From contig NZ_CP042163.1 of assembly GCF_007725405.1 (NCBI RefSeq), forward strand, positions 3,410,001-3,474,000: DNA of 64,000 bases. The letters are read 5' to 3'. This DNA is from Shouchella miscanthi (GTDB lineage: Bacteria; Bacillota; Bacilli; Bacillales; Bacillaceae_D). This document shows positions 1 to 64,000 of the stretch, in pieces. A model generated the notes under the pieces. It was not told the DNA's origin and made no database searches. It saw only the letters and a list, made by a program, of their open reading frames with translations. How positions within the stretch are numbered: position 1 is the stretch's first letter; every line of letters starts with the position of its first letter. Position numbers and translations under genes: made by a program.

Positions 1-1
1 T

Positions 2-106
2 ATAGCAACTCTTCATTCACTACTATTAGAGTGCGAAGGAGATAGTGTAAGAGTTATAGAAACTTATGAGGAATGGTTAACATGCCAACTAAAGCTCTCT
101 CAGTAG
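2..106 (+). CDS. C-terminal end of an unrecognised protein (partial)
   Basis: An open frame enters from the left edge and runs 34 codons to TAG at 104-106. It overlaps the first 25 bases of the next gene, whose Shine-Dalgarno (GAGGA at 68-72) lies inside it. The residues visible (IATLHSLLLECEGDSVRV, then an acidic and aromatic stretch with YEEW) look like real soluble protein. Family cannot be assigned from this fragment. The overlap suggests a translationally coupled pair with the downstream membrane protein. It could be a chance open frame, since only about 100 bases are visible. Confidence 0.4.
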   Translation: MATLHSLLLECEGDSVRVIETYEEWLTCQLKLSQ

Positions 107-1305
107 AAGAATTAAATTTTGTTGATGGAGTACTTAATTTATATGAATATGAAGATCTAGAAAATTTCAAAATTAAGTTAGAGCTAGCAAAAAAAGAGGA
201 CTGGTTTAGTGAAGAGACTTTTAACTCATTACGTATGTGTGGCGTCATTATCACTAAGATAATTCAAAACAAGCGATCTGTAGTTGAAGGCCATTTAGAA
301 ACTATAATAGATGAAGACATTATATTTCTTAAGATTGATACTTTAAGATTTGTGGAAATTTGGTTTGAGACATTTGTTTTTAGATTAGGACCAAAGCGAG
401 AGATAAAATTAAATTCTATTACGCCAAAAACTGATTTAGGCTTTATATTGTTGAATTTAAGTTTAGGCGAGAGCACGGATTCTTTAGACGTAAAAATAAT
501 CACTAATACTAAAATCAAAGATTTAGAAGGTATACTTGTAAGCTTAATTAATTTTCAAGATAACAAACTTTTTGATATTATCTCTTGGTATGAGCCAGTC
601 ATGACTAACGATGATGCTTCATATTTTTTTGGGATTTTAGAGAGTAAAAACAATTTGGAATTAAGTCGGAACTATATTTACATCAATATTCCGGAACAAT
701 ACGATTCTCAAGAAATAGATAACTTGAAAAAAGCTGTCGCAAAATTTTTAGAGAAAATCAACTTTATTGAAACTAATCACTCAAAACATTTCAGACCCGA
801 ATCTAAAGAATATAGCATAAATGAACATAATATTATCAACGTTTTCATCAAGGATAATGAGAAGATTTTCCTTCTACAAAATGATAAAAGACTACTTCTT
901 CAAGCATTTAAAAATGGATTTAAATTAGAAAAAGATAAAGATCACAATGAACTAACTCTACTTTCCAACTTTATTAATGAGAAGAAAGAAAAATACAGCA
1001 AACTGAAAAATAAAATTAAAGTAGGAATTTTAAAAGATATTAAGTACATTTTCACAATTTTACTGCCCATAGTTATTAGCCTAATCGCATCAATAAATAT
1101 TATTTTCTCTTCCAATAATATTAGTTTGAATTCTGAAGTCCTTCTTTATATTCATTTATTTTTCAGCTTCGTTATCGTAGCTTCAATAATATTTACTGCA
1201 GTATATCCTTTGTTGTCATTATATTTCTTCTCATGGAATAGAGTCCGAGATAAATCACTCAAATTCGAAAACAGAAGTAATACTCTAAAGAGTAATTTAA
1301 ATTAG
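82..1305 (+). CDS. Hypothetical protein with two C-terminal transmembrane helices
   Basis: 407 residues, not recognised. About 310 mostly charged soluble residues are followed by two hydrophobic helices near the C-terminus (starting YIFTILLPIVISLIASINII and LLYIHLFFSFVIVASIIF), separated by a short loop, with a short charged tail after them. I prefer ATG 82 over the in-frame ATG 73 because GAGGA at 68-72 sits nine bases before 82 but directly against 73. The gene is much richer in A/T than the rest of the window and overlaps an upstream frame. It lies next to the tRNA operon, so it may belong to an island. A cytoplasmic domain plus paired C-terminal helices is a layout seen in membrane effectors of defence modules, but nothing here proves such a role. 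Confidence 0.8.
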   Translation: MPTKALSVEELNFVDGVLNLYEYEDLENFKIKLELAKKEDWFSEETFNSLRMCGVIITKIIQNKRSVVEGHLETIIDEDIIFLKIDTLRFVEIWFETFVFRLGPKREIKLNSITPKTDLGFILLNLSLGESTDSLDVKIITNTKIKDLEGILVSLINFQDNKLFDIISWYEPVMTNDDASYFFGILESKNNLELSRNYIYINIPEQYDSQEIDNLKKAVAKFLEKINFIETNHSKHFRPESKEYSINEHNIINVFIKDNEKIFLLQNDKRLLLQAFKNGFKLEKDKDHNELTLLSNFINEKKEKYSKLKNKIKVGILKDIKYIFTILLPIVISLIASINIIFSSNNISLNSEVLLYIHLFFSFVIVASIIFTAVYPLLSLYFFSWNRVRDKSLKFENRSNTLKSNLN

Positions 1306-1340
1306 TTCTATCAGAGTTCAGATTTCTTAAATATAAATAC

Positions 1341-1373
1341 AAAAAATTCTCTTCATAGAAGGGATTTTTTTTA
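1341..1373 (+). terminator. Intrinsic terminator after the 2-TM hypothetical gene
   Basis: An A-rich arm ending TTCTCTTC and its complement GAAGGGA, closed by a two-base loop, run into eight T. It lies about 35 bases after the stop codon at 1303-1305. Confidence 0.7.
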
Positions 1374-1540
1374 TATAATATATTTAATTCGGTTCATTTA
1401 ATTAGTCAAAATCCGAACGATGAAAAATATATGACATTTTTAAAAAAACAAACATATTTATAGATCAATGCTATTTCAAATGAGTTCTTTTAACTCATGG
1501 TGAATAAGTGGTGAATTCAAACAAAAGTCGAAGAAATAAA

Positions 1541-1573
1541 TAAAAAGCACCAAAGCTCTAAAAGCCTTGGTAC
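1541..1573 (-). terminator. Terminator of the tRNA operon
   Basis: Read on the minus strand: ACCAAGGCT, loop TTTAG, AGCTTTGGT (one G-U pair), then GC and a T-rich tail. It starts about 9 bases past the 3' end of tRNA-Leu(GAG), the last tRNA gene. Confidence 0.8.
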
Positions 1574-1581
1574 TACTGGGA

Positions 1582-1664
1582 TGCGGTTGAGAGGACTCGA
1601 ACCTCCACGAGTTTAACCTCACTAGGCCCTCAACCTAGCGCGTCTGCCATTCCGCCACAACCGC
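1582..1664 (-). tRNA. tRNA-Leu (anticodon GAG)
   Basis: Class II cloverleaf on the minus strand. Acceptor GCGGTTG pairs with CAACCGC, discriminator A. The anticodon arm CTAGG-TTGAGGG-CCTAG gives GAG. A long variable arm precedes GGTTCGAGTCC. No encoded CCA. Last gene of the seven-tRNA operon and the one that abuts the A/T-rich left-hand region. Confidence 0.95.
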
Positions 1665-1671
1665 TCGTTGA

Positions 1672-1697
1672 ATAAAAAAAGCACTTTTTAAAAGTGC
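1672..1697 (-). terminator. Hairpin plus U tract overlapping the 3' end of tRNA-Leu(TAG)
   Basis: On the minus strand GCACTTTT-AA-AAAGTGC is followed by seven T. The first three bases of the hairpin are the last two bases and the discriminator of tRNA-Leu(TAG). It separates the two tRNA-Leu genes and may act as an internal attenuator or a processing signal. Confidence 0.55.
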
Positions 1698-1777
1698 GGG
1701 TGAAGGGACTTGAACCCCCACGTCATAAAGACACTAGATCCTAAGTCTAGCGCGTCTGCCAATTCCGCCACACCCGC
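1695..1777 (-). tRNA. tRNA-Leu (anticodon TAG)
   Basis: Class II cloverleaf. Acceptor GCGGGTG pairs with CACCCGC, discriminator A. Anticodon arm CTAGA-CTTAGGA-TCTAG gives TAG. Long variable arm and GGTTCAAGTCC T arm. No encoded CCA. Confidence 0.95.
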
Positions 1778-1798
1778 GAAAACAGAAAGAAAAAATAA

Positions 1799-1875
1799 TG
1801 GCGGTCCGGACGGGACTCGAACCCGCGACCTCCTGCGTGACAGGCAGGCATTCTAACCAACTGAACTACCGGACC
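1799..1875 (-). tRNA. tRNA-Asp (anticodon GTC)
   Basis: Acceptor GGTCCGG pairs with CCGGACC, discriminator G, and CCA is encoded at 1799-1801. Anticodon arm CCTGC-CTGTCAC-GCAGG gives GTC. Confidence 0.96.
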
Positions 1876-1885
1876 ATTATAAAGA

Positions 1886-1961
1886 TGGTGGAGGATGACG
1901 GGATCGAACCGCCGACCCCCTGCTTGTAAGGCAGGTGCTCTCCCAGCTGAGCTAATCCTCC
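1886..1961 (-). tRNA. tRNA-Val (anticodon TAC)
   Basis: Acceptor GGAGGAT pairs with ATCCTCC, discriminator A, CCA encoded at 1886-1888. Anticodon arm CTGC-CTTACAA-GCAG gives TAC. It is separated from tRNA-Glu by an unusual 168-base spacer containing direct repeats. Confidence 0.96.
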
Positions 1962-1968
1962 AAATGTG

Positions 1969-1996
1969 ACTTCAGATAACCCTCGTACTTTTTCGT
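1969..1996. repeat. 28-bp direct repeat, copy 1
   Basis: Identical to 2092-2119; begins ACTTCAGATAACC and ends CTTTTTCGT. Lies seven bases upstream of tRNA-Val. Function unknown. Confidence 0.9.
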
Positions 1997-2021
1997 CCAA
2001 TTCATGTCTTTCAGTCAGTCA

Positions 2022-2035
2022 TGTACAAATGTACA
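2022..2035. repeat. Palindrome TGTACA-AA-TGTACA in tRNA spacer
   Basis: Two TGTACA units, each self-complementary, separated by AA, lie between the two 28-bp direct repeats. Could be an operator or a chance feature. Confidence 0.5.
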
Positions 2036-2091
2036 CTCTCTCCCTCAAGCACCTCTTGTCCTCAAATTACTCGATTCTCTTTGTCAATATA

Positions 2092-2119
2092 ACTTCAGAT
2101 AACCCTCGTACTTTTTCGT
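2092..2119. repeat. 28-bp direct repeat, copy 2
   Basis: Exact copy of 1969-1996, 123 bases away, ending ten bases before the 3' end of tRNA-Glu. The pair brackets an insertion into the Glu-Val spacer. Confidence 0.9.
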
Positions 2120-2129
2120 TAAACTAAAA

Positions 2130-2204
2130 TGGTGACCCGTACGGGATTCGAACCCGTGTTACCGCCGTGAAAGGGCGGTGTCTTAACCGCTTGACCAACG
2201 GGCC
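2130..2204 (-). tRNA. tRNA-Glu (anticodon TTC)
   Basis: Acceptor GGCCCGT pairs with ACGGGTC (one G-U), discriminator A, CCA encoded at 2130-2132. Anticodon arm CCGCC-CTTTCAC-GGCGG gives TTC. Confidence 0.96.
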
Positions 2205-2216
2205 TAGAGTGAAATA

Positions 2217-2307
2217 TGGCGGAGAAGGAGGGATTTGAACCCTCGCGCCGCTTACACGACCTACACCCTTAGCAGGGGCGCCCCTTCAGCCACTTGGGTA
2301 CTTCTCC
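2217..2307 (-). tRNA. tRNA-Ser (anticodon GCT)
   Basis: Class II cloverleaf with long variable arm. Acceptor GGAGAAG pairs with CTTCTCC, discriminator G, CCA encoded. Anticodon loop CTGCTAA gives GCT. Confidence 0.95.
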
Positions 2308-2308
2308 G

Positions 2309-2383
2309 TGGCTCCACAGGCAGGATTCGAACCTGCGACCGATCGGTTAACAGCCGATAGCTCTACCACTGAGCTACTGTGGA
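2309..2383 (-). tRNA. tRNA-Asn (anticodon GTT)
   Basis: Acceptor TCCACAG pairs with CTGTGGA, discriminator G, CCA encoded at 2309-2311. Anticodon arm TCGG-CTGTTAA-CCGA gives GTT. First gene of the operon, one base from tRNA-Ser. Confidence 0.96.
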
Positions 2384-2414
2384 ATATGTATAAAACGTTC
2401 TTGTCTCCTTAGCG

Positions 2415-2455
2415 ACTTCTATAATATATCATAAGCCACCAATTAAGCGCAAGAC
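2415..2455 (-). promoter_or_regulatory. Probable promoter of the tRNA operon
   Basis: The 76 bases between sprT and tRNA-Asn carry, on the minus strand, TTGCGC followed 18 bases later by TATATT, ahead of tRNA-Asn. The -35 match is weak, so this is a position-based inference. Read-through from sprT is an alternative. Confidence 0.35.
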
Positions 2456-2459
2456 TTTT

Positions 2460-2906
2460 TTAAGACAAAAATTGAAGTTTCCCTCTACATACACCACATA
2501 CATATTTGAATGGATTGACTTTCCGTTTACGGTAGTATTTTTGCTCGCACGATGAGCATTGATACACGTAATGTATTTGTGCTTCACGTTCTTTAACAGA
2601 GCGACAGTAACGGGGAGCACCAACTTTTTTTAATAACTGTTTAAAATCTTGGTCCTTATGCCGATAGCCCTTCCCTAAAAGATGTAGGTGATAATGACAT
2701 AGCTCATGCTTAATAATGCCAACCAGTTCCTCTTTCCCGTACTTGGCATAGTGCTTTTCATTTAGTTCGATGTTATGGCTTGAGAGCAAGTAGCGCCCTC
2801 CTGTTGTCCGCAAACGTGGGTTAAAGATGGCTTTATGCTGAAAAGGTCTGTCAAAAAAAGAGTCAGATAACGCTTCGGTTAAAGCTTGTAATTCTTTGTT
2901 CGTCAT
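2460..2906 (-). CDS. sprT: SprT-like zinc metalloprotein (YdcK)
   Basis: 148 residues. SprT-family proteins carry a zincin-type HExxH motif and a zinc ribbon; the bacterial substrate is unknown. The motif is visible as IKHELCHYHLHLLGKG (about residues 63-78), followed by the YRHKDQDF segment, and a C-terminal ribbon has CSSC and CGVC (about residues 117-141). Position matches B. subtilis ydcK, between cmpA and a tRNA cluster. ATG start with GGAGG upstream. It is divergent from cmpA by 80 bases. Confidence 0.9.
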   Translation of the reverse strand: MTNKELQALTEALSDSFFDRPFQHKAIFNPRLRTTGGRYLLSSHNIELNEKHYAKYGKEELVGIIKHELCHYHLHLLGKGYRHKDQDFKQLLKKVGAPRYCRSVKEREAQIHYVYQCSSCEQKYYRKRKVNPFKYVCGVCRGKLQFLS

Positions 2907-2949
2907 AATCCCTCCAAAAAATATTCATCAACACTGACAACCCCGCTGG

Positions 2950-2958
2950 CATATACTA
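2950..2958 (+). promoter_or_regulatory. Candidate mother-cell sigma -10 element for cmpA
   Basis: CATATACTA matches the CATA...TA form of sigma-K/sigma-E -10 elements and lies 28 bases before the cmpA start. No clear -35 was found. cmpA is known as a mother-cell sporulation gene in B. subtilis, which fits. Confidence 0.35.
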
Positions 2959-2986
2959 TTTGAAAAACGAAGGGAGCGACATTCCT

Positions 2987-3124
2987 TTGCCTACTTGGCT
3001 TCAGAATCAATTAAAAAAGGCATATAGCGAAAAGAACCGCCACCAAGTAAAAGTACTTAATCAGTGCTGGTTTTATTATAGATCTACTGTCCAAAGTCGC
3101 TTAAACAGTAAAAAAACCATCTAA
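2987..3124 (+). CDS. cmpA: Cortex morphogenetic protein CmpA
   Basis: 45-residue protein starting at TTG 2987, with AGGGAG ten bases upstream. It begins MPTWLQNQLKKAY and contains VKVLNQCWFYYR. From memory this matches the 37-residue B. subtilis CmpA, which begins MPNWLKKQMQK and has a central LNQCWYFYR. CmpA acts with SpoIVA in the mother cell and, with ClpXP, gates coat and cortex assembly during sporulation. The position between tex (ydcI) and sprT (ydcK) is the same as in B. subtilis. The tail is somewhat longer than in B. subtilis. Small size and TTG start make it easy to miss. Confidence 0.88.
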   Translation: MPTWLQNQLKKAYSEKNRHQVKVLNQCWFYYRSTVQSRLNSKKTI

Positions 3125-3134
3125 ATTTTATCAC

Positions 3135-3164
3135 AAAAAAGGAGAGGCGTCATGCTCTCCTTTT
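3135..3164. terminator. Bidirectional terminator between cmpA and tex
   Basis: GGAGAG, eight-base loop, CTCTCC, flanked by A6 on the left and T4 on the right. It can end both cmpA (plus) and tex (minus, stronger T run). Confidence 0.85.
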
Positions 3165-3166
3165 CA

Positions 3167-5320
3167 TTATTGTGGTTGCTTCATCGTTAAGGCAATTCGC
3201 TCTTTCTCGAAGTCAATGGTTTCCACCCATACGGTAACAATTTCACCGATTGAGACTACATCAAGGGGATGCTTTACAAAACGATTGGCTAATTTAGAAA
3301 TATGAACGAGTCCATCTTGTTTAACGCCGATATCAACAAAAGCACCAAAATCTACAATGTTCCGTACCGTTCCTTGAAGCTCCATTCCTTTTTGTAAGTC
3401 TTCCATCTTTAAGACGTCTTGCTTTAATTGTGGAGCTGTGACTTCATCTCTTGGATCACGGTTTGGTCGTACAAACGCATCAAGTAGATCTTGTAATGTA
3501 TGGTGACCGATTTCTAGTTCTTCTTCAAATGAAGATGTTGCTTGTCCTGTTAGTTTCGCTTTCAACTGCTCGCTTCCAATATCCTGTGGCGTCATATCTA
3601 GCTTTTCTAAGATTGCTGTTGCTTCTGAATAACTTTCGGGGTGGATTGCTGTTGCATCAAGCGGATTTTTCCCACCCGCAATACGTAAAAACCCAACTGC
3701 CTGTTCCAAAGATTTTTTACCGAGTCGAGGCACTTTTTTAAGTTCACTCCTACTTGTGAAGGCACCATTTTCATCACGGTATGCAGCAATATTCGTTGCT
3801 TGCGTTTTATTTAGACCTGCTACATAAGATAATAACGACGCAGACGCCGTATTCACATTAACCCCTACTCGGTTGACGACGGTTTCGACGGTAAAGCTCA
3901 GCGATTCATTTAACTTCTTCTGCGTTACATCATGCTGATATTGACCAACGCCAACCGATTTTGGATCGATTTTCACAAGCTCAGCTAGTGGGTCTTGTAA
4001 TCGTCTGGCAATGGAGATCGCACTTCGTTGCTCGACTTGCAGGTCAGGAAACTCTTTGCGCGCAAGTTCGGAAGCAGAATAGACACTCGCGCCTGCTTCG
4101 TTCACAATAACATAATACACCGTTTCATCCATTTCTTTTAGAACGGTTGCGATGAACTGTTCTGTTTCTCTTGAGGCTGTACCATTTCCAATTGCAACCA
4201 TGTTCACTCCGTGCTTCTTCACGAGATTTCGAATAACGTTCGCTGCTTCTTTCTCTTTATGATGCGGTGCTGTTGGATAGATAACGCCAATATCGAGCGG
4301 CTTGCCTGTTTGGTCAATCACAGCCCATTTACAGCCTGTACGAAACGCAGGGTCCACACCTAAAACCATTTGCTCTTTCATTGGTGGTTGTAACAATAGC
4401 TGCTTTAAATTCTCTGCGAATATTGATATGGCTTGTTCTTCAGCGACTTCCGTAAGCCTATTACGCACATCTCGTTCAATGGAAGGTTCAATGAGCCTCG
4501 TATAGGCGTCACTAATAGCCTTTTCCATTATTGGCACAACAGGTGAACGCTTTTCTCCAATAGATAGGCGTGTTAGTTTGAGAATAAACGCTTCTTTCGG
4601 AAACGTAACAGCCACTTTAAGAATTTGCTCTTTTTCCCCTCGATTTAGCGCAAGCGTTCGGTGCGGTACAATCGTTTTAACCGATTCCTGATACGCATAA
4701 TAATGGCTAAAGACACCTTTTTCATCTTCTGCGCCTTTTTTTAGTTCAGCCGTCATTAAGCCCTCTTTCATTGCTGCATTACGAAGATTTTCACGTACTT
4801 TCGGATCTTCCGCAATGACCTCGGCTATAATATCATTCACACCAGCTAAAACATCCTCCACTTCATGTAACCCATGTTCGTCGCTAAAGTAAGCAGCAGC
4901 TTCTTCCTCGATACGAAATTCAGACGGGAATGTTACTATTTTTTGCGCTAATGGCTCTAAACCTTTTTCTTTTGCAACCGTTGCTCTTGTACGGCGTTTT
5001 TGCCTAAACGGCCGATACAAATCTTCTACTTGCTGCAATTGGGTGGCTGCAGTAATCTTTGTTGTTAACTCCGGCGTTAATTTATCTTGTTCCTTAATTA
5101 AACGAATGACTTCATCTTTTCGCTCAGACAGATTTTTTTCATACTCATATGTATCCGCAATCGCTTTGATTTGCACCTCATCAAGTGCACCTGTTTGTTC
5201 TTTACGGTATCGGGCTATAAAAGGGACAGTATTGCCTTCTTGCAACAATGACACGACATTCTTTACTTGTTTGTGCGTTAAGTTTGTTTTTTGAACCGTT
5301 TGTTGAATCCATTGCTCCAT
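3167..5320 (-). CDS. tex: Tex-family RNA-binding S1 protein (YdcI)
   Basis: 717 residues, the usual Tex length. N-terminal helical Tex domain with the conserved VPFIARYRKE segment (about 32-41), a YqgF/RNase-H-like domain beginning VLGVDPAFRTGCKWAVID (about 319-336), a helix-hairpin-helix region around residues 495-560, and a C-terminal S1 domain (GTVRNIVDFGAFVDIGV, about 650-666). Tex proteins bind nucleic acid and are implicated in transcription and tolerance; the exact role is unsettled. ATG start with AAAGGAGGA upstream. It lies just downstream of rsbX on the same strand, as in B. subtilis, with a terminator after the stop. Confidence 0.95.
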   Translation of the reverse strand: MEQWIQQTVQKTNLTHKQVKNVVSLLQEGNTVPFIARYRKEQTGALDEVQIKAIADTYEYEKNLSERKDEVIRLIKEQDKLTPELTTKITAATQLQQVEDLYRPFRQKRRTRATVAKEKGLEPLAQKIVTFPSEFRIEEEAAAYFSDEHGLHEVEDVLAGVNDIIAEVIAEDPKVRENLRNAAMKEGLMTAELKKGAEDEKGVFSHYYAYQESVKTIVPHRTLALNRGEKEQILKVAVTFPKEAFILKLTRLSIGEKRSPVVPIMEKAISDAYTRLIEPSIERDVRNRLTEVAEEQAISIFAENLKQLLLQPPMKEQMVLGVDPAFRTGCKWAVIDQTGKPLDIGVIYPTAPHHKEKEAANVIRNLVKKHGVNMVAIGNGTASRETEQFIATVLKEMDETVYYVIVNEAGASVYSASELARKEFPDLQVEQRSAISIARRLQDPLAELVKIDPKSVGVGQYQHDVTQKKLNESLSFTVETVVNRVGVNVNTASASLLSYVAGLNKTQATNIAAYRDENGAFTSRSELKKVPRLGKKSLEQAVGFLRIAGGKNPLDATAIHPESYSEATAILEKLDMTPQDIGSEQLKAKLTGQATSSFEEELEIGHHTLQDLLDAFVRPNRDPRDEVTAPQLKQDVLKMEDLQKGMELQGTVRNIVDFGAFVDIGVKQDGLVHISKLANRFVKHPLDVVSIGEIVTVWVETIDFEKERIALTMKQPQ

Positions 5321-5391
5321 TGTATGTTCCTCCTTTTTTCCACTTCTTCCATCATAACATAAAAAAATAAGCAGCCGCTTCTCAGCACTGC

Positions 5392-5988
5392 TTACTTGAA
5401 ATTCCCTACCATTAACGTTGCATCATCTTTTTGACTATAGAACTTTCCATTTAAAAGTTTCTCACTTACGGCTTTTGCTGTTGCCGTATATTCACGTACT
5501 TTCGGCAATTGTTCAACGCCATCAGTAAACATAATAAAGGACGAGCCAGGTTTATAGTGGAATTGTTCGCTACTGAGCTTTTGAACACGACCACAAAGAT
5601 AGCCTCTCTTAGGCATTGGTTGTACCACCGTGCCGTCGGGATGATATAAAATAAACCCAATATTACCAAAATTAGAATACGTAACGGTAGAAGCGTTATA
5701 GTCAATGCGGAGCAACGTAATAACAGCACCTCTTTCATTTGTAAGGTACTGATTACAGTGCTCTAGTATTTGCTCTGCTTCCTCATTATGATGATCTTGA
5801 ATAGCACGAATGGCTTTTTCAGCGGAAAGGTGAGCTCCTTTTCCACTGCCAAGACCGTCAATGACTGCGCAAATCGTGTACGCACTGCTCTGGAATACGA
5901 TATGGCCATCTCCACACACTGTATTGCCAGGTTTTGTTTTTTGAACCGTCGCTACATCAATGTGATGATCCTTATAGAGTGTAACCAT
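5392..5988 (-). CDS. rsbX: RsbX serine phosphatase, negative regulator of sigma-B
   Basis: 198 residues, PP2C-type phosphatase. The metal-binding AVIDGLGSGKGAHLS (about 40-54) and IMFTDGVEQL (about 151-160) motifs are visible. RsbX dephosphorylates RsbS and RsbR and resets the stressosome after stress. It is the last gene of the operon; its ATG shares one base with the sigB stop (TAATG), so translation is likely coupled. Confidence 0.93.
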   Translation of the reverse strand: MVTLYKDHHIDVATVQKTKPGNTVCGDGHIVFQSSAYTICAVIDGLGSGKGAHLSAEKAIRAIQDHHNEEAEQILEHCNQYLTNERGAVITLLRIDYNASTVTYSNFGNIGFILYHPDGTVVQPMPKRGYLCGRVQKLSSEQFHYKPGSSFIMFTDGVEQLPKVREYTATAKAVSEKLLNGKFYSQKDDATLMVGNFK

Positions 5989-6773
5989 TAAAAGATCTCC
6001 GTAGGCTCTATTCGAATAGAATCGCGAAGTTTTTGTAACGCCCTTCGTTGCAATCTTGATACGTGCATTTGAGAAATGCCAAGTTTTTCACCTGTTTCTT
6101 TCTGGCTTAAGTTCTCATAGTACGTACACTGTAAGATCTCTTTCTCTCTCTCATTTAAAACCTGAAATGCCTTTTCTAACAACATTCTTTGGTCGGCTTG
6201 TTCATAACCAGTGTCATCGTTCCCTACCAAGTCAAGGAGTGTGACTTCTCCTCCTTCTTGGTCAGCTTCTAGCGAACGATTTACTGAAAGAGCTTGATAA
6301 CTTTTGCTCATTTCCATTGTCTCTAGTACTTCTTCTTCCTCTACTTCTAGATACTGAGCAATTTCATGAACGTATGGAGAACGTTGCAATTCGATGGTAA
6401 GAGCATCGGCAGCTTTTTTGATTTTAGGACCCAGTTCTTTTATTCGTCTTGGAACGTGTACACTCCACGTCTTATCACGAATAAAGCGTTTAATTTCCCC
6501 AACTATAGTCGGAACCGCAAACGATTCAAAGCTTCGTCCAAATTCCTCATTATAACGGTTTAATGCGGCGAGTAAGCCGACCATCCCCACTTGAAAGAGA
6601 TCTTCGTCATACTCTCTTCCTTTCGAGAATTTTCGTGATAGAGAGCGTACAAGCGCTTCAAAATGCTTTACGAGACGTACTTGAACTTCTTCGGAACCTG
6701 TGCGCTGGTATTCTTCAATCCATTTATAGATGTCATCCTTATTCTGATTGTAAGGAAGAGATTCCGTCGACAC
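5988..6773 (-). CDS. sigB: RNA polymerase sigma factor SigB
   Basis: 261 residues, group 3 sigma factor directing the general stress regulon. Region 2 shows DLFQVGMVGLLAALNRYN (about 61-78), followed by region 3, and the region 4 helix-turn-helix shows SQKETGEKLGISQMHVSRLQ (about 224-243). Start is GTG 6773 with GAAGGA just before it, overlapping the end of rsbW by 35 bases, which ties synthesis to its anti-sigma factor. The operon is expected to be autoregulated through the sigma-B promoter before rsbV. Confidence 0.95.
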   Translation of the reverse strand: MSTESLPYNQNKDDIYKWIEEYQRTGSEEVQVRLVKHFEALVRSLSRKFSKGREYDEDLFQVGMVGLLAALNRYNEEFGRSFESFAVPTIVGEIKRFIRDKTWSVHVPRRIKELGPKIKKAADALTIELQRSPYVHEIAQYLEVEEEEVLETMEMSKSYQALSVNRSLEADQEGGEVTLLDLVGNDDTGYEQADQRMLLEKAFQVLNEREKEILQCTYYENLSQKETGEKLGISQMHVSRLQRRALQKLRDSIRIEPTEIF

Positions 6774-7215
6774 TTTCCTTCACCCCACTCTCGTAAAGGT
6801 ACTTTGTCATAACAAGCATTACACCGTTATCTTCATTAATTTCTACTTTATCCATTAACGTACTAATGAGGAATAAACCAAGCCCTCCTTCCTTTAGGTC
6901 TCCTACAGGTTTTTTCGCGTCAACTGGTCCGAGACGACTTTCGACTTCCGCAATATCAAAACTTTTGCCTTGATCAGCAACGACAATTTGAATGCGATCC
7001 TCATAAATATAGCAAGCTAAAGAAATAAAACCGTCTTCAGAATACGCATGTTCCACAACATTTGTACACGCCTCTGCAACCGCAATCTTCAGATCTTCAA
7101 TATCGTCGTAAGAAAAACCCAATCGATTCGCAATACCTGAGACAGTCAAACGCGCAATGCTCACATATTCTGGCTTAGCAGGGAGCTCAAGATGGATTCG
7201 ATCATTTTGTTCCAT
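6739..7215 (-). CDS. rsbW: Anti-sigma-B factor / kinase RsbW
   Basis: 158 residues, GHKL-fold serine kinase that binds SigB and phosphorylates RsbV. N-box AVAEACTNVVEHAYSED (about 45-61), VADQG (about 78-82) and the GGLGLFLISTLMD segment are present. I chose ATG 7215, which overlaps the rsbV stop as TGATG; a GTG one codon upstream is possible. Confidence 0.95.
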   Translation of the reverse strand: MEQNDRIHLELPAKPEYVSIARLTVSGIANRLGFSYDDIEDLKIAVAEACTNVVEHAYSEDGFISLACYIYEDRIQIVVADQGKSFDIAEVESRLGPVDAKKPVGDLKEGGLGLFLISTLMDKVEINEDNGVMLVMTKYLYESGVKESVDGISSLQSE

Positions 7216-7541
7216 CACCCTTGTCCCTCCTTCGATTTAATTGAAATAACTTCGTCTAAACCAGTAATAGAGAATAGACGTTTAATACGAGAAGTCATTC
7301 CTAATAACGTTAGTTCACTGTTCGTCGCATCTGTTGCTTTTAACACACCAACAAACACACCTAAGCCTGTGCTATCAATATACTCCACTTCATCAAAGTG
7401 AATATTAATTTGTTGATTTTCTTTTTCTGCTAATGGGAGTAGCGATTCTTTTAATTGAGGTGCTGTGTACGCATCAATTTCTCCCGCAAGATGTATATGA
7501 TAAGTGGAATCCACTTGTTCCGATTTTATTGAAAGGTTCAT
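7215..7541 (-). CDS. rsbV: Anti-anti-sigma factor RsbV
   Basis: 108 residues, STAS domain. The phosphorylatable serine lies in YIDSTGLGVFVGVLK (Ser near residue 57). Unphosphorylated RsbV captures RsbW and frees SigB. GAGGAGGAG precedes the ATG. First gene behind the internal sigma-B promoter. Confidence 0.96.
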   Translation of the reverse strand: MNLSIKSEQVDSTYHIHLAGEIDAYTAPQLKESLLPLAEKENQQINIHFDEVEYIDSTGLGVFVGVLKATDATNSELTLLGMTSRIKRLFSITGLDEVISIKSKEGQG

Positions 7542-7587
7542 ACTTGTTACTCCTCCTCAAAGACCATTTCAGTTACATTGTACTCTC

Positions 7588-7613
7588 TTACCACGTAACA
7601 AACTTTATTAAAC
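7588..7613 (-). promoter_or_regulatory. Sigma-B promoter upstream of rsbV
   Basis: On the minus strand GTTTAA, a 14-base spacer, then TGGTAA. The -35 matches the sigma-B consensus GTTTAA fully and the -10 matches GGGTAT at four of six positions. The -35 overlaps the rsbU stop codon. B. subtilis has its autoregulatory sigma-B promoter in the same place. Confidence 0.75.
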
Positions 7614-8624
7614 CTTTCTCCGCAAAATAATGAGGGTGAAATCATCACGTAAGGTGAAATCTTGGAGCTTCATTAACTCTTCATACACATGATCGACCAT
7701 TTCCTGCGCACTTAAATGCATATAATTGCGAATGAGATTTGTAATTTCTTCTCTCTCAATAAATTCATCACCGATTCTACATTCGGTCACACCATCTGAT
7801 AAAAGAACAACAAAATCACCTATCTCCAAATGTCGAATGTATTCACGGTATGTGGTTTTTCTAGAGACTCCTAGAACTAATCCTTTTGCGCGAAGTTCTT
7901 CAAAAGAATCTTCTTTTTCATTGTAAAAAAAGCCTGGCTCGTGACCAGCTCCAGAATAATGAAAATCAGACGTTGTTCTGTTATAGTATCCATACATCAT
8001 CGTAATAAACATACTATCGTCAACATTTTGTTCGACTACTCGGTTTAAGTTCCCCAACAAAACAGACGGCTCCAGCTGTTGTTCAGACGGTAAACTATCC
8101 ATAGCATATTTAATCATCGACATACACAATGCCGCCGGGACACCTTTGCCAATAATATCAGCTATTGCCATTCCTAATCCTCTATTGTCGTCATGGACGT
8201 AGTGATAGTAATCTCCACTCATTTTTTTAGCTGGAACAGACACAACTCCGATATCAAGAAAGTGCGCTTTTGGCTTTTCTTGTGGCATGAGGGTCTGCTG
8301 CATACTCGCCGCAACATCAATTTCTAATTCTAATTCTTGCTGACGGTTTCTTAATATTTGGTGTTCTTGATAAGCTAAGCCATATCCCATCATGACCTCT
8401 AAGAGTAAGTCAAAGGAATCCTTTACTTTCTTATCAATAGTAGGCAGCAATTCTGTTAATAATTTGAAATGAATGCTCACAAACTCTTCTGGAGAAATTT
8501 GTTGCTCCAGAAGAAATTTGCTTATTTTTTGCGCTTCATAAAGACTTTCTTCAGATTGTTCTTCAAGAAATTCTTTAAGAATTCGCTTATAGGAGAGTTG
8601 CAGTTTATGATCGGTTAGTCGCAT
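7608..8624 (-). CDS. rsbU: RsbU PP2C phosphatase activating RsbV
   Basis: 338 residues. An N-terminal RsbT-binding helical domain (about 1-85) precedes a PPM/SpoIIE-type phosphatase domain with KKMSGDYYHYV (about 133-143), MAIADIIGKGVPAALCMSM (about 152-170) and VLLSDGVTEC near the C-terminus. RsbU, switched on by RsbT, dephosphorylates RsbV-P during environmental stress. The start has GGAGGGGA seven bases upstream. Confidence 0.95.
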   Translation of the reverse strand: MRLTDHKLQLSYKRILKEFLEEQSEESLYEAQKISKFLLEQQISPEEFVSIHFKLLTELLPTIDKKVKDSFDLLLEVMMGYGLAYQEHQILRNRQQELELEIDVAASMQQTLMPQEKPKAHFLDIGVVSVPAKKMSGDYYHYVHDDNRGLGMAIADIIGKGVPAALCMSMIKYAMDSLPSEQQLEPSVLLGNLNRVVEQNVDDSMFITMMYGYYNRTTSDFHYSGAGHEPGFFYNEKEDSFEELRAKGLVLGVSRKTTYREYIRHLEIGDFVVLLSDGVTECRIGDEFIEREEITNLIRNYMHLSAQEMVDHVYEELMKLQDFTLRDDFTLIILRRKV

Positions 8625-8636
8625 TCACTCCCCTCC

Positions 8637-9053
8637 TTATCTTGTCCATTTTGTCGCGGTAATTGTTGTGCCAACTCCTACCTCAGAATCAATAGTAAAT
8701 TCATCCATTAATCGTTTTACACCAGGTAAACCTGCACCTAAGCCGCTGGAAGTTGTGAACCCATCCACCATCACTTGTCGGATGTTTTGTATACCAGGGC
8801 CTTCGTCTTTCGCTGTCACACGAATTCCTTTACGCGGTCTAGCGTTGTTTAAGTCTTCCACAATTTCAAGGATGATTTCTCCTCGGTTTGCGTATAAATA
8901 GATATTCCGTGCTAGTTCAGAGATAGCTGTTGTAATGCGCGCTTGATCGACATTGCCAAAACCAATTTGGCGAGACAGGTCACGACCTGCTTGTCTAGCT
9001 GCCACAATACCCCACTCATTATTTACTTCAACAGCGGATTGGAGATTATCCAT
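8637..9053 (-). CDS. rsbT: RsbT switch protein/serine kinase
   Basis: 138 residues, GHKL kinase. ATAISELARNIYLYA (N-box, about 41-55), KDEGPGI (about 82-88) and GLGAGLPGVKRLMDEF are visible. RsbT phosphorylates RsbS and RsbR in the stressosome, then leaves to activate RsbU. Gap to rsbS is two bases, with GGAGGG upstream. Confidence 0.96.
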   Translation of the reverse strand: MDNLQSAVEVNNEWGIVAARQAGRDLSRQIGFGNVDQARITTAISELARNIYLYANRGEIILEIVEDLNNARPRKGIRVTAKDEGPGIQNIRQVMVDGFTTSSGLGAGLPGVKRLMDEFTIDSEVGVGTTITATKWTR

Positions 9054-9055
9054 AC

Positions 9056-9412
9056 TTAACCCTCCAATTCCTGTTGCAAACTTGCGAGTCCTTGTTCAAG
9101 GTCTAGAGCAGTTGATACGCCCTCTAATTTAATTCCCATGTCAATAAGAGTAATCGCAACAGCAGGTCGAATGCCTGTGAGTACGACTCTTGCCCCCATT
9201 AAACTTGACATATCAACTACATCACCTAAAACCTTTGCAATAAAAGAGTCAATCATATCAACACTTGTTAAATCGATAACAACACCGTTAGAGCCTTCCT
9301 CATGAATTTTACCTAATAAATCTTCTTGAAACTGAAGAGCGGTTTGATCATCGAGTTCGGTTTGTATACTAATTAACAAATACTGATTCAATTTCAGAAT
9401 TGGAATTCTCAT
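9056..9412 (-). CDS. rsbS: Stressosome scaffold RsbS
   Basis: 118 residues, single STAS domain with [20 protein letters not shown]; the Ser in MIDSF is the site phosphorylated by RsbT. ATG 9412 is chosen over an in-frame upstream start because AAGGAG lies eight bases before it and homologues begin at this point (MRIPILKL). RsbS forms the stressosome core with RsbR. Confidence 0.95.
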
Positions 9413-9430
9413 ATTCCATTCTCCTTCCAA

Positions 9431-10249
9431 TTACATATCCGTTAATTGTTTCCCAGTTAGTTCCAAGGCGGTAACAACGCCTTTTCGTAATGTGCTTTTC
9501 GTAGGGAATTTCGTTAAATCAATACCTAAATTAACAATGGTTTGTGCGATTTCAGGTCGAATTCCTACAAGTATACACTTAGTTCCTACAAGTCGTACAG
9601 CTTCTGATGCTTCAATAATATGATGCGCAACCATTGTATCGACAACAGGTACACCTGTAATATCAATTAATACAACTTTTGATCGGTTTTCTATAACACC
9701 CTCTAAAAGGTTTTCCATAATCAGTCGCGCCCTGGCTGTGTCAATACTGCCAATGAGGGGCATGACTGTTATGCCTTCAAAAACAGGGATTAGCGGTGCA
9801 GATAACTCTAACAGAGAGAGTTTTTGAAGTTCAATCGTTTTTTCCCATGCTTCCGAATAATCTTTAACAATTCGATTCATCCGTTTATCGATCCACTCAT
9901 CAAGTTCAATTAAAAACTCAAGCGCTTCTTTTTTTTCAAATTCTGATTCAAGAACAAGAGTTTGACACGCTTTTCGAAGTAGTTGAATGGATTGAGACAA
10001 AAAATGAAGTGTACCCCCATTTTGAATATAGCGAAGAACGTAATCATTAATTTTACTATCTAATTTGTCTCTGCGCTCGTCAGCTGCTTCCAGCATTAAG
10101 TCTAGAAACTCTTGATTCGTCTCATGAAATGATTTATCGGTAAGGGATTGTAAGTAGTTTTCAGATCGAAGTTCCGCTAGCTTCTTTCCCCAATCATCGA
10201 GTAGTTTACCCCTATTCTTTTTTAGATACGAGACAATATAGGACTGCAT
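9431..10249 (-). CDS. rsbRA: Stressosome sensor RsbRA
   Basis: 272 residues. An N-terminal helical, non-heme globin-like sensor domain (about 1-135) is followed by a STAS domain. The two Thr positions known to be phosphorylated by RsbT in this family are visible in GSIDTARARL and GVPVVDTMVAHH. ATG 10249 is supported by GGAGGAG about ten bases upstream; an upstream in-frame extension is not. Confidence 0.93.
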   Translation of the reverse strand: MQSYIVSYLKKNRGKLLDDWGKKLAELRSENYLQSLTDKSFHETNQEFLDLMLEAADERRDKLDSKINDYVLRYIQNGGTLHFLSQSIQLLRKACQTLVLESEFEKKEALEFLIELDEWIDKRMNRIVKDYSEAWEKTIELQKLSLLELSAPLIPVFEGITVMPLIGSIDTARARLIMENLLEGVIENRSKVVLIDITGVPVVDTMVAHHIIEASEAVRLVGTKCILVGIRPEIAQTIVNLGIDLTKFPTKSTLRKGVVTALELTGKQLTDM

Positions 10250-10289
10250 CGCCTTGTCTCCTCCTCCCACTAAAAACATCCTTACCTCT

Positions 10290-10318
10290 ATTATTTCACG
10301 AGTTTCGTTTGGTTGCAA
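10290..10318 (-). promoter_or_regulatory. Sigma-A promoter of the rsb operon
   Basis: Minus strand TTGCAA, 17 bases, AATAAT, with TG one base before the -10 (extended -10). It lies 40 bases upstream of the rsbRA start, between the mazF terminator and rsbRA. Confidence 0.7.
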
Positions 10319-10371
10319 AGAATTATATTTGGGAATCGTCGACTAATTTATGCTCATCCAGTATTCACACA

Positions 10372-10402
10372 CAAAAAAACCCCTTTTCAGCGATAGGGGT
10401 TA
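10372..10402 (-). terminator. Terminator overlapping the mazF stop codon
   Basis: Minus strand AACCCCT, loop, AGGGGTT followed by T7. It insulates rsbRA from the mazEF transcript. Confidence 0.85.
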
Positions 10403-10750
10403 AAAATCAATTAAACCTAAACTAATAGTCAATGCCTTGTCTACCGACTGCATCATCTTTTCATCTAGATGAGTAATTTTATCTGTTAATCTTTGTTTAT
10501 CAATTGTTCGAAGCTGTTCAAGTAAAATAACAGAATCTCGATCAAATCCGTACTTGCTTGCATTAATTTCAACATGCGTAGGTAATTTAGCTTTTTGGAT
10601 TTGTGCCGTTATCGCTGCAACAATTACCGTAGGACTAAATCGATTTCCAATGTTATTTTGAATGATGAGAACTGGTCGTACCCCACCTTGTTCTGATCCT
10701 ACAACTGGAGATAGATCAGCAAAATAGACATCTCCCCGTTTCACTATCAA
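10400..10750 (-). CDS. mazF: MazF-type mRNA endonuclease toxin (EndoA/NdoA)
   Basis: 116 residues, the normal length. Starts [20 protein letters not shown] and contains [11 protein letters not shown] and the [15 protein letters not shown] segment, all near-identical to Bacillus EndoA as remembered. It cleaves single-stranded mRNA at a short recognition motif (UACAU in Bacillus). Three bases downstream of its antitoxin gene, in the same place ahead of rsbR as in B. subtilis. Confidence 0.96.
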
Positions 10751-10753
10751 AGG

Positions 10754-10942
10754 CTACACCCCGCTAACGAGACGTGTCAGCGTATGATTAGCTTCCTCCT
10801 CAGCAAGAAAAGCTTCTGATGCAATGGTTAGATTAATCTTTGCCATTTCCATATAGCCTTGTTGCATCGATTCGCGAATTTCAGCCTTTAGTTCAGCACG
10901 GTCTTTTAATCTTGGATCATTCCATTTTTCTTGTTCAAGCAC
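10754..10942 (-). CDS. mazE: Short MazE-type antitoxin lacking the ribbon-helix-helix domain
   Basis: 62 residues from GTG 10942, chosen because GAGGTGG lies five bases upstream (an in-frame TTG at 10960 has no such site). The C-terminal half, ESMQQGYMEMAKINLTIASE through RLVSG, matches the toxin-binding part of Bacillus EndoAI. The N-terminal half, which in EndoAI (about 93 residues) is a ribbon-helix-helix dimerisation and DNA-binding domain, is replaced by about 25 charged residues (MLEQEKWNDPRLKDRAE). No remnant of the missing domain was found in any upstream minus-strand frame. Probably still neutralises MazF; autoregulation by DNA binding is unlikely. Confidence 0.85.
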   Translation of the reverse strand: MLEQEKWNDPRLKDRAELKAEIRESMQQGYMEMAKINLTIASEAFLAEEEANHTLTRLVSGV

Positions 10943-11024
10943 AATGTCCACCTCATTCAATCAGTGTATGGCTTAAGACAGCCGAATTAGTCCGTTTCTT
11001 CTACTCGAGTAATATACATGTTTC

Positions 11025-11053
11025 ATCATAGCATCCCCACCATTACTTTGCAA
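11025..11053 (-). promoter_or_regulatory. Sigma-A promoter of mazEF
   Basis: Minus strand TTGCAA, 17 bases, TATGAT with an extended TG. It lies about 85 bases before the GTG start of mazE, and no longer antitoxin frame fits between. Confidence 0.75.
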
Positions 11054-11195
11054 AGCCTCTTTTTAAAAAAGATGAGTAATCGTGTAATTTCATCTAACAT
11101 CGCGTTTATCTTAAGCCTATCATTACCCACTCTTGTTAATCTATGCAGTGAACCAAACATTTAGATGTCTTCCGTTAAAAAAGCAAGAAAACAAG

Positions 11196-11233
11196 GAAAA
11201 AACCAGGCACAGAGATTACTCCGCACCTGGTTG
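11196..11233 (-). terminator. Terminator after ydcC
   Basis: Minus strand ACCAGGTGC and its imperfect complement GTGCCTGGT followed by T6, about 30 bases after the ydcC stop. Confidence 0.8.
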
Positions 11234-11260
11234 TTATCAAGTGTCTCTTTAAGTAGTCAA

Positions 11261-12283
11261 TTACTTTTCGCCAACAGCAACAACTGAACGTGCTACTTCA
11301 ATCAGCTCATCCATCTCCATATCTTGTGATAATAAGGAGAAATCTGAACCATTGTGGGACCACATAATGGTATCATTTACTTGAATTCCTACAGCAAAGC
11401 CAAGGTCAACCACTTTCGCTGACACTAGATTCTGCGGAGTAGATGCAGGAACGACTTGCGCTTGCTCTTGAATAAGCGTAAACGACTTTTCACCTGTATA
11501 CTGTTGTACAAAGGTCGTACGGTCTCCAGTCTCAACTTGATCCTCTTCTGGTTGATCATTAACGCCATCTGGAACAAATTCAGGGTAGTAAATACGGAAC
11601 TCTTCATTTAATTCTTCTTCTGGATCAGCCATTGTCGGTTCTGACATTTGTGCACCTGTCATGACTTTCTCCGTTTCGAATTCTTCTGCCGCAACAGTAG
11701 GATTCTTTTCAAATTCTGTAAACGTTAAATCTACAAGCACTTTTTCGTCTGCATCCATTATCTTGACAGAGGCTGGCTTCAAATCCTTTTTGTGTAGACG
11801 AATTTCTTGGCTATTCAAATTTTTATTTTGGTACATGGTTGCCGTCTTAAAAATATAGAAGTCGTCGTCTTGTGAAAATTCCATATCAGCACCTAAGCTA
11901 ATATCTTTTAACAACGATTCATACAAATAAGCTTGGCTGCTTGTTTTTGGCCAATCGCTTTGAAAGCGGAATACTTTGTTTAAAGCCGGTGTAAGAACAA
12001 ATACACCTTCGTCATTTTTTAAAATAATTTGGCTTTGATCATTGGTTGTATTTTTCAAATCCACCTTATAATACGATTGATCCTTTTGCATCACTTCAAC
12101 GTCATACGTTTGCGGCTCTTGACCTGTTGCTAACTGCATGGTTGCTTTTGATGTGTAACTTGTTGTTTCTTCTAACGCCTTATCAACATCGTTTAGTACA
12201 TCTTCTTGCGATTTCTCTCCACATCCTACTAAAATGACCACCATAAAAGCAGCCACTAGTGAAAGCCACATCTTTTTTCTCAT
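11261..12283 (-). CDS. ydcC: LolA-like sporulation lipoprotein YdcC
   Basis: 340 residues. N-terminal lipoprotein signal MRKKMWLSLVAAFMVVILVG-C with a good lipobox (LVGC). The body resembles the LolA/LppX-like beta fold of YdcC (paired strands around YKVDLKNTTNDQSQIILKN). In B. subtilis ydcC is a mother-cell gene of unknown molecular role. ATG 12283 is favoured because GGGGTG lies nine bases upstream. Neighbours match B. subtilis (acpS before it), but the alr gene expected downstream is missing. Confidence 0.85.
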   Translation of the reverse strand: MRKKMWLSLVAAFMVVILVGCGEKSQEDVLNDVDKALEETTSYTSKATMQLATGQEPQTYDVEVMQKDQSYYKVDLKNTTNDQSQIILKNDEGVFVLTPALNKVFRFQSDWPKTSSQAYLYESLLKDISLGADMEFSQDDDFYIFKTATMYQNKNLNSQEIRLHKKDLKPASVKIMDADEKVLVDLTFTEFEKNPTVAAEEFETEKVMTGAQMSEPTMADPEEELNEEFRIYYPEFVPDGVNDQPEEDQVETGDRTTFVQQYTGEKSFTLIQEQAQVVPASTPQNLVSAKVVDLGFAVGIQVNDTIMWSHNGSDFSLLSQDMEMDELIEVARSVVAVGEK

Positions 12284-12349
12284 CTTACCATTCACCCCTT
12301 CAGCTCACATTCGGCGATTGGACAAAATCCAATACCCCTGTTGCTGTAA

Positions 12350-12378
12350 ACTATATGAGCGGGGTCCAAGCAATATGC
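12350..12378 (-). promoter_or_regulatory. Sigma-E-type promoter of ydcC
   Basis: Minus strand GCATATT, 14-base spacer, CATATAGT, close to the sigma-E consensus (ATATT and CATACAAT). It lies about 65 bases upstream of ydcC. Confidence 0.6.
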
Positions 12379-12398
12379 AGACAAGTCGTGACAAGTTT

Positions 12399-12761
12399 TT
12401 AGGAATCTTCTAGAATGACTTGCGCAAAGGCGTATTCCTTCGAGTGAGTAATGGATAGATGGCATTTATTTTTTTTTTGTCGTTTAAACCAAATCTCAGG
12501 TTTTCCTGTCTCACTCGCTAAAATTTCAATGTCTTGAAACGAGAGATGACGTCCAATTCCAGAACCGATTGCTTTGGCGTATGCTTCTTTTGCCGCGAAT
12601 CGTCCAGCAATATATTCAATTTTCCTCGCTTCACCGGCAGACGCAATTCGTTCGTATTCTTGCTTTGTTAAGATGCGTTCGATAAAACGCTCTGGATGAC
12701 GTAGCACCAGGTTCCGGATGCGGTCAATTTCAATAATATCAATACCTGTTCCGATAATCAT
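12399..12761 (-). CDS. acpS: Holo-[acyl-carrier-protein] synthase AcpS
   Basis: 120 residues. Transfers 4'-phosphopantetheine from CoA to acyl carrier protein. The Mg-binding Asp in GTGIDIIEIDRI (about 4-15) and Glu in GRFAAKEAYAKAIGSG (about 53-68) are present, as is LSITHSKEYAFAQV near the end. Divergent from the rhomboid gene, as in B. subtilis (ydcA). Confidence 0.96.
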   Translation of the reverse strand: MIIGTGIDIIEIDRIRNLVLRHPERFIERILTKQEYERIASAGEARKIEYIAGRFAAKEAYAKAIGSGIGRHLSFQDIEILASETGKPEIWFKRQKKNKCHLSITHSKEYAFAQVILEDS

Positions 12762-12803
12762 TTTATGCCACCCTTCTTTGTGTTGGTCTTGGAATGGAAC
12801 TGG

Positions 12804-12809
12804 TATAAT
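12804..12809 (+). promoter_or_regulatory. Extended -10 promoter for the rhomboid gene
   Basis: TGG-TATAAT, a perfect -10 with extended TG, 45 bases before ATG 12855. The -35 is poor (TTGGTC at 15-base spacing). Confidence 0.6.
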
Positions 12810-12854
12810 AGCAATAGAATAAGGATGAAGATTCTATGTAAAAGGAGCTTGCTT

Positions 12855-13607
12855 ATGTTTTTTAGAAATGAAACTTTTTCTTCCTATACGAGGAATTACC
12901 CAGTTGTTACAACCATTATCGCTGTAAACCTACTTATTTTTATTCTGATGATGTTCTTTCCTATTATTCGTGAAAGAGGGGTCGGTTTTAATTTGGCCAT
13001 TGAATATGGAGAGTATTGGAGGCTAATCACGCCTATTTTTCTCCATAATGACCTCATTCACCTTGCTTTTAATATGGGCGCGCTTCTCATATTCGGACCG
13101 GCCCTCGAATCAATGATGAAGAAATGGAAATTCCTTTTACTATTTCTACTACCCGGTATTTTAGCGAACATTGTTACCTTTTATTTACAACATAGTTATT
13201 ACATGCATCTTGGTGCTTCTGGCTCTATTTATGGCTTGTTCGGTGTTTACTTGTTCATTTATTTGTATCGTGAAGATCTCATTAGTAGACAAACGTCTCA
13301 GATTATCGTGCCGTTAGTTATTATTGGTGTTATTATGACCTTCCTTAACCCTAGTATAAGCATAACTGGTCATATTTTTGGTCTTGTATCCGGTGGTTTA
13401 CTTGCGCCATTGTTTTTAATTGGTGCATCAACGCCATTTGTCTATCGAACACGTACACGAAAAGCTTATTTTGATGATGATGAGGTCTCGTTTAATCCAG
13501 ATCGCTGGAAAAACCGTGGACGTAACCGAAAAATAAAAAAAGTGCTTCTAGTAGTCGGCATTCTTCTATTTTTAGGATTTGTCTTCCTCCAGTCCCTTCC
13601 TCAGTAA
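12855..13607 (+). CDS. Rhomboid-family intramembrane serine protease
   Basis: 250 residues, about six transmembrane helices. The catalytic motif GASGS places the serine at about residue 122, and TGHIFG gives the catalytic histidine at about 173. The H-N pair typical of rhomboids appears in IHLAFNMGA (about 68-76). ATG 12855 follows AAAGGAG. Corresponds in position to B. subtilis YdcA. Substrate unknown. Confidence 0.92.
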   Translation: MFFRNETFSSYTRNYPVVTTIIAVNLLIFILMMFFPIIRERGVGFNLAIEYGEYWRLITPIFLHNDLIHLAFNMGALLIFGPALESMMKKWKFLLLFLLPGILANIVTFYLQHSYYMHLGASGSIYGLFGVYLFIYLYREDLISRQTSQIIVPLVIIGVIMTFLNPSISITGHIFGLVSGGLLAPLFLIGASTPFVYRTRTRKAYFDDDEVSFNPDRWKNRGRNRKIKKVLLVVGILLFLGFVFLQSLPQ

Positions 13608-13704
13608 TAAACCGCAATCCTCTCACACGACCGGTCAGCATAGTCATAGAGTTGTCCGCATATGTATAAATGAGCTTGGCTAATTGTTGTGTGAGGGTGA
13701 TAAA

Positions 13705-14316
13705 GTGGGAAAAGGATTACGTTATGTACTCGTATTATTTTTAGGCTGTCTCCTAATAAGTGTAGGAATTAATTTCTTCTTCGTGTCTTATCATCTTTTA
13801 GATGGTGGCATTATTGGAGTCGGATTAATTGCCCACTATTTGTGGAACGTTCCAGTGGGAATGACCATTATCGTTGTCAGTATCCCTATTTATATTTTAG
13901 CATGGATGTATTATCGACCATTTTTTTTCAATTCATTGGCAGGTGTCATTGTTTCATCACTCATGATCGATTTCTTTGCTGCATTTATTCCTGAAACACC
14001 TATCCTTGGTCCTTTAACTAGCGCCGTACTCGGTGGTTTAATGCTTGGCGTCGGTGCCGGCATTATGTTTTTGCTCGATATTAGTACAGGCGGTTTTGAT
14101 CTCTTAGCGCAAATGATTTCAGCGAAAACCACTTGGAATGTGGGTGTCCTCATTGTTGGCTTTGATCTAGCTGCAGTTGTCGCCGGTATACCCGTCATTA
14201 CATTTGATGAAATTATCTTGTCGACTATCGCTGTGATTGCAACAGGTTTCGCTACAACTGTTATTACAGCTGTCGGAGGGGTCAATGCCCACCCTAGACC
14301 TCCTTTAAGTATTTAA
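13705..14316 (+). CDS. YitT/DUF161-family membrane protein, short form
   Basis: 203 residues with five or six hydrophobic segments. The YitT-type LDGGIIGVGLIAHY and DISTGGFDLLAQMIS motifs mark the membrane repeat. It ends after the membrane part and lacks the C-terminal DUF2179 domain of full-length YitT proteins (about 280-290 residues). The final residues NAHPRPPLSI follow directly on ITAVGGV, so it may be a truncated or specialised form. Start GTG 13705 chosen because GAGGGTGAT lies just upstream. Transport role unknown. It overlaps a small convergent gene by four bases. Confidence 0.8.
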   Translation: MGKGLRYVLVLFLGCLLISVGINFFFVSYHLLDGGIIGVGLIAHYLWNVPVGMTIIVVSIPIYILAWMYYRPFFFNSLAGVIVSSLMIDFFAAFIPETPILGPLTSAVLGGLMLGVGAGIMFLLDISTGGFDLLAQMISAKTTWNVGVLIVGFDLAAVVAGIPVITFDEIILSTIAVIATGFATTVITAVGGVNAHPRPPLSI

Positions 14317-14414
14317 GGCAGCTGTAAATCACCTGAAAAAATCCAGTAAAGTGCTCCATACACTACAGCAACGCTTGCAATTAAAATAAACCAAAATCGA
14401 TTGCTTTTCTTCAT
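14313..14414 (-). CDS. 33-residue single-pass membrane microprotein
   Basis: Begins MKKSNRFWFILIASVAVVYG and ends FSGDLQLP. AGGTGG lies eight bases before the ATG. A positively charged start and a single hydrophobic helix of about 18 residues make it a typical small membrane protein. It converges on the YitT-type gene and their stop codons overlap. Not recognised; too short for standard ORF cut-offs. Confidence 0.65.
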   Translation of the reverse strand: MKKSNRFWFILIASVAVVYGALYWIFSGDLQLP

Positions 14415-14445
14415 TTAACAACCACCTCTTTTCAAACCATATTGT

Positions 14446-14480
14446 ACAAAAAAGGCGTCGCAATTGCGACGCCTTTTTTT
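14446..14480. terminator. Bidirectional terminator beside ltaS
   Basis: Perfect palindrome: A6, GGCGTCGCAATTGCGACGCC, T7. It overlaps the ltaS stop codon and ends ltaS on the minus strand. Confidence 0.9.
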
Positions 14481-16398
14481 ATTCATCTTCTTCGTTATCA
14501 TCGTGACGGTTTTCTTCATCCGTAAGGTTTTCGTTATTTGGTTCAAAGAAACGTAATAAATCTCCGTAAATCACCTTATCAGAGTACTCGAGATCTGACG
14601 TGGCACGCTCAGCGTATTCACCACACGCATCTACTCCCTCTTCCTCTTCAATCGGTTCTCCTGTTTCTTTATTGTAACAAGTGTTATTCGTCCAAACGAC
14701 ATCATCTGTTATAAATGAACCATTCCGTAAAACAGCAAACGAATCTCTCTCAGGCGCAAACAAATCTGACCCAAATTGAATATCTTCCTTCGTACTCATA
14801 CCTAGTAAATGCATAAGCGTTGGTTGAACGTCAATTTGTCCACCAACTGTGTCAATGGTTTCACCCTCATGGCCAGGAATGTGAATAAACAAAGGTACAC
14901 GCTGTAATTGAATCGTATCAAAAGGCGTAATCTCTTCTTTTCCTAAGTACTCAGCCATTGATCCATTATGATTTGTAGAGATCCCGTAGTGATCACCGTA
15001 TAAAATAAAGATGGAATCCTCATACAAGCCAGCTTCTTTAATGTCGTTAAAGAATTGCTCCACAGCATAGTCCATATAACGAACTGTTGGGAAATAACGA
15101 TTTAATGTTCCGCTTCTAAATTCCCCTTCCGCAATCATCTTATCTTCTTCACCTAATTCAAACGGAAAATGATTCGTTAATGTAATAAACGTTGTGTAAA
15201 ACGGTTTCGGTTGCTCTTGTAATAGCTCAATTGATTGCTCAAAGAATTCACGATCTTTCAAACCCCAACCAATTGAATTCTCTTCTGTTACATCATAGTA
15301 TTCAACGTCATAAAACTTATCGTATCCAAGTGAATCATACACAATATCTCGATTCCAAAATGACCGATTGTTTGCATGCATGACTGACGTATAATAACCA
15401 TTCTCACCTAGAATATTTGGTGTCGCGTTATATTCATTCTGTGCGTGGGTAAAGAAAACCGCACCACTACTACGCCCAAACATTGAATTTGCTACAATAA
15501 ATTCTGAATCAGACGTCTTCCCTTGTTCTGTTTGATGATAAAAATTCTCAAAGTAATAGCTGTTTTCTTTCAGTTCATTTAAAAACGGTGTAATCTCTTC
15601 TCCGTTTAAATCATTATCGATAACGAAGGACTGTAGAGATTCTAAAGAAATCATGAAGACATTTTTGCCTTCAGCTGTACCAAACATCTCAGAGTTAGGT
15701 TCTTTATGATTTGCTTGTACATAGTTTTGAACTTCAACTATGTCAGAGCTATCTGCTAGTACACGCTGAGCCCTAGACTGTGACTGCAGAAACACATCAT
15801 ACAAATGAAAATTAAACACACCAATGTTCTTCACTAACATATCACGGTCAAAGGAACGTGTTAAAAGCTGTGGTCTTTCCGTTTGAGCTAGTGTTAGATT
15901 CCCTAAGAAAAGAAGAATGGATAGGGAAAACAGCAAAATCGGTTCACGCTTAAGACGGCCTACGACAGGTACTTTTTGTCTAAACACAAAATAAGCAAGG
16001 ATAAATACATTTGAGAAAATGAAGAGATCCCAAATGTTCATTAATTCAAATACACTTGATGATAAATCCTGCATATTGTTTGTCTGGAACAATACAGGTA
16101 ATGTTAAAAAATCTGAATAAAAACGATAAAACATTAGATTGCCGTACAAAATAAAAGAACCAATAAAAGAAAGCACAACAATCATGATATTTCGTGCTCG
16201 ATTCTTAAATAATAGGGCAATCGCTAAAAGCAGTATGGATGAACTAATCGGGTTTATAAACAATAAAAACTCTTGCATCATATTCTCAGTTGGAATTGTA
16301 AACGATATTTTATAGAGAATATACGTTGTTAGCGACAATAGAACGACAGCAAGCCAAAAAAACTTTAATCGTCTAAAGCCCGCTTTAATCTTGGTCAT
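14479..16398 (-). CDS. ltaS: Lipoteichoic acid synthase (LtaS family)
   Basis: 639 residues. Five N-terminal transmembrane helices (to about residue 165) and an extracellular sulfatase-like domain. FMISLESLQSF supplies the metal-binding Glu, HQTEQGKTSDSEF the catalytic Thr, and YGDHYGIS metal ligands. LtaS polymerises glycerolphosphate from phosphatidylglycerol onto a glycolipid anchor at the outer membrane face. The C-terminus is very acidic (EEEEGVDACGEY, then DDNEEDE), a trait of exposed proteins of alkaliphiles. Bacillus species often have paralogues (YfnI, YqgS, YvgJ); which one this is cannot be decided. Confidence 0.93.
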   Translation of the reverse strand: MTKIKAGFRRLKFFWLAVVLLSLTTYILYKISFTIPTENMMQEFLLFINPISSSILLLAIALLFKNRARNIMIVVLSFIGSFILYGNLMFYRFYSDFLTLPVLFQTNNMQDLSSSVFELMNIWDLFIFSNVFILAYFVFRQKVPVVGRLKREPILLFSLSILLFLGNLTLAQTERPQLLTRSFDRDMLVKNIGVFNFHLYDVFLQSQSRAQRVLADSSDIVEVQNYVQANHKEPNSEMFGTAEGKNVFMISLESLQSFVIDNDLNGEEITPFLNELKENSYYFENFYHQTEQGKTSDSEFIVANSMFGRSSGAVFFTHAQNEYNATPNILGENGYYTSVMHANNRSFWNRDIVYDSLGYDKFYDVEYYDVTEENSIGWGLKDREFFEQSIELLQEQPKPFYTTFITLTNHFPFELGEEDKMIAEGEFRSGTLNRYFPTVRYMDYAVEQFFNDIKEAGLYEDSIFILYGDHYGISTNHNGSMAEYLGKEEITPFDTIQLQRVPLFIHIPGHEGETIDTVGGQIDVQPTLMHLLGMSTKEDIQFGSDLFAPERDSFAVLRNGSFITDDVVWTNNTCYNKETGEPIEEEEGVDACGEYAERATSDLEYSDKVIYGDLLRFFEPNNENLTDEENRHDDNEEDE

Positions 16399-16539
16399 AT
16401 CGTTAGTCTCCTCTCATAACACGAGTGTGACCCTTATTTTCTTTTTTATCTAGTTGTTGGGTTCTACAAAGAATAAGTTTATCAAAAATCATTCACCTTG
16501 AATACCATTCCACGGACATAAGAAATTTTCACACTGGTT

Positions 16540-17295
16540 TTACATTTTCTTTACATTTTCAATAAATTCTTCGTACGAAACGCCTTGTTCATAAATCTCA
16601 TTGGCAATCGTACCCACATAGCGTAAGTGCCATGGCTCATAGCTATAACCTGTTATTTCTTGCTTTCCTTCAGGGTAACGAACGATAAAGCCAAATAGAT
16701 GAGCATTTTCTTCAATCCAAATACCCTCTTCTGTATCTCCAAAAGCCTCCGTTAAACCGAAGTTCACGCTAGAAGACGAAACGTCCATTGCCAAACCGGT
16801 TTGATGTTCACTAAAACCAGGTTGTGCGACTAATGTTTGATCAAGCCCACTTTGAATTTGTTGATTTTTAAACAACTCATACTGACGTTCAAACGAACGA
16901 AACCCTGAGTTCGCATAAAGGATATGTCCATTCAATTCAGCCTCATAGAAGAGTTGTTCAAGAGCATCTGCTGCTTCTTCTCGTAAATACGATCGCTCCT
17001 GTATGCCTTCGTACGGTCTGCGTACATCAGGAACAACCAAATCAGCTGGCTCATAATCAACTGGTAACCGATTATCCAAATTAACATTCGCTTCAATATT
17101 CTCCGGATTTTGTATAATTGGATCACCTTGCACAGTGATCACATCATTTAATTCAATTATACGGTTATCGCCATCAGCAAGTTCCGCTTCTGGCATTTTT
17201 TCTTCTTCAGTCACTTGCTCTGCCTCATCTTCTGAAGGAGAACACCCTGCTAATAAAGCACTAATAATAACTGCAGGTATCCAATAGTTTTTCAT
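16540..17295 (-). CDS. D,D-carboxypeptidase lipoprotein (VanY/YodJ type, M15B)
   Basis: 251 residues. Lipobox at SALLAGC near residue 20, acidic linker, then an M15 peptidase domain: SGFRSFERQYELF, GFSEHQTGLAMDV (zinc His and Asp) and EPWHLRYVG (catalytic Glu and zinc His). Expected to trim the terminal D-Ala of peptidoglycan stem peptides outside the membrane. ATG 17295 preferred over 17304 since AAGGATGA sits six bases upstream. Stands alone between ltaS and a divergent hypothetical gene. Confidence 0.9.
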   Translation of the reverse strand: MKNYWIPAVIISALLAGCSPSEDEAEQVTEEEKMPEAELADGDNRIIELNDVITVQGDPIIQNPENIEANVNLDNRLPVDYEPADLVVPDVRRPYEGIQERSYLREEAADALEQLFYEAELNGHILYANSGFRSFERQYELFKNQQIQSGLDQTLVAQPGFSEHQTGLAMDVSSSSVNFGLTEAFGDTEEGIWIEENAHLFGFIVRYPEGKQEITGYSYEPWHLRYVGTIANEIYEQGVSYEEFIENVKKM

Positions 17296-17566
17296 CCCAC
17301 TCATCCTTGCTCTCTATTCTTATCGTCTAATAGTAAAGGACTTCTCGGGTTTTTTCAATCTTGTCCACCATTTTATTCTATTTAGGATATGCATGAAGAA
17401 ACGACTTTATGAAGAGATAGAGGTTGGTTTTTTAGCCAGTTTAAGGGAATCGGCTTTTCCTTTCGATACCCTTGTTTTTAAACACTAAACCTCTTCTTTT
17501 ATGTGTAAGTGCCAACGAAAAAGGGTACAGGAATTAAACGACTATTACAAATGAGGTGGATAGACA

Positions 17567-17875
17567 ATGAATCGAGAGCGTTTTTATGTAACAGTTGATA
17601 TGGCTATGATGAAAATTGCAAAAGAAAAAATACCTGATAATACCATTCAGTACGAAATTTATGCGAATCAAGAAGAGGTTGACCGCATTCAAGCAATAAT
17701 TGAGCAGTTAAAGTCGGAAGATTTTCGTCAAGAAGAAATTTTCCAGCGTCCTTTTCAAGAAAAAAAAGCAGATGAAGATAAAGAAATGACGGATAACGAA
17801 CTTCAAGAACTTTATACGATTATTTACGACCTTGGAACAGTGGAAACGAAAGAGGTTGTCAAAGACTTGAAATAA
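17567..17875 (+). CDS. Hypothetical protein, 102 residues
   Basis: Soluble, charged. Begins MNRERFYVTVDMAMMKIAKE; the centre (EEVDRIQAIIEQLKSEDF) looks helical and it ends LGTVETKEVVKDLK. GAGGTGG lies eight bases before the ATG. I recall similar short proteins in other Bacillus genomes but know no function. A terminator follows directly. Confidence 0.8.
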   Translation: MNRERFYVTVDMAMMKIAKEKIPDNTIQYEIYANQEEVDRIQAIIEQLKSEDFRQEEIFQRPFQEKKADEDKEMTDNELQELYTIIYDLGTVETKEVVKDLK

Positions 17876-17909
17876 AAGAGCGAAAAGAGGGCGTATGCGC
17901 TCTTTTTTT
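17874..17909 (+). terminator. Terminator after the 102-residue hypothetical gene
   Basis: AAGAGCG, loop, CGCTCTT followed by T5, starting at the stop codon. Confidence 0.85.
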
Positions 17910-17913
17910 GTGG

Positions 17914-17935
17914 TACAATAACGATAACGCTTTCA
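17914..17935 (+). promoter_or_regulatory. Promoter -10 with CcpA (cre) site for the DUF624 gene
   Basis: Extended -10 TGG-TACAAT at 17914-17919. At 17922-17935 the minus strand reads TGAAAGCGTTATCG, matching 13 of 14 positions of the cre consensus TGWAARCGYTWNCW. The operator covers the likely transcription start, a position that gives CcpA repression. Confidence 0.65.
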
Positions 17936-17958
17936 CAAATAAAGAGGTGGTTCTTCAG

Positions 17959-18591
17959 ATGGAAATGAATGGACTTATGGGTGGCGTATACCGTATCGCT
18001 GAATGGATCATGCGATTAGCAGCCATTAATTTGCTTTGGATTCTATTTACTGTAGGAGGACTTGTTGTTGGAGGCTTATTTCCAGCTACTCAAGCTGCAT
18101 TTGCAGTAACAAGACAGTGGATTCGAGGCGAAACAGATCTTCCAATTTTCAAAACCTTTGTCCACTATTTTAAAAAAGATTATTTGAAAGTTCAAATAAT
18201 GGGTCTTTGTTTAACGATTATCGGCTTCGTGCTGTATATTGATCTCGTTTTTATTTATCAATCGGCAAACCCTTACGTACAGTTATTAGCGTTCCCTTTA
18301 CTCATTTTGACGTTTATCTATATCCTCACCTGCTTTTATGCTTTTAGTGCGTTTGTTCACTACGAGTTATCCGTCTTTAAATTGTTAAAGCATGCCGCTT
18401 TACATACGGTTGTGCGACCGTTTTTAAGTATTGGCATGCTCATCACTTGTGCTGGTGTTCTGTTTTTAATGTTCCAATTTCCAGGAGTGCTTCCATTCTT
18501 CGGAGTCTCGATACCCATCTTTTTGTTGATGTGGTTTTCTCACACAGGGTTTGTTCGAAACGAAGAAAAACAAAAGAGTCAAGCAGCTTAA
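17959..18591 (+). CDS. DUF624 membrane protein (YesL family)
   Basis: 210 residues, about five transmembrane helices. Starts MEMNGLMGGVYRIAEWIMRL, the typical YesL beginning, and has LWILFTVGGLVVGGLFPATQ. Function unknown; relatives usually sit with carbohydrate-use genes. ATG 17959 follows AAAGAGGTGG. A cre-like site overlapping its promoter supports a link to carbon metabolism. Confidence 0.85.
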   Translation: MEMNGLMGGVYRIAEWIMRLAAINLLWILFTVGGLVVGGLFPATQAAFAVTRQWIRGETDLPIFKTFVHYFKKDYLKVQIMGLCLTIIGFVLYIDLVFIYQSANPYVQLLAFPLLILTFIYILTCFYAFSAFVHYELSVFKLLKHAALHTVVRPFLSIGMLITCAGVLFLMFQFPGVLPFFGVSIPIFLLMWFSHTGFVRNEEKQKSQAA

Positions 18592-18602
18592 TATCAGCTG
18601 CC

Positions 18603-19523
18603 TTATAAACGAAGCGTACCGCCAATGGGTAGGACGCTTTTTTTCTTTTCATTTATTCCTTTTTCTTTCCATGCTTGTTCAAACCGTTCGAGAGCTTCTG
18701 GTCCTGTATCATCGGCTAAACGAAAGGTTCCATAGTGCATCGGCACCATATGACTTGCTCCTAAATCAATAAATGCTTGTACCGCGTCTTCCGGTTTCAT
18801 ATGATCGAGCTCCATAAACCACTCAGGTTCATAAGCGCCAATTGGAACTAACGCATAATCAATTGACTTTATCTTTTGTAGTTGCTTGAACCCTTCAAAA
18901 TAACCACTATCACCTGCAAAGTATAGCGATTGAGCTGTGGACTCTAAGACCCAACCACCCCATCGTGACGTATTCGTGTCAAATAAGCCTCGTTTCACCC
19001 AATGTTGCGCTGGTACAAACGTTAGCGTAACGTTTTGATTTGACCATTCTTCCCACCAGTCTAATTCCACTATCCGTTCTTCTAAAAACCCTTTCTTCTT
19101 TAGAAGCGCCTTTAACCCTCTAGGTATTAAAAAAAGTGGGTCACCAGGTAAATGCCGTAATGATTGAATATGCAAATGATCATAGTGACCGTGAGAAATA
19201 AGGACAACATCTATTTCTGGTAAATGTTGAATAGGAATGGTAACTGGTACATTTCGCTTCGTTGTCCCCATAAAATTCGTCCAAACTGGATCTGTTACCA
19301 CTGTTAGTCCATTGATACGGATCAAGAAAGTCGCATGCCCTATCCATGTTAAACTATCTACATTGGCATTGTGAATTAGCCTATAATCTGGCTGGTGCTT
19401 AACAGCGATCGTCTTTGTTAAGTCTTTTGTCTTGCTCATTCTTTCTCGGTACCAGCTTACAAAATCCTTTAATTGATGTTGATTTTGCACACCATTCAGG
19501 TTTTCAAATCTTTGTTTTTTCAA
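18603..19523 (-). CDS. Metallo-beta-lactamase-fold hydrolase (NAPE-PLD/RomA-like)
   Basis: 306 residues. The metal motif SHGHYDHL (about residues 110-117) is clear, with later ligands in LYFAGDSGYF and VPMHYGTF. The FENLNGV start and LTWIGHATFLIRINGLTVVTDPV segment match the NAPE-hydrolysing phospholipase D-like branch. Substrate unknown. Start TTG 19523 is assumed because family members begin near this point; the ribosome site (GGTGAG) is weak. Confidence 0.85.
   Translation of the reverse strand: MKKQRFENLNGVQNQHQLKDFVSWYRERMSKTKDLTKTIAVKHQPDYRLIHNANVDSLTWIGHATFLIRINGLTVVTDPVWTNFMGTTKRNVPVTIPIQHLPEIDVVLISHGHYDHLHIQSLRHLPGDPLFLIPRGLKALLKKKGFLEERIVELDWWEEWSNQNVTLTFVPAQHWVKRGLFDTNTSRWGGWVLESTAQSLYFAGDSGYFEGFKQLQKIKSIDYALVPIGAYEPEWFMELDHMKPEDAVQAFIDLGASHMVPMHYGTFRLADDTGPEALERFEQAWKEKGINEKKKSVLPIGGTLRL
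18609..18646 (+). terminator. Terminator of the DUF624 gene inside the convergent MBL gene
   Basis: AAGCGT, loop, ACGCTT followed by T6 on the plus strand. It lies within the last codons of the convergent metallo-beta-lactamase-fold gene. Confidence 0.6.
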
Positions 19524-19541
19524 TTCTCACCAACACCTACT

Positions 19542-20888
19542 TTATTGAATTGGCAACACATTCCCACTATCCCCTAAAACAGATGGATACGTATAGTGAA
19601 CGGATGTAAGCTGTTCTGTCGTTAACTCTAGTTGAATTGCAAGAGAAAACAAATTGATCCATTGATCTGCATAGACGGTTAAAAAATCAGCACCTAAAAT
19701 CTTGCCAGTTTTTTTACAAACATATACTTTTGCTAACGCTTGATCTTCTTTTATCATCGAATAAGTGAGCCAGTCTGTCATCGATGTGTTCTTAACATAA
19801 TACGCTATCCCCTCTTGATCAAGCTGTTTCTTTGTTTTCCCTACTTTTGCTAACTTCGGTATCGTGAAAACAATGGACGGCATTGCCCCTTGGTGAAGAG
19901 TTTTCTTTTGCTCTTCTAGAATATTGTGTACAACAACTGAACCTTCTTGACTTGATAAAGGTGTTAGAGGTAACGAGTGGGTTGCTGTTACATCACCAGC
20001 TGCATACACTCTTGGATTTGAAACGCTTTGCAATGTGCCATCAACATGAATACCAGTTCCATCGTAATCGACATTTGCGGCTTCAAGATTTAATTTCTTT
20101 ATATTCGGTGTTCGACCAGCACCATGAACAGCTTTGTCGACGGTAAGTGTTTGTTTGTCTGTTCTTATTGTAACTTCATAATCGCTTGATTCAATACTTG
20201 AAATTTCCTCATTCCAATGAAAGGTAATGCCAATTGCTTCTGATTGTTCTATTAAAGCTTGGACGTGGTCTCGATCAAATGCTTTTAATCCACGATCACC
20301 AGAATCAATAATATGAACGTTCGTACCTGCTCGAGCAGCGAGATGAGCGAATTCAAATGAAATGTAACCACCACCGATAAAAGCGATTGACCTCGGCAAC
20401 GAAGGAAGGTTTAAGAATTCTTCATTCGTTAGAAGCGTCTCGGCCCCCTTAAATGGGAGGGATGATGGCTTAAGACCAGTTGCGATAATGAACGTTTGAG
20501 CTGATAAGGTAAATGTATCAATTTGTACAGTTTCTTCATTGATGAAAGACGCATAACCGTGATAAGTATCAATGTTTGCTTGTTTCATCGTTTGCTCAAT
20601 CTCTTTATAAACAGAGTCTGTATAATTGTTTTTTTCCTTCATCGCATCTTCCCACTTAAAGGAAGTCGTTCCATCTATACCGGTACCTCTTAATTTCCCG
20701 GCTTGCCATGCTGCTTCACTTCGAGTGTACAGCAGCTTTTTAGGATCACATCCGAAATTGGGACACGTTCCTCCAAATCGATTTCCTTCTATAACAGCAA
20801 CACGCTTAGTTGCTTCTGCTAATGGAAAAGCCGCAGCCATTGCTGCTGGTCCGCTTCCAATAATGATAACATCATATGATTCTGCCAT
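19542..20888 (-). CDS. FAD-dependent pyridine nucleotide-disulfide oxidoreductase
   Basis: 448 residues. FAD motif DVIIIGSGPAAMAAAFPLAE at the N-terminus, redox-active GGTCPNFGCDPKK (about 40-52), NAD-binding IAFIGGGYISFEFAHLAAR (about 168-186), and AAGDVT. Glutathione/mercuric reductase-like fold. The C-terminal dimerisation motif reads SVHYTYPSVLGD rather than the usual H-x-H-P-T-x-x-E, so the general acid pair of glutathione reductase is not obvious. Substrate unknown. A sigma-B-like promoter sits upstream. Confidence 0.88.
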   Translation of the reverse strand: MAESYDVIIIGSGPAAMAAAFPLAEATKRVAVIEGNRFGGTCPNFGCDPKKLLYTRSEAAWQAGKLRGTGIDGTTSFKWEDAMKEKNNYTDSVYKEIEQTMKQANIDTYHGYASFINEETVQIDTFTLSAQTFIIATGLKPSSLPFKGAETLLTNEEFLNLPSLPRSIAFIGGGYISFEFAHLAARAGTNVHIIDSGDRGLKAFDRDHVQALIEQSEAIGITFHWNEEISSIESSDYEVTIRTDKQTLTVDKAVHGAGRTPNIKKLNLEAANVDYDGTGIHVDGTLQSVSNPRVYAAGDVTATHSLPLTPLSSQEGSVVVHNILEEQKKTLHQGAMPSIVFTIPKLAKVGKTKKQLDQEGIAYYVKNTSMTDWLTYSMIKEDQALAKVYVCKKTGKILGADFLTVYADQWINLFSLAIQLELTTEQLTSVHYTYPSVLGDSGNVLPIQ

Positions 20889-20915
20889 CTTAACTCCTCC
20901 TCTATTAGCAGTGCT

Positions 20916-20941
20916 ATTCCCTAATTCCTTTATTGAAAAAC
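20916..20941 (-). promoter_or_regulatory. Possible sigma-B promoter of the FAD oxidoreductase gene
   Basis: Minus strand GTTTTT, 14 bases, GGGAAT (4 of 6 and 5 of 6 matches to GTTTAA and GGGTAT), about 28 bases before the start codon. Suggestive only. Confidence 0.35.
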
Positions 20942-20990
20942 AGAAGATCGATCATATCGATACCAGACGTTCACTCTATTTTACATCACA

Positions 20991-21026
20991 AAAAAACAGG
21001 TAAGAAGCCAAATGCTTCTTACCTGT
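20991..21026 (-). terminator. Terminator of the sugar isomerase operon
   Basis: Minus strand ACAGGTAAGAAGC, short loop, GCTTCTTACCTGT, T7. A 13-bp stem just after the stop of the last gene. Confidence 0.92.
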
Positions 21027-21032
21027 TGTTCG

Positions 21033-21770
21033 CTACATAGACTGGATATTTTTAAAACTAATCTCAATGCTTTCAAGTGGAGAACGTTCACTCACATCTT
21101 GCTCAACAATAAAATATTTCGTTCCAACCGCTTTTGCAGCTTCAATAATTCCTTTAATATCAAGCTTTCCTTCCCCTACTTCAGCAAAAGGTATATTTCC
21201 ATCTTTCATGTCTTTCACATGGATAATAGGGACGCGATTTTCGTGAGCAGCTAAATATTCTGTTGCTTTATGACCTGCATATTCGACCCAAAAGGTGTCA
21301 CATTCAAGAGCCATATTACACGTACGTGTATTGCGCAGCAAAATGTCCAATCCAAATTCGTCGTCAAATGTATCGAATTCAAAGTCATGGTTATGGTACA
21401 ACAATACCATTCCTGCTTCTCTGACTTGATTGCCAATTTCCTCTAGTTCTTCCGCCAAATCAAAGTAGTTTGTTTTTGTTTGACGTTCTTCTTCTGTTAA
21501 GTAGGGACAGACAATGTAAGGTGTACCTACTTCTTTATGAAACGCAATGACACTTTGTAATTCATGACGCAGCTTCTCAAGAGGAACATGACTAGACCAA
21601 GGCTCTAATCCAATCTCTTCGAGCATCGCTTTCACTTCTTTTGATGAATGATCACCAAAGCCTGCGAATTCGACTCCTTGATAGCCAACTTGCTTAACCT
21701 TCTCCAAGGTTCCTTTAAAATCTTTTTCCATTTCATCTCGCAAAGTATATAACGCTAGTCCGACATTCAT
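21033..21770 (-). CDS. Sugar phosphate isomerase/epimerase, TIM barrel (IolE/IolI-like)
   Basis: 245 residues, xylose isomerase-like TIM barrel. Metal ligands are likely the Glu in VALYHNHDFEF/MALECDTFW and the His in IIHVKDM (segments near residues 130, 155 and 185). Third gene of a three-gene operon with a Gfo/Idh/MocA dehydrogenase and a second TIM barrel, an arrangement common for inositol or rare-sugar catabolism. Substrate unknown. AAGGAGGA precedes the ATG. Confidence 0.85.
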   Translation of the reverse strand: MNVGLALYTLRDEMEKDFKGTLEKVKQVGYQGVEFAGFGDHSSKEVKAMLEEIGLEPWSSHVPLEKLRHELQSVIAFHKEVGTPYIVCPYLTEEERQTKTNYFDLAEELEEIGNQVREAGMVLLYHNHDFEFDTFDDEFGLDILLRNTRTCNMALECDTFWVEYAGHKATEYLAAHENRVPIIHVKDMKDGNIPFAEVGEGKLDIKGIIEAAKAVGTKYFIVEQDVSERSPLESIEISFKNIQSM

Positions 21771-21787
21771 GTTATTCGTCCTCCTTG

Positions 21788-22825
21788 TTAGACTTCCTTT
21801 ACTGCTACAAACGATTTTGTTTCCGACGATTGAAGTGCTGCTAATACAACTTGTAACGATTTCATTCCTTCTTCACCTGTAATAGCAGGCTCTCGGTTCT
21901 CAAGAATCGACGTTACAAATTCATCGATGACACCACTTGCGACTTGGCCACCAGCATCGTTCGTTGCAATTGCGCCAACTGAGTACTGTTCAACACTGCC
22001 GTCCGTTAGTTTTACAACGACTTGGACTTCTGGATGATCGCGAATCTCAAGTACACCGTTTTCACCATAGATCGTTGTCGTATTATCTTCACCTTTGTAA
22101 TAGGTCCAGCTCGCTGCCATCGTACCAATAGCGCCGCTTTCCATTTTCAATAATGTTGTTGCATTGTCATCCACATCCGCTTCTTTATGCAATGTATTTA
22201 CAAATGCAGCCACTTCCGACACTTCTTCACCTAATAACCAACGCATGAGGTCAATTTTGTGAACACCTAAATCACCCATCGCACCGACAAATGCTTTCTC
22301 TTTTTTAAGAAACCACGTATCTTTTCCTTGAATACTCCAAGAGTCAGCTCCACCGTGTCCAAACGTTGTTTTAAACGTCAGCGTTTTTCCGAGTTTTCCA
22401 GACGTTAAAATTTCTTTTGCCTTCACATGAGGCGGCATTAACCGTTGGTTGTGACCAATCATAAGCTTGACGTTGTTTTCACTTGCAGCCTTAATCATGT
22501 TCTGTGCTTCTTCTAACGAAGTCGCCATTGGCTTCTCACATAAAACATGACAACCTGCATTTGCTGCATCAATCGAAACACTAGCGTGGTCCACGTTTTG
22601 TGTACATACACTAACAGCGTCGACATCGACTTCTGCTAATAATTCTTTGTGGGAAGTAAAAACATTCGTTACACCGTACTGGTCAGCCATTCTTTGAGCG
22701 ACCTCTTTAGTTAAATCGCAAAAAGCGACTAATTCAACGTTTGGATTTGCTGCATATTCTGGTACATGACGGTGTATGGCAATGGAGCCACAGCCAATAA
22801 CAGCAACTTTTAATGGTTTATTCAT
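21788..22825 (-). CDS. Gfo/Idh/MocA-family NAD(P)-dependent oxidoreductase
   Basis: 345 residues. N-terminal Rossmann motif VAVIGCGSIAIHRHVPEY, the family EKP motif in HVLCEKPMATSLEEA (about 93-107) and the C-terminal substrate domain with GDLGVHKIDLMRWLLGEE. Expected to oxidise a sugar or inositol-like polyol. Middle gene of the operon, spaced 12-18 bases from its neighbours. Confidence 0.92.
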   Translation of the reverse strand: MNKPLKVAVIGCGSIAIHRHVPEYAANPNVELVAFCDLTKEVAQRMADQYGVTNVFTSHKELLAEVDVDAVSVCTQNVDHASVSIDAANAGCHVLCEKPMATSLEEAQNMIKAASENNVKLMIGHNQRLMPPHVKAKEILTSGKLGKTLTFKTTFGHGGADSWSIQGKDTWFLKKEKAFVGAMGDLGVHKIDLMRWLLGEEVSEVAAFVNTLHKEADVDDNATTLLKMESGAIGTMAASWTYYKGEDNTTTIYGENGVLEIRDHPEVQVVVKLTDGSVEQYSVGAIATNDAGGQVASGVIDEFVTSILENREPAITGEEGMKSLQVVLAALQSSETKSFVAVKEV

Positions 22826-22837
22826 GTTGTTTCCTCC

Positions 22838-23806
22838 TTATAGCCACCACATCTTTGGAGCTGGCTCTTTCATTAAGACTTGTTGTAAATTACTAACTGC
22901 TTTTTGGAACCCTTCATCAATCGACATTAATCCATCCTCATGTTCGATACTAATAGCACCATCGTACCCGACTAAGCGCAGTGCACTAATAATATCTGAC
23001 CACGTTTTTAAATCATGACCATACCCAACCGATCTAAAATACCAAGCTCGATCTTGAAGATTCGCATACGATTGCATATCAAGTACACCGTGCATGTTCA
23101 TGTTTTCTTGATCCATATACGTGTCTTTTGCATGGAAAAAATGAACCGCATCTTGTTTTCCAAGGATTTTAATTGCCGCAACTGGATCAATCCCTTGCCA
23201 CCATAAATGACTTGGATCAACATTTGCTCCGATAGCTGGACCACACGCTTCGCGTAGCTTTAATAGCGTAGCAGGTGAATGCACCAGGAAGCCTCCGTGT
23301 AATTCTAAGGCGATCTTAACACCATGTTCTTCTGCAAACGCTGCCATCTCTTTCCAGTATGGAATTAACTTTTCTTCCCACTGCCATTTTAAAATGTCAC
23401 CATACTCGTTTGGCCAAGCGGCGACAGGCCAGTTTGGTTGTTTATCTCCTTCGTAAGCACCTGGTGTACCTGAAAATGTCGTAACAGTTGGAACCTGCAG
23501 CGCCTGTGCTAATTTAACCGTTTGCACAAAAGATTCATGAGATGCTTTTGCAAATGCTTCATCAGGTGAAATGGCATTTCCATGACAGCTTAGACTAGAA
23601 ATGGTTAAACCTCGGTCATCAACTGCTTTTTTAAACGCTTTCAATTTTGTTTCGTCTTCTAACAACTCAGCAGGATTACAGTGGGCCGTACCAGGGTAAC
23701 CACCTGTTCCAATCTCTACAGTTTCAAGTCCTAAACGTTTTACATGGTCAAGCATTTCCTCGAAAGGCTTTTCAGAAAATAAAACAGTAAATACACCTAG
23801 TTTCAT
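22838..23806 (-). CDS. Sugar phosphate isomerase/epimerase, TIM barrel
   Basis: 322 residues, first gene of the operon. TIM-barrel metal ligands are visible in VKIALELHGGFLVHSP, GANVDPSHLWWQG (Asp/His) and DAVHFFHAKDT; IEHED near the C-terminus supplies a last Glu. Similar proteins are annotated as dehydratases or epimerases of inositol-type sugars. GGAGGA precedes the ATG. Confidence 0.88.
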   Translation of the reverse strand: MKLGVFTVLFSEKPFEEMLDHVKRLGLETVEIGTGGYPGTAHCNPAELLEDETKLKAFKKAVDDRGLTISSLSCHGNAISPDEAFAKASHESFVQTVKLAQALQVPTVTTFSGTPGAYEGDKQPNWPVAAWPNEYGDILKWQWEEKLIPYWKEMAAFAEEHGVKIALELHGGFLVHSPATLLKLREACGPAIGANVDPSHLWWQGIDPVAAIKILGKQDAVHFFHAKDTYMDQENMNMHGVLDMQSYANLQDRAWYFRSVGYGHDLKTWSDIISALRLVGYDGAISIEHEDGLMSIDEGFQKAVSNLQQVLMKEPAPKMWWL

Positions 23807-23820
23807 TTTTGGTTCCTCCT

Positions 23821-23836
23821 ATGAAATCGATTTCAT
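23821..23836. promoter_or_regulatory. LacI-family-type operator
   Basis: Perfect 16-bp palindrome ATGAAATCGATTTCAT with a central CG, lying between the -10 and the ribosome site of the sugar operon. It differs from a consensus cre at the bases flanking CG, so a dedicated LacI/GalR-type repressor is more likely than CcpA. No such regulator gene is in the window. Confidence 0.65.
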
Positions 23837-23860
23837 ATTTCGTTAGTAAGATTCCTCTTT

Positions 23861-23889
23861 ATTGTACTGTTTTTACGTCTGTATTTTAA
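23861..23889 (-). promoter_or_regulatory. Sigma-A promoter of the sugar isomerase operon
   Basis: Minus strand TTAAAA, 17 bases, TACAAT. The palindromic operator follows about 25 bases downstream. Confidence 0.65.
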
Positions 23890-23900
23890 CCCCCTTTTTA

Positions 23901-23939
23901 AAAAAAAGTTGTGAAAACAGCAAAAGCCGTTCTCACAAC
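23901..23939 (-). terminator. Terminator of the SDR gene
   Basis: Minus strand GTTGTGAGAAC and its complement GTTTTCACAAC around GGCTTTTGCT, followed by T8. Overlaps the stop codon. Confidence 0.88.
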
Positions 23940-24775
23940 TGATGTAAACCTGTCTGTTTCTCACTCCAGGCCCAGCATTTCATTGCTACTTCTCGATCCA
24001 ACGCTATTTTTGCTGGTTTTGAAACCTTTCTTTTAATGAAGTACTTTCCTGCATCTTTTTTGACTTTATCTGATAAAGCCAAATAAAGCATTGTGTCCGC
24101 ACCCTCTCTAGGTGTTAAAAAGAATGGACGAAGCAATGTATGGATTGCTTTCCCGAAGCCTGATGCACGATCCACTCCTAGATTCGTTGAAACAGCACCT
24201 GGGTGCATAGTAAATACAGACACATTTGTCTCCGCTAACCTTTCTTTTAATTCGTTTGCAAACAATAAGTTACACAGCTTTGACTGCCCGTATCCTTTTG
24301 CAACGTTGTATCCTTCATGCAAATGAGGATCTTTTTCATAGAAATGAGCCCATTCATGTGCACCAGAAGACACAATGATAATTCGCCCATCTTCTGAATG
24401 TTTTATTTGATCGAGCAGAAGATTCGTTAGCAAGAAGTGACCTAAATGATTCACACCCATTTGCATTTCAAAGCCATCTTCTGTTTCCTTGCGCTTAGGA
24501 TTGACAACGCCAGCATTATTAATAAGCACATCAATTGAAGCGTGCTTCTTTTTTAGTGCTTTAGCAGCTTGCTTCACACTGCTTAATGAGCCGAGATCAC
24601 ATAGTTGTAGTTCGACACTTCCATTTTTTTTATGTTGTTCTATATAAGACAGCGCTTCTTTTCCTCGCTTTTCATTTCGACAGAGCATCACAACGTGCAT
24701 CCCACTATTCGCTAGAACGAGCGCAACACTTCTCCCCATCCCAGAATTTGCTCCTGTTACAGCTGCAACCTTCAT
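23933..24775 (-). CDS. Short-chain dehydrogenase/reductase (retinol dehydrogenase-like)
   Basis: 280 residues. Cofactor motif VTGANSGMGRSVAL at residues 5-18, NNAGVVN, the catalytic Ser in IIIVSSGAHEWA and the YxxxK motif as YGQSKLCNLLF. Closest in style to the WW-oxidoreductase/retinol dehydrogenase branch. Substrate unknown. GGAGGG precedes the ATG; monocistronic. Confidence 0.9.
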   Translation of the reverse strand: MKVAAVTGANSGMGRSVALVLANSGMHVVMLCRNEKRGKEALSYIEQHKKNGSVELQLCDLGSLSSVKQAAKALKKKHASIDVLINNAGVVNPKRKETEDGFEMQMGVNHLGHFLLTNLLLDQIKHSEDGRIIIVSSGAHEWAHFYEKDPHLHEGYNVAKGYGQSKLCNLLFANELKERLAETNVSVFTMHPGAVSTNLGVDRASGFGKAIHTLLRPFFLTPREGADTMLYLALSDKVKKDAGKYFIKRKVSKPAKIALDREVAMKCWAWSEKQTGLHQL

Positions 24776-24837
24776 GTGTATCCCTCCTACTGTAAGTTAT
24801 TCCTTCAATTATTAAAAACGAAACAATGAAAGTCATG

Positions 24838-24862
24838 GTTTTACTTTTCTGAAAACGGTTAT
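24838..24862 (+). promoter_or_regulatory. Possible sigma-B promoter of the PRC-barrel gene
   Basis: GTTTTA, 13 bases, GGTTAT (5 of 6 at each element against GTTTAA and GGGTAT), 33 bases before the start codon. Confidence 0.5.
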
Positions 24863-24894
24863 AGCAATAGTACTACAAGACTGGAGGAATGAAC

Positions 24895-25752
24895 ATGTTA
24901 ATTCACGCAAAGAAATTAAGTACGTTTACAATGAACGCTACTGACGGTGAACTTGGACAACTGGACGACTATTATATTGATTCCAATACGTTACATGTTC
25001 GCTATTTTGTCGGTGACACTCGCACCTGGTTTTTCGGTGGAAAAGTTCTTTTAAATGTGGATGCGTTTACAGCCATTGACGAAGAAAAAGAACAGATTAG
25101 TATTAATGCAACAAAAGAGCAAATTAAAAACAGCCCTAAGCCTGATGAAACAGCTCCTATTCATCGACATTATGAACGTGAATTAAGTGACCACTATGGC
25201 TGGCCAACATATTGGGCCGTTCCAGCTCATCCAGTTGCAGCTGGCTACGGAACCCATACAACTGCAGGAGCTCCACTTGTGCCACCCGTATTTGTACCAA
25301 ATGATAAACAGAATACTGAAGAGACAAAAGATGCCATTCGTACCGGTGCAGAGGAACAGAAAATGGATCGAAACCAGCAAGAAAATGTTCATCTTTTCAG
25401 CCTCGACGAACTAAAAGGCTATCACGTTCATGCTAAAGGCGGTCAGGTAGGAAAAGTAATGGACTTTGTTCTCCATTATAACCAAAATGTTGATAGTGGG
25501 AATTGGACCGTCCGCTACATCGTGATTGATACTGGAGGGTTTATGCAAAAAGAACCTGTTATCGTTCCAGTTCAAACGATAAAAGAGGTAGCATGGTTTG
25601 ATAACAGCCTCATTATCAATCTTGAAAAAAATAAAATCGAATCGGCCGAAGAACACCCAACCGATCAGACCATTACTTTAGGTGCGGAACAAGCCATATT
25701 TGATCACTATAATTTAACTCCGTATTGGCATAACAAAAAAGAAGAAGGCTAA
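24895..25752 (+). CDS. PRC-barrel domain protein (two copies)
   Basis: 285 residues with two PRC-barrel-like segments: residues about 1-75 (LGQLDDYYIDSNTLHVRYFV) and about 165-240 (GQVGKVMDFVLHY ... VRYIVIDTG), joined by a Pro/Thr-rich linker. Similar to general-stress PRC-barrel proteins of Bacillaceae; molecular role unknown. ATG 24895 has GGAGG seven bases upstream, while ATG 24889 is too close. Its stop overlaps the mrpG stop inside a shared terminator. Confidence 0.85.
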   Translation: MLIHAKKLSTFTMNATDGELGQLDDYYIDSNTLHVRYFVGDTRTWFFGGKVLLNVDAFTAIDEEKEQISINATKEQIKNSPKPDETAPIHRHYERELSDHYGWPTYWAVPAHPVAAGYGTHTTAGAPLVPPVFVPNDKQNTEETKDAIRTGAEEQKMDRNQQENVHLFSLDELKGYHVHAKGGQVGKVMDFVLHYNQNVDSGNWTVRYIVIDTGGFMQKEPVIVPVQTIKEVAWFDNSLIINLEKNKIESAEEHPTDQTITLGAEQAIFDHYNLTPYWHNKKEEG

Positions 25753-25775
25753 TGGCCTTCTTCTTTTTGTTTTTC
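25735..25775. terminator. Shared terminator of the PRC-barrel gene and the mrp operon
   Basis: AAAGAAGAAGGC-TAAT-GGCCTTCTTCTTT, flanked by A and T runs. Both convergent stop codons (25749-25751 minus, 25750-25752 plus) lie in or next to its loop. Confidence 0.9.
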
Positions 25776-26153
25776 TTCGCTTTTAGTAGGATCATGATAG
25801 TCTTTTTGCTCTAATACGTCTTTTAATTCATCTTCAACACTTGTTTCTGTTAGCGGTACTTTTGAGCGATAAGCTGCTCGAACAATTAAATGTCCAGCTA
25901 CAGGTGCTGTTAAAAAGACAAAGACAATCCCTAAAATTAATCGGATACTTATATACTGATCCGTCATCCAAAAATAAAAGAAGGTACCGGTTAACGTTAG
26001 CAACACAGCTAATGTCGCACTTTTTGTTCCTGCGTGTGATCTCGTGTATACATCGGGGAAACGTATAATCCCTACTGCACTAATGACAGCCATAATCGCA
26101 CCAGCAAGTATTAAAATTGCTCCGATGGCTTCACCTGTCGCGCTTGCGCTCAA
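25749..26153 (-). CDS. mrpG: Na+/H+ antiporter subunit MrpG
   Basis: 134 residues, three transmembrane helices with GIIRFPDVYTRSHAGTKSAT, the family signature. Start TTG 26153 chosen because GGGGGG lies six bases upstream; it overlaps the end of mrpF. Acidic tail. Confidence 0.93.
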   Translation of the reverse strand: MSASATGEAIGAILILAGAIMAVISAVGIIRFPDVYTRSHAGTKSATLAVLLTLTGTFFYFWMTDQYISIRLILGIVFVFLTAPVAGHLIVRAAYRSKVPLTETSVEDELKDVLEQKDYHDPTKSEEKQKEEGH

Positions 26154-26415
26154 TGATGACCCCCCTCTCAATAAATTTAGAGAAAGCGATTGTACTGATA
26201 AACGCTAATATCCCAATAATCAAGATCACTTCTAAAAAGGCTCGTGTTTGTAAAACAATTGAGACAACTGCCGCAACCGAAATAAGGTTTACGCCAATGG
26301 CGTCAAGGGCAACAACACGATCTGGCATACTTGGACCTTTAATGATGCGGAATGCTGCAATACCAATTGCGGTAGCGAAAAGGAACAAAGCAATAATTAA
26401 TAGGACTTGAAACAT
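26131..26415 (-). CDS. mrpF: Na+/H+ antiporter subunit MrpF
   Basis: 94 residues, three transmembrane helices, with KGPSMPDRVVALDAIGVN conserved in the family. Its ATG overlaps the mrpE stop (TAATG) and is preceded by GGAGGTG. Confidence 0.95.
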   Translation of the reverse strand: MFQVLLIIALFLFATAIGIAAFRIIKGPSMPDRVVALDAIGVNLISVAAVVSIVLQTRAFLEVILIIGILAFISTIAFSKFIERGVIIERKRDR

Positions 26416-26897
26416 TAGCGTGTCACCTCCATAATTGCCTTTTCGAATTTAGTCAACGCCCGCAGAACAGCATTTTTCGATTCTGGAACGTCCATGGCGT
26501 GGATATAAAAAACATTATTTGATGGTGAAATCTCAACAACCACCGAACCAGGTGTGAGCATTATTAAAAGCGAAAGAGCGGTAATTTCCCAATCTCCTTT
26601 AAGCTTAGTTTCATACGTGAAAATACCTGGGGTGAAATTCAATTTTGGTGAAAGGATTTGACGAATGATTAATACACTCGAACTAATGAGTTCACGATTA
26701 AAGATCAACAATAATTTAAGCCCTGAGTACGCACGCTTTAAATAAAACTCTTTAAAGAAGAACCTTCTCATAACATAAATAATCCCAAGACCAACTAAAA
26801 AACCGGCAAATAACGTTGAAAATTCAAATGTATCTTCGTCTTGCAGTAAGACCCATAAGAAGGCAATTAAAATATTTAATAAGAGTTGGCCAAACAT
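26415..26897 (-). CDS. mrpE: Na+/H+ antiporter subunit MrpE
   Basis: 160 residues. N-terminal hydrophobic helices (QLLLNILIAFLWVLL) and the conserved ALSLLIMLTPGSVVVEIS and FYIHAMDVPE segments. GGAGG lies nine bases before the ATG. Confidence 0.95.
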   Translation of the reverse strand: MFGQLLLNILIAFLWVLLQDEDTFEFSTLFAGFLVGLGIIYVMRRFFFKEFYLKRAYSGLKLLLIFNRELISSSVLIIRQILSPKLNFTPGIFTYETKLKGDWEITALSLLIMLTPGSVVVEISPSNNVFYIHAMDVPESKNAVLRALTKFEKAIMEVTR

Positions 26898-26936
26898 TCA
26901 TCCATACCTCCTCTTCCACTTAAAAACACACTCATG

Positions 26937-28427
26937 TTAAGCGCCTCCTTGATTTAGAACTGCATCAATGTAGATTGTTGGATTCATTAGCGTTTCAGCA
27001 GCATCGCTTACAACCCCAGCAATTCCTTCTACACCAAAACCTAAAGCAAAAGAAGCAGCCACAAAAATGATACTCGGAATGATCATGGCTTTTTTCATTG
27101 GAAGCATATCTTCTTTACTAATCGTTGATTCACCAAAGAAAACAGCTCTGAAGATACGTAGCAATGAATAAAGAACAAAGATACTCGATATAAGTGTGAA
27201 AGCAAGCAAAACATAAGCACCAGATTCAATTGCACCTTGCGCAACATACACTTTACCGATAAAGCCACTTAATGGTGGAATCCCAGCGAGTGATATCATC
27301 GTAATAAAGAACATCCAACCGAGTAGCGGATAGTTTCGTATCATACCACTAACGCGATCGAGCCTACCAACATTTGATAAATAAATGGTAGCACCAATTA
27401 ACAGGAATAATAGCGCCTTAACGATCATGTCGTGAACAAGGTAGAAAATAGATCCTTCAATAGCGGCTTGATTTGCAATCGCTAGTCCACTTAAAATAAA
27501 ACCAACTGCTATGACAACATTATATGCAATGATTTTTCTTAGATCATTATAGGCTATGGCGCCGATTGAACCTCCAATCATTGTCAAGATAGCCATTATG
27601 CCAATTAACGTGTGCGTAATATCAGGCTCATGGTAGAACAAGAGGGTAAATACACGAAACAACGCATAAATGCCTACTTTCGTAAGAAGAGCACCGAATA
27701 GAGCAGCAATTCCCATTGGTGGCGCACCATAGGACCCCGGTAGCCAGAAATATAAAAGCAAGCCTGCTTTGAGACTGAATACAAGCAGAAGAACAATCGC
27801 AATTGTCGTTAGAAGTGCAGGTTGTCCTGCTTCTGCCACTCGAAGTGAAAGCTGAGCAAAATTAAGAGTTCCTAACGTTCCATATAAGAAAGCAATCGCT
27901 ATAAGGAATACAAAAGAAGAAAATACATTCACGAGCACGTATTTAATGGATTCCCTTAATTGTCCTTTTTCCCCACCAAGTACAATTAATGCATATGATG
28001 CTAATAGCATTACTTCAAACCCTACGTATAAGTTGAACAAATCTCCAGTTAAAAACGAACACGCAACACCAGCTAAAAGTAAAAGAATTAATGGATAGAC
28101 AAACATCTTCTCTTTCTCTTCACCAATTGTTGCAAACACATAGATTAACACAATGGCTGCAATAAAATAAGCCGTTGCGGTTAATAGTAGAGAAAAGCTA
28201 TCCCCTACGAATGTTATTCCGTACGGAGCATCCCAGCCCCCGAAATCAAGGGTTTGAATACCATTGCGTTGCACTTCCACTAATAAATATGTGGAAACAC
28301 CGAATGTTAAGAGCATCGTTAGAAAACTAATAATTCTTTGAGTCCTAACAAACGGGCGTAGGAAGATCAATATGATTCCAACAATTAATGGGAGGACCAT
28401 TGGTATTACTAATAAATTACTCATCAT
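26937..28427 (-). CDS. mrpD: Na+/H+ antiporter subunit MrpD (NuoM-like)
   Basis: 496 residues, about 14 transmembrane helices, homologous to proton-pumping Complex I subunits. Key charged positions are seen in LYVGFEVMLLASYALIVLG (Glu) and the HDMIVKALLFLLIGA (Lys) segment. ATG 28427 has GAGGGG eight bases upstream and overlaps mrpC. Confidence 0.96.
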   Translation of the reverse strand: MMSNLLVIPMVLPLIVGIILIFLRPFVRTQRIISFLTMLLTFGVSTYLLVEVQRNGIQTLDFGGWDAPYGITFVGDSFSLLLTATAYFIAAIVLIYVFATIGEEKEKMFVYPLILLLLAGVACSFLTGDLFNLYVGFEVMLLASYALIVLGGEKGQLRESIKYVLVNVFSSFVFLIAIAFLYGTLGTLNFAQLSLRVAEAGQPALLTTIAIVLLLVFSLKAGLLLYFWLPGSYGAPPMGIAALFGALLTKVGIYALFRVFTLLFYHEPDITHTLIGIMAILTMIGGSIGAIAYNDLRKIIAYNVVIAVGFILSGLAIANQAAIEGSIFYLVHDMIVKALLFLLIGATIYLSNVGRLDRVSGMIRNYPLLGWMFFITMISLAGIPPLSGFIGKVYVAQGAIESGAYVLLAFTLISSIFVLYSLLRIFRAVFFGESTISKEDMLPMKKAMIIPSIIFVAASFALGFGVEGIAGVVSDAAETLMNPTIYIDAVLNQGGA

Positions 28428-28761
28428 TATCATGTCCCCTCAATTTCGTAAGATCATCGGTCTTTAATTCTTTATAAGTCCGATAGGCTAGCACTAGAAA
28501 GAAGGCTGTTACACCAAAACTAATAACAATTGCCGTCAAAATGAGCGCTTGCGGCAGTGCATCCGTATAAGAAGCCGCCTCTTCACCGAGTAAAGGCGCA
28601 CTGGAATCTCTTGAGAACCCACCCATAACAAGAATAAGCATATGAACCGCGTGCGACATAATCGCTGTTCCTAAAATGACACGTAGTAAACTTTTAGAAA
28701 GGATTAAATACGTGGCAACAGTGACTAAGATACCAACTAAAATCGACATCATTGTTTCCAT
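28417..28761 (-). CDS. mrpC: Na+/H+ antiporter subunit MrpC (NuoK-like)
   Basis: 114 residues, three transmembrane helices; DALPQALILTAIVISFGVTA is the NuoK-type core. Three bases after mrpB. Confidence 0.96.
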   Translation of the reverse strand: METMMSILVGILVTVATYLILSKSLLRVILGTAIMSHAVHMLILVMGGFSRDSSAPLLGEEAASYTDALPQALILTAIVISFGVTAFFLVLAYRTYKELKTDDLTKLRGHDNDE

Positions 28762-28764
28762 AAG

Positions 28765-29187
28765 TTATACATCCTCACTTATACTAATAATGATAGTGAC
28801 TACGGTCCCAATAACAGCGAATGCTACCCCTGCTTCAAACAATACGACTGAAGCAAGCGGAATTTCTCCTAAAATAGGTAAAGTAGCAGATACTTCGGTT
28901 TGACTTAAGAACGGAACACCGAATGCAAGTGCAGCTAAGCCTGTTCCAACGGACAAAAATGCCCCTACTGCTGCTAATAATTTAAAATCAATTGGCATTC
29001 CTTTTCGAACCGTATCAATATCGAACGAGAGCAGCAGTAAGACAAACGCTGAGGCAAGAACTAATCCGCCAACAAAGCCGCCACCTGGTTCATAGTGACC
29101 TGCAAGAAACAAGTGCACACCGTACGTCAAAATGATAAACACCGCTATTTTAGAAACGGTTTGAAGGATGACATCATTCGCCTTCAA
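28765..29187 (-). CDS. mrpB: Na+/H+ antiporter subunit MrpB
   Basis: 140 residues, four transmembrane helices with the HYEPGGGFVGGLVLASAF motif. Start is TTG 29187, preceded by GAGGGGG and overlapping the mrpA stop by 14 bases. Confidence 0.94.
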   Translation of the reverse strand: MKANDVILQTVSKIAVFIILTYGVHLFLAGHYEPGGGFVGGLVLASAFVLLLLSFDIDTVRKGMPIDFKLLAAVGAFLSVGTGLAALAFGVPFLSQTEVSATLPILGEIPLASVVLFEAGVAFAVIGTVVTIIISISEDV

Positions 29188-31597
29188 CGTCCTGCCCCCT
29201 CTCCTCTTTTTTCGGTTTCAATTTAATTAACACGTACACACCAAGACCAGCAATAAGGAGTACCACAACCTCTAACATCGTATCAAAGGCTCTAAAGTCA
29301 CCTAAAATCGCGTTCACAATGTTTTGAGCACCAGCAAGCTCATACGCATTCTCATAAAACGATGAAATCGAATCGAAGAACCGATTGTTTTGAACCGATA
29401 AAGCTAGTAATGTCACGAGCGTTCCAACTGAAACGGCAATGACTGCATTCATTACTTTAATTCGTGGTTTGCGCGCTTCTTTTTCCCATTCCGGTAAGAA
29501 ATAAAAACATAGCAGGAACAATGCTGCTGAGACAGTCTCAACAACGAGCTGTGTTAGTGCTAAATCTGGTGCCCGGAAAAAGACAAAGAATAGTGCAAGC
29601 AAGTATCCTAATACGCCATTTAACAAAATCGCTGTTAATCTTGATTTTGCAAATGGGATAGAAAGAGCCGTAACAGCCATAACCGCTGCAATAAATCCTT
29701 CGTAAATACTGATTGGTGCATCGTTAGACGAATCAATGGAAATGGCGCCTGTGTAAGCGACAACGCCTGTAACAATTACGAGAATGGCAATAAAGATATA
29801 CACCATATAGTGATACATATTTCCAGTCATGTATCGGTTTGTAAAGTTAGTGGACTGATTTTCAAGTGTCAGTAACGAACGGTTGTATAAATTATCGAGG
29901 GTCCATTTTCTAGGAAAAAGAGCATAGACTCCTTCCCATTTCGGCCATAATTGATACAGCACAACACCAAAACCAACGACACCTAACGTCATTAACAATT
30001 CAGTATTAAAGCCGTGCCATGCAGATATATTAAATTGTGTATCGTATCCCTCCACACCAACAAATGTTGGCATGACCGCTGCATAACCCGGTTTAATAAG
30101 GTATTCTCCTAAAAGATTCGGAAAGAAGAAAAACACAATGACTAAGCTTGCTAAAATAACTGGTGAAATAAGCATGCCAATTGGCGCTTCATGCGCTGTT
30201 TTTTCAAGTTTTTCTGGTTGATGCTTTCCAAAAAAGGTTTTGAATACAAGAATCATGCTGTAGACAAAGGTGAACACACTTGCAACCCAAGCTACGATTG
30301 GAAACAGCATCCCCCATGTATCAATGGAGAAAAACGAGAGCTGCGTTACATCAAGAACAGCAGTGAAAAACATTTCTTTACTTAAGAACCCATTAAATGG
30401 CGGCAAGCCTGCCATTGCAAAACTCCCAACAACTGCTAACGTAAACGTAACTGGCATAATAGCCATAAGTCCACCCAACTTACGAATATCACGTGTCCCT
30501 GTTTCGTGGTCGACAATCCCCACAACCATAAAGAGCGCACCTTTAAACGTTGAGTGATTTACTAAATGAAACAGCGCTGTAAAAATAGCTATAGAGTACA
30601 TCGCCGATGCGGTATCTGCCGCATCAAAGTAAAGCGCCGCTGAACCAATGCCTAGTAAACTCATAATTAAACCAAGTTGGCTAATCGTCGAATAAGCAAG
30701 AAGGGCTTTAAGATCTGTCTGTCTAACAGCATTAAAGGAACCCCAGAACAACGTAATCATTCCGACGAGGCTGACGACCCAAAACCATACAGCGTCCCCG
30801 CCAAATACAGGTGTAAAACGAGCGACTAAATAAATACCAGCCTTTACCATCGTTGCTGAATGCAAGTACGCACTAACAGGTGTCGGTGCTTCCATTGCAT
30901 CCGGTAACCAAATGTGAAACGGAAACTGTGCCGACTTCGTAAATGCTCCTAATAGCACTAGCAGCATCGCAGGTATAAAGAGCGTGTGATCTGTATATGC
31001 TGCTACATTTGCGATGATTTCACGAATACTGAACGTGTCCATCATCGTTGACAGCATGATGAAACCAGCTAACATTCCGATCCCGCCAGTAACCGTGATT
31101 AACATGGATTTTTGTGCCCCATAGCGAGATTGACGTCTATGGTACCAATAAGCAATCAATAGAAAAGATGAAATACTCGTCAATTCCCAGAATAAATAAA
31201 GAACCATTAAGTTATCTGAAAAGACAACACCTAACATCGCACCCATGAACATGAGAAGGTAAACGTAAAAATGGCCTAAAGATTCTCGTTCCTTTGACAA
31301 ATAATAAATGGAATAAAGAATAACAAGGCTTCCTACTCCTGTAATGAGTAAGGCTAATATTAAGCTTAACCCATCTAGATAAGCAGTAAAATTTATGCCA
31401 AGTGATGGAATCCAAGGAACTTCATAAATATATACCTCTCCACTAGCAACACTTGGAATAAACTGTACAAGATAAAGAAAGAGTACAATTGGTACAATTA
31501 AAACAAACCAGCCTGTATGTACACGCTTTAGTGATTTATACAATAACGGCACAATAAGCGCTATGATGAAAGGCGAAACAATTGCAAGATTTAACAT
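29174..31597 (-). CDS. mrpA: Na+/H+ antiporter subunit MrpA (NuoL-like)
   Basis: 807 residues, the largest Mrp subunit. NuoL-like N-terminal part (LMVLYLFWELTSISSFLLIA with the conserved Glu; FPFHIWLPDAMEAPTPVSAY) and a C-terminal MrpB-like extension (FFRAPDLALTQLVVETVSAA). First gene of mrpABCDEFG, the Na+/H+ antiporter needed for cytoplasmic pH and sodium control at high pH. ATG 31597 is chosen by similarity to B. subtilis MrpA (MQLLHLAILSPF); GAGGAGG lies 11 bases upstream. Confidence 0.96.
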   Translation of the reverse strand: MLNLAIVSPFIIALIVPLLYKSLKRVHTGWFVLIVPIVLFLYLVQFIPSVASGEVYIYEVPWIPSLGINFTAYLDGLSLILALLITGVGSLVILYSIYYLSKERESLGHFYVYLLMFMGAMLGVVFSDNLMVLYLFWELTSISSFLLIAYWYHRRQSRYGAQKSMLITVTGGIGMLAGFIMLSTMMDTFSIREIIANVAAYTDHTLFIPAMLLVLLGAFTKSAQFPFHIWLPDAMEAPTPVSAYLHSATMVKAGIYLVARFTPVFGGDAVWFWVVSLVGMITLFWGSFNAVRQTDLKALLAYSTISQLGLIMSLLGIGSAALYFDAADTASAMYSIAIFTALFHLVNHSTFKGALFMVVGIVDHETGTRDIRKLGGLMAIMPVTFTLAVVGSFAMAGLPPFNGFLSKEMFFTAVLDVTQLSFFSIDTWGMLFPIVAWVASVFTFVYSMILVFKTFFGKHQPEKLEKTAHEAPIGMLISPVILASLVIVFFFFPNLLGEYLIKPGYAAVMPTFVGVEGYDTQFNISAWHGFNTELLMTLGVVGFGVVLYQLWPKWEGVYALFPRKWTLDNLYNRSLLTLENQSTNFTNRYMTGNMYHYMVYIFIAILVIVTGVVAYTGAISIDSSNDAPISIYEGFIAAVMAVTALSIPFAKSRLTAILLNGVLGYLLALFFVFFRAPDLALTQLVVETVSAALFLLCFYFLPEWEKEARKPRIKVMNAVIAVSVGTLVTLLALSVQNNRFFDSISSFYENAYELAGAQNIVNAILGDFRAFDTMLEVVVLLIAGLGVYVLIKLKPKKEERGQDVEGE

Positions 31598-31603
31598 GTA
31601 CAA

Positions 31604-32064
31604 AAAAACCTCCTCTGCACGAACTTTGAATCATCTATGGAACATACATATCGCTATAAATTCCTTACAAGTTTACCCTTAGAAAACGAAGCTAACCAAA
31701 ACTTGTGCTACTTATATTATGGGTGTATGATGGGGTCAATGGCAGGTCGAAATGGTACGACAAGCCAAAATCGCGCAGCATCACGAACCTCACTGCGCGC
31801 CTAACTATAATGGATATAGCCTAGATTCTTGCACATCTATCATGGTTAATTGGAAGGTTTTTATTGAAGGGAATCGATTACATGCCTAACTAAATGATTA
31901 CTTTCTAAAGAAAAGTATATACTATTTTTAGTTAACATGCACCGAATATGCCTTCGCTTTCACTAGTTGTGTCCAAATCGTCACATTTTCAAGCGTCCAG
32001 TCAAATTGGTTTTTTGTGCATTTACTATAAAGGAAAAAAACTTTCACTTATTTAAAGATATGGA
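31604..32064. other. Intergenic region between mrpA and the KdpD-like gene
   Basis: Almost 600 bases lie between the divergent start codons. This part holds the mrp promoter (31711-31739) and a 7-bp GC-rich hairpin (CGCGCAG at 31772-31778 with CTGCGCG at 31793-31799) just upstream of it. I see no gene on either strand; the rest is A/T-rich. Confidence 0.6.
31711..31739 (-). promoter_or_regulatory. Sigma-A promoter of the mrp operon
   Basis: Minus strand TTGACC, 17 bases, TATAAG (5 of 6 at each element). Gives a leader of about 105 bases before mrpA. Confidence 0.75.
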
Positions 32065-32093
32065 TTGAATTTTTCTGTATGGTGTTATACAAT
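32065..32093 (+). promoter_or_regulatory. Sigma-A promoter of the KdpD-like gene
   Basis: TTGAAT, 17 bases, TACAAT. The expected transcription start, near 32100, coincides with the beginning of the structured leader. Confidence 0.75.
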
Positions 32094-32099
32094 TATTTG

Positions 32100-32207
32100 G
32101 TTTCAAAGCCTCAGTCGCTAAGGGCAACTGGGGGAGTGTTGATATACGTCACATACACAATTTCTTTGTTCTTAGATTTATACTATTAAGCTGAGGTGAA
32201 CTCTTTC
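32100..32207 (+). promoter_or_regulatory. Structured mRNA leader with a Shine-Dalgarno-competing hairpin
   Basis: The leader opens with a hairpin: CCTCAGT (32109-32115), an 11-base loop containing CTAAGGGC, and ACTGGGG (32127-32133, one G-U). The same CCTCAG is perfectly complementary to CTGAGG at 32191-32196, which forms the ribosome binding site of the next gene. Two exclusive pairings are thus possible, one leaving the site free and one hiding it. The element does not match TPP, Mn2+, c-di-GMP-I or c-di-AMP consensus sequences as I remember them. A Na+, K+ or nucleotide ligand is conceivable from the neighbours, but not shown. Confidence 0.5.
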
Positions 32208-32894
32208 ATGAAAAAAGCAAAAGGACGTATGGATGAGAGCATTTTAGTTTGCGTCTATTATGGTCCAAACGGAGAGCGTCTAATAAAACGTGGTGCAAAA
32301 ATTGCTACTATGCTTGATTGTCCACTTTATGTTTTAACCGTTGATGCACTTCCGTATGATGAATTAGATGCTGAGAAGTCAGCATATGTTGATCGCTGGA
32401 AAGAACTTTCTGAGGAATACGATGCGGAAGAATTTATTGTTCGAGACAATGAAAAGAAACCAGCTGTTAAAGTAATCGCAGAGGTTGCCAGAGAGCATCA
32501 CATTACGCAAATTATTATTGGGCAAACGGCAAAAAGCAGATGGGAAGAAATCACAAAAGGATCTTTTATGAATGTACTTTTAAGAGAAATTCCATTTGTT
32601 GACTTTCACGTCGTTTCTTGTGATCGTGCCATTAAAGGACTGGAAGGTCATTTTGAGAAAGGCTGTCGTGCTTATCTTGTTGAAGATGAGGAAGGTTACG
32701 CCATCATGTTCTCTCATACAAACAAAGCGAAATACGAGGGTATTTTCTTTAAAGAAACTGGTACGGATTTTAACAACGGTATCTTCAAATTCATGAAGCA
32801 TAATCGGATGATTCAAGTACACGTTACCGATGATCGTGTCACCGAACCAACGAAAATCTATCCTACTTTAAAAGAAGAAAAACTCCAGAAATAA
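32208..32894 (+). CDS. KdpD-like universal stress (USP) domain protein
   Basis: 228 residues. Residues about 8-140 resemble the cytoplasmic USP domain of KdpD: ILVCVYYGPNGERLIKRGAK, then LYVLTVDA and the ITQIIIGQTAKSRWEE segment. The remaining 80 residues form an alpha/beta tail (AYLVEDEEGYAIMFSHTNKA). No histidine kinase domain follows. USP domains of KdpD proteins sense K+-related signals and in some species bind c-di-AMP; whether this stand-alone form does is unknown. ATG 32208 follows GAGGTG; the alternative GTG 32196 lies within the ribosome site. Divergent from mrp. Confidence 0.75.
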   Translation: MKKAKGRMDESILVCVYYGPNGERLIKRGAKIATMLDCPLYVLTVDALPYDELDAEKSAYVDRWKELSEEYDAEEFIVRDNEKKPAVKVIAEVAREHHITQIIIGQTAKSRWEEITKGSFMNVLLREIPFVDFHVVSCDRAIKGLEGHFEKGCRAYLVEDEEGYAIMFSHTNKAKYEGIFFKETGTDFNNGIFKFMKHNRMIQVHVTDDRVTEPTKIYPTLKEEKLQK

Positions 32895-32928
32895 AACCGG
32901 AACAATGCTGTTCCGGTTTTATTTTTTT
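32894..32928. terminator. Bidirectional terminator
   Basis: AAACCGGAACA-ATGC-TGTTCCGGTTT followed by T-rich sequence. Lies between the convergent USP and nitroreductase genes. Confidence 0.92.
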
Positions 32929-33506
32929 CCATATATACGAAGAATTTTCTCGGATTCAACTTCATTTATTTCTATTGGAGAGCCACTTGGCTTCCCAAAC
33001 GGCAGTTGTGCTTTTAACTCCCACCATTCTGGTACTTCCCACTTTTCTTTATCTTCCAAACGTGTTAGCAAAGGATAATGATATAAGTTGGCACCAAATC
33101 CTTCTACTTGTAAAGCATTCCAAGCAGTTAGTTGGAGCATGCCAGATGAATGATCTGACCATGATGAGAAGTAATCGAGTTTTTTTGGATGTTGTTTTTT
33201 TGCGTCGGCTATGGCCTGTTGATCTTCAAAGAAAAGAACCGTTCCAAAACCAGCTTTATGGTGCGCTACTTGTTCAAGTATGTCATTTTTAGACATCTCT
33301 TTATTCTTTGAAGCATCACTCCAAAATTGGCGATGCTGCTCACCTAAAAGAACCAGCAATTTACTCGATTGAACATTAAAGGGCGTTGGGACATATGTCA
33401 CTACATGCTCAAGAACATCAAGAAGACGCTCTTTTGAGACGACTGCTTCTGCCGTCACACTTTCGTACGGTCGTCTATTTTGAATAGCCTCAAAGAAAGT
33501 AGTCAT
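32919..33506 (-). CDS. Nitroreductase-family oxidoreductase
   Basis: 195 residues, FMN-binding nitroreductase fold. The start MTTFFEAIQNRRPYESVT carries the family Arg pair that contacts FMN, and VPTPFNVQSSKLLVLLG follows. ATG 33506 is preferred because AGGGGAAGTGAT precedes it and homologues begin there. Probably reduces quinones or nitro compounds, fitting the adjacent catechol-detoxification genes. Confidence 0.88.
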   Translation of the reverse strand: MTTFFEAIQNRRPYESVTAEAVVSKERLLDVLEHVVTYVPTPFNVQSSKLLVLLGEQHRQFWSDASKNKEMSKNDILEQVAHHKAGFGTVLFFEDQQAIADAKKQHPKKLDYFSSWSDHSSGMLQLTAWNALQVEGFGANLYHYPLLTRLEDKEKWEVPEWWELKAQLPFGKPSGSPIEINEVESEKILRIYGKK

Positions 33507-33581
33507 ATCACTTCCCCTTTCAACAAATTGGTTACTCTTTAGTTTACAGAGTAGCGAGGTTTTCCTCAAGAAAACTGCCTG

Positions 33582-34412
33582 TTATGTTTGACTAAACTTA
33601 ATGTGCATTTCTGATGGATCTTGAACGATAAACCATGCTTCTCCATGATCGACAATCTCTTTATTAGCACGGTCCCGCACCTGATTAAATGTCTCTTCGT
33701 CTTTAACATGTATGGTGTACTGTTCCATACCTACGAACGCTTCTTTTGGTTTTTCCTTGTTTCTTACCCATATATTAAAACCAAAATGATGGTGGTAGCC
33801 TGCCCCTGACATAAACAACGCTTGCTGTCCGAAGTACGTCATCACATCGAATTGAAGAATGTCTTTATAGAAAGTCTCTATATCCGCAAGGTTCTTCACA
33901 TGGGTATGAATATGTCCCATCGTCAAACCATCCGGAATGCCGTCCCATTCTTCAGCTAATGCATGCAGACCCGTTACGTCTAAAGGTTTTGTGTCCATGA
34001 CAATCATACCATTCTCTTCATATGACCAAGTCGTTCGTGGACGATCACGATAAAGCTCAATTCCATTTCCATCCGGATCTTGAATATAGACTGCTTCACT
34101 GACAAGATGATCGGCTCCACCCATTTCAATGTTATGAGCAAGTAAGTGTTTTATCTGTGTGCCAAGGGATTCACGATCCGGGTATAATAATGCAATATGA
34201 TAAAGTCCTACATATAACTGACCTGGGTTCTTCTTCGCTTCTTTATTCTCTCTTAATGTGATGAGGAGCTTCCCTTCGTTTGAAAACAACTTTGCTTCTT
34301 TATCGTTTAATTCAATATGTGTAAACCCAATGATTTCCTTATAAAAGGAAACTGATTCATGCACGTTCGTTACGGTTAAGATCACTTCTCCTAATGTTAG
34401 GTGTTCATACAT
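33582..34412 (-). CDS. catE: Catechol-2,3-dioxygenase-like VOC protein (CatE)
   Basis: 276 residues, two VOC (glyoxalase-fold) modules. Metal-site residues appear in LYHIALLYP (His), DPDGNGIELYRDRP (Glu) and GHIHTHVKN. The sequence follows B. subtilis CatE (YfiE) closely: SVSFYKEIIGF, GGADHLVSEAVYIQDPDGNG and GAGYHHHFGFNIW. It opens catechol rings with Fe2+ and O2. AAGGAGG precedes the ATG. Divergent from an HxlR regulator; catD-like doxX follows on the far side of that regulator. Confidence 0.85.
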   Translation of the reverse strand: MYEHLTLGEVILTVTNVHESVSFYKEIIGFTHIELNDKEAKLFSNEGKLLITLRENKEAKKNPGQLYVGLYHIALLYPDRESLGTQIKHLLAHNIEMGGADHLVSEAVYIQDPDGNGIELYRDRPRTTWSYEENGMIVMDTKPLDVTGLHALAEEWDGIPDGLTMGHIHTHVKNLADIETFYKDILQFDVMTYFGQQALFMSGAGYHHHFGFNIWVRNKEKPKEAFVGMEQYTIHVKDEETFNQVRDRANKEIVDHGEAWFIVQDPSEMHIKFSQT

Positions 34413-34494
34413 GTAAAAACGCCTCCTTCATATACTAATTCTATAAAGAAATTGTATAATGACGATTCAATAATTGGAAGTACGCACTAATTTG

Positions 34495-34504
34495 TACTAT
34501 AGTA
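34495..34504. promoter_or_regulatory. Candidate HxlR-family operator
   Basis: Palindrome TACTATAGTA in the 125-base catE-hxlR divergent region, next to an outer AGTAC...GTACT pair (34479-34499). YodB/CatR-type repressors bind short TACT/AGTA dyads, so this is a reasonable operator for both genes. Confidence 0.5.
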
Positions 34505-34537
34505 TATAAAAAGATACTTAATCGCGAGGTGGAATTA

Positions 34538-34879
34538 ATGGAATCATCCTGTCAAGTCGATACAGCACTCGAAATTTTAGTCGGAAAATGGAAGCACAAA
34601 ATTTTATTTCAGTTAATTAACCACGATGTGATGCGCTTTAACGAATTAAAGCGGGCTATCCCTGGCATTACACAAAAAATGCTTACTTCTCAATTACGTG
34701 AGCTAGAACAGAACGATATTATCCAACGACAAGTTTATCCTCAAATCCCACCAAAAGTTGAGTATTCCATGACACCTTATGGAGAAAGTTTAAAACCTCT
34801 CCTTGATGCCATGCACAGCTGGGGCTCTAATCATATTAAACATTTAGATCAACTATTTCCACAGACAAATGAACAATAA
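34538..34879 (+). CDS. HxlR-family redox-sensing transcriptional regulator (YodB/CatR-like)
   Basis: 113 residues, winged helix. The start MESSCQVDTALEILVGKWK includes a Cys at position 5, matching the conserved N-terminal Cys that senses quinones and diamide in YodB and CatR. The helix-turn-helix lies around RFNELKRAIPGITQKMLTSQ. ATG 34538 follows GAGGTGG. It probably represses catE and perhaps the downstream doxX and nitroreductase genes. Confidence 0.9.
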   Translation: MESSCQVDTALEILVGKWKHKILFQLINHDVMRFNELKRAIPGITQKMLTSQLRELEQNDIIQRQVYPQIPPKVEYSMTPYGESLKPLLDAMHSWGSNHIKHLDQLFPQTNEQ

Positions 34880-34912
34880 AAAATTCAAGCGTGTATCGCT
34901 TGAATTTTTTAT
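34876..34912. terminator. Bidirectional terminator between hxlR and doxX
   Basis: AAATTCAAGCG-TGTAT-CGCTTGAATTT with flanking A and T runs. Confidence 0.92.
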
Positions 34913-35265
34913 GGCTTTGTCACTTTAAGAACCCACCAAATAAGAACGAATTGTAATGGCAATCGAAGCCACAGTGCATACACTGGGATATCATATTGTG
35001 CCGGAAAAAACGCCATATACACATTCACAGGAAAAATAAGCAACAAAAAGAGGGTTGTCCAAATGCCCGCTCTAGAACGTGTTGGTTTGTAGATAAGTAA
35101 AATAGCTAATGCTATTTCAACAATCCCTGATGCATAAACAATAAATAGTCGAAATGGTACCCATTCTGGCATCGCCTCTACAAAAAAACCATCCATAATA
35201 AAATGCCCGACCCCAGCTAAAAAGAACAATAATGAAAACAGATAAAGTCCAATGACTCGGAACAT
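34909..35265 (-). CDS. catD: DoxX-family membrane protein (CatD-like)
   Basis: 118 residues, four transmembrane helices. FFLAGVGHFIMDGFFVEAMP and YASGIVEIALAILLIY are typical DoxX motifs. B. subtilis catD (yfiD) is the partner of catE in quinone/catechol resistance; here it lies on the other side of the regulator and may share a transcript start with capA downstream (12-base gap). Confidence 0.75.
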   Translation of the reverse strand: MFRVIGLYLFSLLFFLAGVGHFIMDGFFVEAMPEWVPFRLFIVYASGIVEIALAILLIYKPTRSRAGIWTTLFLLLIFPVNVYMAFFPAQYDIPVYALWLRLPLQFVLIWWVLKVTKP

Positions 35266-35277
35266 GACTACGTACTC

Positions 35278-36429
35278 CTATTCTCTAGTAACAGTTAATT
35301 CTGGTAACCACTGACTCATATGTGCTTCAACGTCATCAAGGTGCTTTTCCACATCTGGCAAATCATAATCCGTTAAATCTTTCATCGGTGTCACTTGATA
35401 ATTGTGGTCACCTTCATCGAATTGAACATAGGTTGGCATAAGAGAAGGATTAATAGCTTGCGCCTTTTTCCCTGTTAATTTCTGCAAATCAAAAGTGAAA
35501 ATGCCCCCTACTCGCCTCGGATGATCATATTGACCTGATAGAAAATTACCGAGTGAATAAACCACTAGCATATCATGGTCGTGCTTGCCTTCTACCCATT
35601 CAATTGGTTGAAGTACATGAGGATGATGACCAATGACAGCAGTAGCACCACTATCGGCAGCTACTTGAACCAAGTCACGTTGTTGTTGATTCGGAAAATC
35701 AACGTATTCTTCGCCAGCATGTAGGGCAACAAGAACCGCATCGGCCTCTTTATCTGCTTCCCTAATTTGCTCTGCCATAAACGACGCCTCAGCAAAATTC
35801 ACTAAATAATCCCTTCCATTTGGTACAGGGATCCCGTTTGTTCCATATGTATAGCTTAGTATAGCAATGGAGATGCCTTGACTCTCAATAATACGTAAAT
35901 CCTTTGCGTCTTCTTTATTTCGGAAGGCTCCTGTATACGTCATATTTAGTTCGTCCCAATAATCTAAGGCGTTCAGAATTGATTGAGGCCCGCGATCGAG
36001 GGTATGATTATTCGCTAACGTTACAACGTTTACACCAGCTTCTTTCAACGCATCACCCACTTCAAACGGTGAATTGAAAGCTGGATACCCTGACAATCCA
36101 AGTGCTTCCCCACCAATCATTGTCTCTTGATTCGCAATGGTTACATCTGCCGCTTGTAAGTATGGAGCGACATTGTCAAACATTGGTGAGAAATCAAATC
36201 CCCCTTCAACCCTTGCATCATCATACACACGATCGTGGATCAAAATATCCCCCACTGCACATATCGTCGCAGTCAATTGAAAGCGGTTTGAATCAACAGA
36301 ACGCTCCATTCTCTCTTGCTGCTTCATTCCCTCTAAGAACAATACGTCTTTTGCAGTCGCTTCTACTTCTGACTGACAACCACTCGCTAGTAGCATCAGC
36401 AAACCAAAAGTAGCAGTGGCTCGCTTCAT
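35278..36429 (-). CDS. CapA/PgsA-family metallophosphatase-like lipoprotein
   Basis: 383 residues. Lipobox LLMLLASGC at the N-terminus. The CapA domain begins ICAVGDILIHDRVYDD and has VTIANQETMIGG, VVTLANNHTLDRG and VIGHHPHVLQPIEW, which carry metal-ligating Asn and His residues. CapA/PgsA proteins take part in poly-gamma-glutamate or capsule export, but no pgs/cap genes are nearby. Eighteen bases behind ykfD, so possibly co-transcribed with murein-peptide genes. Confidence 0.87.
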   Translation of the reverse strand: MKRATATFGLLMLLASGCQSEVEATAKDVLFLEGMKQQERMERSVDSNRFQLTATICAVGDILIHDRVYDDARVEGGFDFSPMFDNVAPYLQAADVTIANQETMIGGEALGLSGYPAFNSPFEVGDALKEAGVNVVTLANNHTLDRGPQSILNALDYWDELNMTYTGAFRNKEDAKDLRIIESQGISIAILSYTYGTNGIPVPNGRDYLVNFAEASFMAEQIREADKEADAVLVALHAGEEYVDFPNQQQRDLVQVAADSGATAVIGHHPHVLQPIEWVEGKHDHDMLVVYSLGNFLSGQYDHPRRVGGIFTFDLQKLTGKKAQAINPSLMPTYVQFDEGDHNYQVTPMKDLTDYDLPDVEKHLDDVEAHMSQWLPELTVTRE

Positions 36430-36446
36430 CTAACGTCTCCCCCAGA

Positions 36447-37454
36447 CTAATCTCCTGTCACAGCTACTTCTTCTTTTCCCCTACTGTTTACTTCATCATG
36501 TAAGTGACAAGCAGCATAATGACCAGGCTTATATTCCTTCATTTCTGGTTCCATAATAGCACATTTTTCCATTACTTTGGGACATCTCGTCCGGAATACA
36601 CAACCACTTGGTGGAGAAATAGGACTAGGAATCTCTCCTTTTAATAAAATGGTTTCACGCTTGTCTTCCAAATCAGGGTCGGGAATGGGGATTGCCGATA
36701 ACAATGCCTCTGTATAAGGGTGTAAGGGTGTTTTATATAGTTGCTCACTGGTGGTTAATTCAACGAGCTTACCTAAATACATCACTCCTATACGATTACT
36801 AATATGCCTCACCATTGATAAATCGTGGGCGATGAACAAAAACGTTAACCCTTGTTCCCGTTGAAGCTTTTGCAATAGATTTACGACTTGCGCTTGAATT
36901 GAGACATCTAAAGCGGAGATCGGTTCATCCGCAACAATAAATTCGGGGTTTAACGCTAGCGCTCTAGCGATGCCGATACGTTGCCGCTGCCCTCCACTAA
37001 ATTCATGGGGATATCGATTTGCATGCTCTTTGCTCAAGCCAACCGTTTCCAGTAGTTCAAAAACTCTTTCCTTTCTTTGTTTCCCCTTTAAGCGACCATG
37101 TACATCTAGCCCTTCGGCAATGATATCCATTACCATTGAACGGGGATTTAATGATGCATATGGATCTTGAAAAATCATCTGCATACTTTGATCCAGCACT
37201 TTCTTTTGCATGGCAGAGGCTTGATGAATATCTTGATTTTTAAAGAGAACGCTCCCTGAGCTAGGTTGATAGAGACGTACTATTGTTCGCCCAAGAGTCG
37301 ATTTCCCACATCCCGATTCTCCTACTAATCCAAACATTTCTCCTTTTTTTATTGCAAAAGATACACCATCTACCGCTTTAAGCGTTTTGTTCTTTTTTAA
37401 TTGAAAATGTTTCTTTAAATCCTTTACTTCTACCATAACGTCTTCTTTCATCAT
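36447..37454 (-). CDS. ykfD: Peptide ABC transporter ATPase (DppF/YkfD)
   Basis: 335 residues. Walker A GESGCGKSTLGR, signature FSGGQRQRIGIARAL, Walker B FIVADEPISALD, and the oligopeptide C-terminal Fe-S-type cysteine motif (SGCVFRTRCPKVMEKC). ATG 37454 overlaps the ykfC stop as ATGA, indicating coupling. Last transport gene of the dpp-ykf operon, in the ykfD position of B. subtilis. Confidence 0.93.
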   Translation of the reverse strand: MMKEDVMVEVKDLKKHFQLKKNKTLKAVDGVSFAIKKGEMFGLVGESGCGKSTLGRTIVRLYQPSSGSVLFKNQDIHQASAMQKKVLDQSMQMIFQDPYASLNPRSMVMDIIAEGLDVHGRLKGKQRKERVFELLETVGLSKEHANRYPHEFSGGQRQRIGIARALALNPEFIVADEPISALDVSIQAQVVNLLQKLQREQGLTFLFIAHDLSMVRHISNRIGVMYLGKLVELTTSEQLYKTPLHPYTEALLSAIPIPDPDLEDKRETILLKGEIPSPISPPSGCVFRTRCPKVMEKCAIMEPEMKEYKPGHYAACHLHDEVNSRGKEEVAVTGD

Positions 37455-38365
37455 GTTGACTTCATCTCCCATAACGAAGAACTTAAAAAACGCCTCACAC
37501 CGCACAATTCCTTCTCATAAACAGAATTTAGCGGCACTTCTTCCACTACTTTACCGGTTTTTGGTGCATGAATGATGTTGCCATCTCCTGCATACATGGC
37601 AACATGATGGACCCTGCCTTTCCCTTCTTCATAGGCAAAGTAGAGAAGATCTCCTTCTTTCATATCCTGTTCAACTATGGTATCCCCTGAACGATATTGA
37701 TTGGAGGCATCCCGAGGAATCGTTATTCCACTTACTTTGTGAAGTCGATAAACAAAGCCAGAGCAGTCAAAACCAAACCCACTCATTCCTGCCCATAAGT
37801 ATGGTAATCCTAAAAAGCGACGTGCTTCTGTTAACAAAGAGTGCCCGTCTTTTTTGTTGAATGATAAGCGGACATCCTCTCGTTTTATTAAGGCATTGCC
37901 CAGCGGTGTTTCCACTTTAATCCAGTCGATTGATTCATCTAAAACCGTTAGTTCTGTTCCATAGCTGACTTGAAGCCATGCTTTCTTTTTTTTTGTAAAG
38001 AGCCACGCTTTTTGTTGAACGATGATCACTCGATCTTTCGTTTGTTCATTCGGAATGCCTGCTACAAGATGTTGACTTGGTACCCAGCCTGGATATCCGT
38101 TTTCATTTTTAATTGTTGGCTGATCCGGTATTATGACCTCTTTCCACCCATTTACTTCTTGAACCACATAGACAGGTTCATTAAATAGAAGCTGCGTTTG
38201 CGCCAGGTCGTTCGTACAAAGCTGAAGACGATCATCATAAGTCATTTTTTCTAAATAGCTTTTTAGTTGATATGGCTCTCGTGTAATAAGGTAATCAATG
38301 GAGCGAGGTGACGCTTTTGTCGTCCACACAGTTGAGACTGGTACACTTACACATTCTATACTCAT
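37451..38365 (-). CDS. ykfC: Gamma-D-glutamyl-L-diamino acid endopeptidase (YkfC)
   Basis: 304 residues, no signal peptide, so cytoplasmic. Two SH3b-like domains (to about residue 180) precede an NlpC/P60 domain with the catalytic Cys in GFGFDCSGFVYRL and His in VHHVAMYAGDG. It cleaves the D-Glu-diaminopimelate bond in imported murein peptides with a free N-terminal L-Ala. GGAGTG precedes the ATG. Confidence 0.93.
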   Translation of the reverse strand: MSIECVSVPVSTVWTTKASPRSIDYLITREPYQLKSYLEKMTYDDRLQLCTNDLAQTQLLFNEPVYVVQEVNGWKEVIIPDQPTIKNENGYPGWVPSQHLVAGIPNEQTKDRVIIVQQKAWLFTKKKKAWLQVSYGTELTVLDESIDWIKVETPLGNALIKREDVRLSFNKKDGHSLLTEARRFLGLPYLWAGMSGFGFDCSGFVYRLHKVSGITIPRDASNQYRSGDTIVEQDMKEGDLLYFAYEEGKGRVHHVAMYAGDGNIIHAPKTGKVVEEVPLNSVYEKELCGVRRFLSSSLWEMKST

Positions 38366-38371
38366 CCTTAT

Positions 38372-39298
38372 TCACTCCTTCACACCTGGTTCAATGGATA
38401 CCATTTTCTTATCGGTGTCTAACGTAGCTTGAGCACCATAAGGTACCGAATAAACGGGCATACAATGGCCGATCGAAAATCCTTTCATACAAGGCTTTCC
38501 ATCTTGATTTAAATAATGATCCAACACCTCATCTAACGTTAAAGAACGATGGCGTTTTTTCGGTGAACAGTTATTAAAATTGCCGATAACAAAACCACTT
38601 GCATCGTCAAGAATACCTGCGAGCTTGAGTTGATTCAGCATGCGATCAATACGATACGGCTCTTCTTCAATTTCTTCAATAAAAAGAATAGCCCCTTTTG
38701 CATTGAGCTGGTACTGACTACCCACTAAGCTTGATAGCAGAGTTAAATTTCCCCCGACAAATGGGCCGCTCACACGTCCACTTTGCAGAATCGAAATGGG
38801 CTCTGTCTGCTCCGTCAACATAAGAGGGGTTGGCTTAACAATTTGACTCAACCCTTGTTCGGTTACCGAGTCAATCTCACCTGTTAAGTCTGAGCTCATC
38901 ATCGGGCCATGAAAGGTTACAAGCCCTGTTTCTTGATGAATGGCTGTATGCAAGCACGTAATATCACTATAGCCCCAAAAAACTTTTGGATGTTTTGCAA
39001 TTAGTTGATAATCAATCTGATCGACAATACGCGGTGTGCCGTAGCCACCACAGGCACAGAAAACACCCGCAATATCTTGATTTGCAAACATATCCTCTAA
39101 AGCTTTTATTCTGTGGGAATCAACAGCACTTAAATAGCCGTACCCATCCGTTAAGTGAGGGGAGGTCACAATTGTGATCCCCATTTTTTCATACAGGTGT
39201 TTGCTCTTTTCAATATTCTTCATTAACGGTGTACTAGCTGGCGCGATAACGCCAATCGTATCTCCCGCCTTAATCGGTTTCGGGTAGATTGTTTTCAT
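38372..39298 (-). CDS. ykfA: LD-carboxypeptidase, S66 family (YkfA/LdcA)
   Basis: 308 residues. GDTIGVIAPAS at the N-terminus, the nucleophile Ser in FWGYSDITCLHTAIH, Glu in ILFIEEIEEEPYRIDRML, and His in GFSIGHCMPVYS. Removes terminal D-Ala from murein tetrapeptides or hydrolyses related peptides in the cytoplasm. Position matches ykfA in B. subtilis; ykfB, which should follow, is absent. Confidence 0.93.
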   Translation of the reverse strand: MKTIYPKPIKAGDTIGVIAPASTPLMKNIEKSKHLYEKMGITIVTSPHLTDGYGYLSAVDSHRIKALEDMFANQDIAGVFCACGGYGTPRIVDQIDYQLIAKHPKVFWGYSDITCLHTAIHQETGLVTFHGPMMSSDLTGEIDSVTEQGLSQIVKPTPLMLTEQTEPISILQSGRVSGPFVGGNLTLLSSLVGSQYQLNAKGAILFIEEIEEEPYRIDRMLNQLKLAGILDDASGFVIGNFNNCSPKKRHRSLTLDEVLDHYLNQDGKPCMKGFSIGHCMPVYSVPYGAQATLDTDKKMVSIEPGVKE

Positions 39299-39353
39299 TG
39301 ATTTGAACCTCCAAATAGAAAGAAGGAGAGAGACAAAAGCTCCCTCCCCTAGC

Positions 39354-40988
39354 TTATTCGTTTAAATCTGCCCATTTTAATTCTGTATACCCAACTGGAT
39401 GACGAACAATGCCAGACACGGCATCATTTTCTAGAACCGGTTGATTATAGAAATACAACGGGAAGAACGGCATTTCTTCTAACACTAATGCTTCTGCTTC
39501 ATGTAAAAGCTCGAATCGACGCTCTTCATCAGCCTCGGCTTTTGAGTCAGCAATTAACTGGTCATACGTTTCATTCGACCATGCTGTTCTGTTCATTGAA
39601 CTATCAGTAATAAAACTCTCCAAGAAATTAATAGGATCAGCATAATCAGCTATGAAGGACGAACGGGACATTTGCATTTCTAACCCACGTTGACGATCTA
39701 AAAAGACACTTGACTCGACCACTTCAAGATTCACATCTACCTCTAGGTTTTCCGCGTACATTTGCTGCAGACTTTCCGCAATACGCTCATGTTCTGCTGG
39801 CCCTGAACTATATGATATGGTTACATTCGGCAAGGTTTCGTACCCTTCTTCTTCCATTCCTTCTTTTAAAAGTTGTTGGGCTTCTTCCACATCATATGTA
39901 AATAAGTCTCCGCCGACTTCTCTAAAATCCTCCCCGGACGGCTCTGGAAAACCGTAGGCAACAAATCCTCCAGCTGGTCGTTGATTTTGACGAATGACGC
40001 TTTCCACAATTGTTTCACGATCAACCGCTTTTGCAAACGCTTGACGGATCTTTTTATTTTGAAACGGCTCTTCTGTCGTTAAGAAACGGTAGAAGTATGT
40101 TCCTGCCTGATCATATAAATCCACTTCCCCACTGGCAATTAACTCTTCAGCTAAATCGGCCGGAGGTGTTGTCGTATGCAAACCACCTTGCTCATATAAG
40201 CTGTATGCTGTATTTTGATCTTCTAACATTAACCATGTGGCACCATCCAGCGCAACACTTTCTGCATCCCAATAGTGATTATTTCGCGTCATTCGTAGCT
40301 CTGTATTATGATCCCAGCCTGTTAAGGTAAACGGTCCGTTCCCAACATACGTGCTCGCTTCTTGATGCCATGACCCATTTTCTTCAACTGTGTCTTTATG
40401 TACAGGGAAGAAGGATGGATTCGTAATAAGGTTTAAGAAATATTGTTGCGGACTATTCAATACAACCTCTAGCGTCTTTTCATCTAGCGCCGTAACCATG
40501 ACATCTTCTTCAGTGCCGTCACCTTCATAAAATTCAGTTGCGCCTTCAATTAAATTTGCTAGAAATGCCGCTGGCGACCCTGTATCTGGATGAACGAGTC
40601 GCTTCCACGCATACTCAAAGTCTTCTGCAGTAACCGGATCACCGTTAGACCAGTTTGCATTCTCACGTAGATAAAAGGTGTAGGTTAATCCATCTTCCGA
40701 AACCTCATAGCGTTCGGCAGTCGCTTCTTCAGGTACGTGATCGGCATTTAATCTCATCAAACCTTCCATAATATTGTTAAGAGGCGCACTAGACACCGAT
40801 TCGAACGCAATTTGCGGGTCAAGACTTACTGGCTCCGCACCATTATTCACAATTAAGATCTTGTCTCCCCCGTCCGAATCATTCGTATCATCATTACCAC
40901 CTGGATCTGCATCATTTGACGTACCCGTTGTACATGCCGCTAACATCATTGTTGCTGCCATTGTTCCTACTAGCCATTTCTTTTGCAT
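39354..40988 (-). CDS. dppE: Peptide ABC transporter substrate-binding lipoprotein (DppE)
   Basis: 544 residues, SBP family 5. Lipobox MMLAACTTG, Asp/Gly-rich linker, then EPVSLDPQIAFESVSSAPLN and YTFYLRENANWSNGDPVTAEDFEYAWKR split by normal OppA/MppA features. Acidic composition suits an exported protein of an alkaliphile. From its operon it should bind murein tri- or tetrapeptides. Confidence 0.93.
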   Translation of the reverse strand: MQKKWLVGTMAATMMLAACTTGTSNDADPGGNDDTNDSDGGDKILIVNNGAEPVSLDPQIAFESVSSAPLNNIMEGLMRLNADHVPEEATAERYEVSEDGLTYTFYLRENANWSNGDPVTAEDFEYAWKRLVHPDTGSPAAFLANLIEGATEFYEGDGTEEDVMVTALDEKTLEVVLNSPQQYFLNLITNPSFFPVHKDTVEENGSWHQEASTYVGNGPFTLTGWDHNTELRMTRNNHYWDAESVALDGATWLMLEDQNTAYSLYEQGGLHTTTPPADLAEELIASGEVDLYDQAGTYFYRFLTTEEPFQNKKIRQAFAKAVDRETIVESVIRQNQRPAGGFVAYGFPEPSGEDFREVGGDLFTYDVEEAQQLLKEGMEEEGYETLPNVTISYSSGPAEHERIAESLQQMYAENLEVDVNLEVVESSVFLDRQRGLEMQMSRSSFIADYADPINFLESFITDSSMNRTAWSNETYDQLIADSKAEADEERRFELLHEAEALVLEEMPFFPLYFYNQPVLENDAVSGIVRHPVGYTELKWADLNE

Positions 40989-41009
40989 GAAAATTCCCCC
41001 TTTTTTTTG

Positions 41010-42005
41010 TTATGCAAGTTCTTCAAAAACACCCTTTGATCTTGGATCAAGTAACCAACATGCGGCTTTATGAGTTGACGTAATCGCTGTGGTTTCTGGC
41101 ATGTGGTAACGACAAACATCCATTGCAAAACGACAACGTGCAGCAAATGGACACCCTGAAGGTGGTGCAAATAAATCAGGTGGTGTACCAGCGATTGGAA
41201 TGAGCTCTTCTTTTGCATCATCTAACCGTGGAATGGATTGTAATAACCCTTTTGTATAAGGATGAGCTGCTTGATAAAACAACTCTCGACGGTTGCTTCG
41301 TTCAATCACTTTTCCTGCATACATAACGTGTACACGATCTGCTAGCTGAGCAACCACCCCAAGGTCATGCGTGATTAAAATGATCGCTACACCTGTTTTA
41401 CGTTGCACTTCTTTAAAAAGCGCTAAAATCTGTGCTTGAATGGTGACATCTAGTGCCGTTGTTGGCTCGTCAGCAATTAAAATATCTGGTTCGCAAATAA
41501 GGGCCATCGCAATCATGAGCCGTTGTCGCATCCCACCGCTAAACTCATGTGGATATTGCTTTAAACGCTCCTCCCCATTTGATATACCGACAATGGTTAG
41601 CATCTCAAGTGCTTTTTCATTTGCTTTAGCAAGAGAAATGGACGTATGTTTCCGAATGCCTTCTGTTAATTGTGTACCAATTGTCAGCGTGGGATTTAGT
41701 GATGTCATAGGATCTTGAAAGATCATCGATAGATCAAACCCTTGAATACGTCTCATTTTCTTATCAGACAACTTCAACAAGTTCTGACCTTTAAACCAAA
41801 TTTCACCACTTTTCACTTTCGCAATTCCTTTTGGCAATAAACGCATCATACTTTGTGCAGTGACGCTTTTTCCACAACCACTCTCTCCAACAATGGCAAG
41901 GGTTTCCCCTTTTTCTAAAGTTAGATCCACACCTCTAACAGCCTGAACTTCGCCACCATATGTTTTAAAATGAATATGTAAATCTTTTACTTCCAATAAA
42001 GGCAT
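41010..42005 (-). CDS. dppD: Peptide ABC transporter ATPase (DppD)
   Basis: 331 residues. Walker A GESGCGKSVTAQS, signature FSGGMRQRLMIAMAL, Walker B ILIADEPTTALD, C-terminal cysteine motif SGCPFAARCRFAMDVC. ATG 42005 follows AGGGGGAAATAGC; an upstream in-frame extension overlaps dppC and is rejected. Confidence 0.95.
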   Translation of the reverse strand: MPLLEVKDLHIHFKTYGGEVQAVRGVDLTLEKGETLAIVGESGCGKSVTAQSMMRLLPKGIAKVKSGEIWFKGQNLLKLSDKKMRRIQGFDLSMIFQDPMTSLNPTLTIGTQLTEGIRKHTSISLAKANEKALEMLTIVGISNGEERLKQYPHEFSGGMRQRLMIAMALICEPDILIADEPTTALDVTIQAQILALFKEVQRKTGVAIILITHDLGVVAQLADRVHVMYAGKVIERSNRRELFYQAAHPYTKGLLQSIPRLDDAKEELIPIAGTPPDLFAPPSGCPFAARCRFAMDVCRYHMPETTAITSTHKAACWLLDPRSKGVFEELA

Positions 42006-42006
42006 G

Positions 42007-42948
42007 CTATTTCCCCCTTGTTTTCGGATCAATGGCATCTTGCAAGCCATCACCAAATACGTTAAAGGCATACATCGTTAGTGAAATAAAGAAAGCAGGG
42101 AAAAACAATCGCCACCAGTTTCCAGTTAAAATGGACGAAAGTCCGTCTTCTGCAAGAGAGCCCCACGATGCATAAGGAGCAGAAATTCCTAATCCAAGAA
42201 AGCTTAAAAACGCTTCTGCAAAGATGGCAGTTGGAACCGTTAGCGTCATTTGAATAATAATGGGTCCCATCGTATTCGGTAATAAGCTTCTACGAATAAT
42301 ATGATTCGTACTAGCACCGAATACTTTTGAAGCTAGCACGTATTCATTTTGCTTAAGAGAGAGGACTTGACCACGAACAATACGAGCCATGCCAACCCAG
42401 CCAGTTATCGTTAATGCAATAATAATGGTTAATAGACCAGGACCCATGATGACCATTAGTAAAATGACGACGAGTAAATAGGGAAGCCCGTAAAGGATTT
42501 CAACGATACGCATCATTACAGAGTCTGTGCGCCCCCCTTTATAACCAGAGACACCACCGTAAATAATCCCAACAATGCAATCAATAAGAGCAGCGACTAA
42601 CCCAACAAATAAGGAAATTCTTGCTCCATACCAAGTACGAGCAAACATATCTCGGCCAAGGGCATCTGTACCAAACCAATATTCAAGGGAAGGAGGTTGA
42701 TTGACCATACTATAATTTGGCGTTGCGATAGAATGAGGTGAAATCCATGGACCAATGATCGCCATAACTGTTAAACCAATCATCGTGAATAGACCAAACA
42801 TAGCGAGCTTATTTTGTCTTAAGCGAATCCAAACCGACTGCCAATAGGATAGGGACGGTCGCGAAACAAGTTCTGCATTAAGCCTTTCACTACTAGGTGT
42901 GAATAGATGATCCTCTACAGGTTTTCCATTTGAATTAAGTAAGGCCAT
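42007..42948 (-). CDS. dppC: Peptide ABC transporter permease (DppC)
   Basis: 313 residues. N-terminal cytosolic part, then six helices, with FGTDALGRDMFARTWYGAR and the EAA loop EAFLSFLGLGISAPYASWG. Its ATG overlaps the dppB stop (TAATG). Confidence 0.95.
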   Translation of the reverse strand: MALLNSNGKPVEDHLFTPSSERLNAELVSRPSLSYWQSVWIRLRQNKLAMFGLFTMIGLTVMAIIGPWISPHSIATPNYSMVNQPPSLEYWFGTDALGRDMFARTWYGARISLFVGLVAALIDCIVGIIYGGVSGYKGGRTDSVMMRIVEILYGLPYLLVVILLMVIMGPGLLTIIIALTITGWVGMARIVRGQVLSLKQNEYVLASKVFGASTNHIIRRSLLPNTMGPIIIQMTLTVPTAIFAEAFLSFLGLGISAPYASWGSLAEDGLSSILTGNWWRLFFPAFFISLTMYAFNVFGDGLQDAIDPKTRGK

Positions 42949-43871
42949 TAGCTCGCCTCCTTTTTATCAAGCCGTATCCGCGGATCAAGGAAGCCATAGA
43001 CAATATCGACAATTAAAAGCATGACGAGTAAGATAGCGCTATAAAAAATCGTTGTTCCCATTATGACCGCATAATCACGATTGTTTATACCCTCCACAAA
43101 ATAGCGACCAATTCCAGGAATAGCGAAGATTTTTTCAATGACAAAACTCCCTGTCAACACACCTGCTACAAGGGTTCCTAGAATAGTGACTACAGGCATA
43201 AGCCCGTTTCGTAATGCATGCTTAGTGACAATGACAAATGGTGATAGTCCTTTTGCTTGTGCTGTTCTTATGTAGTCTTGTGTTAAAACGTCAACCATCG
43301 TTGAACGAGTTAAACGAGCGATAATAGCCATCGGTGACGTTGCTAGTGCAAAGACAGGCAAAATCATATGTGTCCAGTCATGCCACAAGGCAACGGGTAA
43401 ATAACCTTTAAACGATTGAATAAGCAAAGCCGCTAATATAAAGTTCGGTACAGACAATCCGAGCACAGCTAACGTCATTAAAAGGTAGTCAATCATTCCA
43501 TTTCTTCTCAACGCTGCTAATACACCTAACGTCACACCTGATAAAAGCGCAAATGCTAAGGCAAACAGTCCTAACTCAAGGGATACTGGAAACCCACGAG
43601 CAATCAAATCGTTCACCGATACAGCCGGCTGAGAAATAGAAGGTCCAAAATCAAACTGTAAAATAGATCCTAAATAATCGACATATTGAATAACAACTGG
43701 CCGATCGAGTCCATAGAATGCTTCTAAATTGGCTTGAACCGCTTCACTTGTATTATGTTCACCATTTAAAGGTGAGCCTGGTACACTATGCATAAGAAAA
43801 AAAGTCGCTGTAACAATGATCCACAGCGTAACAATCATCGCTAAAAAACGACGACTAACGTATTTAAGCAT
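42948..43871 (-). CDS. dppB: Peptide ABC transporter permease (DppB)
   Basis: 307 residues, six helices. YVSRRFLAMIVTLWIIVTAT at the start and the EAA-type loop DYIRTAQAKGLSPFVIVTKH. AGAGAGG precedes the ATG. Confidence 0.95.
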   Translation of the reverse strand: MLKYVSRRFLAMIVTLWIIVTATFFLMHSVPGSPLNGEHNTSEAVQANLEAFYGLDRPVVIQYVDYLGSILQFDFGPSISQPAVSVNDLIARGFPVSLELGLFALAFALLSGVTLGVLAALRRNGMIDYLLMTLAVLGLSVPNFILAALLIQSFKGYLPVALWHDWTHMILPVFALATSPMAIIARLTRSTMVDVLTQDYIRTAQAKGLSPFVIVTKHALRNGLMPVVTILGTLVAGVLTGSFVIEKIFAIPGIGRYFVEGINNRDYAVIMGTTIFYSAILLVMLLIVDIVYGFLDPRIRLDKKEAS

Positions 43872-43886
43872 CGCGATCGCCTCTCT

Positions 43887-44705
43887 TTAACAAAACGTTG
43901 TTTGCATCGCAAGCTCAGTCATCACAAGCATTGCTTGGTAAGCTTCCTTGATATCTTTTGCCTGAAATGCCACAGTCGTTCCTGATTCTATTGAAGCACC
44001 TGGCATCAATGCCGCCCATTCCGCTTGACCATAATTCGCAAATTCAATATGTAGTAAAGGCGCACCTTTAAGCTTTAAAGGAGAGTGGTTTTTCTGCAAA
44101 AGAGCTTCTTCGGTTTTTAGTTGGAGTAATTGTTTGCTTTCTTCTGGCGATAAACACAAAGCCGATGATCGGGACTGTGCCCTTTTCACAGGAGCGGTTA
44201 CCACATTTGGAAGAAGGGCTTCCGCTTCTTTGCAAGCGCCTTCATCACCAGCTACAAGTGTAACCGGAACATCGTAATAACCAGCAAGAAACGCATTAAG
44301 TCCTAACTCACCGATCAGTTCGTTATTTAACCACATGTTTCGAACACCAAAAATCATCGTATGACTCATCACACCTGGCATTGAAGCTCTTGCATGGTAC
44401 CCAATAAAGAATACGTGTTCAAAGGATTCATCTAAACCTTGCATCATCGAAAAGGGCTTCACTTCACCAGAGATTAATTGCACACGATGATGAAGCCTTT
44501 CTATTAGAATATTATTCATTTTCCCATGTGAATCATTCGCTATAAAATTTTTGCAGCCATGTGCAAAAGCGGCTTCTGCAACATGATTGACTTCACTCGT
44601 CATCAGCTCTTGGCCGCGATGATAAAATCGTTCGCCAGGAGTGACAAATTGTCGATCCACTAAACCCGTTATCCCTTCCATGTCTACTGAAGCAAACACG
44701 TTCAT
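43887..44705 (-). CDS. dppA: D-aminopeptidase DppA (M55)
   Basis: 272 residues. Zinc ligands in SVDMEGITG (Asp, Glu), NDSHGKMNN (His), FIGYHARAS (His) and LVAGDEGA fit DppA. It hydrolyses D-Ala-D-Ala-type peptides in the cytoplasm. First gene of dppABCDE-ykfACD. In B. subtilis this operon is repressed by CodY and AbrB in rich medium; I could not find a convincing CodY box upstream. Confidence 0.94.
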   Translation of the reverse strand: MNVFASVDMEGITGLVDRQFVTPGERFYHRGQELMTSEVNHVAEAAFAHGCKNFIANDSHGKMNNILIERLHHRVQLISGEVKPFSMMQGLDESFEHVFFIGYHARASMPGVMSHTMIFGVRNMWLNNELIGELGLNAFLAGYYDVPVTLVAGDEGACKEAEALLPNVVTAPVKRAQSRSSALCLSPEESKQLLQLKTEEALLQKNHSPLKLKGAPLLHIEFANYGQAEWAALMPGASIESGTTVAFQAKDIKEAYQAMLVMTELAMQTTFC

Positions 44706-44997
44706 CTACTCATCCCCTCTCAATTCTTGATGTATCTTTACTCTATTCGTAGTAAAAAGCTATTTTCCTGCTGAATTTGCGATTTAAACCGAAAAAATTG
44801 TAAACTTTCCTTACATTCTGTCATTTGTTCAAAGATAAACGTCCCTTTCTACGACTAGAAAACTACACTCTACTAGACGGCTTTCTATTCAGCTTATGCT
44901 TGAAGGTCAACACTTCTTTCTCTAAAAGTCAAAATCATGTTATTTTTTTAAGAAATCATCTAAAATAAAAGTACTATTAAGAATTGGAGAATGATGT

Positions 44998-45909
44998 ATG
45001 CAGCAAGAACAAAATTTTCGAATGGGGGTAACCACGACCCTATCCTCCTATTTAATCTGGGGGTTTTTACCGCTTTACTGGGCATTACTTTCTTTTATAC
45101 CTGCTTTAGATGTGTTAATGTATCGTATTTCATTTGCGTTTTTATTCATGGTTATTTTGCTCATTTTTGCGAGGAGAAAAGCTCAATACATAAATGAAAT
45201 AAAAAACGTCTTTACCCAGTCCAAGCTACTTATGCAAATGATTTTTGCAGCCATCTTTATTAGCTTAAACTGGTTTTTATTTATTTTTGCTGTTAGTAGC
45301 AATATGGTATTAGAAGCGAGTTTAGCTTACTACATTAATCCGTTACTTAACGTTGTACTTGCGACTGTCATCATTAAAGAAACGTTAAGTCGTGCAGAAG
45401 TTTTTGCTGTTAGTGCAGCAGGAGTTGGCGTACTCATTCTGATTGTTTTTAACGGTACGATTCCTTGGGCTGCATTTGGAATGGCGTTAAGCTTCTGCTT
45501 CTATGGATTTATTAAACGTTCCGTTTCTATATCTGCTACAGCTGGACTGTTTATTGAAACCGCATTAGTTACACCCATAGCGTTACTGTACTTACTCTTT
45601 TTCACAACGTATTCAATCTTTACCATGGATAGCTCGACGATCTTACTACTTTCAGGTGCAGGTATTTTCACCGCAGTGCCTCTCATATTGTTCTCTTTCG
45701 GGGCAAAGCACATTCCGTTTTCCCTAGTCGGATTCTTTCAATATATTGCACCGACGACAATGCTTTTTCTAGGTATCTTTATTTTTAAAGAACCTTTCTC
45801 TCTTGTACAATTCATTGCGTTTTTATTTATTTGGATTGGTTTACTAACGTTCACGTCATCAAAAATTTTAAGTCGAAGAAAAGGAAAAGAACCCCTTACA
45901 CATGAATGA
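44998..45909 (+). CDS. rarD: EamA-family transporter RarD
   Basis: 303 residues, ten transmembrane helices. The start segment TTLSSYLIWGFLPLYWALLS and EASLAYYINPLLNVVLATVI are typical of RarD. Transported compound unknown. GGAGAA precedes the ATG by eight bases. Confidence 0.92.
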   Translation: MQQEQNFRMGVTTTLSSYLIWGFLPLYWALLSFIPALDVLMYRISFAFLFMVILLIFARRKAQYINEIKNVFTQSKLLMQMIFAAIFISLNWFLFIFAVSSNMVLEASLAYYINPLLNVVLATVIIKETLSRAEVFAVSAAGVGVLILIVFNGTIPWAAFGMALSFCFYGFIKRSVSISATAGLFIETALVTPIALLYLLFFTTYSIFTMDSSTILLLSGAGIFTAVPLILFSFGAKHIPFSLVGFFQYIAPTTMLFLGIFIFKEPFSLVQFIAFLFIWIGLLTFTSSKILSRRKGKEPLTHE

Positions 45910-45963
45910 TTCAAGTTGTTCATGTATACTAGCATTGAAATGAATGAAGAAAGGAAGGATACA

Positions 45964-47019
45964 ATGGCACAATACCGTGGCTATATTGGTACCTATTCAA
46001 AAGGAGATAGCAAAGGTGTATATACATTTACATTAGACACCGAAACAAAGCAGCTCAGCAATCAGCAGTTAGCCGCCGAACTAAAAGACCCTACCTATGT
46101 GGCGATAACAAACGAGAACAAGTTATACGCTGTTATGAAAGAAGATACAAAAGGTGGCATTGCCGCATTTACAATAAACCCTGACAGCGGGTCATTGGAA
46201 CCGTTAAATCGGCAAATTACTGCGGACGGAGGACCTTGTCATGTAACCGTCTCAAGAGACCAAAGAAAGGCGTTATCAGCTAATTATCATAGCGGTACAA
46301 TCCTTTCCTACGCCATTCAAGAAGATGGATCTGTTGGCGACATTCTATCAACTGTGACGCATGAGGGCAGCGGTCCTAATAAAGACAGACAAGAAAAAGC
46401 TCATGCTCACTTCTCTGGCTTTACACCTGATGAGCACTATGCAGTAGCTGTTGACCTTGGGACAGATGAAGTTATTCTTTATAAACATAACAATGGTGAG
46501 TTAAATAGACATTTCACCCTGAATGTGGTACCAGGAGCAGGACCACGGCACATTGCCTTTCATCCGCAAGAAGCCTATGCCTACATCATGACCGAGCTCT
46601 CGAATGAAATTATTGTTTGCGCGTACAACGCAACAGTAGGTGAGCTTCATGAAATACAAACAATTTCTACGTTACCAGAAGGGTTTGTAGAAGAAAGCTT
46701 TGGTAGTGCCATTCACGTCTCTCAAGATGGTAAATTTGTATACGCAGCGAATCGTGGGCATAATTCGATTGCGAGCTTTGCAGTAAATGAACTCTCTGGA
46801 GAGCTGACGCTTGTAGAAATTGTTTCAACAGAAGGAAATTGGCCTAGAGATTTTCACATTGACCCGTCAGGTGAATACCTACTTGCATCCAATCAAGAAT
46901 CTAGCAACTTGACTTTATATAGTCGTAGCAAGGATACAGGCAAGCTATCGCTTCTTGAAAGTGAGATCCCAATGCCTTATCCGGTTTGTGTTGTGTTCGT
47001 TTCAGAACCAATTCATTAA
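45964..47019 (+). CDS. pgl: Lactonase-family protein (6-phosphogluconolactonase type)
   Basis: 351 residues, seven-bladed beta-propeller (YkgB-like). Visible repeats include GPCHVTVSRDQRKALSANYH, GPRHIAFHPQEAYAYIM and NWPRDFHIDPSGEYLLASNQ. Converts 6-phosphogluconolactone to 6-phosphogluconate if it acts like YkgB. ATG 45964 is preceded by AAAGGAAGG and is 54 bases after rarD. Confidence 0.85.
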   Translation: MAQYRGYIGTYSKGDSKGVYTFTLDTETKQLSNQQLAAELKDPTYVAITNENKLYAVMKEDTKGGIAAFTINPDSGSLEPLNRQITADGGPCHVTVSRDQRKALSANYHSGTILSYAIQEDGSVGDILSTVTHEGSGPNKDRQEKAHAHFSGFTPDEHYAVAVDLGTDEVILYKHNNGELNRHFTLNVVPGAGPRHIAFHPQEAYAYIMTELSNEIIVCAYNATVGELHEIQTISTLPEGFVEESFGSAIHVSQDGKFVYAANRGHNSIASFAVNELSGELTLVEIVSTEGNWPRDFHIDPSGEYLLASNQESSNLTLYSRSKDTGKLSLLESEIPMPYPVCVVFVSEPIH

Positions 47020-47049
47020 ACGAAGCCTGTTTATCTGTATACGAAAAAT

Positions 47050-47098
47050 TGAGGCTGCTCCGTTAGCACCTATGTCTTAACGAAGCAGCCTCTTTCCT
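47050..47098. terminator. Bidirectional terminator between pgl and ald
   Basis: GAGGCTGCTCCGTTA and TAACGAAGCAGCCTC (one mismatch) with T-rich flanks on both sides. Confidence 0.9.
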
Positions 47099-47142
47099 TT
47101 GTGAAGATGATGCATGGTCCAGCGCGTCTTCCATTGTGCATT

Positions 47143-48267
47143 TTATGAAAGTAATGGAATGGCTTCATCCACTTGCTTATGCTCAAACCCTAAATCGCTT
47201 GCTACTGCTTCATATGTTACATATCCGGCAGCCGTATTTAACCCTTTTGCTAGTGCTAGGTTTGAGCGCAATGCTTTGACAATGCCAAGGTCTGCAATCT
47301 GCTTTGCATAAGGGATCGTCACATTGGTTAAAGCGATGGTTGACGTTCTTGGTACCGCTCCTGGCATGTTGGCAACTGCATAGTGAATAATGCCATGTTT
47401 CACATATGTCGGCTGGTCGTGGGTCGTCACTTTGTTTGCTGTTTCAATAATACCACCTTGGTCCACGGCTACGTCTACTACAACACTACCTTCCTTCATC
47501 GCCTTAATCATCTCTTCTGTAATAAGCTTTGGCGCTTTTGCTCCTGGTATTAGCACTGCACCGATAACCAAATCCGCCTCCTCTACTGCTACAGCAATGT
47601 TAAGAGGATTGGACATCATCGTTTGAATGTCATTCCCAAATAAATCATCGAGCTGGCGTAGACGCTCTGCGCTGACGTCAAGTAAAGTAACCTGAGCACC
47701 TAATCCAATGGCCATTTTTGCGGCATTTGTTCCAACTACACCACCACCAACTATCGCTACTTTAGCTCGCTTAACACCTGGTACACCTGATAACAAAATA
47801 CCTTTTCCACCATTAGTTTTCTCAAGAAACCGTGCTCCCATTTGAGTCGCCATTCGGCCTGCTACTTCACTCATAGGAGTTAGAAGTGGCAAGGTTCGAT
47901 TTTGCTCAACGGTTTCATACGCAACTGCTATGACTTCGCTCTTCACAAGGGCTTTTGTAAGCGCAGGTTCTGCCGCTAAATGTAGGTAAGTAAATAGAAT
48001 TAATCCTTTTCGAAAGAAGCCAAATTCGGATTCAAGTGGTTCTTTTACTTTAACAACCATATCTGCCTCAGCCCAAACGTCAGCTGCTTGTGGCACAATT
48101 TTTGCTCCAGCTTGCTTGTACTCCTCATTCGTGAAGCCACTTCCGTCTCCTGCTCCTGATTCAATCATAACTGTATGACCACTTGTCGTCAGCGTAACTA
48201 CACCGGCTGGGGTCATTGCTACACGATTTTCAAAACTTTTCACTTCTTTAGGCACTCCAATAATCAC
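47143..48267 (-). CDS. ald: Alanine dehydrogenase
   Basis: 374 residues. [20 protein letters not shown] start, active-site region YLHLAAEP (His) and KVKEPLESE (Lys), NAD motif [16 protein letters not shown]. Oxidatively deaminates L-alanine to pyruvate and ammonia; needed for alanine use and normal sporulation in Bacillus. GTG 48267 is chosen because GGAAGG lies ten bases upstream and homologues begin MIIG. Confidence 0.97.
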
Positions 48268-48359
48268 AACAATCACCTTCCTTCGGCACTTCTTATTGGT
48301 AGTATATCCACGACAGCTATTTTTCTCTTCATGGGATGGGGCTAAAATTCACCCTTCCT

Positions 48360-48380
48360 ATTTGTGTGAAAAACACAAAT
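48360..48380. promoter_or_regulatory. Inverted repeat upstream of ald (candidate AdeR operator 1)
   Basis: ATTTGTGT-GAAAA-ACACAAAT, 8-bp perfect arms, about 95 bases before the ald start. Confidence 0.6.
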
Positions 48381-48385
48381 GATCA

Positions 48386-48407
48386 GACTATTGAACAGTC
48401 AATAGTC
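48386..48407. promoter_or_regulatory. Inverted repeat at the adeR stop codon (candidate AdeR operator 2 or weak terminator)
   Basis: GACTATTGA-ACAG-TCAATAGTC, 9-bp perfect arms. It covers the adeR stop codon. No T tract follows on the minus strand, so a plain intrinsic terminator is unlikely. Confidence 0.6.
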
Positions 48408-49550
48408 GTCGCGTAAATCTAAATATAGACCAGTCCGCTCATTCGGATCTTTTAAACGAATGTTTGTAATTTCCGTTATTCGTTTTATGCGATACTGTAA
48501 AGAATTGGTGTGAATGTGCAGTGCTTTTGCTGTTGTGACCAGATGATTATCATTTTTTAAATACTCATCTAAGGTCTTCAGTAAATTCGTTTGATTTTGC
48601 CGATCATATCGTTTTAATTGTTCAATAGCCGGATGCTTACTACTTACATAAGCTTTTTCTTCGTACGGTCCAACGTAGCGCATTGCCCCAGACTGATAAT
48701 AAAACAGCTGACTGTTTAGTTCTTCTTTAAAACGATCTTTTAACGCGAGCATTGCTTTGGCTTGCTCATACGATTTTGCCATACCTTCTAGAGAGCGATC
48801 AGGATTTCCGCAAGCTAGTGAAAGGGTTAAGGGCATCGCGGTTTGAATAGTATGAACGGGAAGCGTTACAGTAGCATGCACCACCATAGCAATAAAGTAT
48901 CGTCCATCAAACATATAGAGAGGAGCATGAGGTTGCACAAGTTGCTCGACTTTCATTAAATGCTCTGCCTTACTATGTAAATCAATCATTAAAATACATT
49001 TTTCATTTGTTTGGTCCACCCAAGACACAGGTAAATCGAAAGGCATATACGTATTCGTCATAACTTTCCAAAGCTTCTCTTCTTTCGTAGGTGCGAGCTG
49101 CTCTCGATCATACATAGAAAAATAAGTACTTGCTTTTACCGCTACTTTCTTTAGCCATTGTTGCTCGAATACAGTTAGAGATCGAGTTGTTTCAGATACC
49201 CAAATGTACCCAATCACAATATTTGAACCATCTCTAATTGAAAGAGCAACGCGCTTTCCTAGTCCAAACTCTTCGATTCCAGCAATTAATAGTGGCTCAG
49301 CTGACTGGTTTAGTGCCGTCATAACACCATCTTTCCAAAATCGATGAATGAGCTTATCAGGAACTTTCCTACCAATAATAGTTGAAATTCTTGCCGAATC
49401 TGTTCCTTCACCATGTTCAGAATAAGCGAGCAAGTGATGATGCTTGTTTTCAATCGTAATGGGGCAAGCAAGCAATTTACCTAAACTTTCGACGAACGAA
49501 TCTAAATGTGTATAGGTTTTGGTTAAAAATAGTTTGTATGCATCTGTCAT
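48399..49550 (-). CDS. adeR: PucR/CdaR-type transcriptional activator AdeR
   Basis: 383 residues. N-terminal sensor part (ACPITIENKHHHLLAYSEHG, then a GAF-like stretch) and a C-terminal PucR-type helix-turn-helix with TAKALHIHTNSLQYRIKRIT. B. subtilis AdeR sits beside ald and activates it in the presence of alanine; the same gene pair and order is seen here. ATG 49550 follows AGGG. Confidence 0.87.
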   Translation of the reverse strand: MTDAYKLFLTKTYTHLDSFVESLGKLLACPITIENKHHHLLAYSEHGEGTDSARISTIIGRKVPDKLIHRFWKDGVMTALNQSAEPLLIAGIEEFGLGKRVALSIRDGSNIVIGYIWVSETTRSLTVFEQQWLKKVAVKASTYFSMYDREQLAPTKEEKLWKVMTNTYMPFDLPVSWVDQTNEKCILMIDLHSKAEHLMKVEQLVQPHAPLYMFDGRYFIAMVVHATVTLPVHTIQTAMPLTLSLACGNPDRSLEGMAKSYEQAKAMLALKDRFKEELNSQLFYYQSGAMRYVGPYEEKAYVSSKHPAIEQLKRYDRQNQTNLLKTLDEYLKNDNHLVTTAKALHIHTNSLQYRIKRITEITNIRLKDPNERTGLYLDLRDDY

Positions 49551-49618
49551 CACAAACCCTACTTTCTCTTTCATTCATTCAATCTAAGTATAGCAAATTC
49601 TTGCTTGCATTTCTCTAT

Positions 49619-51040
49619 TTAATCGTTGTTGCCAAAGGCTTGAAGCGCTCGTTTTCTCGCCGACTGATGATCAATAATTGGCTTTACATACGCAGCACAA
49701 CCATACTCTTCTCGTTCCTCTTCACTTAAATCATGAGGCATATGAATCGCCTTTGTCGGCACATCTTTTAGTTCTTTTACATACGAACGAATAAAACGTC
49801 CATACGGGTCAAACCGTTCTGATTGACGATACGGATTAAAGATCCTAAAATACGGAACTGCATCGGTACCTGTTGATGCCGCCCATTGCCAGCCGCCAAT
49901 ATTTGAAGCTGGATCATAGTCGATAAGACGTTCAGCAAAATAGCGCTCTCCTAAACGCCAGTCAATCAATAAATGCTTCGTAAGAAAAGAAGCCACAACC
50001 ATTCGTAAGCGGTTGTGCATCCAGCCAGTTTCGTTCAACTGCCGCATTGCTGCATCAACGAGAGGATAGCCGGTTTTGCCTTCCTTCCAAGCCTGCAATT
50101 GCTCTTCATCTGATCGCCAATCAAGCCCTTGATAAGTCGATTTAATTTCTAGGTTATCACTCTTTGGATAGTGCACATAAATCATATTATAGAAATCACG
50201 CCATGCTAATTCCTGTATAAACGTTTCAACACCTGAATCGTCTTTTAGTTGCTCTCTTTTTTCTTCAGCCATTTGATAGACAGTTCGAATGGATAAAGCA
50301 CCCGTTCTTAAAAATTTTGATAATCGACTTGTCCCTTCGATTTCTGGATAGTCACGATCTTTCTTATACGATTCAATGGTATCGTCAATAAAGGATTGCA
50401 GGTATTCTCGCGCACATTGCTCTCCAGCCTCTTGTTTCCATTTGCCTGTTTTTTGCTGCATGATTCGTTTATACGCATCCTCACCGGCTTCATGTTTTGG
50501 CTTTTTAGATAGACTCTTTTGCCGTAAGGAAGATTCGTCTATACAGACTGGCTCTGGTTTATGGAGCTGTCGCCATTTTTTATAATACGGCGAGAATACT
50601 TTGTAATGAGTATCATCTTCTTTTAAAACGTCATGAGCGCCATGTAAATGGTGATCCATAAAGGCTTTTGTTTTTATTTGCGCAGACTTTGCCCACTTTT
50701 CAAACGCTTCATCTCGCTTCTTTCCAAAGCCCACCTCATCCCGATTGTAATAAATGGTGTGGATGGAATCCATTTTTGCCTTTAATTCGTCAAAACTCGC
50801 TTCTAGTTCACCATACAAACATAAAATAGGGAATGACACTTTATTTGCATGATCCATAAAGGCCTTTAACGTCTCATAGAAGTAATCATGTCGAACGGTA
50901 AAAGACTCTGTTAATTTTGGGTGAATATGAAAGACACCCATTAGTGTATCGTTTTGTGAACAAGCCGCTTCCGCCGAGGCAAGCGCTTGATGGTCTTGTA
51001 ATCGCAAATCTCTTCGAAACCAAACAATGTGGACAGCCAT
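49619..51040 (-). CDS. phrB: Deoxyribodipyrimidine photolyase
   Basis: 473 residues. N-terminal antenna-binding domain (VHIVWFRRDLRLQDHQAL) and FAD domain with GYPLVDAAMRQLNETGWMHN, WRLGERYFAE and FNPYRQSERFDP. Light-driven repair of cyclobutane pyrimidine dimers. AAAGGAG precedes ATG 51040. Lies 62 bases behind the sulfurtransferase gene. Confidence 0.95.
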   Translation of the reverse strand: MAVHIVWFRRDLRLQDHQALASAEAACSQNDTLMGVFHIHPKLTESFTVRHDYFYETLKAFMDHANKVSFPILCLYGELEASFDELKAKMDSIHTIYYNRDEVGFGKKRDEAFEKWAKSAQIKTKAFMDHHLHGAHDVLKEDDTHYKVFSPYYKKWRQLHKPEPVCIDESSLRQKSLSKKPKHEAGEDAYKRIMQQKTGKWKQEAGEQCAREYLQSFIDDTIESYKKDRDYPEIEGTSRLSKFLRTGALSIRTVYQMAEEKREQLKDDSGVETFIQELAWRDFYNMIYVHYPKSDNLEIKSTYQGLDWRSDEEQLQAWKEGKTGYPLVDAAMRQLNETGWMHNRLRMVVASFLTKHLLIDWRLGERYFAERLIDYDPASNIGGWQWAASTGTDAVPYFRIFNPYRQSERFDPYGRFIRSYVKELKDVPTKAIHMPHDLSEEEREEYGCAAYVKPIIDHQSARKRALQAFGNND

Positions 51041-51064
51041 TTCGTTTGCTCCTTTCATTCATGT

Positions 51065-51098
51065 AGTAAAAAGACGCGTTGCCGATGCAACACGCCTT
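51065..51098 (-). terminator. Terminator of the sulfurtransferase gene
   Basis: Minus strand GCGTGTTGC-ATCG-GCAACGCG followed by TC and T5. Confidence 0.85.
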
Positions 51099-51102
51099 TC
51101 TT

Positions 51103-51930
51103 TTATTCCCCTTTTTCGATTGGATAATCATGTGTAATCCAGTCACTCCATGAGCCAGGATACAGTTTAACGTTTGTAAAGCCAGCTTGTTCCAATCCTA
51201 AATAAAGTGGACATGCAGAAATTCCTGATCCGCAGTAAACAATTACTTCTTTGTTTTTGTCTCCTAGCGGTTTAAATTCTTGCTCAAGCTGTTCTTTATT
51301 CTTCCACGTACCATCTTCATTTAACACCTGTTTCCAAAATAGGCTCGCCGCCCCCGGGATATGACCAGACTTTGCATCGAGCTCTTCCTGTTCTCCAAGA
51401 AATCGGTCGTAGGCACGTGCATCCAATAAATGTGTTGCTTTTGACCGCTTGGCAACATCATCATGTGCCACTTTCATTTCGTCTCGAATGGTTGCTGAGA
51501 AGGTTGCACGTGTAGGCTTGTGTCGTTCATTCGTTGTCTGATATCCTCGTGACGTCCATTCTTTAAAGCCACCATCTAATACGTACACAGACGAATGGCC
51601 AATATAGGTCAGCATCCACCAAGCTCTCCCGGCAGCCATTCCGCCACTACCTTCATCATAAATAACGACTGGAGTAGCCTCATCAATTCCTTTACGCTCT
51701 GCCATCTCAATTATAGCACCGTCAGAAGGCAATGGATAACGACCACCTTCTTGTAAAGCTCGATCTGCCATATCTTCTACCATATCGATAAAAATCGCAC
51801 CGGGAATATGTGCCTCATTGTAAAGACGCTTCCCTTTTTCTTCATCTTTTAAGTCATGTCTTGCATCTAACAACATAAACGTTTCGTCTTGTTTCATCCA
51901 TTGCTGAAGTGTATCGACTGAAAGAATCAT
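51103..51930 (-). CDS. Sulfurtransferase with two rhodanese domains
   Basis: 275 residues. N-terminal inactive rhodanese domain (FMLLDARHDLKDEEKGK) and C-terminal active domain with the catalytic loop VIVYCGSGISACPLYLGLEQ (CGSGIS type, as in 3-mercaptopyruvate sulfurtransferases). Donor unknown. ATG 51930 follows GGGAGG. Confidence 0.93.
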   Translation of the reverse strand: MILSVDTLQQWMKQDETFMLLDARHDLKDEEKGKRLYNEAHIPGAIFIDMVEDMADRALQEGGRYPLPSDGAIIEMAERKGIDEATPVVIYDEGSGGMAAGRAWWMLTYIGHSSVYVLDGGFKEWTSRGYQTTNERHKPTRATFSATIRDEMKVAHDDVAKRSKATHLLDARAYDRFLGEQEELDAKSGHIPGAASLFWKQVLNEDGTWKNKEQLEQEFKPLGDKNKEVIVYCGSGISACPLYLGLEQAGFTNVKLYPGSWSDWITHDYPIEKGE

Positions 51931-51983
51931 TCCTATACCTCCCATTTCTTTTCAACTTTACATAGCAACCAATTGGAAATCAA

Positions 51984-52014
51984 TAAAAAAAGCCTGTCGA
52001 CAAAGCCGACAAGC
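51984..52014 (-). terminator. Terminator of the siderophore-binding lipoprotein gene
   Basis: Minus strand GCTTGTCGG, loop, TCGACAGGC followed by T7. Confidence 0.85.
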
Positions 52015-52023
52015 ATTAATGGT

Positions 52024-52968
52024 TTACTGGTTTAGTAAAAACTCGGAGATTTCATTCAGATGTTGTTCAACAGAGATAGGATCATTAAAATAATAACCAA
52101 TTGGATCCATCTCAAACACGCGATCATTTTCTACAGCTTCAAGCCCTTCCCAAATTGAGCTTTCATAAAGGAAATTTCCGTCCATGTTTACGGTCCAAGG
52201 TGCTGTTAAAATATAGTCACCTGCATAATCAGGAACAGCCTCTAAAGACAAGTTATTATAGCCATCTCCCTCTACAGCTTCAACAGCAGCTTCTGGCATC
52301 GATAAGTCAAATTCATTGTACATAATTTCACCACCGCGCCCCCAACCGCTTCCGTACAAATAAACATCGCTATCTGTCGGCTGTAAAATAGAAATCGTGC
52401 TATCACCTACCGCAGCTTGTACATCAGGTTTAAGATCCTCTACTTGTGCATCCCATTCGTCAATCCAGCTTTGAGCGGCCTCTTCCCGACCGAACATTTC
52501 CCCAAACTCTATAAGTTGATCTTTATACCCTAATGATGCGTAATCAACAGCAACTGTTGTTGCAATGCTTTCAAGCTGATCTAAAATTTCAGATGAGCCA
52601 TAGGCAATAATTAAGTCTGGATCTAATTCAAGTACTTGTTCGACAGATACAGTGCTTGCATCACCTAGATTCTCAACACCTTCTGTATACGCTTCTAAAA
52701 ACGGGCTTTCAAACACATAATCTGTTGCCGCAGCAACGTCAATCCCTAGTTCTTGTAAATAGCCAAAATAGACGTCCGCTAAAAGCACGACTCTTTCTGG
52801 ATTAGCAGGTATCTCTTGCACACCATTCATCGCTTCGTATGGAATCGTCTCTGTGCCCTCTGTTGTTGAGCTACTATCGTTTTGCTCATCGGCTCCATTT
52901 CCACAAGCTGCTAACATCAGTGCACTAAGGGCAAAGGTCCCAAAAGACCATTTATGTAATTGTTTCAT
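52024..52968 (-). CDS. Iron-siderophore ABC transporter substrate-binding lipoprotein
   Basis: 314 residues. Lipobox ALMLAACGN near residue 22, low-complexity acidic linker, then a FhuD/FepB-type fold (RVVLLADVYFGYLQELGI, DPDLIIAYGSSEILDQLESI). Very acidic. No permease or ATPase gene follows, so it must work with components encoded elsewhere. ATG 52968 is preferred because GAGGT is eight bases upstream. A Fur box in the promoter supports iron regulation. Confidence 0.9.
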   Translation of the reverse strand: MKQLHKWSFGTFALSALMLAACGNGADEQNDSSSTTEGTETIPYEAMNGVQEIPANPERVVLLADVYFGYLQELGIDVAAATDYVFESPFLEAYTEGVENLGDASTVSVEQVLELDPDLIIAYGSSEILDQLESIATTVAVDYASLGYKDQLIEFGEMFGREEAAQSWIDEWDAQVEDLKPDVQAAVGDSTISILQPTDSDVYLYGSGWGRGGEIMYNEFDLSMPEAAVEAVEGDGYNNLSLEAVPDYAGDYILTAPWTVNMDGNFLYESSIWEGLEAVENDRVFEMDPIGYYFNDPISVEQHLNEISEFLLNQ

Positions 52969-52989
52969 TTGCATGTACCTCGCTTCTAT

Positions 52990-53004
52990 TGATAAAGATT
53001 TTCA
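52990..53004. promoter_or_regulatory. Fur box
   Basis: TGATAAAGATTTTCA matches the 7-1-7 consensus TGATAATNATTATCA at 12 of 14 defined positions. Lies just downstream of the -10 of the siderophore-binding gene. Confidence 0.75.
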
Positions 53005-53015
53005 TTTTCAATAAA

Positions 53016-53044
53016 AGTATAATATGAAACAGAACAACGTGCAA
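53016..53044 (-). promoter_or_regulatory. Sigma-A promoter of the siderophore-binding gene
   Basis: Minus strand TTGCAC, 17 bases, TATACT, with the Fur box immediately downstream. Confidence 0.65.
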
Positions 53045-53150
53045 ATTTTAGCTTGAGCGCGTATATTTTTTTCATCTTTTTTAACGTACATATTGCGACA
53101 GTCTTCGGAAGACATTAAAATAAACGTTAGATTTTATGGGGGTGGTTCAC

Positions 53151-54467
53151 TTGGAGAAAGAACATGAAACAAAATTGAAACGTACGCTTACGCTGGTACC
53201 GCTTCTTGTTATTGGCTTAGCTTACATGGATCCGTTAGTCGTTTTTGATACGTACGGTATCGTTGCTCAACTTACGGAAGGACATGTGGCAACGGCTTAC
53301 TTGTTTACAATCGCAGCGCTTCTCTTAACGGCCTATAGCTATGGAAGAATGGTACAAGCTTTCCCTAAAGCGGGTTCAGCGTATACGTATGCCCAAAAAA
53401 GCATTCATCCAAATGTTGGATTTGCAGCTGGATGGACGCTCCTACTCGACTATTTATTCCTTCCAATGGTCAATTTCGCCATTGGTATGGTGTATTTGCA
53501 AGCAGCTTTCCCGCAAATACCTGCTTTTATTTGGGTTGTTCTATTAGCAACCGTCATAACGACAATTAATATTCTAGGCATTCGCCTTACCGCAAATGTA
53601 ACTGGCTTATTTGTCTCTTTTCAAATTCTTGTGGCAGCGATTTTTATCTTTTTTGTTATCAAGGGGTTAGTGAATGGATTTGGTACTGGTCAGCTTTTGT
53701 CCATGATGCCTTTTTATAGTACGTCACTTGAAATGACGACTGTTTTTACCGGAGCAGCCATACTCTGCTTTTCCTTTTTAGGCTTCGATGCTATTTCAAC
53801 CCTTTCAGAAGAAACAAAAAACCCAAAAAGAACGGTTCCTTTAGCCATTATTTTAGTTGTTCTTATCGGTGGTGCGTTGTTTGTTGGAGTATCCTATTTA
53901 CTACAATTGGTATACCCACATTACGAATCGTTCGTTTCAGCTGAAGCAGCTTCATTGGAAATCGCTCAATATGTCGGTGGTGCTTTTCTTTACTCCCTAT
54001 TCTTAGGAGGCACAATGGTCGCAGTTGTATCGTCATCAATGTCTTCTCATGCCAGTGCGTCACGTCTTTTATTTGCAATGGGTAGAGATAGCACGTTGCC
54101 TAAACGATTTTTTGGTTATTTACACCCTCGATTCAAAACGCCTGTCTTTAACATTGTCTTAATTGGCGTGCTCTCTCTGACTGCTATCTTCGGGGAACTT
54201 GAGATTATCTATTCCTTTATAAGTTTTGGCGCCTTAATTGGGTTTACGAGTGTAAATGCTTCTGTTATTGCGCACTATTTTATACGACAAAAGCAACGCT
54301 CTATAAAAGGGACCATACTCAATTTAATTATCCCTTCATTAGGAGCTATTTTCTGTTTATCTCTCTTATATTCAATTGAAACAAATGCATTAATAATCGG
54401 TCTAAGCTGGATGTTCTTAGGGCTCTTATATTTTATCTATCGCAGGAAAAAATTTGCATCCGTATAA
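53151..54467 (+). CDS. APC-superfamily amino acid or polyamine permease
   Basis: 438 residues, 12 transmembrane helices. IGLAYMDPLVVFDTYGIVAQ, FPKAGSAYTYAQKSIHPNVG and FLGFDAISTLSEETKNPKRT are typical of the APC family, close to putrescine importer-like permeases. Substrate not certain. TTG 53151 is proposed because GGGGGTGG lies five bases upstream; the in-frame ATG 53136 has no ribosome site. Confidence 0.88.
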   Translation: MEKEHETKLKRTLTLVPLLVIGLAYMDPLVVFDTYGIVAQLTEGHVATAYLFTIAALLLTAYSYGRMVQAFPKAGSAYTYAQKSIHPNVGFAAGWTLLLDYLFLPMVNFAIGMVYLQAAFPQIPAFIWVVLLATVITTINILGIRLTANVTGLFVSFQILVAAIFIFFVIKGLVNGFGTGQLLSMMPFYSTSLEMTTVFTGAAILCFSFLGFDAISTLSEETKNPKRTVPLAIILVVLIGGALFVGVSYLLQLVYPHYESFVSAEAASLEIAQYVGGAFLYSLFLGGTMVAVVSSSMSSHASASRLLFAMGRDSTLPKRFFGYLHPRFKTPVFNIVLIGVLSLTAIFGELEIIYSFISFGALIGFTSVNASVIAHYFIRQKQRSIKGTILNLIIPSLGAIFCLSLLYSIETNALIIGLSWMFLGLLYFIYRRKKFASV

Positions 54468-54552
54468 AGGTTTGATTTATTGATTAGCAGCAAGTAAGAT
54501 TAAGACTGATGCAAAAGGAGCGTATATGGATCCAATTGCTTAGGGGGTATAT

Positions 54553-55173
54553 GTGCGACAGTTTAAGCGATCACTTTTATTCATTTTTACTTGCCTTATC
54601 ACTATTTCTTTCCTTGTGTTTTACCTTTACACATCAGAAAATAGTCGTTTTTCCATCGATCATCTGGAAGAGACACTTGGTACAATGATGCGAGGAGACC
54701 ATCCAGATGTTCCTATAGAAGAAATTATTTACGCTGACGAGCTCCATCCGATTGTAGCAGACAAAACGGAACAGTTAATAGAACAAGCTTCTCGAATTGG
54801 CATTTCCATTATTATTACTGATGGGTTTCGAACCGTCGAAGAGCAGGACGCCCTTTATGAGCAAGGACGCTCAACAACCGGCAACATTGTTACAAATGTT
54901 GCCGGTGGAGAATCCCTCCATAATTACGGCTTAGCCGTCGATTATGCATTACTTAATGAAAGTGGACAGCCTATTTGGGATCTTGAGTATGATGGAAATC
55001 AAAACGGTGAGAGTGACTGGATTGAAGTTGCAGACATTGCAAAAGACCTAGGATTTAATTGGGGTGGCGATTGGAAGCATTTTGTTGACTATCCTCACCT
55101 AGAAATGACATTCGGATACTCTATGCGTGATATTCAGCGAGCATTAAATGATTCTCTATCACCTACCGATTAA
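54553..55173 (+). CDS. M15 peptidoglycan peptidase (CwlK/YcdD-like)
   Basis: 206 residues. Signal anchor in the first 30 residues, then IIITDGFRTVEEQDALYEQG, GGESLHNYGLAVDYALL (zinc His and Asp) and WGGDWKHFVDYPHLEM (catalytic Asp, zinc His). B. subtilis CwlK is an L-Ala-D-Glu endopeptidase; the same activity is likely here. Start GTG 54553 after TAGGGGG. Confidence 0.88.
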   Translation: MRQFKRSLLFIFTCLITISFLVFYLYTSENSRFSIDHLEETLGTMMRGDHPDVPIEEIIYADELHPIVADKTEQLIEQASRIGISIIITDGFRTVEEQDALYEQGRSTTGNIVTNVAGGESLHNYGLAVDYALLNESGQPIWDLEYDGNQNGESDWIEVADIAKDLGFNWGGDWKHFVDYPHLEMTFGYSMRDIQRALNDSLSPTD

Positions 55174-55176
55174 TAA

Positions 55177-55220
55177 AGGAGTGACCGTTATTTAATAAGG
55201 ATAAGGTCACTTCTTTTTAT
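55177..55220 (+). terminator. Terminator after the M15 peptidase gene
   Basis: AAGGAGTGACC, loop, GGTCACTTCTT followed by T-rich sequence. Confidence 0.85.
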
Positions 55221-55276
55221 ACTTTTAGCAGGAAAATCAGGAAAAAGCGAGAACTAATTTAGAGGAAGAAAACTTT

Positions 55277-55306
55277 ATGTTCGATATATTAAAAGAAGTG
55301 GGTTGA
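55277..55306 (+). CDS. 9-codon ORF upstream of the RRNPP regulator (possible leaderless peptide)
   Basis: ATG 55277 to TGA 55304-55306 encodes MFDILKEVG. AGAGGA lies about ten bases upstream. The stop falls within the ribosome-site region of the next gene, five bases before its GTG start. It may be a coupling leader, a leaderless signal peptide or chance. The DIL..VG pattern resembles short peptides sensed by Rgg/NprR-type regulators, as remembered. Confidence 0.35.
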   Translation: MFDILKEVG

Positions 55307-55311
55307 TAACC

Positions 55312-56571
55312 GTGGAGCTAGGTAGAACAATTAAGTACTACCGGATTAAACATAACATGACACAAGCTGAACTCGCTGATGGTATATGTTCTATTCCACA
55401 TTTAAGCAAAATTGAAAATTCAATATATAATGCTAATTTCGGGACTGCAGCACTACTTTTAGAAAGACTCGGAATTAATATTGAAGAAGAATATGCCCAG
55501 CACTCAGAAATTAAACACACGCTCGATGCGTTTATAGAAGCCATTCAATTCGCTGACGAAGAGAAAGCACTTGAATACTATGAATCGCTTCTTGATAAAG
55601 AAACGGTTATACCGCGGACCAATTATCGTAATATGTATCATTTGTACATGATGCGCTACCATTTAATGAACGGTCATTTAACTCTCGCATTTAAAGATTG
55701 GAGTATTGTCGACAAGAACAGGAGTAATCTCGATCCTATTGAAGAACTTTCCGCCGAGTTGTTCTATGGCATTTATTTAGTTGAACTCGGACGACTTAAA
55801 GAAGCTAAACAGCTATTGCTTAGTATTAAAAATGCAGAACATTCATCACACTATCTTTTCGCTCGAGAAATCGCATTTATTTTATCCCATTGTTATACCG
55901 AATTAAACGAGCCTGAAAAAGCCATTATTTATGCAAAAGAAGCACTTTACCTATTTAAACAAGAAGATAATTATATACGCACTGCCCAATCACAAATGGT
56001 GTTAGGCATTAATTATACACAGTTAAATATGCTCGAAGAATCCCTTCGTGTGTTTAAAGTCCTCTTGCGTAATTCGCGACTATTCGGTCAACAATCGCTT
56101 TATTTTCAAGCAACCTATAATTATGGCATCCTCTTAAAGAAAAGTGGCGATTATGAAGCGAGTCACGACTGTTTCTTGCAATGCACAAACTTTTATGAAC
56201 CTTCTAGCAAAAACTACCTCTATGCTCGTTTAGCCGATGTAGAAGTGCTGTTTTTATTAAATGCCGAAAAAACGAGTATTCGTGACATATTAGTTGAAAT
56301 AATTGAGCAAAGCGTTACACAGGCTCATGAACGATTAGAGCTCCAAGCACGTTATTATATGTATCGTCTTGAATCGTCTGAACAACTCTATCATTTTATA
56401 GAAACGGAATTGTTGCCGCATTTGGAACGATTAGAAAGCCATGCGGAATTGTTGCCCTATGCTCGAGAGTTAGCTCATTGGTACCAACAAAATGGACACT
56501 ATGAGAAAGCCAATGAATACTTACAGAAATACTCTTCCATTTCGACGAAGAAAGATTTGTCCATGGTCTAA
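55312..56571 (+). CDS. RRNPP-family transcriptional regulator (NprR-like, HTH plus TPR)
   Basis: 419 residues, close to NprR (about 423). N-terminal helix-turn-helix IKYYRIKHNMTQAELADGIC with SIPHLSKIEN, then roughly nine TPR-type helix pairs (AKQLLLSIKNAEHSSHYLFA, EPEKAIIYAKEALYLFKQED, KKSGDYEASHDCFLQCTNFY). RRNPP proteins bind short secreted peptides through the TPR groove and switch genes for proteases and virulence. GTG 55312 is chosen; the start is otherwise ambiguous. No export-signal-bearing pro-peptide gene lies downstream, unlike nprR-nprX. Convergent with the subtilisin gene. Confidence 0.85.
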   Translation: MELGRTIKYYRIKHNMTQAELADGICSIPHLSKIENSIYNANFGTAALLLERLGINIEEEYAQHSEIKHTLDAFIEAIQFADEEKALEYYESLLDKETVIPRTNYRNMYHLYMMRYHLMNGHLTLAFKDWSIVDKNRSNLDPIEELSAELFYGIYLVELGRLKEAKQLLLSIKNAEHSSHYLFAREIAFILSHCYTELNEPEKAIIYAKEALYLFKQEDNYIRTAQSQMVLGINYTQLNMLEESLRVFKVLLRNSRLFGQQSLYFQATYNYGILLKKSGDYEASHDCFLQCTNFYEPSSKNYLYARLADVEVLFLLNAEKTSIRDILVEIIEQSVTQAHERLELQARYYMYRLESSEQLYHFIETELLPHLERLESHAELLPYARELAHWYQQNGHYEKANEYLQKYSSISTKKDLSMV

Positions 56572-56583
56572 TAAACTGTAGAT

Positions 56584-56624
56584 AAAAAGCTTATGAACGC
56601 ACATGTGCGTTCATAAGCTTTTTT
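56584..56624. terminator. Perfect-palindrome terminator after the RRNPP gene
   Basis: AAAAAGCTTATGAACGCA and its exact complement around CATG, then T6. Very strong and bidirectional. Confidence 0.95.
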
Positions 56625-56669
56625 GATTTAAACCATAGACGAATGCGTTGCGATATGTAATCGAACAGC

Positions 56670-56694
56670 ATAAAAAAAGCGCACGAGACTGCGC
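56670..56694 (-). terminator. Terminator for transcripts from the subtilisin gene
   Basis: Minus strand GCGCAGTCTCGTGCGC followed by seven T, about 145 bases after the aprE stop. It is the distal part of the 113-nt structure. Confidence 0.75.
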
Positions 56695-56788
56695 CCCCCA
56701 CTGGAACCGTCCCGGCCCGAAAATCGAGAATGCTTTTCTCGAAAAGGCTAGATTGTTTCTAGTGGAAAGCGTCAGTCGGTAGCGCTTT
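56676..56788. other. 113-nt nested stem-loop in the subtilisin 3' region
   Basis: Pairs inward: AAAGCGC (56676-56682) with GCGCTTT (56782-56788); GACTG (56687-56691) with CAGTC (56773-56777); CGC (56692-56694) with GCG (56769-56771); CCACTGGAA (56698-56706) with TTCTAGTGG (56757-56765, one G-U); GCC (56715-56717) with GGC (56746-56748); TCGAGAA (56724-56730) with TTCTCGA (56736-56742). On the minus strand the RNA would end in a run of seven U. Local GC is higher than in its surroundings. It could be the aprE terminator region, a processed 3'-UTR RNA or a mobile repeat. It contains alternative local hairpins, including GCGCA...TGCGC (56679-56693). Confidence 0.6.
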
Positions 56789-56836
56789 ATACAATCGATT
56801 ACTAGTTAGAATAAGTCTTTTTCGTGAAAAAACGGA

Positions 56837-57976
56837 TTAACGTGTTGCCGCTTCTGCGTTAACAAGACCACTTCCGAATTGATTTGTATTTCCTAAGTTT
56901 GTTGCCGTATTTTTAAGGTGGTTACGAATTTGAACATTTGACCAAGATGGATTCTTTTGCTTCACTAACGCAGCAACACCAGCAACGTGCGGTGTAGCCA
57001 TAGACGTACCATTGAAGCTTGAGTATCCATTACCAGGAACCGTACTTTGTACACCAACACCTGGTGCTACAATGTCAAGACCTGCTCCGTACTGAGAAAA
57101 GCTAGCGCGGTTGTTATTTTGATCTGTTGCACCTACTGCCATCGCATTTGCATAGCGTGCTGGGAATCCAACATTTCCTGCACCTGAGTTACCAGAAGCC
57201 GCAACTACAAGAACGCCACTTGCTGTTGCTTGGTTAACAGCTTGTTCCATTGTTGCAGATCCAGCACTACTTCCTAAACTCATGTTTGCAATGTGCATGC
57301 CATTATTTGCAGCCCATTGTAACCCTTGAGCAATACCACTGATTGACCCAGAGCCACTTGCTCCTAGCACTTTAACCCCATATAAATCAACGTTTGGTGC
57401 TACGCCGAGTACACCAATTGAATTGTTTAACGCTGCAATTGTACCAGCAACGTGAGTACCATGACCGTTTCCATCACTAATATTCGGCTCTCCTGGTACA
57501 AAACTAGCGCCGCCACGGATTCTTAAATCAGCGTGATTTGAGATCCCTGTGTCTAAAACAGCCACACGAACTCCAGTACCTGTGAATCCTCTGCTTTGAG
57601 CAATCGGAGCTTGTACACGGTTAATTCCCCATGGAACGGTTTGCATTGTCGTTACCTCAGCATCTTCCTCTATATAGGAGATGGCAGGGTCAAGCTCTAA
57701 TGCTTCTACATCTTGTGGGTCAAGTTCAACGGATAAAACAGGAATAAAATCAAATTCATGAAGGAGATCAATTTCAACATCTTCCACTTGAGAAGAAGAA
57801 ATAGAATACTCATCTCCATCAATTTGGTCAACAAATTGGGACATAACTTCTTGTTCCTTAAAGCCAATGAGGTATTTTTCCTTCGCTTCCTCGGCTGCTT
57901 GTGCGATTGATGAACTAAATGCTACTGATATAATTAGTGCTGTTCCGGCAACAATTTTCCCCATTTTCTTATTCAA
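56837..57976 (-). CDS. aprE: Secreted alkaline subtilisin (M-protease/Savinase type)
   Basis: 379-residue precursor from TTG 57976 (GAGGAGG nine bases upstream; an in-frame TTG at 57994 precedes the site). Signal peptide about 1-27 (ending IAQA), inhibitor-I9 propeptide to about 110, then the mature protease starting near QTVPWGINRVQAP. Catalytic triad Asp142 (VAVLDTGIS), His172 (NGHGTHVAG) and Ser325 (GTSMATPHVAG). Mature sequence is close to the high-alkaline proteases of Shouchella clausii as remembered, but the start reads TTM-QTVPWG where they have TTM-AQSVPWG. Degrades external protein. Confidence 0.96.
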   Translation of the reverse strand: MNKKMGKIVAGTALIISVAFSSSIAQAAEEAKEKYLIGFKEQEVMSQFVDQIDGDEYSISSSQVEDVEIDLLHEFDFIPVLSVELDPQDVEALELDPAISYIEEDAEVTTMQTVPWGINRVQAPIAQSRGFTGTGVRVAVLDTGISNHADLRIRGGASFVPGEPNISDGNGHGTHVAGTIAALNNSIGVLGVAPNVDLYGVKVLGASGSGSISGIAQGLQWAANNGMHIANMSLGSSAGSATMEQAVNQATASGVLVVAASGNSGAGNVGFPARYANAMAVGATDQNNNRASFSQYGAGLDIVAPGVGVQSTVPGNGYSSFNGTSMATPHVAGVAALVKQKNPSWSNVQIRNHLKNTATNLGNTNQFGSGLVNAEAATR

Positions 57977-58035
57977 TTCGTTATACCTCCTCAAAATGTT
58001 CCAACCTGCGCAGCTGGTAATCTAAAATTAACAAA

Positions 58036-58041
58036 ATTTTA
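58036..58041 (-). promoter_or_regulatory. Probable -10 of the subtilisin promoter
   Basis: Minus strand TAAAAT, about 60 bases before the start codon. No acceptable -35 at 17 bases (AGGTTT); the -35 region overlaps the proximal TTTCCCAATA repeat, as expected for an activated promoter. Confidence 0.45.
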
Positions 58042-58051
58042 ACTCTTTTGG

Positions 58052-58081
58052 TATTGGGAAACCTTTTTAGCTATTGGGAAA
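58052..58081 (-). promoter_or_regulatory. 20-bp-phased direct repeats upstream of aprE
   Basis: Two exact copies of TTTCCCAATA (minus strand) at 58072-58081 and 58052-58061, exactly 20 bases apart, so on the same face of the helix. Positioned around the -35 of the subtilisin promoter. Candidate activator binding sites. Confidence 0.6.
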
Positions 58082-58170
58082 TATCCGTAAATTAATAGTT
58101 AACTTTTTTGTTAGTTGATGATTAAAAAAGCATGTTATTGCTCATAATGGTAAAAAAAGGAGGAGAGTAG

Positions 58171-58320
58171 ATGGAACTACTTCACCGTGTAAACTATGAG
58201 GATAAATCGATCAAACTCCCTACAAATAAACGTTTATCCCGCCACATTCTCACATATAGTCATTGGTACGATCAATCAACGGTTGAAAAAGCCAAAGCAG
58301 ATTTAAAACAATTGCTGTAA
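58171..58320 (+). CDS. 49-residue hypothetical protein
   Basis: Begins MELLHRVNYEDKSIKLPTNK and ends KADLKQLL. AAAGGAGGAGA lies six bases before the ATG, one of the best ribosome sites in the window. Basic, soluble, helical C-terminus. Not recognised. Divergent from the subtilisin gene and convergent with hflX. Confidence 0.65.
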   Translation: MELLHRVNYEDKSIKLPTNKRLSRHILTYSHWYDQSTVEKAKADLKQLL

Positions 58321-58344
58321 CATTACTATTTTCCATCATCAAGA

Positions 58345-58370
58345 AAAGAGACCGGTTTCCCGGTCTCTCG
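58345..58370 (-). terminator. Terminator of hflX
   Basis: AGAGACCGG-GAAA-CCGGTCTCT on the minus strand followed by a T-rich tract; can also slow transcription of the 49-residue ORF. Confidence 0.75.
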
Positions 58371-58433
58371 CCTTGTCGAATGAATGAAAAACAGCTCGTT
58401 ATTCAGTTCCATGACTTACAATTCGTTTCGCTT

Positions 58434-59702
58434 TCAGTCACGTTTTTCATACTCCGTTACTACAGAAGCATGCTTTTCATGCATCATCGTTTCCACATAC
58501 CAGCCTGTGTCATCTTCTAGCTGCTCTAGAATATGCGTATGTTCATTTACATAAGCAAACGCTTTGCTATCTTCATAGGGGATATGCAACGCTTTTTTAA
58601 TGTAATGAGTGAACACTTTAGCCTGTATGCTTTCAACGAGACGATCCATCCCTTGTCCTGTTTTAGCCGAAAGAAAGATCTCGTCTTTTTCTGTTGACCA
58701 TTCCCTTGTCTCTACCCGATCCATTTTGTTATAGACCGACAAAAGAGGTTGATCTATCTCCAATTCCTTCAACGTGTTTTCTGTTGTACGCATCATTTCT
58801 TTATAATGACTACTAGAGTAATCAACAACATGAAGCAGTAAATCTGCTTCGCGAGCCTCTTCTAACGTTGAACGAAAAGCTTTTACTAAATGAGTCGGCA
58901 ATTTTGAGACAAAACCGACTGTATCCGCAAGAAGAAAAGGCAAGTTCTTTTGCATTTCGACACGCCTAACCGACGTATCTAGCGTCGCAAACAACATGTC
59001 TTTTTCAAATACTTTTTTCTCCTGCTTTTCAGTTACAAAAGCGTTAAGTAACGAGGACTTCCCTGCATTCGTATAGCCAACTAACGCTACAACCGGGATA
59101 CCTTCTGTTTTCCTTTTTTGCCTTTGCGTTTGACGGCGCTCAACAACGACTTCAAGCTCTCTTTCTAATGCACTGATTCTACTTTCAATTTTTCTGCGGT
59201 CCAGTTCAAGCTTTGTTTCCCCTGCACCTCGGTTCGCAAGACCAGACCCACTGCCGCCTTGCCTACTTAGCGAAGCCCGCATGCCAACAAGACGTGGTAA
59301 TAAGTACTTCAGCCTCGCAATTTCAACTTGGAGCTGCGCTTCGTTTGTCTTTGCGCGCTCTCCAAAAATATCTAAAATGAGCATGGTTCGATCATAAACC
59401 GTCACTTCAAGTTCTTTTTCCAAATTTCGGATTTGTGACGGGGTAAGCTCATCGTTGAAAATTACTAAATGAACGTCAAATGAATCAATTAATCGAGACA
59501 GTTCTGTCACTTTGCCGCTCCCAAGATAAGTTGCTTGATTTGGTGTTTGAAGCTTTTGGGTGAGTGACGCAACCGGATTTAAGTCAAGTGCTCTAGCTAA
59601 ATTCTCCAACTCTTCCATCCCATAGTCAAAGTGGCTGTCTCCTTGACGCTCAACACCTACCACAATAATATCTTGAATGGTTCTTGTTTCTGTTTCATGC
59701 AT
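58434..59702 (-). CDS. hflX: GTPase HflX
   Basis: 422 residues. N-terminal HflX domain (QTPNQATYLGSGKVTELSRL), Gly-rich linker GGSGSGLANRGAGETKLELD, G domain with VGYTNAGKSSLLNAF (G1), LLADTVGFVSKLP (G3) and VYNKMD (G4). Ribosome-associated GTPase that splits stalled or stress-inactivated 70S ribosomes. ATG 59702 is the best start although GGAGG is 12 bases upstream. Confidence 0.95.
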   Translation of the reverse strand: MHETETRTIQDIIVVGVERQGDSHFDYGMEELENLARALDLNPVASLTQKLQTPNQATYLGSGKVTELSRLIDSFDVHLVIFNDELTPSQIRNLEKELEVTVYDRTMLILDIFGERAKTNEAQLQVEIARLKYLLPRLVGMRASLSRQGGSGSGLANRGAGETKLELDRRKIESRISALERELEVVVERRQTQRQKRKTEGIPVVALVGYTNAGKSSLLNAFVTEKQEKKVFEKDMLFATLDTSVRRVEMQKNLPFLLADTVGFVSKLPTHLVKAFRSTLEEAREADLLLHVVDYSSSHYKEMMRTTENTLKELEIDQPLLSVYNKMDRVETREWSTEKDEIFLSAKTGQGMDRLVESIQAKVFTHYIKKALHIPYEDSKAFAYVNEHTHILEQLEDDTGWYVETMMHEKHASVVTEYEKRD

Positions 59703-59939
59703 TTTATTTAAAAACCTCCATCTCATTTTGTTGGTACACAAAAATGACACACGACTCAGCCTGTGTGTAAACGAAGGTTATTTAGCCCTATAAATGCCAT
59801 CGTCAACAGGTGATGCTGCGTATCATTACATTCTACTTTGCTCTGTAACGGTTAAATCGATCATGATGACGATTCCTCCTTTAAGCTTCTAACTTAAGAG
59901 TACCACTTGTTAGATAGCCGTGTAAATTAAGCTGTGCAG

Positions 59940-60833
59940 CTATTTAAGTGGGTACGGTAATTCATCCTTTTTCTTTTTTAAGCTTCTAAGAATTAACTGG
60001 TTCACAATCTCAGGATATTCATGATGAACCCAGTGTGTTGCGTCATCGATAAAAATAAGTTCTCCATTTGAACAACGTTTCAGACTTTCTTTTGCTAATG
60101 TTTTTGACAAAAACGGGTCGTTCCACCCCCAGAGAATCGTTGTTGGTACATGTATCATCTGATCAAACGGCTTAGGACCATTCCGAAAATCCAGCCGAAT
60201 AGCTCGGTACCAGTTTAACATCGCTGTCAGTGCACCAGGCATTAACCAGGCATTCCGATAGTGCTCTAAGTCTTCTTCCACAAAGGCACCCTCACGCCCT
60301 GTCATTTGTAAGCCTTTTGCCATATATTTAAATTTCTTTGTTTGTAAAAGTTTTTCTGGTAAAAAGGGAATTTGAAAAAACGCCATATAGGAGCTACGAA
60401 CTAGCTGTGTTGGATTTTTCAGTATTCCTTTGGGGATATCTGCTGGATGAGGAATATTAATTGGAATAAACGTTTTAATTCTTTCTGGTTTTGTTGAGGC
60501 CAAATGCCACCCTACCGCTCCTCCCCAATCATGTCCGATGACAATGGCTTGTTTTCGCTTATACGCGTCAATAAGCGCAACACAATCGTCCCTTAATGTG
60601 TCAAGACTATAAGCCTCTACTTCTTGTGGTTTGTCACTTTCATTATACCCACGCTGATCAGGCACTACGACGTAATAGCCTTGGGTAGCTAACGCGGTTA
60701 ATTGATGCCGAAACCCGTACCAAAACTCAGGAAAACCGTGCAACATAAGAATGAGTTCACCCTCTTTTGGACCAGCACAAACCACGTGAAAGGTATGCCC
60801 ATTCGCGTCAATTAGTTGATGTTCAAACCTCAT
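59940..60833 (-). CDS. Alpha/beta hydrolase (epoxide hydrolase/haloacetate dehalogenase-like)
   Basis: 297 residues. Oxyanion motif MLHGFPEFWYGFRHQ, nucleophile elbow VIGHDWGGAVGWHLA with an Asp nucleophile, and the late His in DDATHWVHHEYPE. An Asp nucleophile favours epoxide hydrolase or dehalogenase over esterase. Substrate unknown. Confidence 0.9.
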   Translation of the reverse strand: MRFEHQLIDANGHTFHVVCAGPKEGELILMLHGFPEFWYGFRHQLTALATQGYYVVVPDQRGYNESDKPQEVEAYSLDTLRDDCVALIDAYKRKQAIVIGHDWGGAVGWHLASTKPERIKTFIPINIPHPADIPKGILKNPTQLVRSSYMAFFQIPFLPEKLLQTKKFKYMAKGLQMTGREGAFVEEDLEHYRNAWLMPGALTAMLNWYRAIRLDFRNGPKPFDQMIHVPTTILWGWNDPFLSKTLAKESLKRCSNGELIFIDDATHWVHHEYPEIVNQLILRSLKKKKDELPYPLK

Positions 60834-60921
60834 TATCCTTCACACCTTTCTTTTCGATAGTCTTCTCTACCCGTATTCTTTCGCCTTTATGCCAGCACTT
60901 TCCTGTTACCGATATTAGGTC

Positions 60922-60950
60922 TTGACGTACATGGAGACTTCGCATATACT
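60922..60950 (+). promoter_or_regulatory. Sigma-A promoter of the Mn2+ riboswitch-terC transcript
   Basis: TTGACG, 17 bases, TATACT, about 26 bases before the aptamer. Confidence 0.85.
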
Positions 60951-60975
60951 AATTTTACAATCACATACATTCCTT

Positions 60976-61117
60976 CAAAGGGGAGTAGCTGCAAGTGATT
61001 TTTACTTGAACCAAAGTCGTCATTACGTGGATGATCTCCACCGGCTTTGTTTGGCATGATACATAAATGTCTAGCAAGACCTTTGCCTCGTTCGTATACA
61101 AGGCAGGGGTCTTTTTT
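60976..61117 (+). ncRNA. yybP-ykoY (Mn2+) riboswitch with terminator
   Basis: The conserved 5' loop CAAAGGGGAGTAGC is present, followed by a long hairpin and the second loop (GGCATGATAC region). P1 is CAAAGG (60976-60981) with CCTTTG (61080-61085). The 3' strand of P1 is also part of the terminator stem GACCTTTGCCT...AGGCAGGGGTC followed by T6. Mn2+ binding should favour P1 and let transcription continue into terC. Confidence 0.9.
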
Positions 61118-61182
61118 GTATTCATAAAGATCCCTCATTTTGTCGAACCTAAGGGGTGCAAAAAAAGAGAGGCGTGTTGTTT

Positions 61183-61995
61183 ATGGATGCAGCTTTATTA
61201 CTAGAATATAGCTGGGTGTTACTTGTTTTAATTGCTTTAGAGGGAATTCTTGCCGCTGACAATGCTTTAGTCTTAGCGATTATGGTAAAGCACTTGCCGG
61301 AAAAAGAGCGAAAAAAAGCCCTGTTTTATGGTCTTGCCGGGGCATTCGTTTTTCGTCTCGCTTCCTTATTTGTTATTTCGTTCCTCGTAGACGTTTGGCA
61401 AGTACAAGCGCTTGGAGCCGCTTATTTGTTATTTATTGCGCTAAACCACTTGTTCCGGAAGCATGTTGTTAAAAAGCAAGAACAAGCCGCCGGTATCACG
61501 AAAGTAAAAAAAGGTAGTGGCTTTTGGACGACGGTATTTAAAGTTGAAATTGCCGATATAGCGTTTGCTGTAGATTCTATTCTCGCTGCAGTTGCCCTAG
61601 CAACAGCTTTAACACCTACGGGCTTAGGAATGGTCGGAAGTATGGATGTTGGTCAGTTTGTTGTTGTCTTTTTAGGTGGATTTATTGGATTACTCATTAT
61701 GCGATTCGCAGCATCTAAATTTGTTATTCTGCTACAAAAACGGCCTGGATTGGAAACCGCGGCGTTTATTATCGTTGGCTGGGTAGGTGTGAAATTAGCG
61801 GTTCAAGTTCTTGCTCATAATGCAATTGCCGTTATCCCGCATGAATTCCCACATTCTACTGGTTGGAAATTATTCTTCTATACCGTACTTGTACTAATTG
61901 TTCTTGGTGGTTGGTTCTTCTCAAAACAACCAAGCGACGGGGATGAATCAAAAACGGAAATTGAAAAACGAGCAGAAAACAAAGTTGAAGGGTAA
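61183..61995 (+). CDS. TerC-family membrane protein (YkoY/YceF-like), Mn2+ exporter candidate
   Basis: 270 residues, about seven to eight transmembrane helices. Family motifs ILAADNALVLAIMVKHLP and IADIAFAVDSILAAVALATA carry the paired Asp residues. The Mn2+ riboswitch directly upstream fits a role in manganese efflux or metalation of exported enzymes. ATG 61183 has GAGAGG about ten bases upstream. Confidence 0.9.
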   Translation: MDAALLLEYSWVLLVLIALEGILAADNALVLAIMVKHLPEKERKKALFYGLAGAFVFRLASLFVISFLVDVWQVQALGAAYLLFIALNHLFRKHVVKKQEQAAGITKVKKGSGFWTTVFKVEIADIAFAVDSILAAVALATALTPTGLGMVGSMDVGQFVVVFLGGFIGLLIMRFAASKFVILLQKRPGLETAAFIIVGWVGVKLAVQVLAHNAIAVIPHEFPHSTGWKLFFYTVLVLIVLGGWFFSKQPSDGDESKTEIEKRAENKVEG

Positions 61996-62009
61996 GGAAT
62001 CGAAACACC

Positions 62010-62041
62010 GAAAGCTTGCGCACTACGCGCAAGCTTTTTTA
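62010..62041 (+). terminator. Terminator of terC
   Basis: AAAGCTTGCGC-ACTAC-GCGCAAGCTTT followed by T. Confidence 0.93.
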
Positions 62042-62133
62042 GTTCCACTTCTCCATCGTTAACCGTATAAAAATTCCATTTCCCCACCATAAGGATTGAA
62101 TATTCTGCACGTATATGTTTCACTTAAATAGAA

Positions 62134-62280
62134 CCACTAGGGGCGTCTTTTGACTGAGAAAAGCGTAGCTTTGACCCTTTGAACCTGATCTGGTTTATAC
62201 CAGCGTAGGGAAGTGGAGATGCTAGTTATTGATTCAATAGCTCTCCGTTAGGGTCCTCCCTTTGTGTAAAAAAAGGAGGT
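62134..62280 (+). ncRNA. TPP riboswitch with Shine-Dalgarno-sequestering platform
   Basis: Aptamer 62134-62216: P1 CCACT with AGTGG, conserved GACTGAGA, and ACCCTTTGAACCTGATCTGG with TTATACCAGCGTAGGGAAG. Downstream, CCTCC at 62256-62260 can pair with the ribosome site GGAGG (62275-62279) of tenA, indicating control of translation initiation. Confidence 0.95.
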
Positions 62281-62287
62281 TATTGTT

Positions 62288-62974
62288 ATGAGTTTTAGCA
62301 ACGAATTACGTGCACACGCCAACCCCGTATTTGAAGCCATTTTACAACACCCGTTTGTCCAAGGTATTGGAAAAGGACAACTCCCACCTGAAGCATTAAT
62401 CCATTATGTCAAGCAAGATTTTGAATACTTGAATACATTTATGCAAATTTATGGATTAGCGATAAACAAAAGTACGACGAGAGACGACATTGCGCTATTT
62501 AATGAACAAATATCGTTTATTCTTCATAGTGAAATTCATCCACACAATAACTTTTGTCAAGTGGCAGGGGTTTCGTACGACGAACTTCAATATGAACCCC
62601 TAGCACCAACCGCTCACCATTATACAAGACATATGCTTGATGTAGCTCAAAAAGGTTCGTTAGCAGAGATTTTGGCCGTCCTTCTCCCTTGCCCTTGGAC
62701 GTATCAAGTTATTGGAGACTACCTTTATGAAACATTTAACCCAACAAAGGATCACCCTTTTTATGAATGGATTTCATTCTATCGTTCGAATGGTGAAATG
62801 AACGTCACTTCCTTATTCTGCCAGCGTTTAGATGAGCTTGCTAAAGACGCGACTCCTGTTCAAAAACAGCAAATGATTGATCATTTTGTGAAAAGCTGTC
62901 AATTAGAGTTTGCGTTTTGGGAAATGGCGTACACAAATGAATCTTGGCCTGTTTCATTAGAGTCTGTTACATGA
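62288..62974 (+). CDS. tenA: Aminopyrimidine aminohydrolase TenA (thiaminase II)
   Basis: 228 residues. Helical TenA fold with the catalytic Cys in LAVLLPCPWTYQVIGDYL (about residue 135) and Glu in QLEFAFWEMAYTNE near the end. Salvages degraded thiamine pyrimidine. Regulated by the TPP riboswitch. ATG 62288 has GGAGG eight bases upstream. Confidence 0.95.
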   Translation: MSFSNELRAHANPVFEAILQHPFVQGIGKGQLPPEALIHYVKQDFEYLNTFMQIYGLAINKSTTRDDIALFNEQISFILHSEIHPHNNFCQVAGVSYDELQYEPLAPTAHHYTRHMLDVAQKGSLAEILAVLLPCPWTYQVIGDYLYETFNPTKDHPFYEWISFYRSNGEMNVTSLFCQRLDELAKDATPVQKQQMIDHFVKSCQLEFAFWEMAYTNESWPVSLESVT

Positions 62975-63576
62975 AGTATGTATGGTATGCGAGCTACGGA
63001 TCAAATTTATTAGAAGAACGCTTTCTTTGCTACATTCGAGGTGGACAGCCAGCTGGTTCAACAGAAAGCGAACCAGGAGCACGCGATCCATCCCTTCCAC
63101 TTCGATCAATTCAGTTTTCAATGCCTTATCCACTTTATTTTGCAAAAGAACGAACAAAATGGGGTAAAGGTGGCGTAGCTTTTATTCGTAATAAGCGAAA
63201 TGAGCAAGCTTACACATTATCGAAAGCCTATCTCATTACCCTTGATCAATTCATTGATGTTGTTCGACAGGAAAATCGACTAGAAACAATCTCCATTGAT
63301 TTTGATACATTGTTTAAAGAAGGTTCAATTGAATTAACGGATGGCTGGTACAATAAATTACTTGTCGCAGGCTATCAAGACGATCTGCCTGTTTTAACGT
63401 TTACGTCCCACCAAGATTGGCCACTTGAAGAGGAAAAAGCTCCTGCTTCTTCATATGAAGAGACATTACTAATTGGATTATTCGAACTCGGCTTAACGAA
63501 AATAGAGGCTAAGCGATATGTAAAAGCCCATTATCCTGGCAACGAAAGACAAGAAGAGGATGCGAGAGGTGAATGA
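62971..63576 (+). CDS. Gamma-glutamylcyclotransferase-like protein
   Basis: 201 residues. Starts MKYVWYASYGSNLLEERFLC; YxSYGSNL is the substrate loop of the GGCT/AIG2 fold. KWGKGGVAFIRNKRNEQAYT lies in the core. Substrate unknown. ATG 62971 overlaps the tenA stop as ATGA, so it is coupled to tenA and falls under TPP control, which hints at a role linked to thiamine salvage or simply a shared transcript. Confidence 0.8.
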   Translation: MKYVWYASYGSNLLEERFLCYIRGGQPAGSTESEPGARDPSLPLRSIQFSMPYPLYFAKERTKWGKGGVAFIRNKRNEQAYTLSKAYLITLDQFIDVVRQENRLETISIDFDTLFKEGSIELTDGWYNKLLVAGYQDDLPVLTFTSHQDWPLEEEKAPASSYEETLLIGLFELGLTKIEAKRYVKAHYPGNERQEEDARGE

Positions 63577-63682
63577 GGAAGTTTGATAATTCAAGGTTTT
63601 TTTGATGAAAAATTACACAAAAAAGCGCGTTAAACGGTGACTTCAGCTCATTTTTAGAGCCGAAGAGTTGCCTATGGCTTGT

Positions 63683-63724
63683 TGACACGGTAACTGCGAT
63701 ATGAATTAAGCAGTTACCTTGTCA
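63683..63724. repeat. Long inverted repeat downstream of the cyclotransferase gene
   Basis: TGACA-C-GGTAACTGC, 12-base loop, GCAGTTACC-T-TGTCA: 14 of 15 pairs. No strong T tract on either side. Confidence 0.65.
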
Positions 63725-63734
63725 CACATTCGCC

Positions 63735-63767
63735 GATAGTAAGAAGACCGTCAGAAGCGCTACTATC
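63735..63767. repeat. Second inverted repeat GATAGTA...TACTATC
   Basis: 7-bp arms around a 19-base loop, ten bases after the previous inverted repeat. The stretch 63577-63824 holds no gene I can support; it contains these hairpins and a weaker one at 63643-63666. Confidence 0.5.
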
Positions 63768-63824
63768 AAGAGCCATTCTTTTTTACATCATGAGAAGCTT
63801 GTAACAATCCCTACTTTTTCTTCT

Positions 63825-64000
63825 TTAGTAGGTTGATCCATTATCCGTTTGTTTTGCTAACACTTCTAAAACTGCTTGGTATACCGCACCTTGATAGTCA
63901 TTTCCAGCGTTTTCATCGAGCTTCACACCAAAGTTAAGATCAATGTATTGACCTTCATCAAGCTGCCAGAATTCGTTATCACGACCTGATTGCGACCCAT
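63825..64000 (-). CDS. C-terminal part of a secreted-protein-like gene (CalY/TasA-like, partial)
   Basis: Runs off the right edge. The last 57 residues include LDEGQYIDLNFGVKLDENAG, then NDYQGAVYQAVLEVLAKQTD and GSTY before TAA. The NDYQGA and AKQTD pattern resembles the C-terminus of camelysin/TasA biofilm-fibre proteins as remembered, and the acidic composition suits an exported protein of an alkaliphile. Assignment is tentative because only the end is visible. Confidence 0.5.
   Translation of the reverse strand, partial: GSQSGRDNEFWQLDEGQYIDLNFGVKLDENAGNDYQGAVYQAVLEVLAKQTDNGSTY

Follow-up and report, generated by a model that had tools for sequence, protein, structure and literature searches.

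A subtilisin-linked NprR-like receptor in Shouchella that has probably lost its adjacent pheromone gene

What signal, if any, is read by the peptide-receptor-like regulator that lies beside a subtilisin gene in Shouchella miscanthi? In the window, by which we mean the whole stretch of 64,000 nucleotides that was analyzed, the regulator is preceded by a 9-codon mini-ORF, MFDILKEVG, and is followed by the subtilisin gene (Table 1). The original prediction was that the mini-ORF encodes a leaderless peptide that, together with the regulator, forms a circuit controlling subtilisin, as in the RopB-SIP-speB system of Streptococcus pyogenes, with which the window shares a receptor located beside a secreted protease.

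Table 1. Features of the regulator-subtilisin locus, in window coordinates
Feature	Position	Strand	Remarks
Sigma-H-like promoter element, AGGA-N17-GAAC	55228..55254	+	GAAT in most relatives
Mini-ORF MFDILKEVG	55277..55306	+	Considered to arise by chance; a minor leader ORF at most
Ribosome-binding site AAGTGGG of regulator	55296..55302	+	9 nt 5' of GTG
NprR-like HTH-TPR (RRNPP) regulator, 419 aa	55312..56571	+	Pfam HTH_3 and TPR; GTG start
Hairpin followed by T-run, terminator-like	56584..56626	+	By eye; slot that holds the pro-peptide gene in relatives
Secreted S8 subtilisin, convergent to regulator	56837..57976	-	Peptidase_S8 and Inhibitor_I9; TTG start
Box TTTCCCAATA, proximal copy, upstream of subtilisin	58052..58061	-	Exact, conserved
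Box TTTCCCAATA, distal copy	58072..58081	-	20 nt from proximal copy, start to start

As for the regulator, the analysis strengthens the prediction that it is an NprR-like protein. It displays the hallmarks of the RRNPP family, an N-terminal HTH and a C-terminal TPR solenoid, and its sequence matches the solved NprR structures in the PDB (4gpk, E 5e-9; 5dbk, E 1e-8). When its AF2 model was compared with known structures using Foldseek, NprR (5dbk and 4gpk) ranked first, followed by Rap, in the best 50 of 1601 matches, the TM-score with 5dbk_A being 0.68 by query and 0.78 by target. The receptor is thus alike in architecture to NprR of the NprR-NprX system of Bacillus thuringiensis/cereus, its best PDB match by both sequence and fold, although the structural alignment shows about 19% identity. 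No Rgg or RopB protein was present in the best 50 of the 1601 matches; among the matches listed NprR and Rap are the nearest relatives of known structure, and not members of the RopB/Rgg clan, to which LCPs have been tied in the available part of PMC10518010. An ortholog of the regulator is found in all 13 Shouchella genomes, and the Shouchella receptors form a single clade (100/100) in a tree of 40 receptors, built without G060, some near-copies (G152, G316, and G275), and the distant peptide-less receptors of G017, G044, G012b, G018b, and G080.

The mini-ORF exists as described, with an ATG at 55277, a TGA stop at 55304-55306 located five bases 5' of the GTG of the regulator, and a purine-rich stretch (GAGGAAG) ending about 8-11 nt upstream of the ATG. 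However, its conservation does not match that of the regulator, and the leaderless-peptide claim fails on this point. The frame is intact in 3 of the 13 Shouchella genomes, namely, G000 and G060, which belong to the same species, and S. oshimensis, where it reads MIDILKEVG; it is truncated by a stop in G005 (MFDIL-stop), and no frame of this type is present in the other nine, all of which have the regulator and seven of which retain boxes and the linked subtilisin. What is conserved is the ribosome-binding site of the regulator, AAGTGGG, the alignment of the 13 Shouchella genomes showing no variation in six of its seven columns and at least 90% conservation in the remaining one. Since the 3' half of the mini-ORF (AAAGAAGTGGGTTGA) coincides with this site, the overlap accounts for the conserved bases of MFDILKEVG. 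In addition, SD-preceded mini-ORFs of 6-30 codons starting with ATG and ending near a gene start were found for 5 of the 60 testable window ORFs (at least 110 aa), MFDILKEVG included, against a mean of 3.3/60 when Markov-shuffled upstream regions were used as control, which is near chance. Rather than a signal, MFDILKEVG is therefore most likely a reading frame that arose by chance across the receptor's ribosome site, which would make it a side product of that site and of the receptor's leader. That it is nevertheless a pheromone for the adjoining receptor, analogous to SIP, is extremely improbable: the frame and its purine-rich stretch are intact in the window species and, apart from a single substitution, in S. 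oshimensis, and a secreted protease does adjoin, but the poor conservation, the overlapping ribosome site, and the near-chance frequency all argue against it, as does the lack of resemblance between MFDILKEVG and the PP-containing tails of related peptides. We also consider it improbable that, in these few species, the mini-ORF acts as a leader cistron to which regulator translation is coupled or by which it is tuned, the peptide itself having no role. The proximity of its end to the GTG, the overlap with the ribosome site, and a different-frame SD-preceded mini-ORF that spans the regulator start in G005 are consistent with this, but neither the frame nor the presence of a mini-ORF is conserved.

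The subtilisin, an S8 protease, is convergent with the regulator as claimed, and this arrangement recurs in 11 of the 13 Shouchella and in the seven closest relatives with a leadered peptide. Linked subtilisin is also found in all five g2 genomes and in G033, G061, and G024 of g3. The link has been lost in Shouchella G002 and G007, and a subtilase was likewise not found in the stretch fetched around the receptor in G052, G056, G051, G047, G017, G044, G012b, G018b, G141, G287, G296, and G203. Judging from the synteny, the regulator-subtilisin link is old, and the receptor gene seems to control the neighbouring protease. NprR is itself linked to the control of extracellular proteases, and in the case of the window receptor the likely target differs, being the adjoining subtilisin. 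The available part of PMC4970707, where nprA is named in connection with protease control by NprR, contains no DNA consensus for the latter. What stands of the predicted circuit is thus the link, through conserved convergent synteny and a shared upstream word, with regulation probable, whereas MFDILKEVG as its peptide does not stand.

The shared word is box TTTCCCAATA, which may be the regulator's site. It occurs 5' of the linked subtilisin in 11/11 Shouchella, as an exact tandem pair in six, a pair with one mismatch in G005, and a single box in four, and it precedes the second, unlinked subtilisin paralog in all four examined genomes that have one (G000, G003, G005, and G009). In seven outgroups (G033, G061, G026, G012, G023, G018, and G029), the box is present, with at most one mismatch, both at the 5' side of subtilisin (upstream of the called ORF in five, inside the called start region in two) and 85-93 nt 5' of the receptor; none was found upstream of the receptor in the 13 Shouchella. 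The aprE sites are not independent evidence because it was an alignment of aprE from ten genomes that revealed the box, the tests at other sites coming afterwards. Across the family, box and control counts are 467 and 307 in 20 genomes with the receptor (E<=1e-20), and 353 and 409 in 20 genomes without it, a comparison confounded by phylogeny, from which G017 (weak match, 26% identity) was left out and in which G024 was scored as lacking the receptor despite a more distant relative (E 5.5e-18) with a peptide and a box-preceded subtilase. The window's own genome has 29 boxes for 26 controls, which is hardly higher, and called ORFs contain 76 of the 135 examined sites. Since Rap and AimR-like genes are also preceded by boxes, often oppositely oriented, another regulator could own box TTTCCCAATA. 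It is rather unlikely, though, that the box is the site of a broader transition-state regulator, with the receptor a passenger beside subtilisin: the boxes at Rap and AimR-like genes would fit, but seven close outgroups have the box 5' of the receptor itself, the HTH is strongly conserved over the same receptor set, and the ratio of boxes to controls is higher in receptor-bearing genomes. No published consensus for the box was found among the matches listed in a literal word search of the literature, and a search on quorum and protease control in S. clausii found no papers.

If the receptor controls subtilisin, is there a peptide for it? In the NprR-NprX system, nprX lies directly downstream of nprR and encodes SKPDIVG. 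Similarly, most of the examined relatives of the window receptor have a leadered pro-peptide directly 3' of the receptor, in 31 loci in total (12 outgroup loci, G026 having a frame without a stop, plus 17/18, with G051 already counted, and 3/3), and by eye the peptides of 17 of these 31 contain P-I-x-P-P, unlike NprX. In Shouchella, by contrast with both, this slot contains no leader-like ORF in any of the 13 genomes, and no SD-preceded ORF of at least 15 aa was found around the regulator end in the window genome. Hence, the prediction that the regulator has no signal-bearing pro-peptide gene beside it holds in the window genome and, as far as the slot is concerned, in 13/13 Shouchella; an exported cognate peptide, which was to count against a leaderless signal, is found directly downstream in relatives, and none was found in Shouchella. 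Membership of the RRNPP family is independent of an adjacent exported pro-peptide, whereas a complete quorum-sensing pair is not. Slot content was read in part of the 143 genomes with a receptor at E<=1e-60. As a side observation, Shouchella is not alone in having a peptide-less slot, a peptide being also unseen in five more distant loci (G017, G044, G012b, G018b, and G080).

A substitute encoded elsewhere was sought in the 13 Shouchella genomes by two profile scans, and none was convincing. The best E values were 0.006 (A2) and 2e-5 (A5), and the matches were mostly signal-peptide parts of longer frames. Eight were inspected: five are Phr-like and lie behind Rap genes, one lies by eye behind an AimR-like frame, and two are long or unlike frames, so these were rejected as pheromones of the receptor. 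Signal-like ORFs within 330 nt of 135/142 box sites in five genomes yielded no convincing candidate either; a short or divergent gene elsewhere in Shouchella would be missed by these searches. It is possible, if doubtful, that the Shouchella receptor answers a peptide from elsewhere, such as a Phr of the box-bearing Rap operons or the product of an unrecognised short ORF. Among 17 receptors, with or without a linked peptide, two residues (N220 and Y235) are invariant and two others (R253 and N270) nearly so, and these candidate groove residues may contact a peptide; moreover, the Phr tail in a box-bearing Rap operon of G000, TYVHPIGGY, and its G003 relative, TYVQPIAGH, faintly resemble the HPIxPP core. 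However, besides the unconvincing scans, the Phr tails found with other box-bearing Raps are unlike these, and each Phr has its own Rap receptor. It is very improbable that the receptor is autonomous, with its conserved C-terminal tail, (K/D/R)(D/E)(L/F)S(I/M)V, occupying the peptide groove. The last five residues of this tail, (D/E)(L/F)S(I/M)V, end the receptor in all 11 subtilisin-linked Shouchella, and are absent from G002, G007, and the aligned outgroups, but in the AF2 model residues 409-419 have pLDDT <50 (29 for the last block) and the tail is undocked. The tethered tail was rejected on this disorder.

The promoter region of the receptor has an element that we liken to sigma-H by its consensus, AGGA and GAAT about 17 nt apart. 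With the pattern [AG]nAGGA[AT]-N14..18-GAA[TC], in which C was allowed so that the window copy fits, it is seen at the equivalent position in 12 of 13 Shouchella (nine with GAAT; three, including the window, with GAAC), the exception being G002, and in 0/17 outgroup upstream regions; the AGGA and GAA columns are conserved in the Shouchella alignment. Since the Shouchella slot is peptide-less, the receptor box is gone, and a sigma-H-like promoter is present, the receptor is most likely an orphaned quorum receptor that is still tied to the protease, and the locus is probably a quorum-sensing protease module whose adjacent pheromone gene has been lost. The receptor would bind TTTCCCAATA and activate subtilisin as cells enter stationary phase, and the ancestral form would have been an autoinducing operon with the box 5' of receptor and peptide. 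The Shouchella ancestor would then have lost both the peptide gene and the autoregulatory box, leaving receptor transcription to the sigma-H-type promoter, and the receptor may now work peptide-free or answer a peptide made elsewhere. Receptors without an adjoining peptide gene have a precedent in the three orphan raps of B. subtilis 168 (PMC5199041, in the available part), from which the Shouchella orphan differs in being an HTH receptor, found in 13/13 genomes of one genus, for which peptide-linked related loci are available for comparison.

The layout proposed for the window, which does not hold there, does occur in g29, another, distant genus of the order Bacillales. In all three g29 genomes sampled, a leaderless peptide with an APILPP core (MKKAPILPPVT, MNMKAPILPPVT, and MKRKAPILPPIV) is encoded between the receptor and a subtilase, a likeness to the RopB-SIP-speB system. 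Thus, a conserved SD-preceded ultrasmall ORF does adjoin the receptor in 3/3 g29 genomes, unlike in the window, whose mini-ORF is not conserved and whose receptor is nearest, among the matches listed, to NprR and Rap. We lean toward a history in which the exported pheromone of one subtilisin-tied receptor lineage was altered twice, by deletion in Shouchella and by stripping of the Sec leader in place in g29, the latter producing an NprR-like receptor/leaderless peptide/protease module convergent with RopB-SIP-SpeB. According to the available part of the LCP paper, it is not known how ORFs encoding mature peptide signals evolved (PMC10518010). Related receptors sharing the gene slot, the P-I-x-P-P core, and the type of target are found in three states, with the peptide leadered, leaderless, or absent, and these make it directly testable how leaderless signals originate and what becomes of a receptor once its signal is lost. 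If true, the two-way change would show how leaderless signals arise, and leader loss in g29 may convert a quorum sensor into an intracellular switch. The subtilisin of the window is presumably of the M-protease/savinase type, i.e., a detergent protease, and the switch of its gene is therefore of practical interest.

As for the regulator, its assignment to the NprR-like HTH-TPR class, made in the original prediction, is borne out by its domains (HTH_3 and TPR), by a PDB sequence match to NprR (E 5e-9 for 4gpk) and by its fold. The AF2 model (mean pLDDT 80, pTM 0.72, with a low-scoring HTH part) has NprR and then Rap as its top fold matches, 5dbk_A giving a TM-score of 0.68 on the query and 0.78 on the target. 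Orthologs are present in all 13 Shouchella genomes, including those of S. oshimensis, S. xiaoxiensis, S. tritolerans, S. clausii, S. rhizosphaerae and S. shacheensis, and the Shouchella receptors form a single clade (100/100) in a tree of 40 receptors built without the distant peptide-less loci.

The original prediction placed mini-ORF, regulator and convergent subtilisin gene correctly. When oriented sequences upstream of the regulator were compared across the 13 Shouchella genomes, MFDILKEVG was intact in the window's genome and in one other of the same species; it reads MIDILKEVG in S. oshimensis, in G005 a stop comes directly after MFDIL, and the frame was not found in the other nine. Conservation falls on the regulator's ribosome site AAGTGGG, which lies 9 nt 5' of the start codon, together with the bases immediately 3' of this site. 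Of 60 ORFs in the window, 5 have a comparable mini-ORF in front of them, versus 3.3 in shuffles. Since the frame is mostly missing while the regulator is kept in 13/13 genomes, a pattern that the original prediction itself named as refuting it, the proposal that MFDILKEVG is a leaderless peptide signal controlling subtilisin is very likely wrong in this Shouchella window.

Features of the regulator-subtilisin locus (positions in the window)
Feature	Position	Strand	Remark
Mini-ORF MFDILKEVG	55277-55306	+	
NprR-like HTH-TPR regulator	55312-56571	+	
Stretch between terminator-like hairpin and subtilisin end	56650-56830		GC-rich, repeat-like; varies between species (by eye)
aprE, S8 subtilisin	56837-57976	-	convergent with regulator
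49-aa ORF	58171-58320	+	divergent from aprE; no Pfam match

In most relatives examined, the slot directly after the receptor gene carries an exported pro-peptide. At 31 related loci (12, 16 further and 3, from three successive sets) it encodes a peptide of ~29-60 aa, preceded by a Shine-Dalgarno (SD) sequence and combining a lysine-rich N-terminus with a hydrophobic stretch; the frame of one of them (G026, L059) has no stop, through mutation or assembly error, and at this locus the subtilisin is also split over two frames, again by mutation or assembly error. By eye, PP lies near the peptide end in 27/31, and a P-I-x-P-P core can be discerned in 17/31 (e.g., PEPIHPPS, EHPIQPPV, QHPIDPPL and MPPILPPA). 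The ends differ in genus g2 (SVMLPPS, GPYLPPVAKPI), and the peptides of G051, G102, G047 and G024 are without PP. Four more distantly related loci (G017, G044, G012b and G018b) and G080 showed no such pro-peptide after the receptor.

The receptor-protease link is better supported than could have been known from the window, by kept synteny and by a shared DNA word at the subtilisins. The subtilisin is convergent beside the regulator in 11/13 Shouchella (the exceptions being G002 and G007), in 5/5 g2 genomes, in G033 and in G061. In G024 and the three genomes of genus g29 the two genes share a strand, with the subtilisin gene downstream, and a subtilase, seen in part, is just upstream of the receptor in two genomes fetched from genus g67; no subtilase was seen beside the receptor in the stretches fetched for ten loci of one set, namely G002, G007, G052, G056, G051, G047, G017, G044, G012b and G018b, and four of another, namely G141, G287, G296 and G203. 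Alignment of ten Shouchella aprE upstreams revealed the word TTTCCCAATA (the box), which is present upstream of the linked subtilisin at <=1 mismatch in 11/11 Shouchella and as a tandem, 20 nt apart, in 7/11 (one with a mismatch). Two boxes also precede an unlinked second subtilisin paralog in G000 (the window's genome), G003 and G009, and one does in G005. In seven outgroups (G033, G061, G026, G012, G023, G018 and G029) the receptor is preceded by the box at a distance of 85-93 nt and the subtilisin also has it on its 5' side, both at <=1 mismatch, although in G023 and G026 the subtilisin's box falls within the longest called ORF and is upstream only given a later start.

Genome-wide, the box occurs 142 times in five Shouchella genomes versus 84 for the reversed control, and just 29 versus 26 times in the window's own genome; of 135 sites examined in the five genomes, 59 are intergenic and 76 inside called ORFs. 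Summed counts of box and control are 467 versus 307 in 20 family genomes with the receptor (a match at E <= 1e-20) and 353 versus 409 in 20 without, G017 being excluded; the box/control ratios of the two groups differ with a Mann-Whitney p of 4e-4, a value that ignores phylogeny.

In Shouchella, no leader-like ORF occupies the slot in any of the 13 genomes. The slots printed hold hairpins, repeats and other DNA of non-coding appearance, with a few small SD-preceded ORFs without a leader in G001, G009, G002 and G007, and two profile searches and a scan around boxes gave no convincing substitute peptide. The box is absent upstream of the receptor (0/13), where 12/13 have a sigma-H-like element (9 with GAAT) found in 0/17 outgroup upstreams. 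The empty slot, the missing receptor box, the single receptor clade and the sigma-H-like element together suggest that Shouchella lost both the peptide gene and autoregulation, control of the receptor having perhaps been handed to growth phase. The window would most likely hold an orphaned NprR-like receptor that has kept its tie to subtilisin.

A leaderless peptide does appear in genus g29, which is related at the order level and whose family is represented by three genomes, all with such a peptide. In its three genomes (G057, G065 and G066; loci L065, L322 and L323) the same slot encodes MKKAPILPPVT, MNMKAPILPPVT and MKRKAPILPPIV. In 3/3 the peptide, with the core APILPP, is flanked by an NprR-like receptor on one side and, on the other, by a secreted subtilase that has catalytic motifs. 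Each ORF has a strong SD before it and, by eye, a hairpin after it, and the box lies between peptide and subtilase in the opposite orientation (<=1 mismatch). Synonymous/non-synonymous differences in the last eight codons are 2/0, 5/2 and 3/2 per pair, and differences by codon position 1/2/3 are 6/2/12; the numbers are small, but a translated peptide would be expected to give this pattern. The tree of 40 groups the three g29 receptors in a clade of their own (100/100) that lies nested among receptors with leadered peptides, and their closest relatives have leadered peptides with P-I-x-P-P. The simplest reading is that the leader was lost in place, leaving a lysine-rich start and the mature core. 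Among the publications listed we found no report of this locus, PMC10075063 (RRNPP_detector) and PMC9765709 (RRNPPA evolution) being covered by term match. It is the comparative series of leadered, leaderless and absent peptides that makes these loci interesting.

Several further genes lie near boxes. Nine Rap-like genes in four Shouchella genomes (L119, L139, L146, L160, L168, L206, L211, L227 and L234) have the box, in the opposite orientation, 71-81 nt upstream; the two of G000 are RapH_N by Pfam. At L122 and L135 it lies directly 3' of the TATAAT-like -10 of AimR-like receptor genes, which adjoin near-identical small XRE-like genes; L122 is a Pfam AimR match, and related genes with a box nearby also occur in G005, G009 and G010. 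The box is 42 nt before the called start of a secreted-looking 240-aa protein in G000 (L118) and G003 (L212), the former with an internal DHPLLPPPITVPP stretch of faint likeness to the pheromone core. Finally, the stretch upstream of aprE that encodes the 49-aa ORF seems, by eye, conserved in G005, G001 and the S. clausii group, with no apparent conservation in G006/G009.
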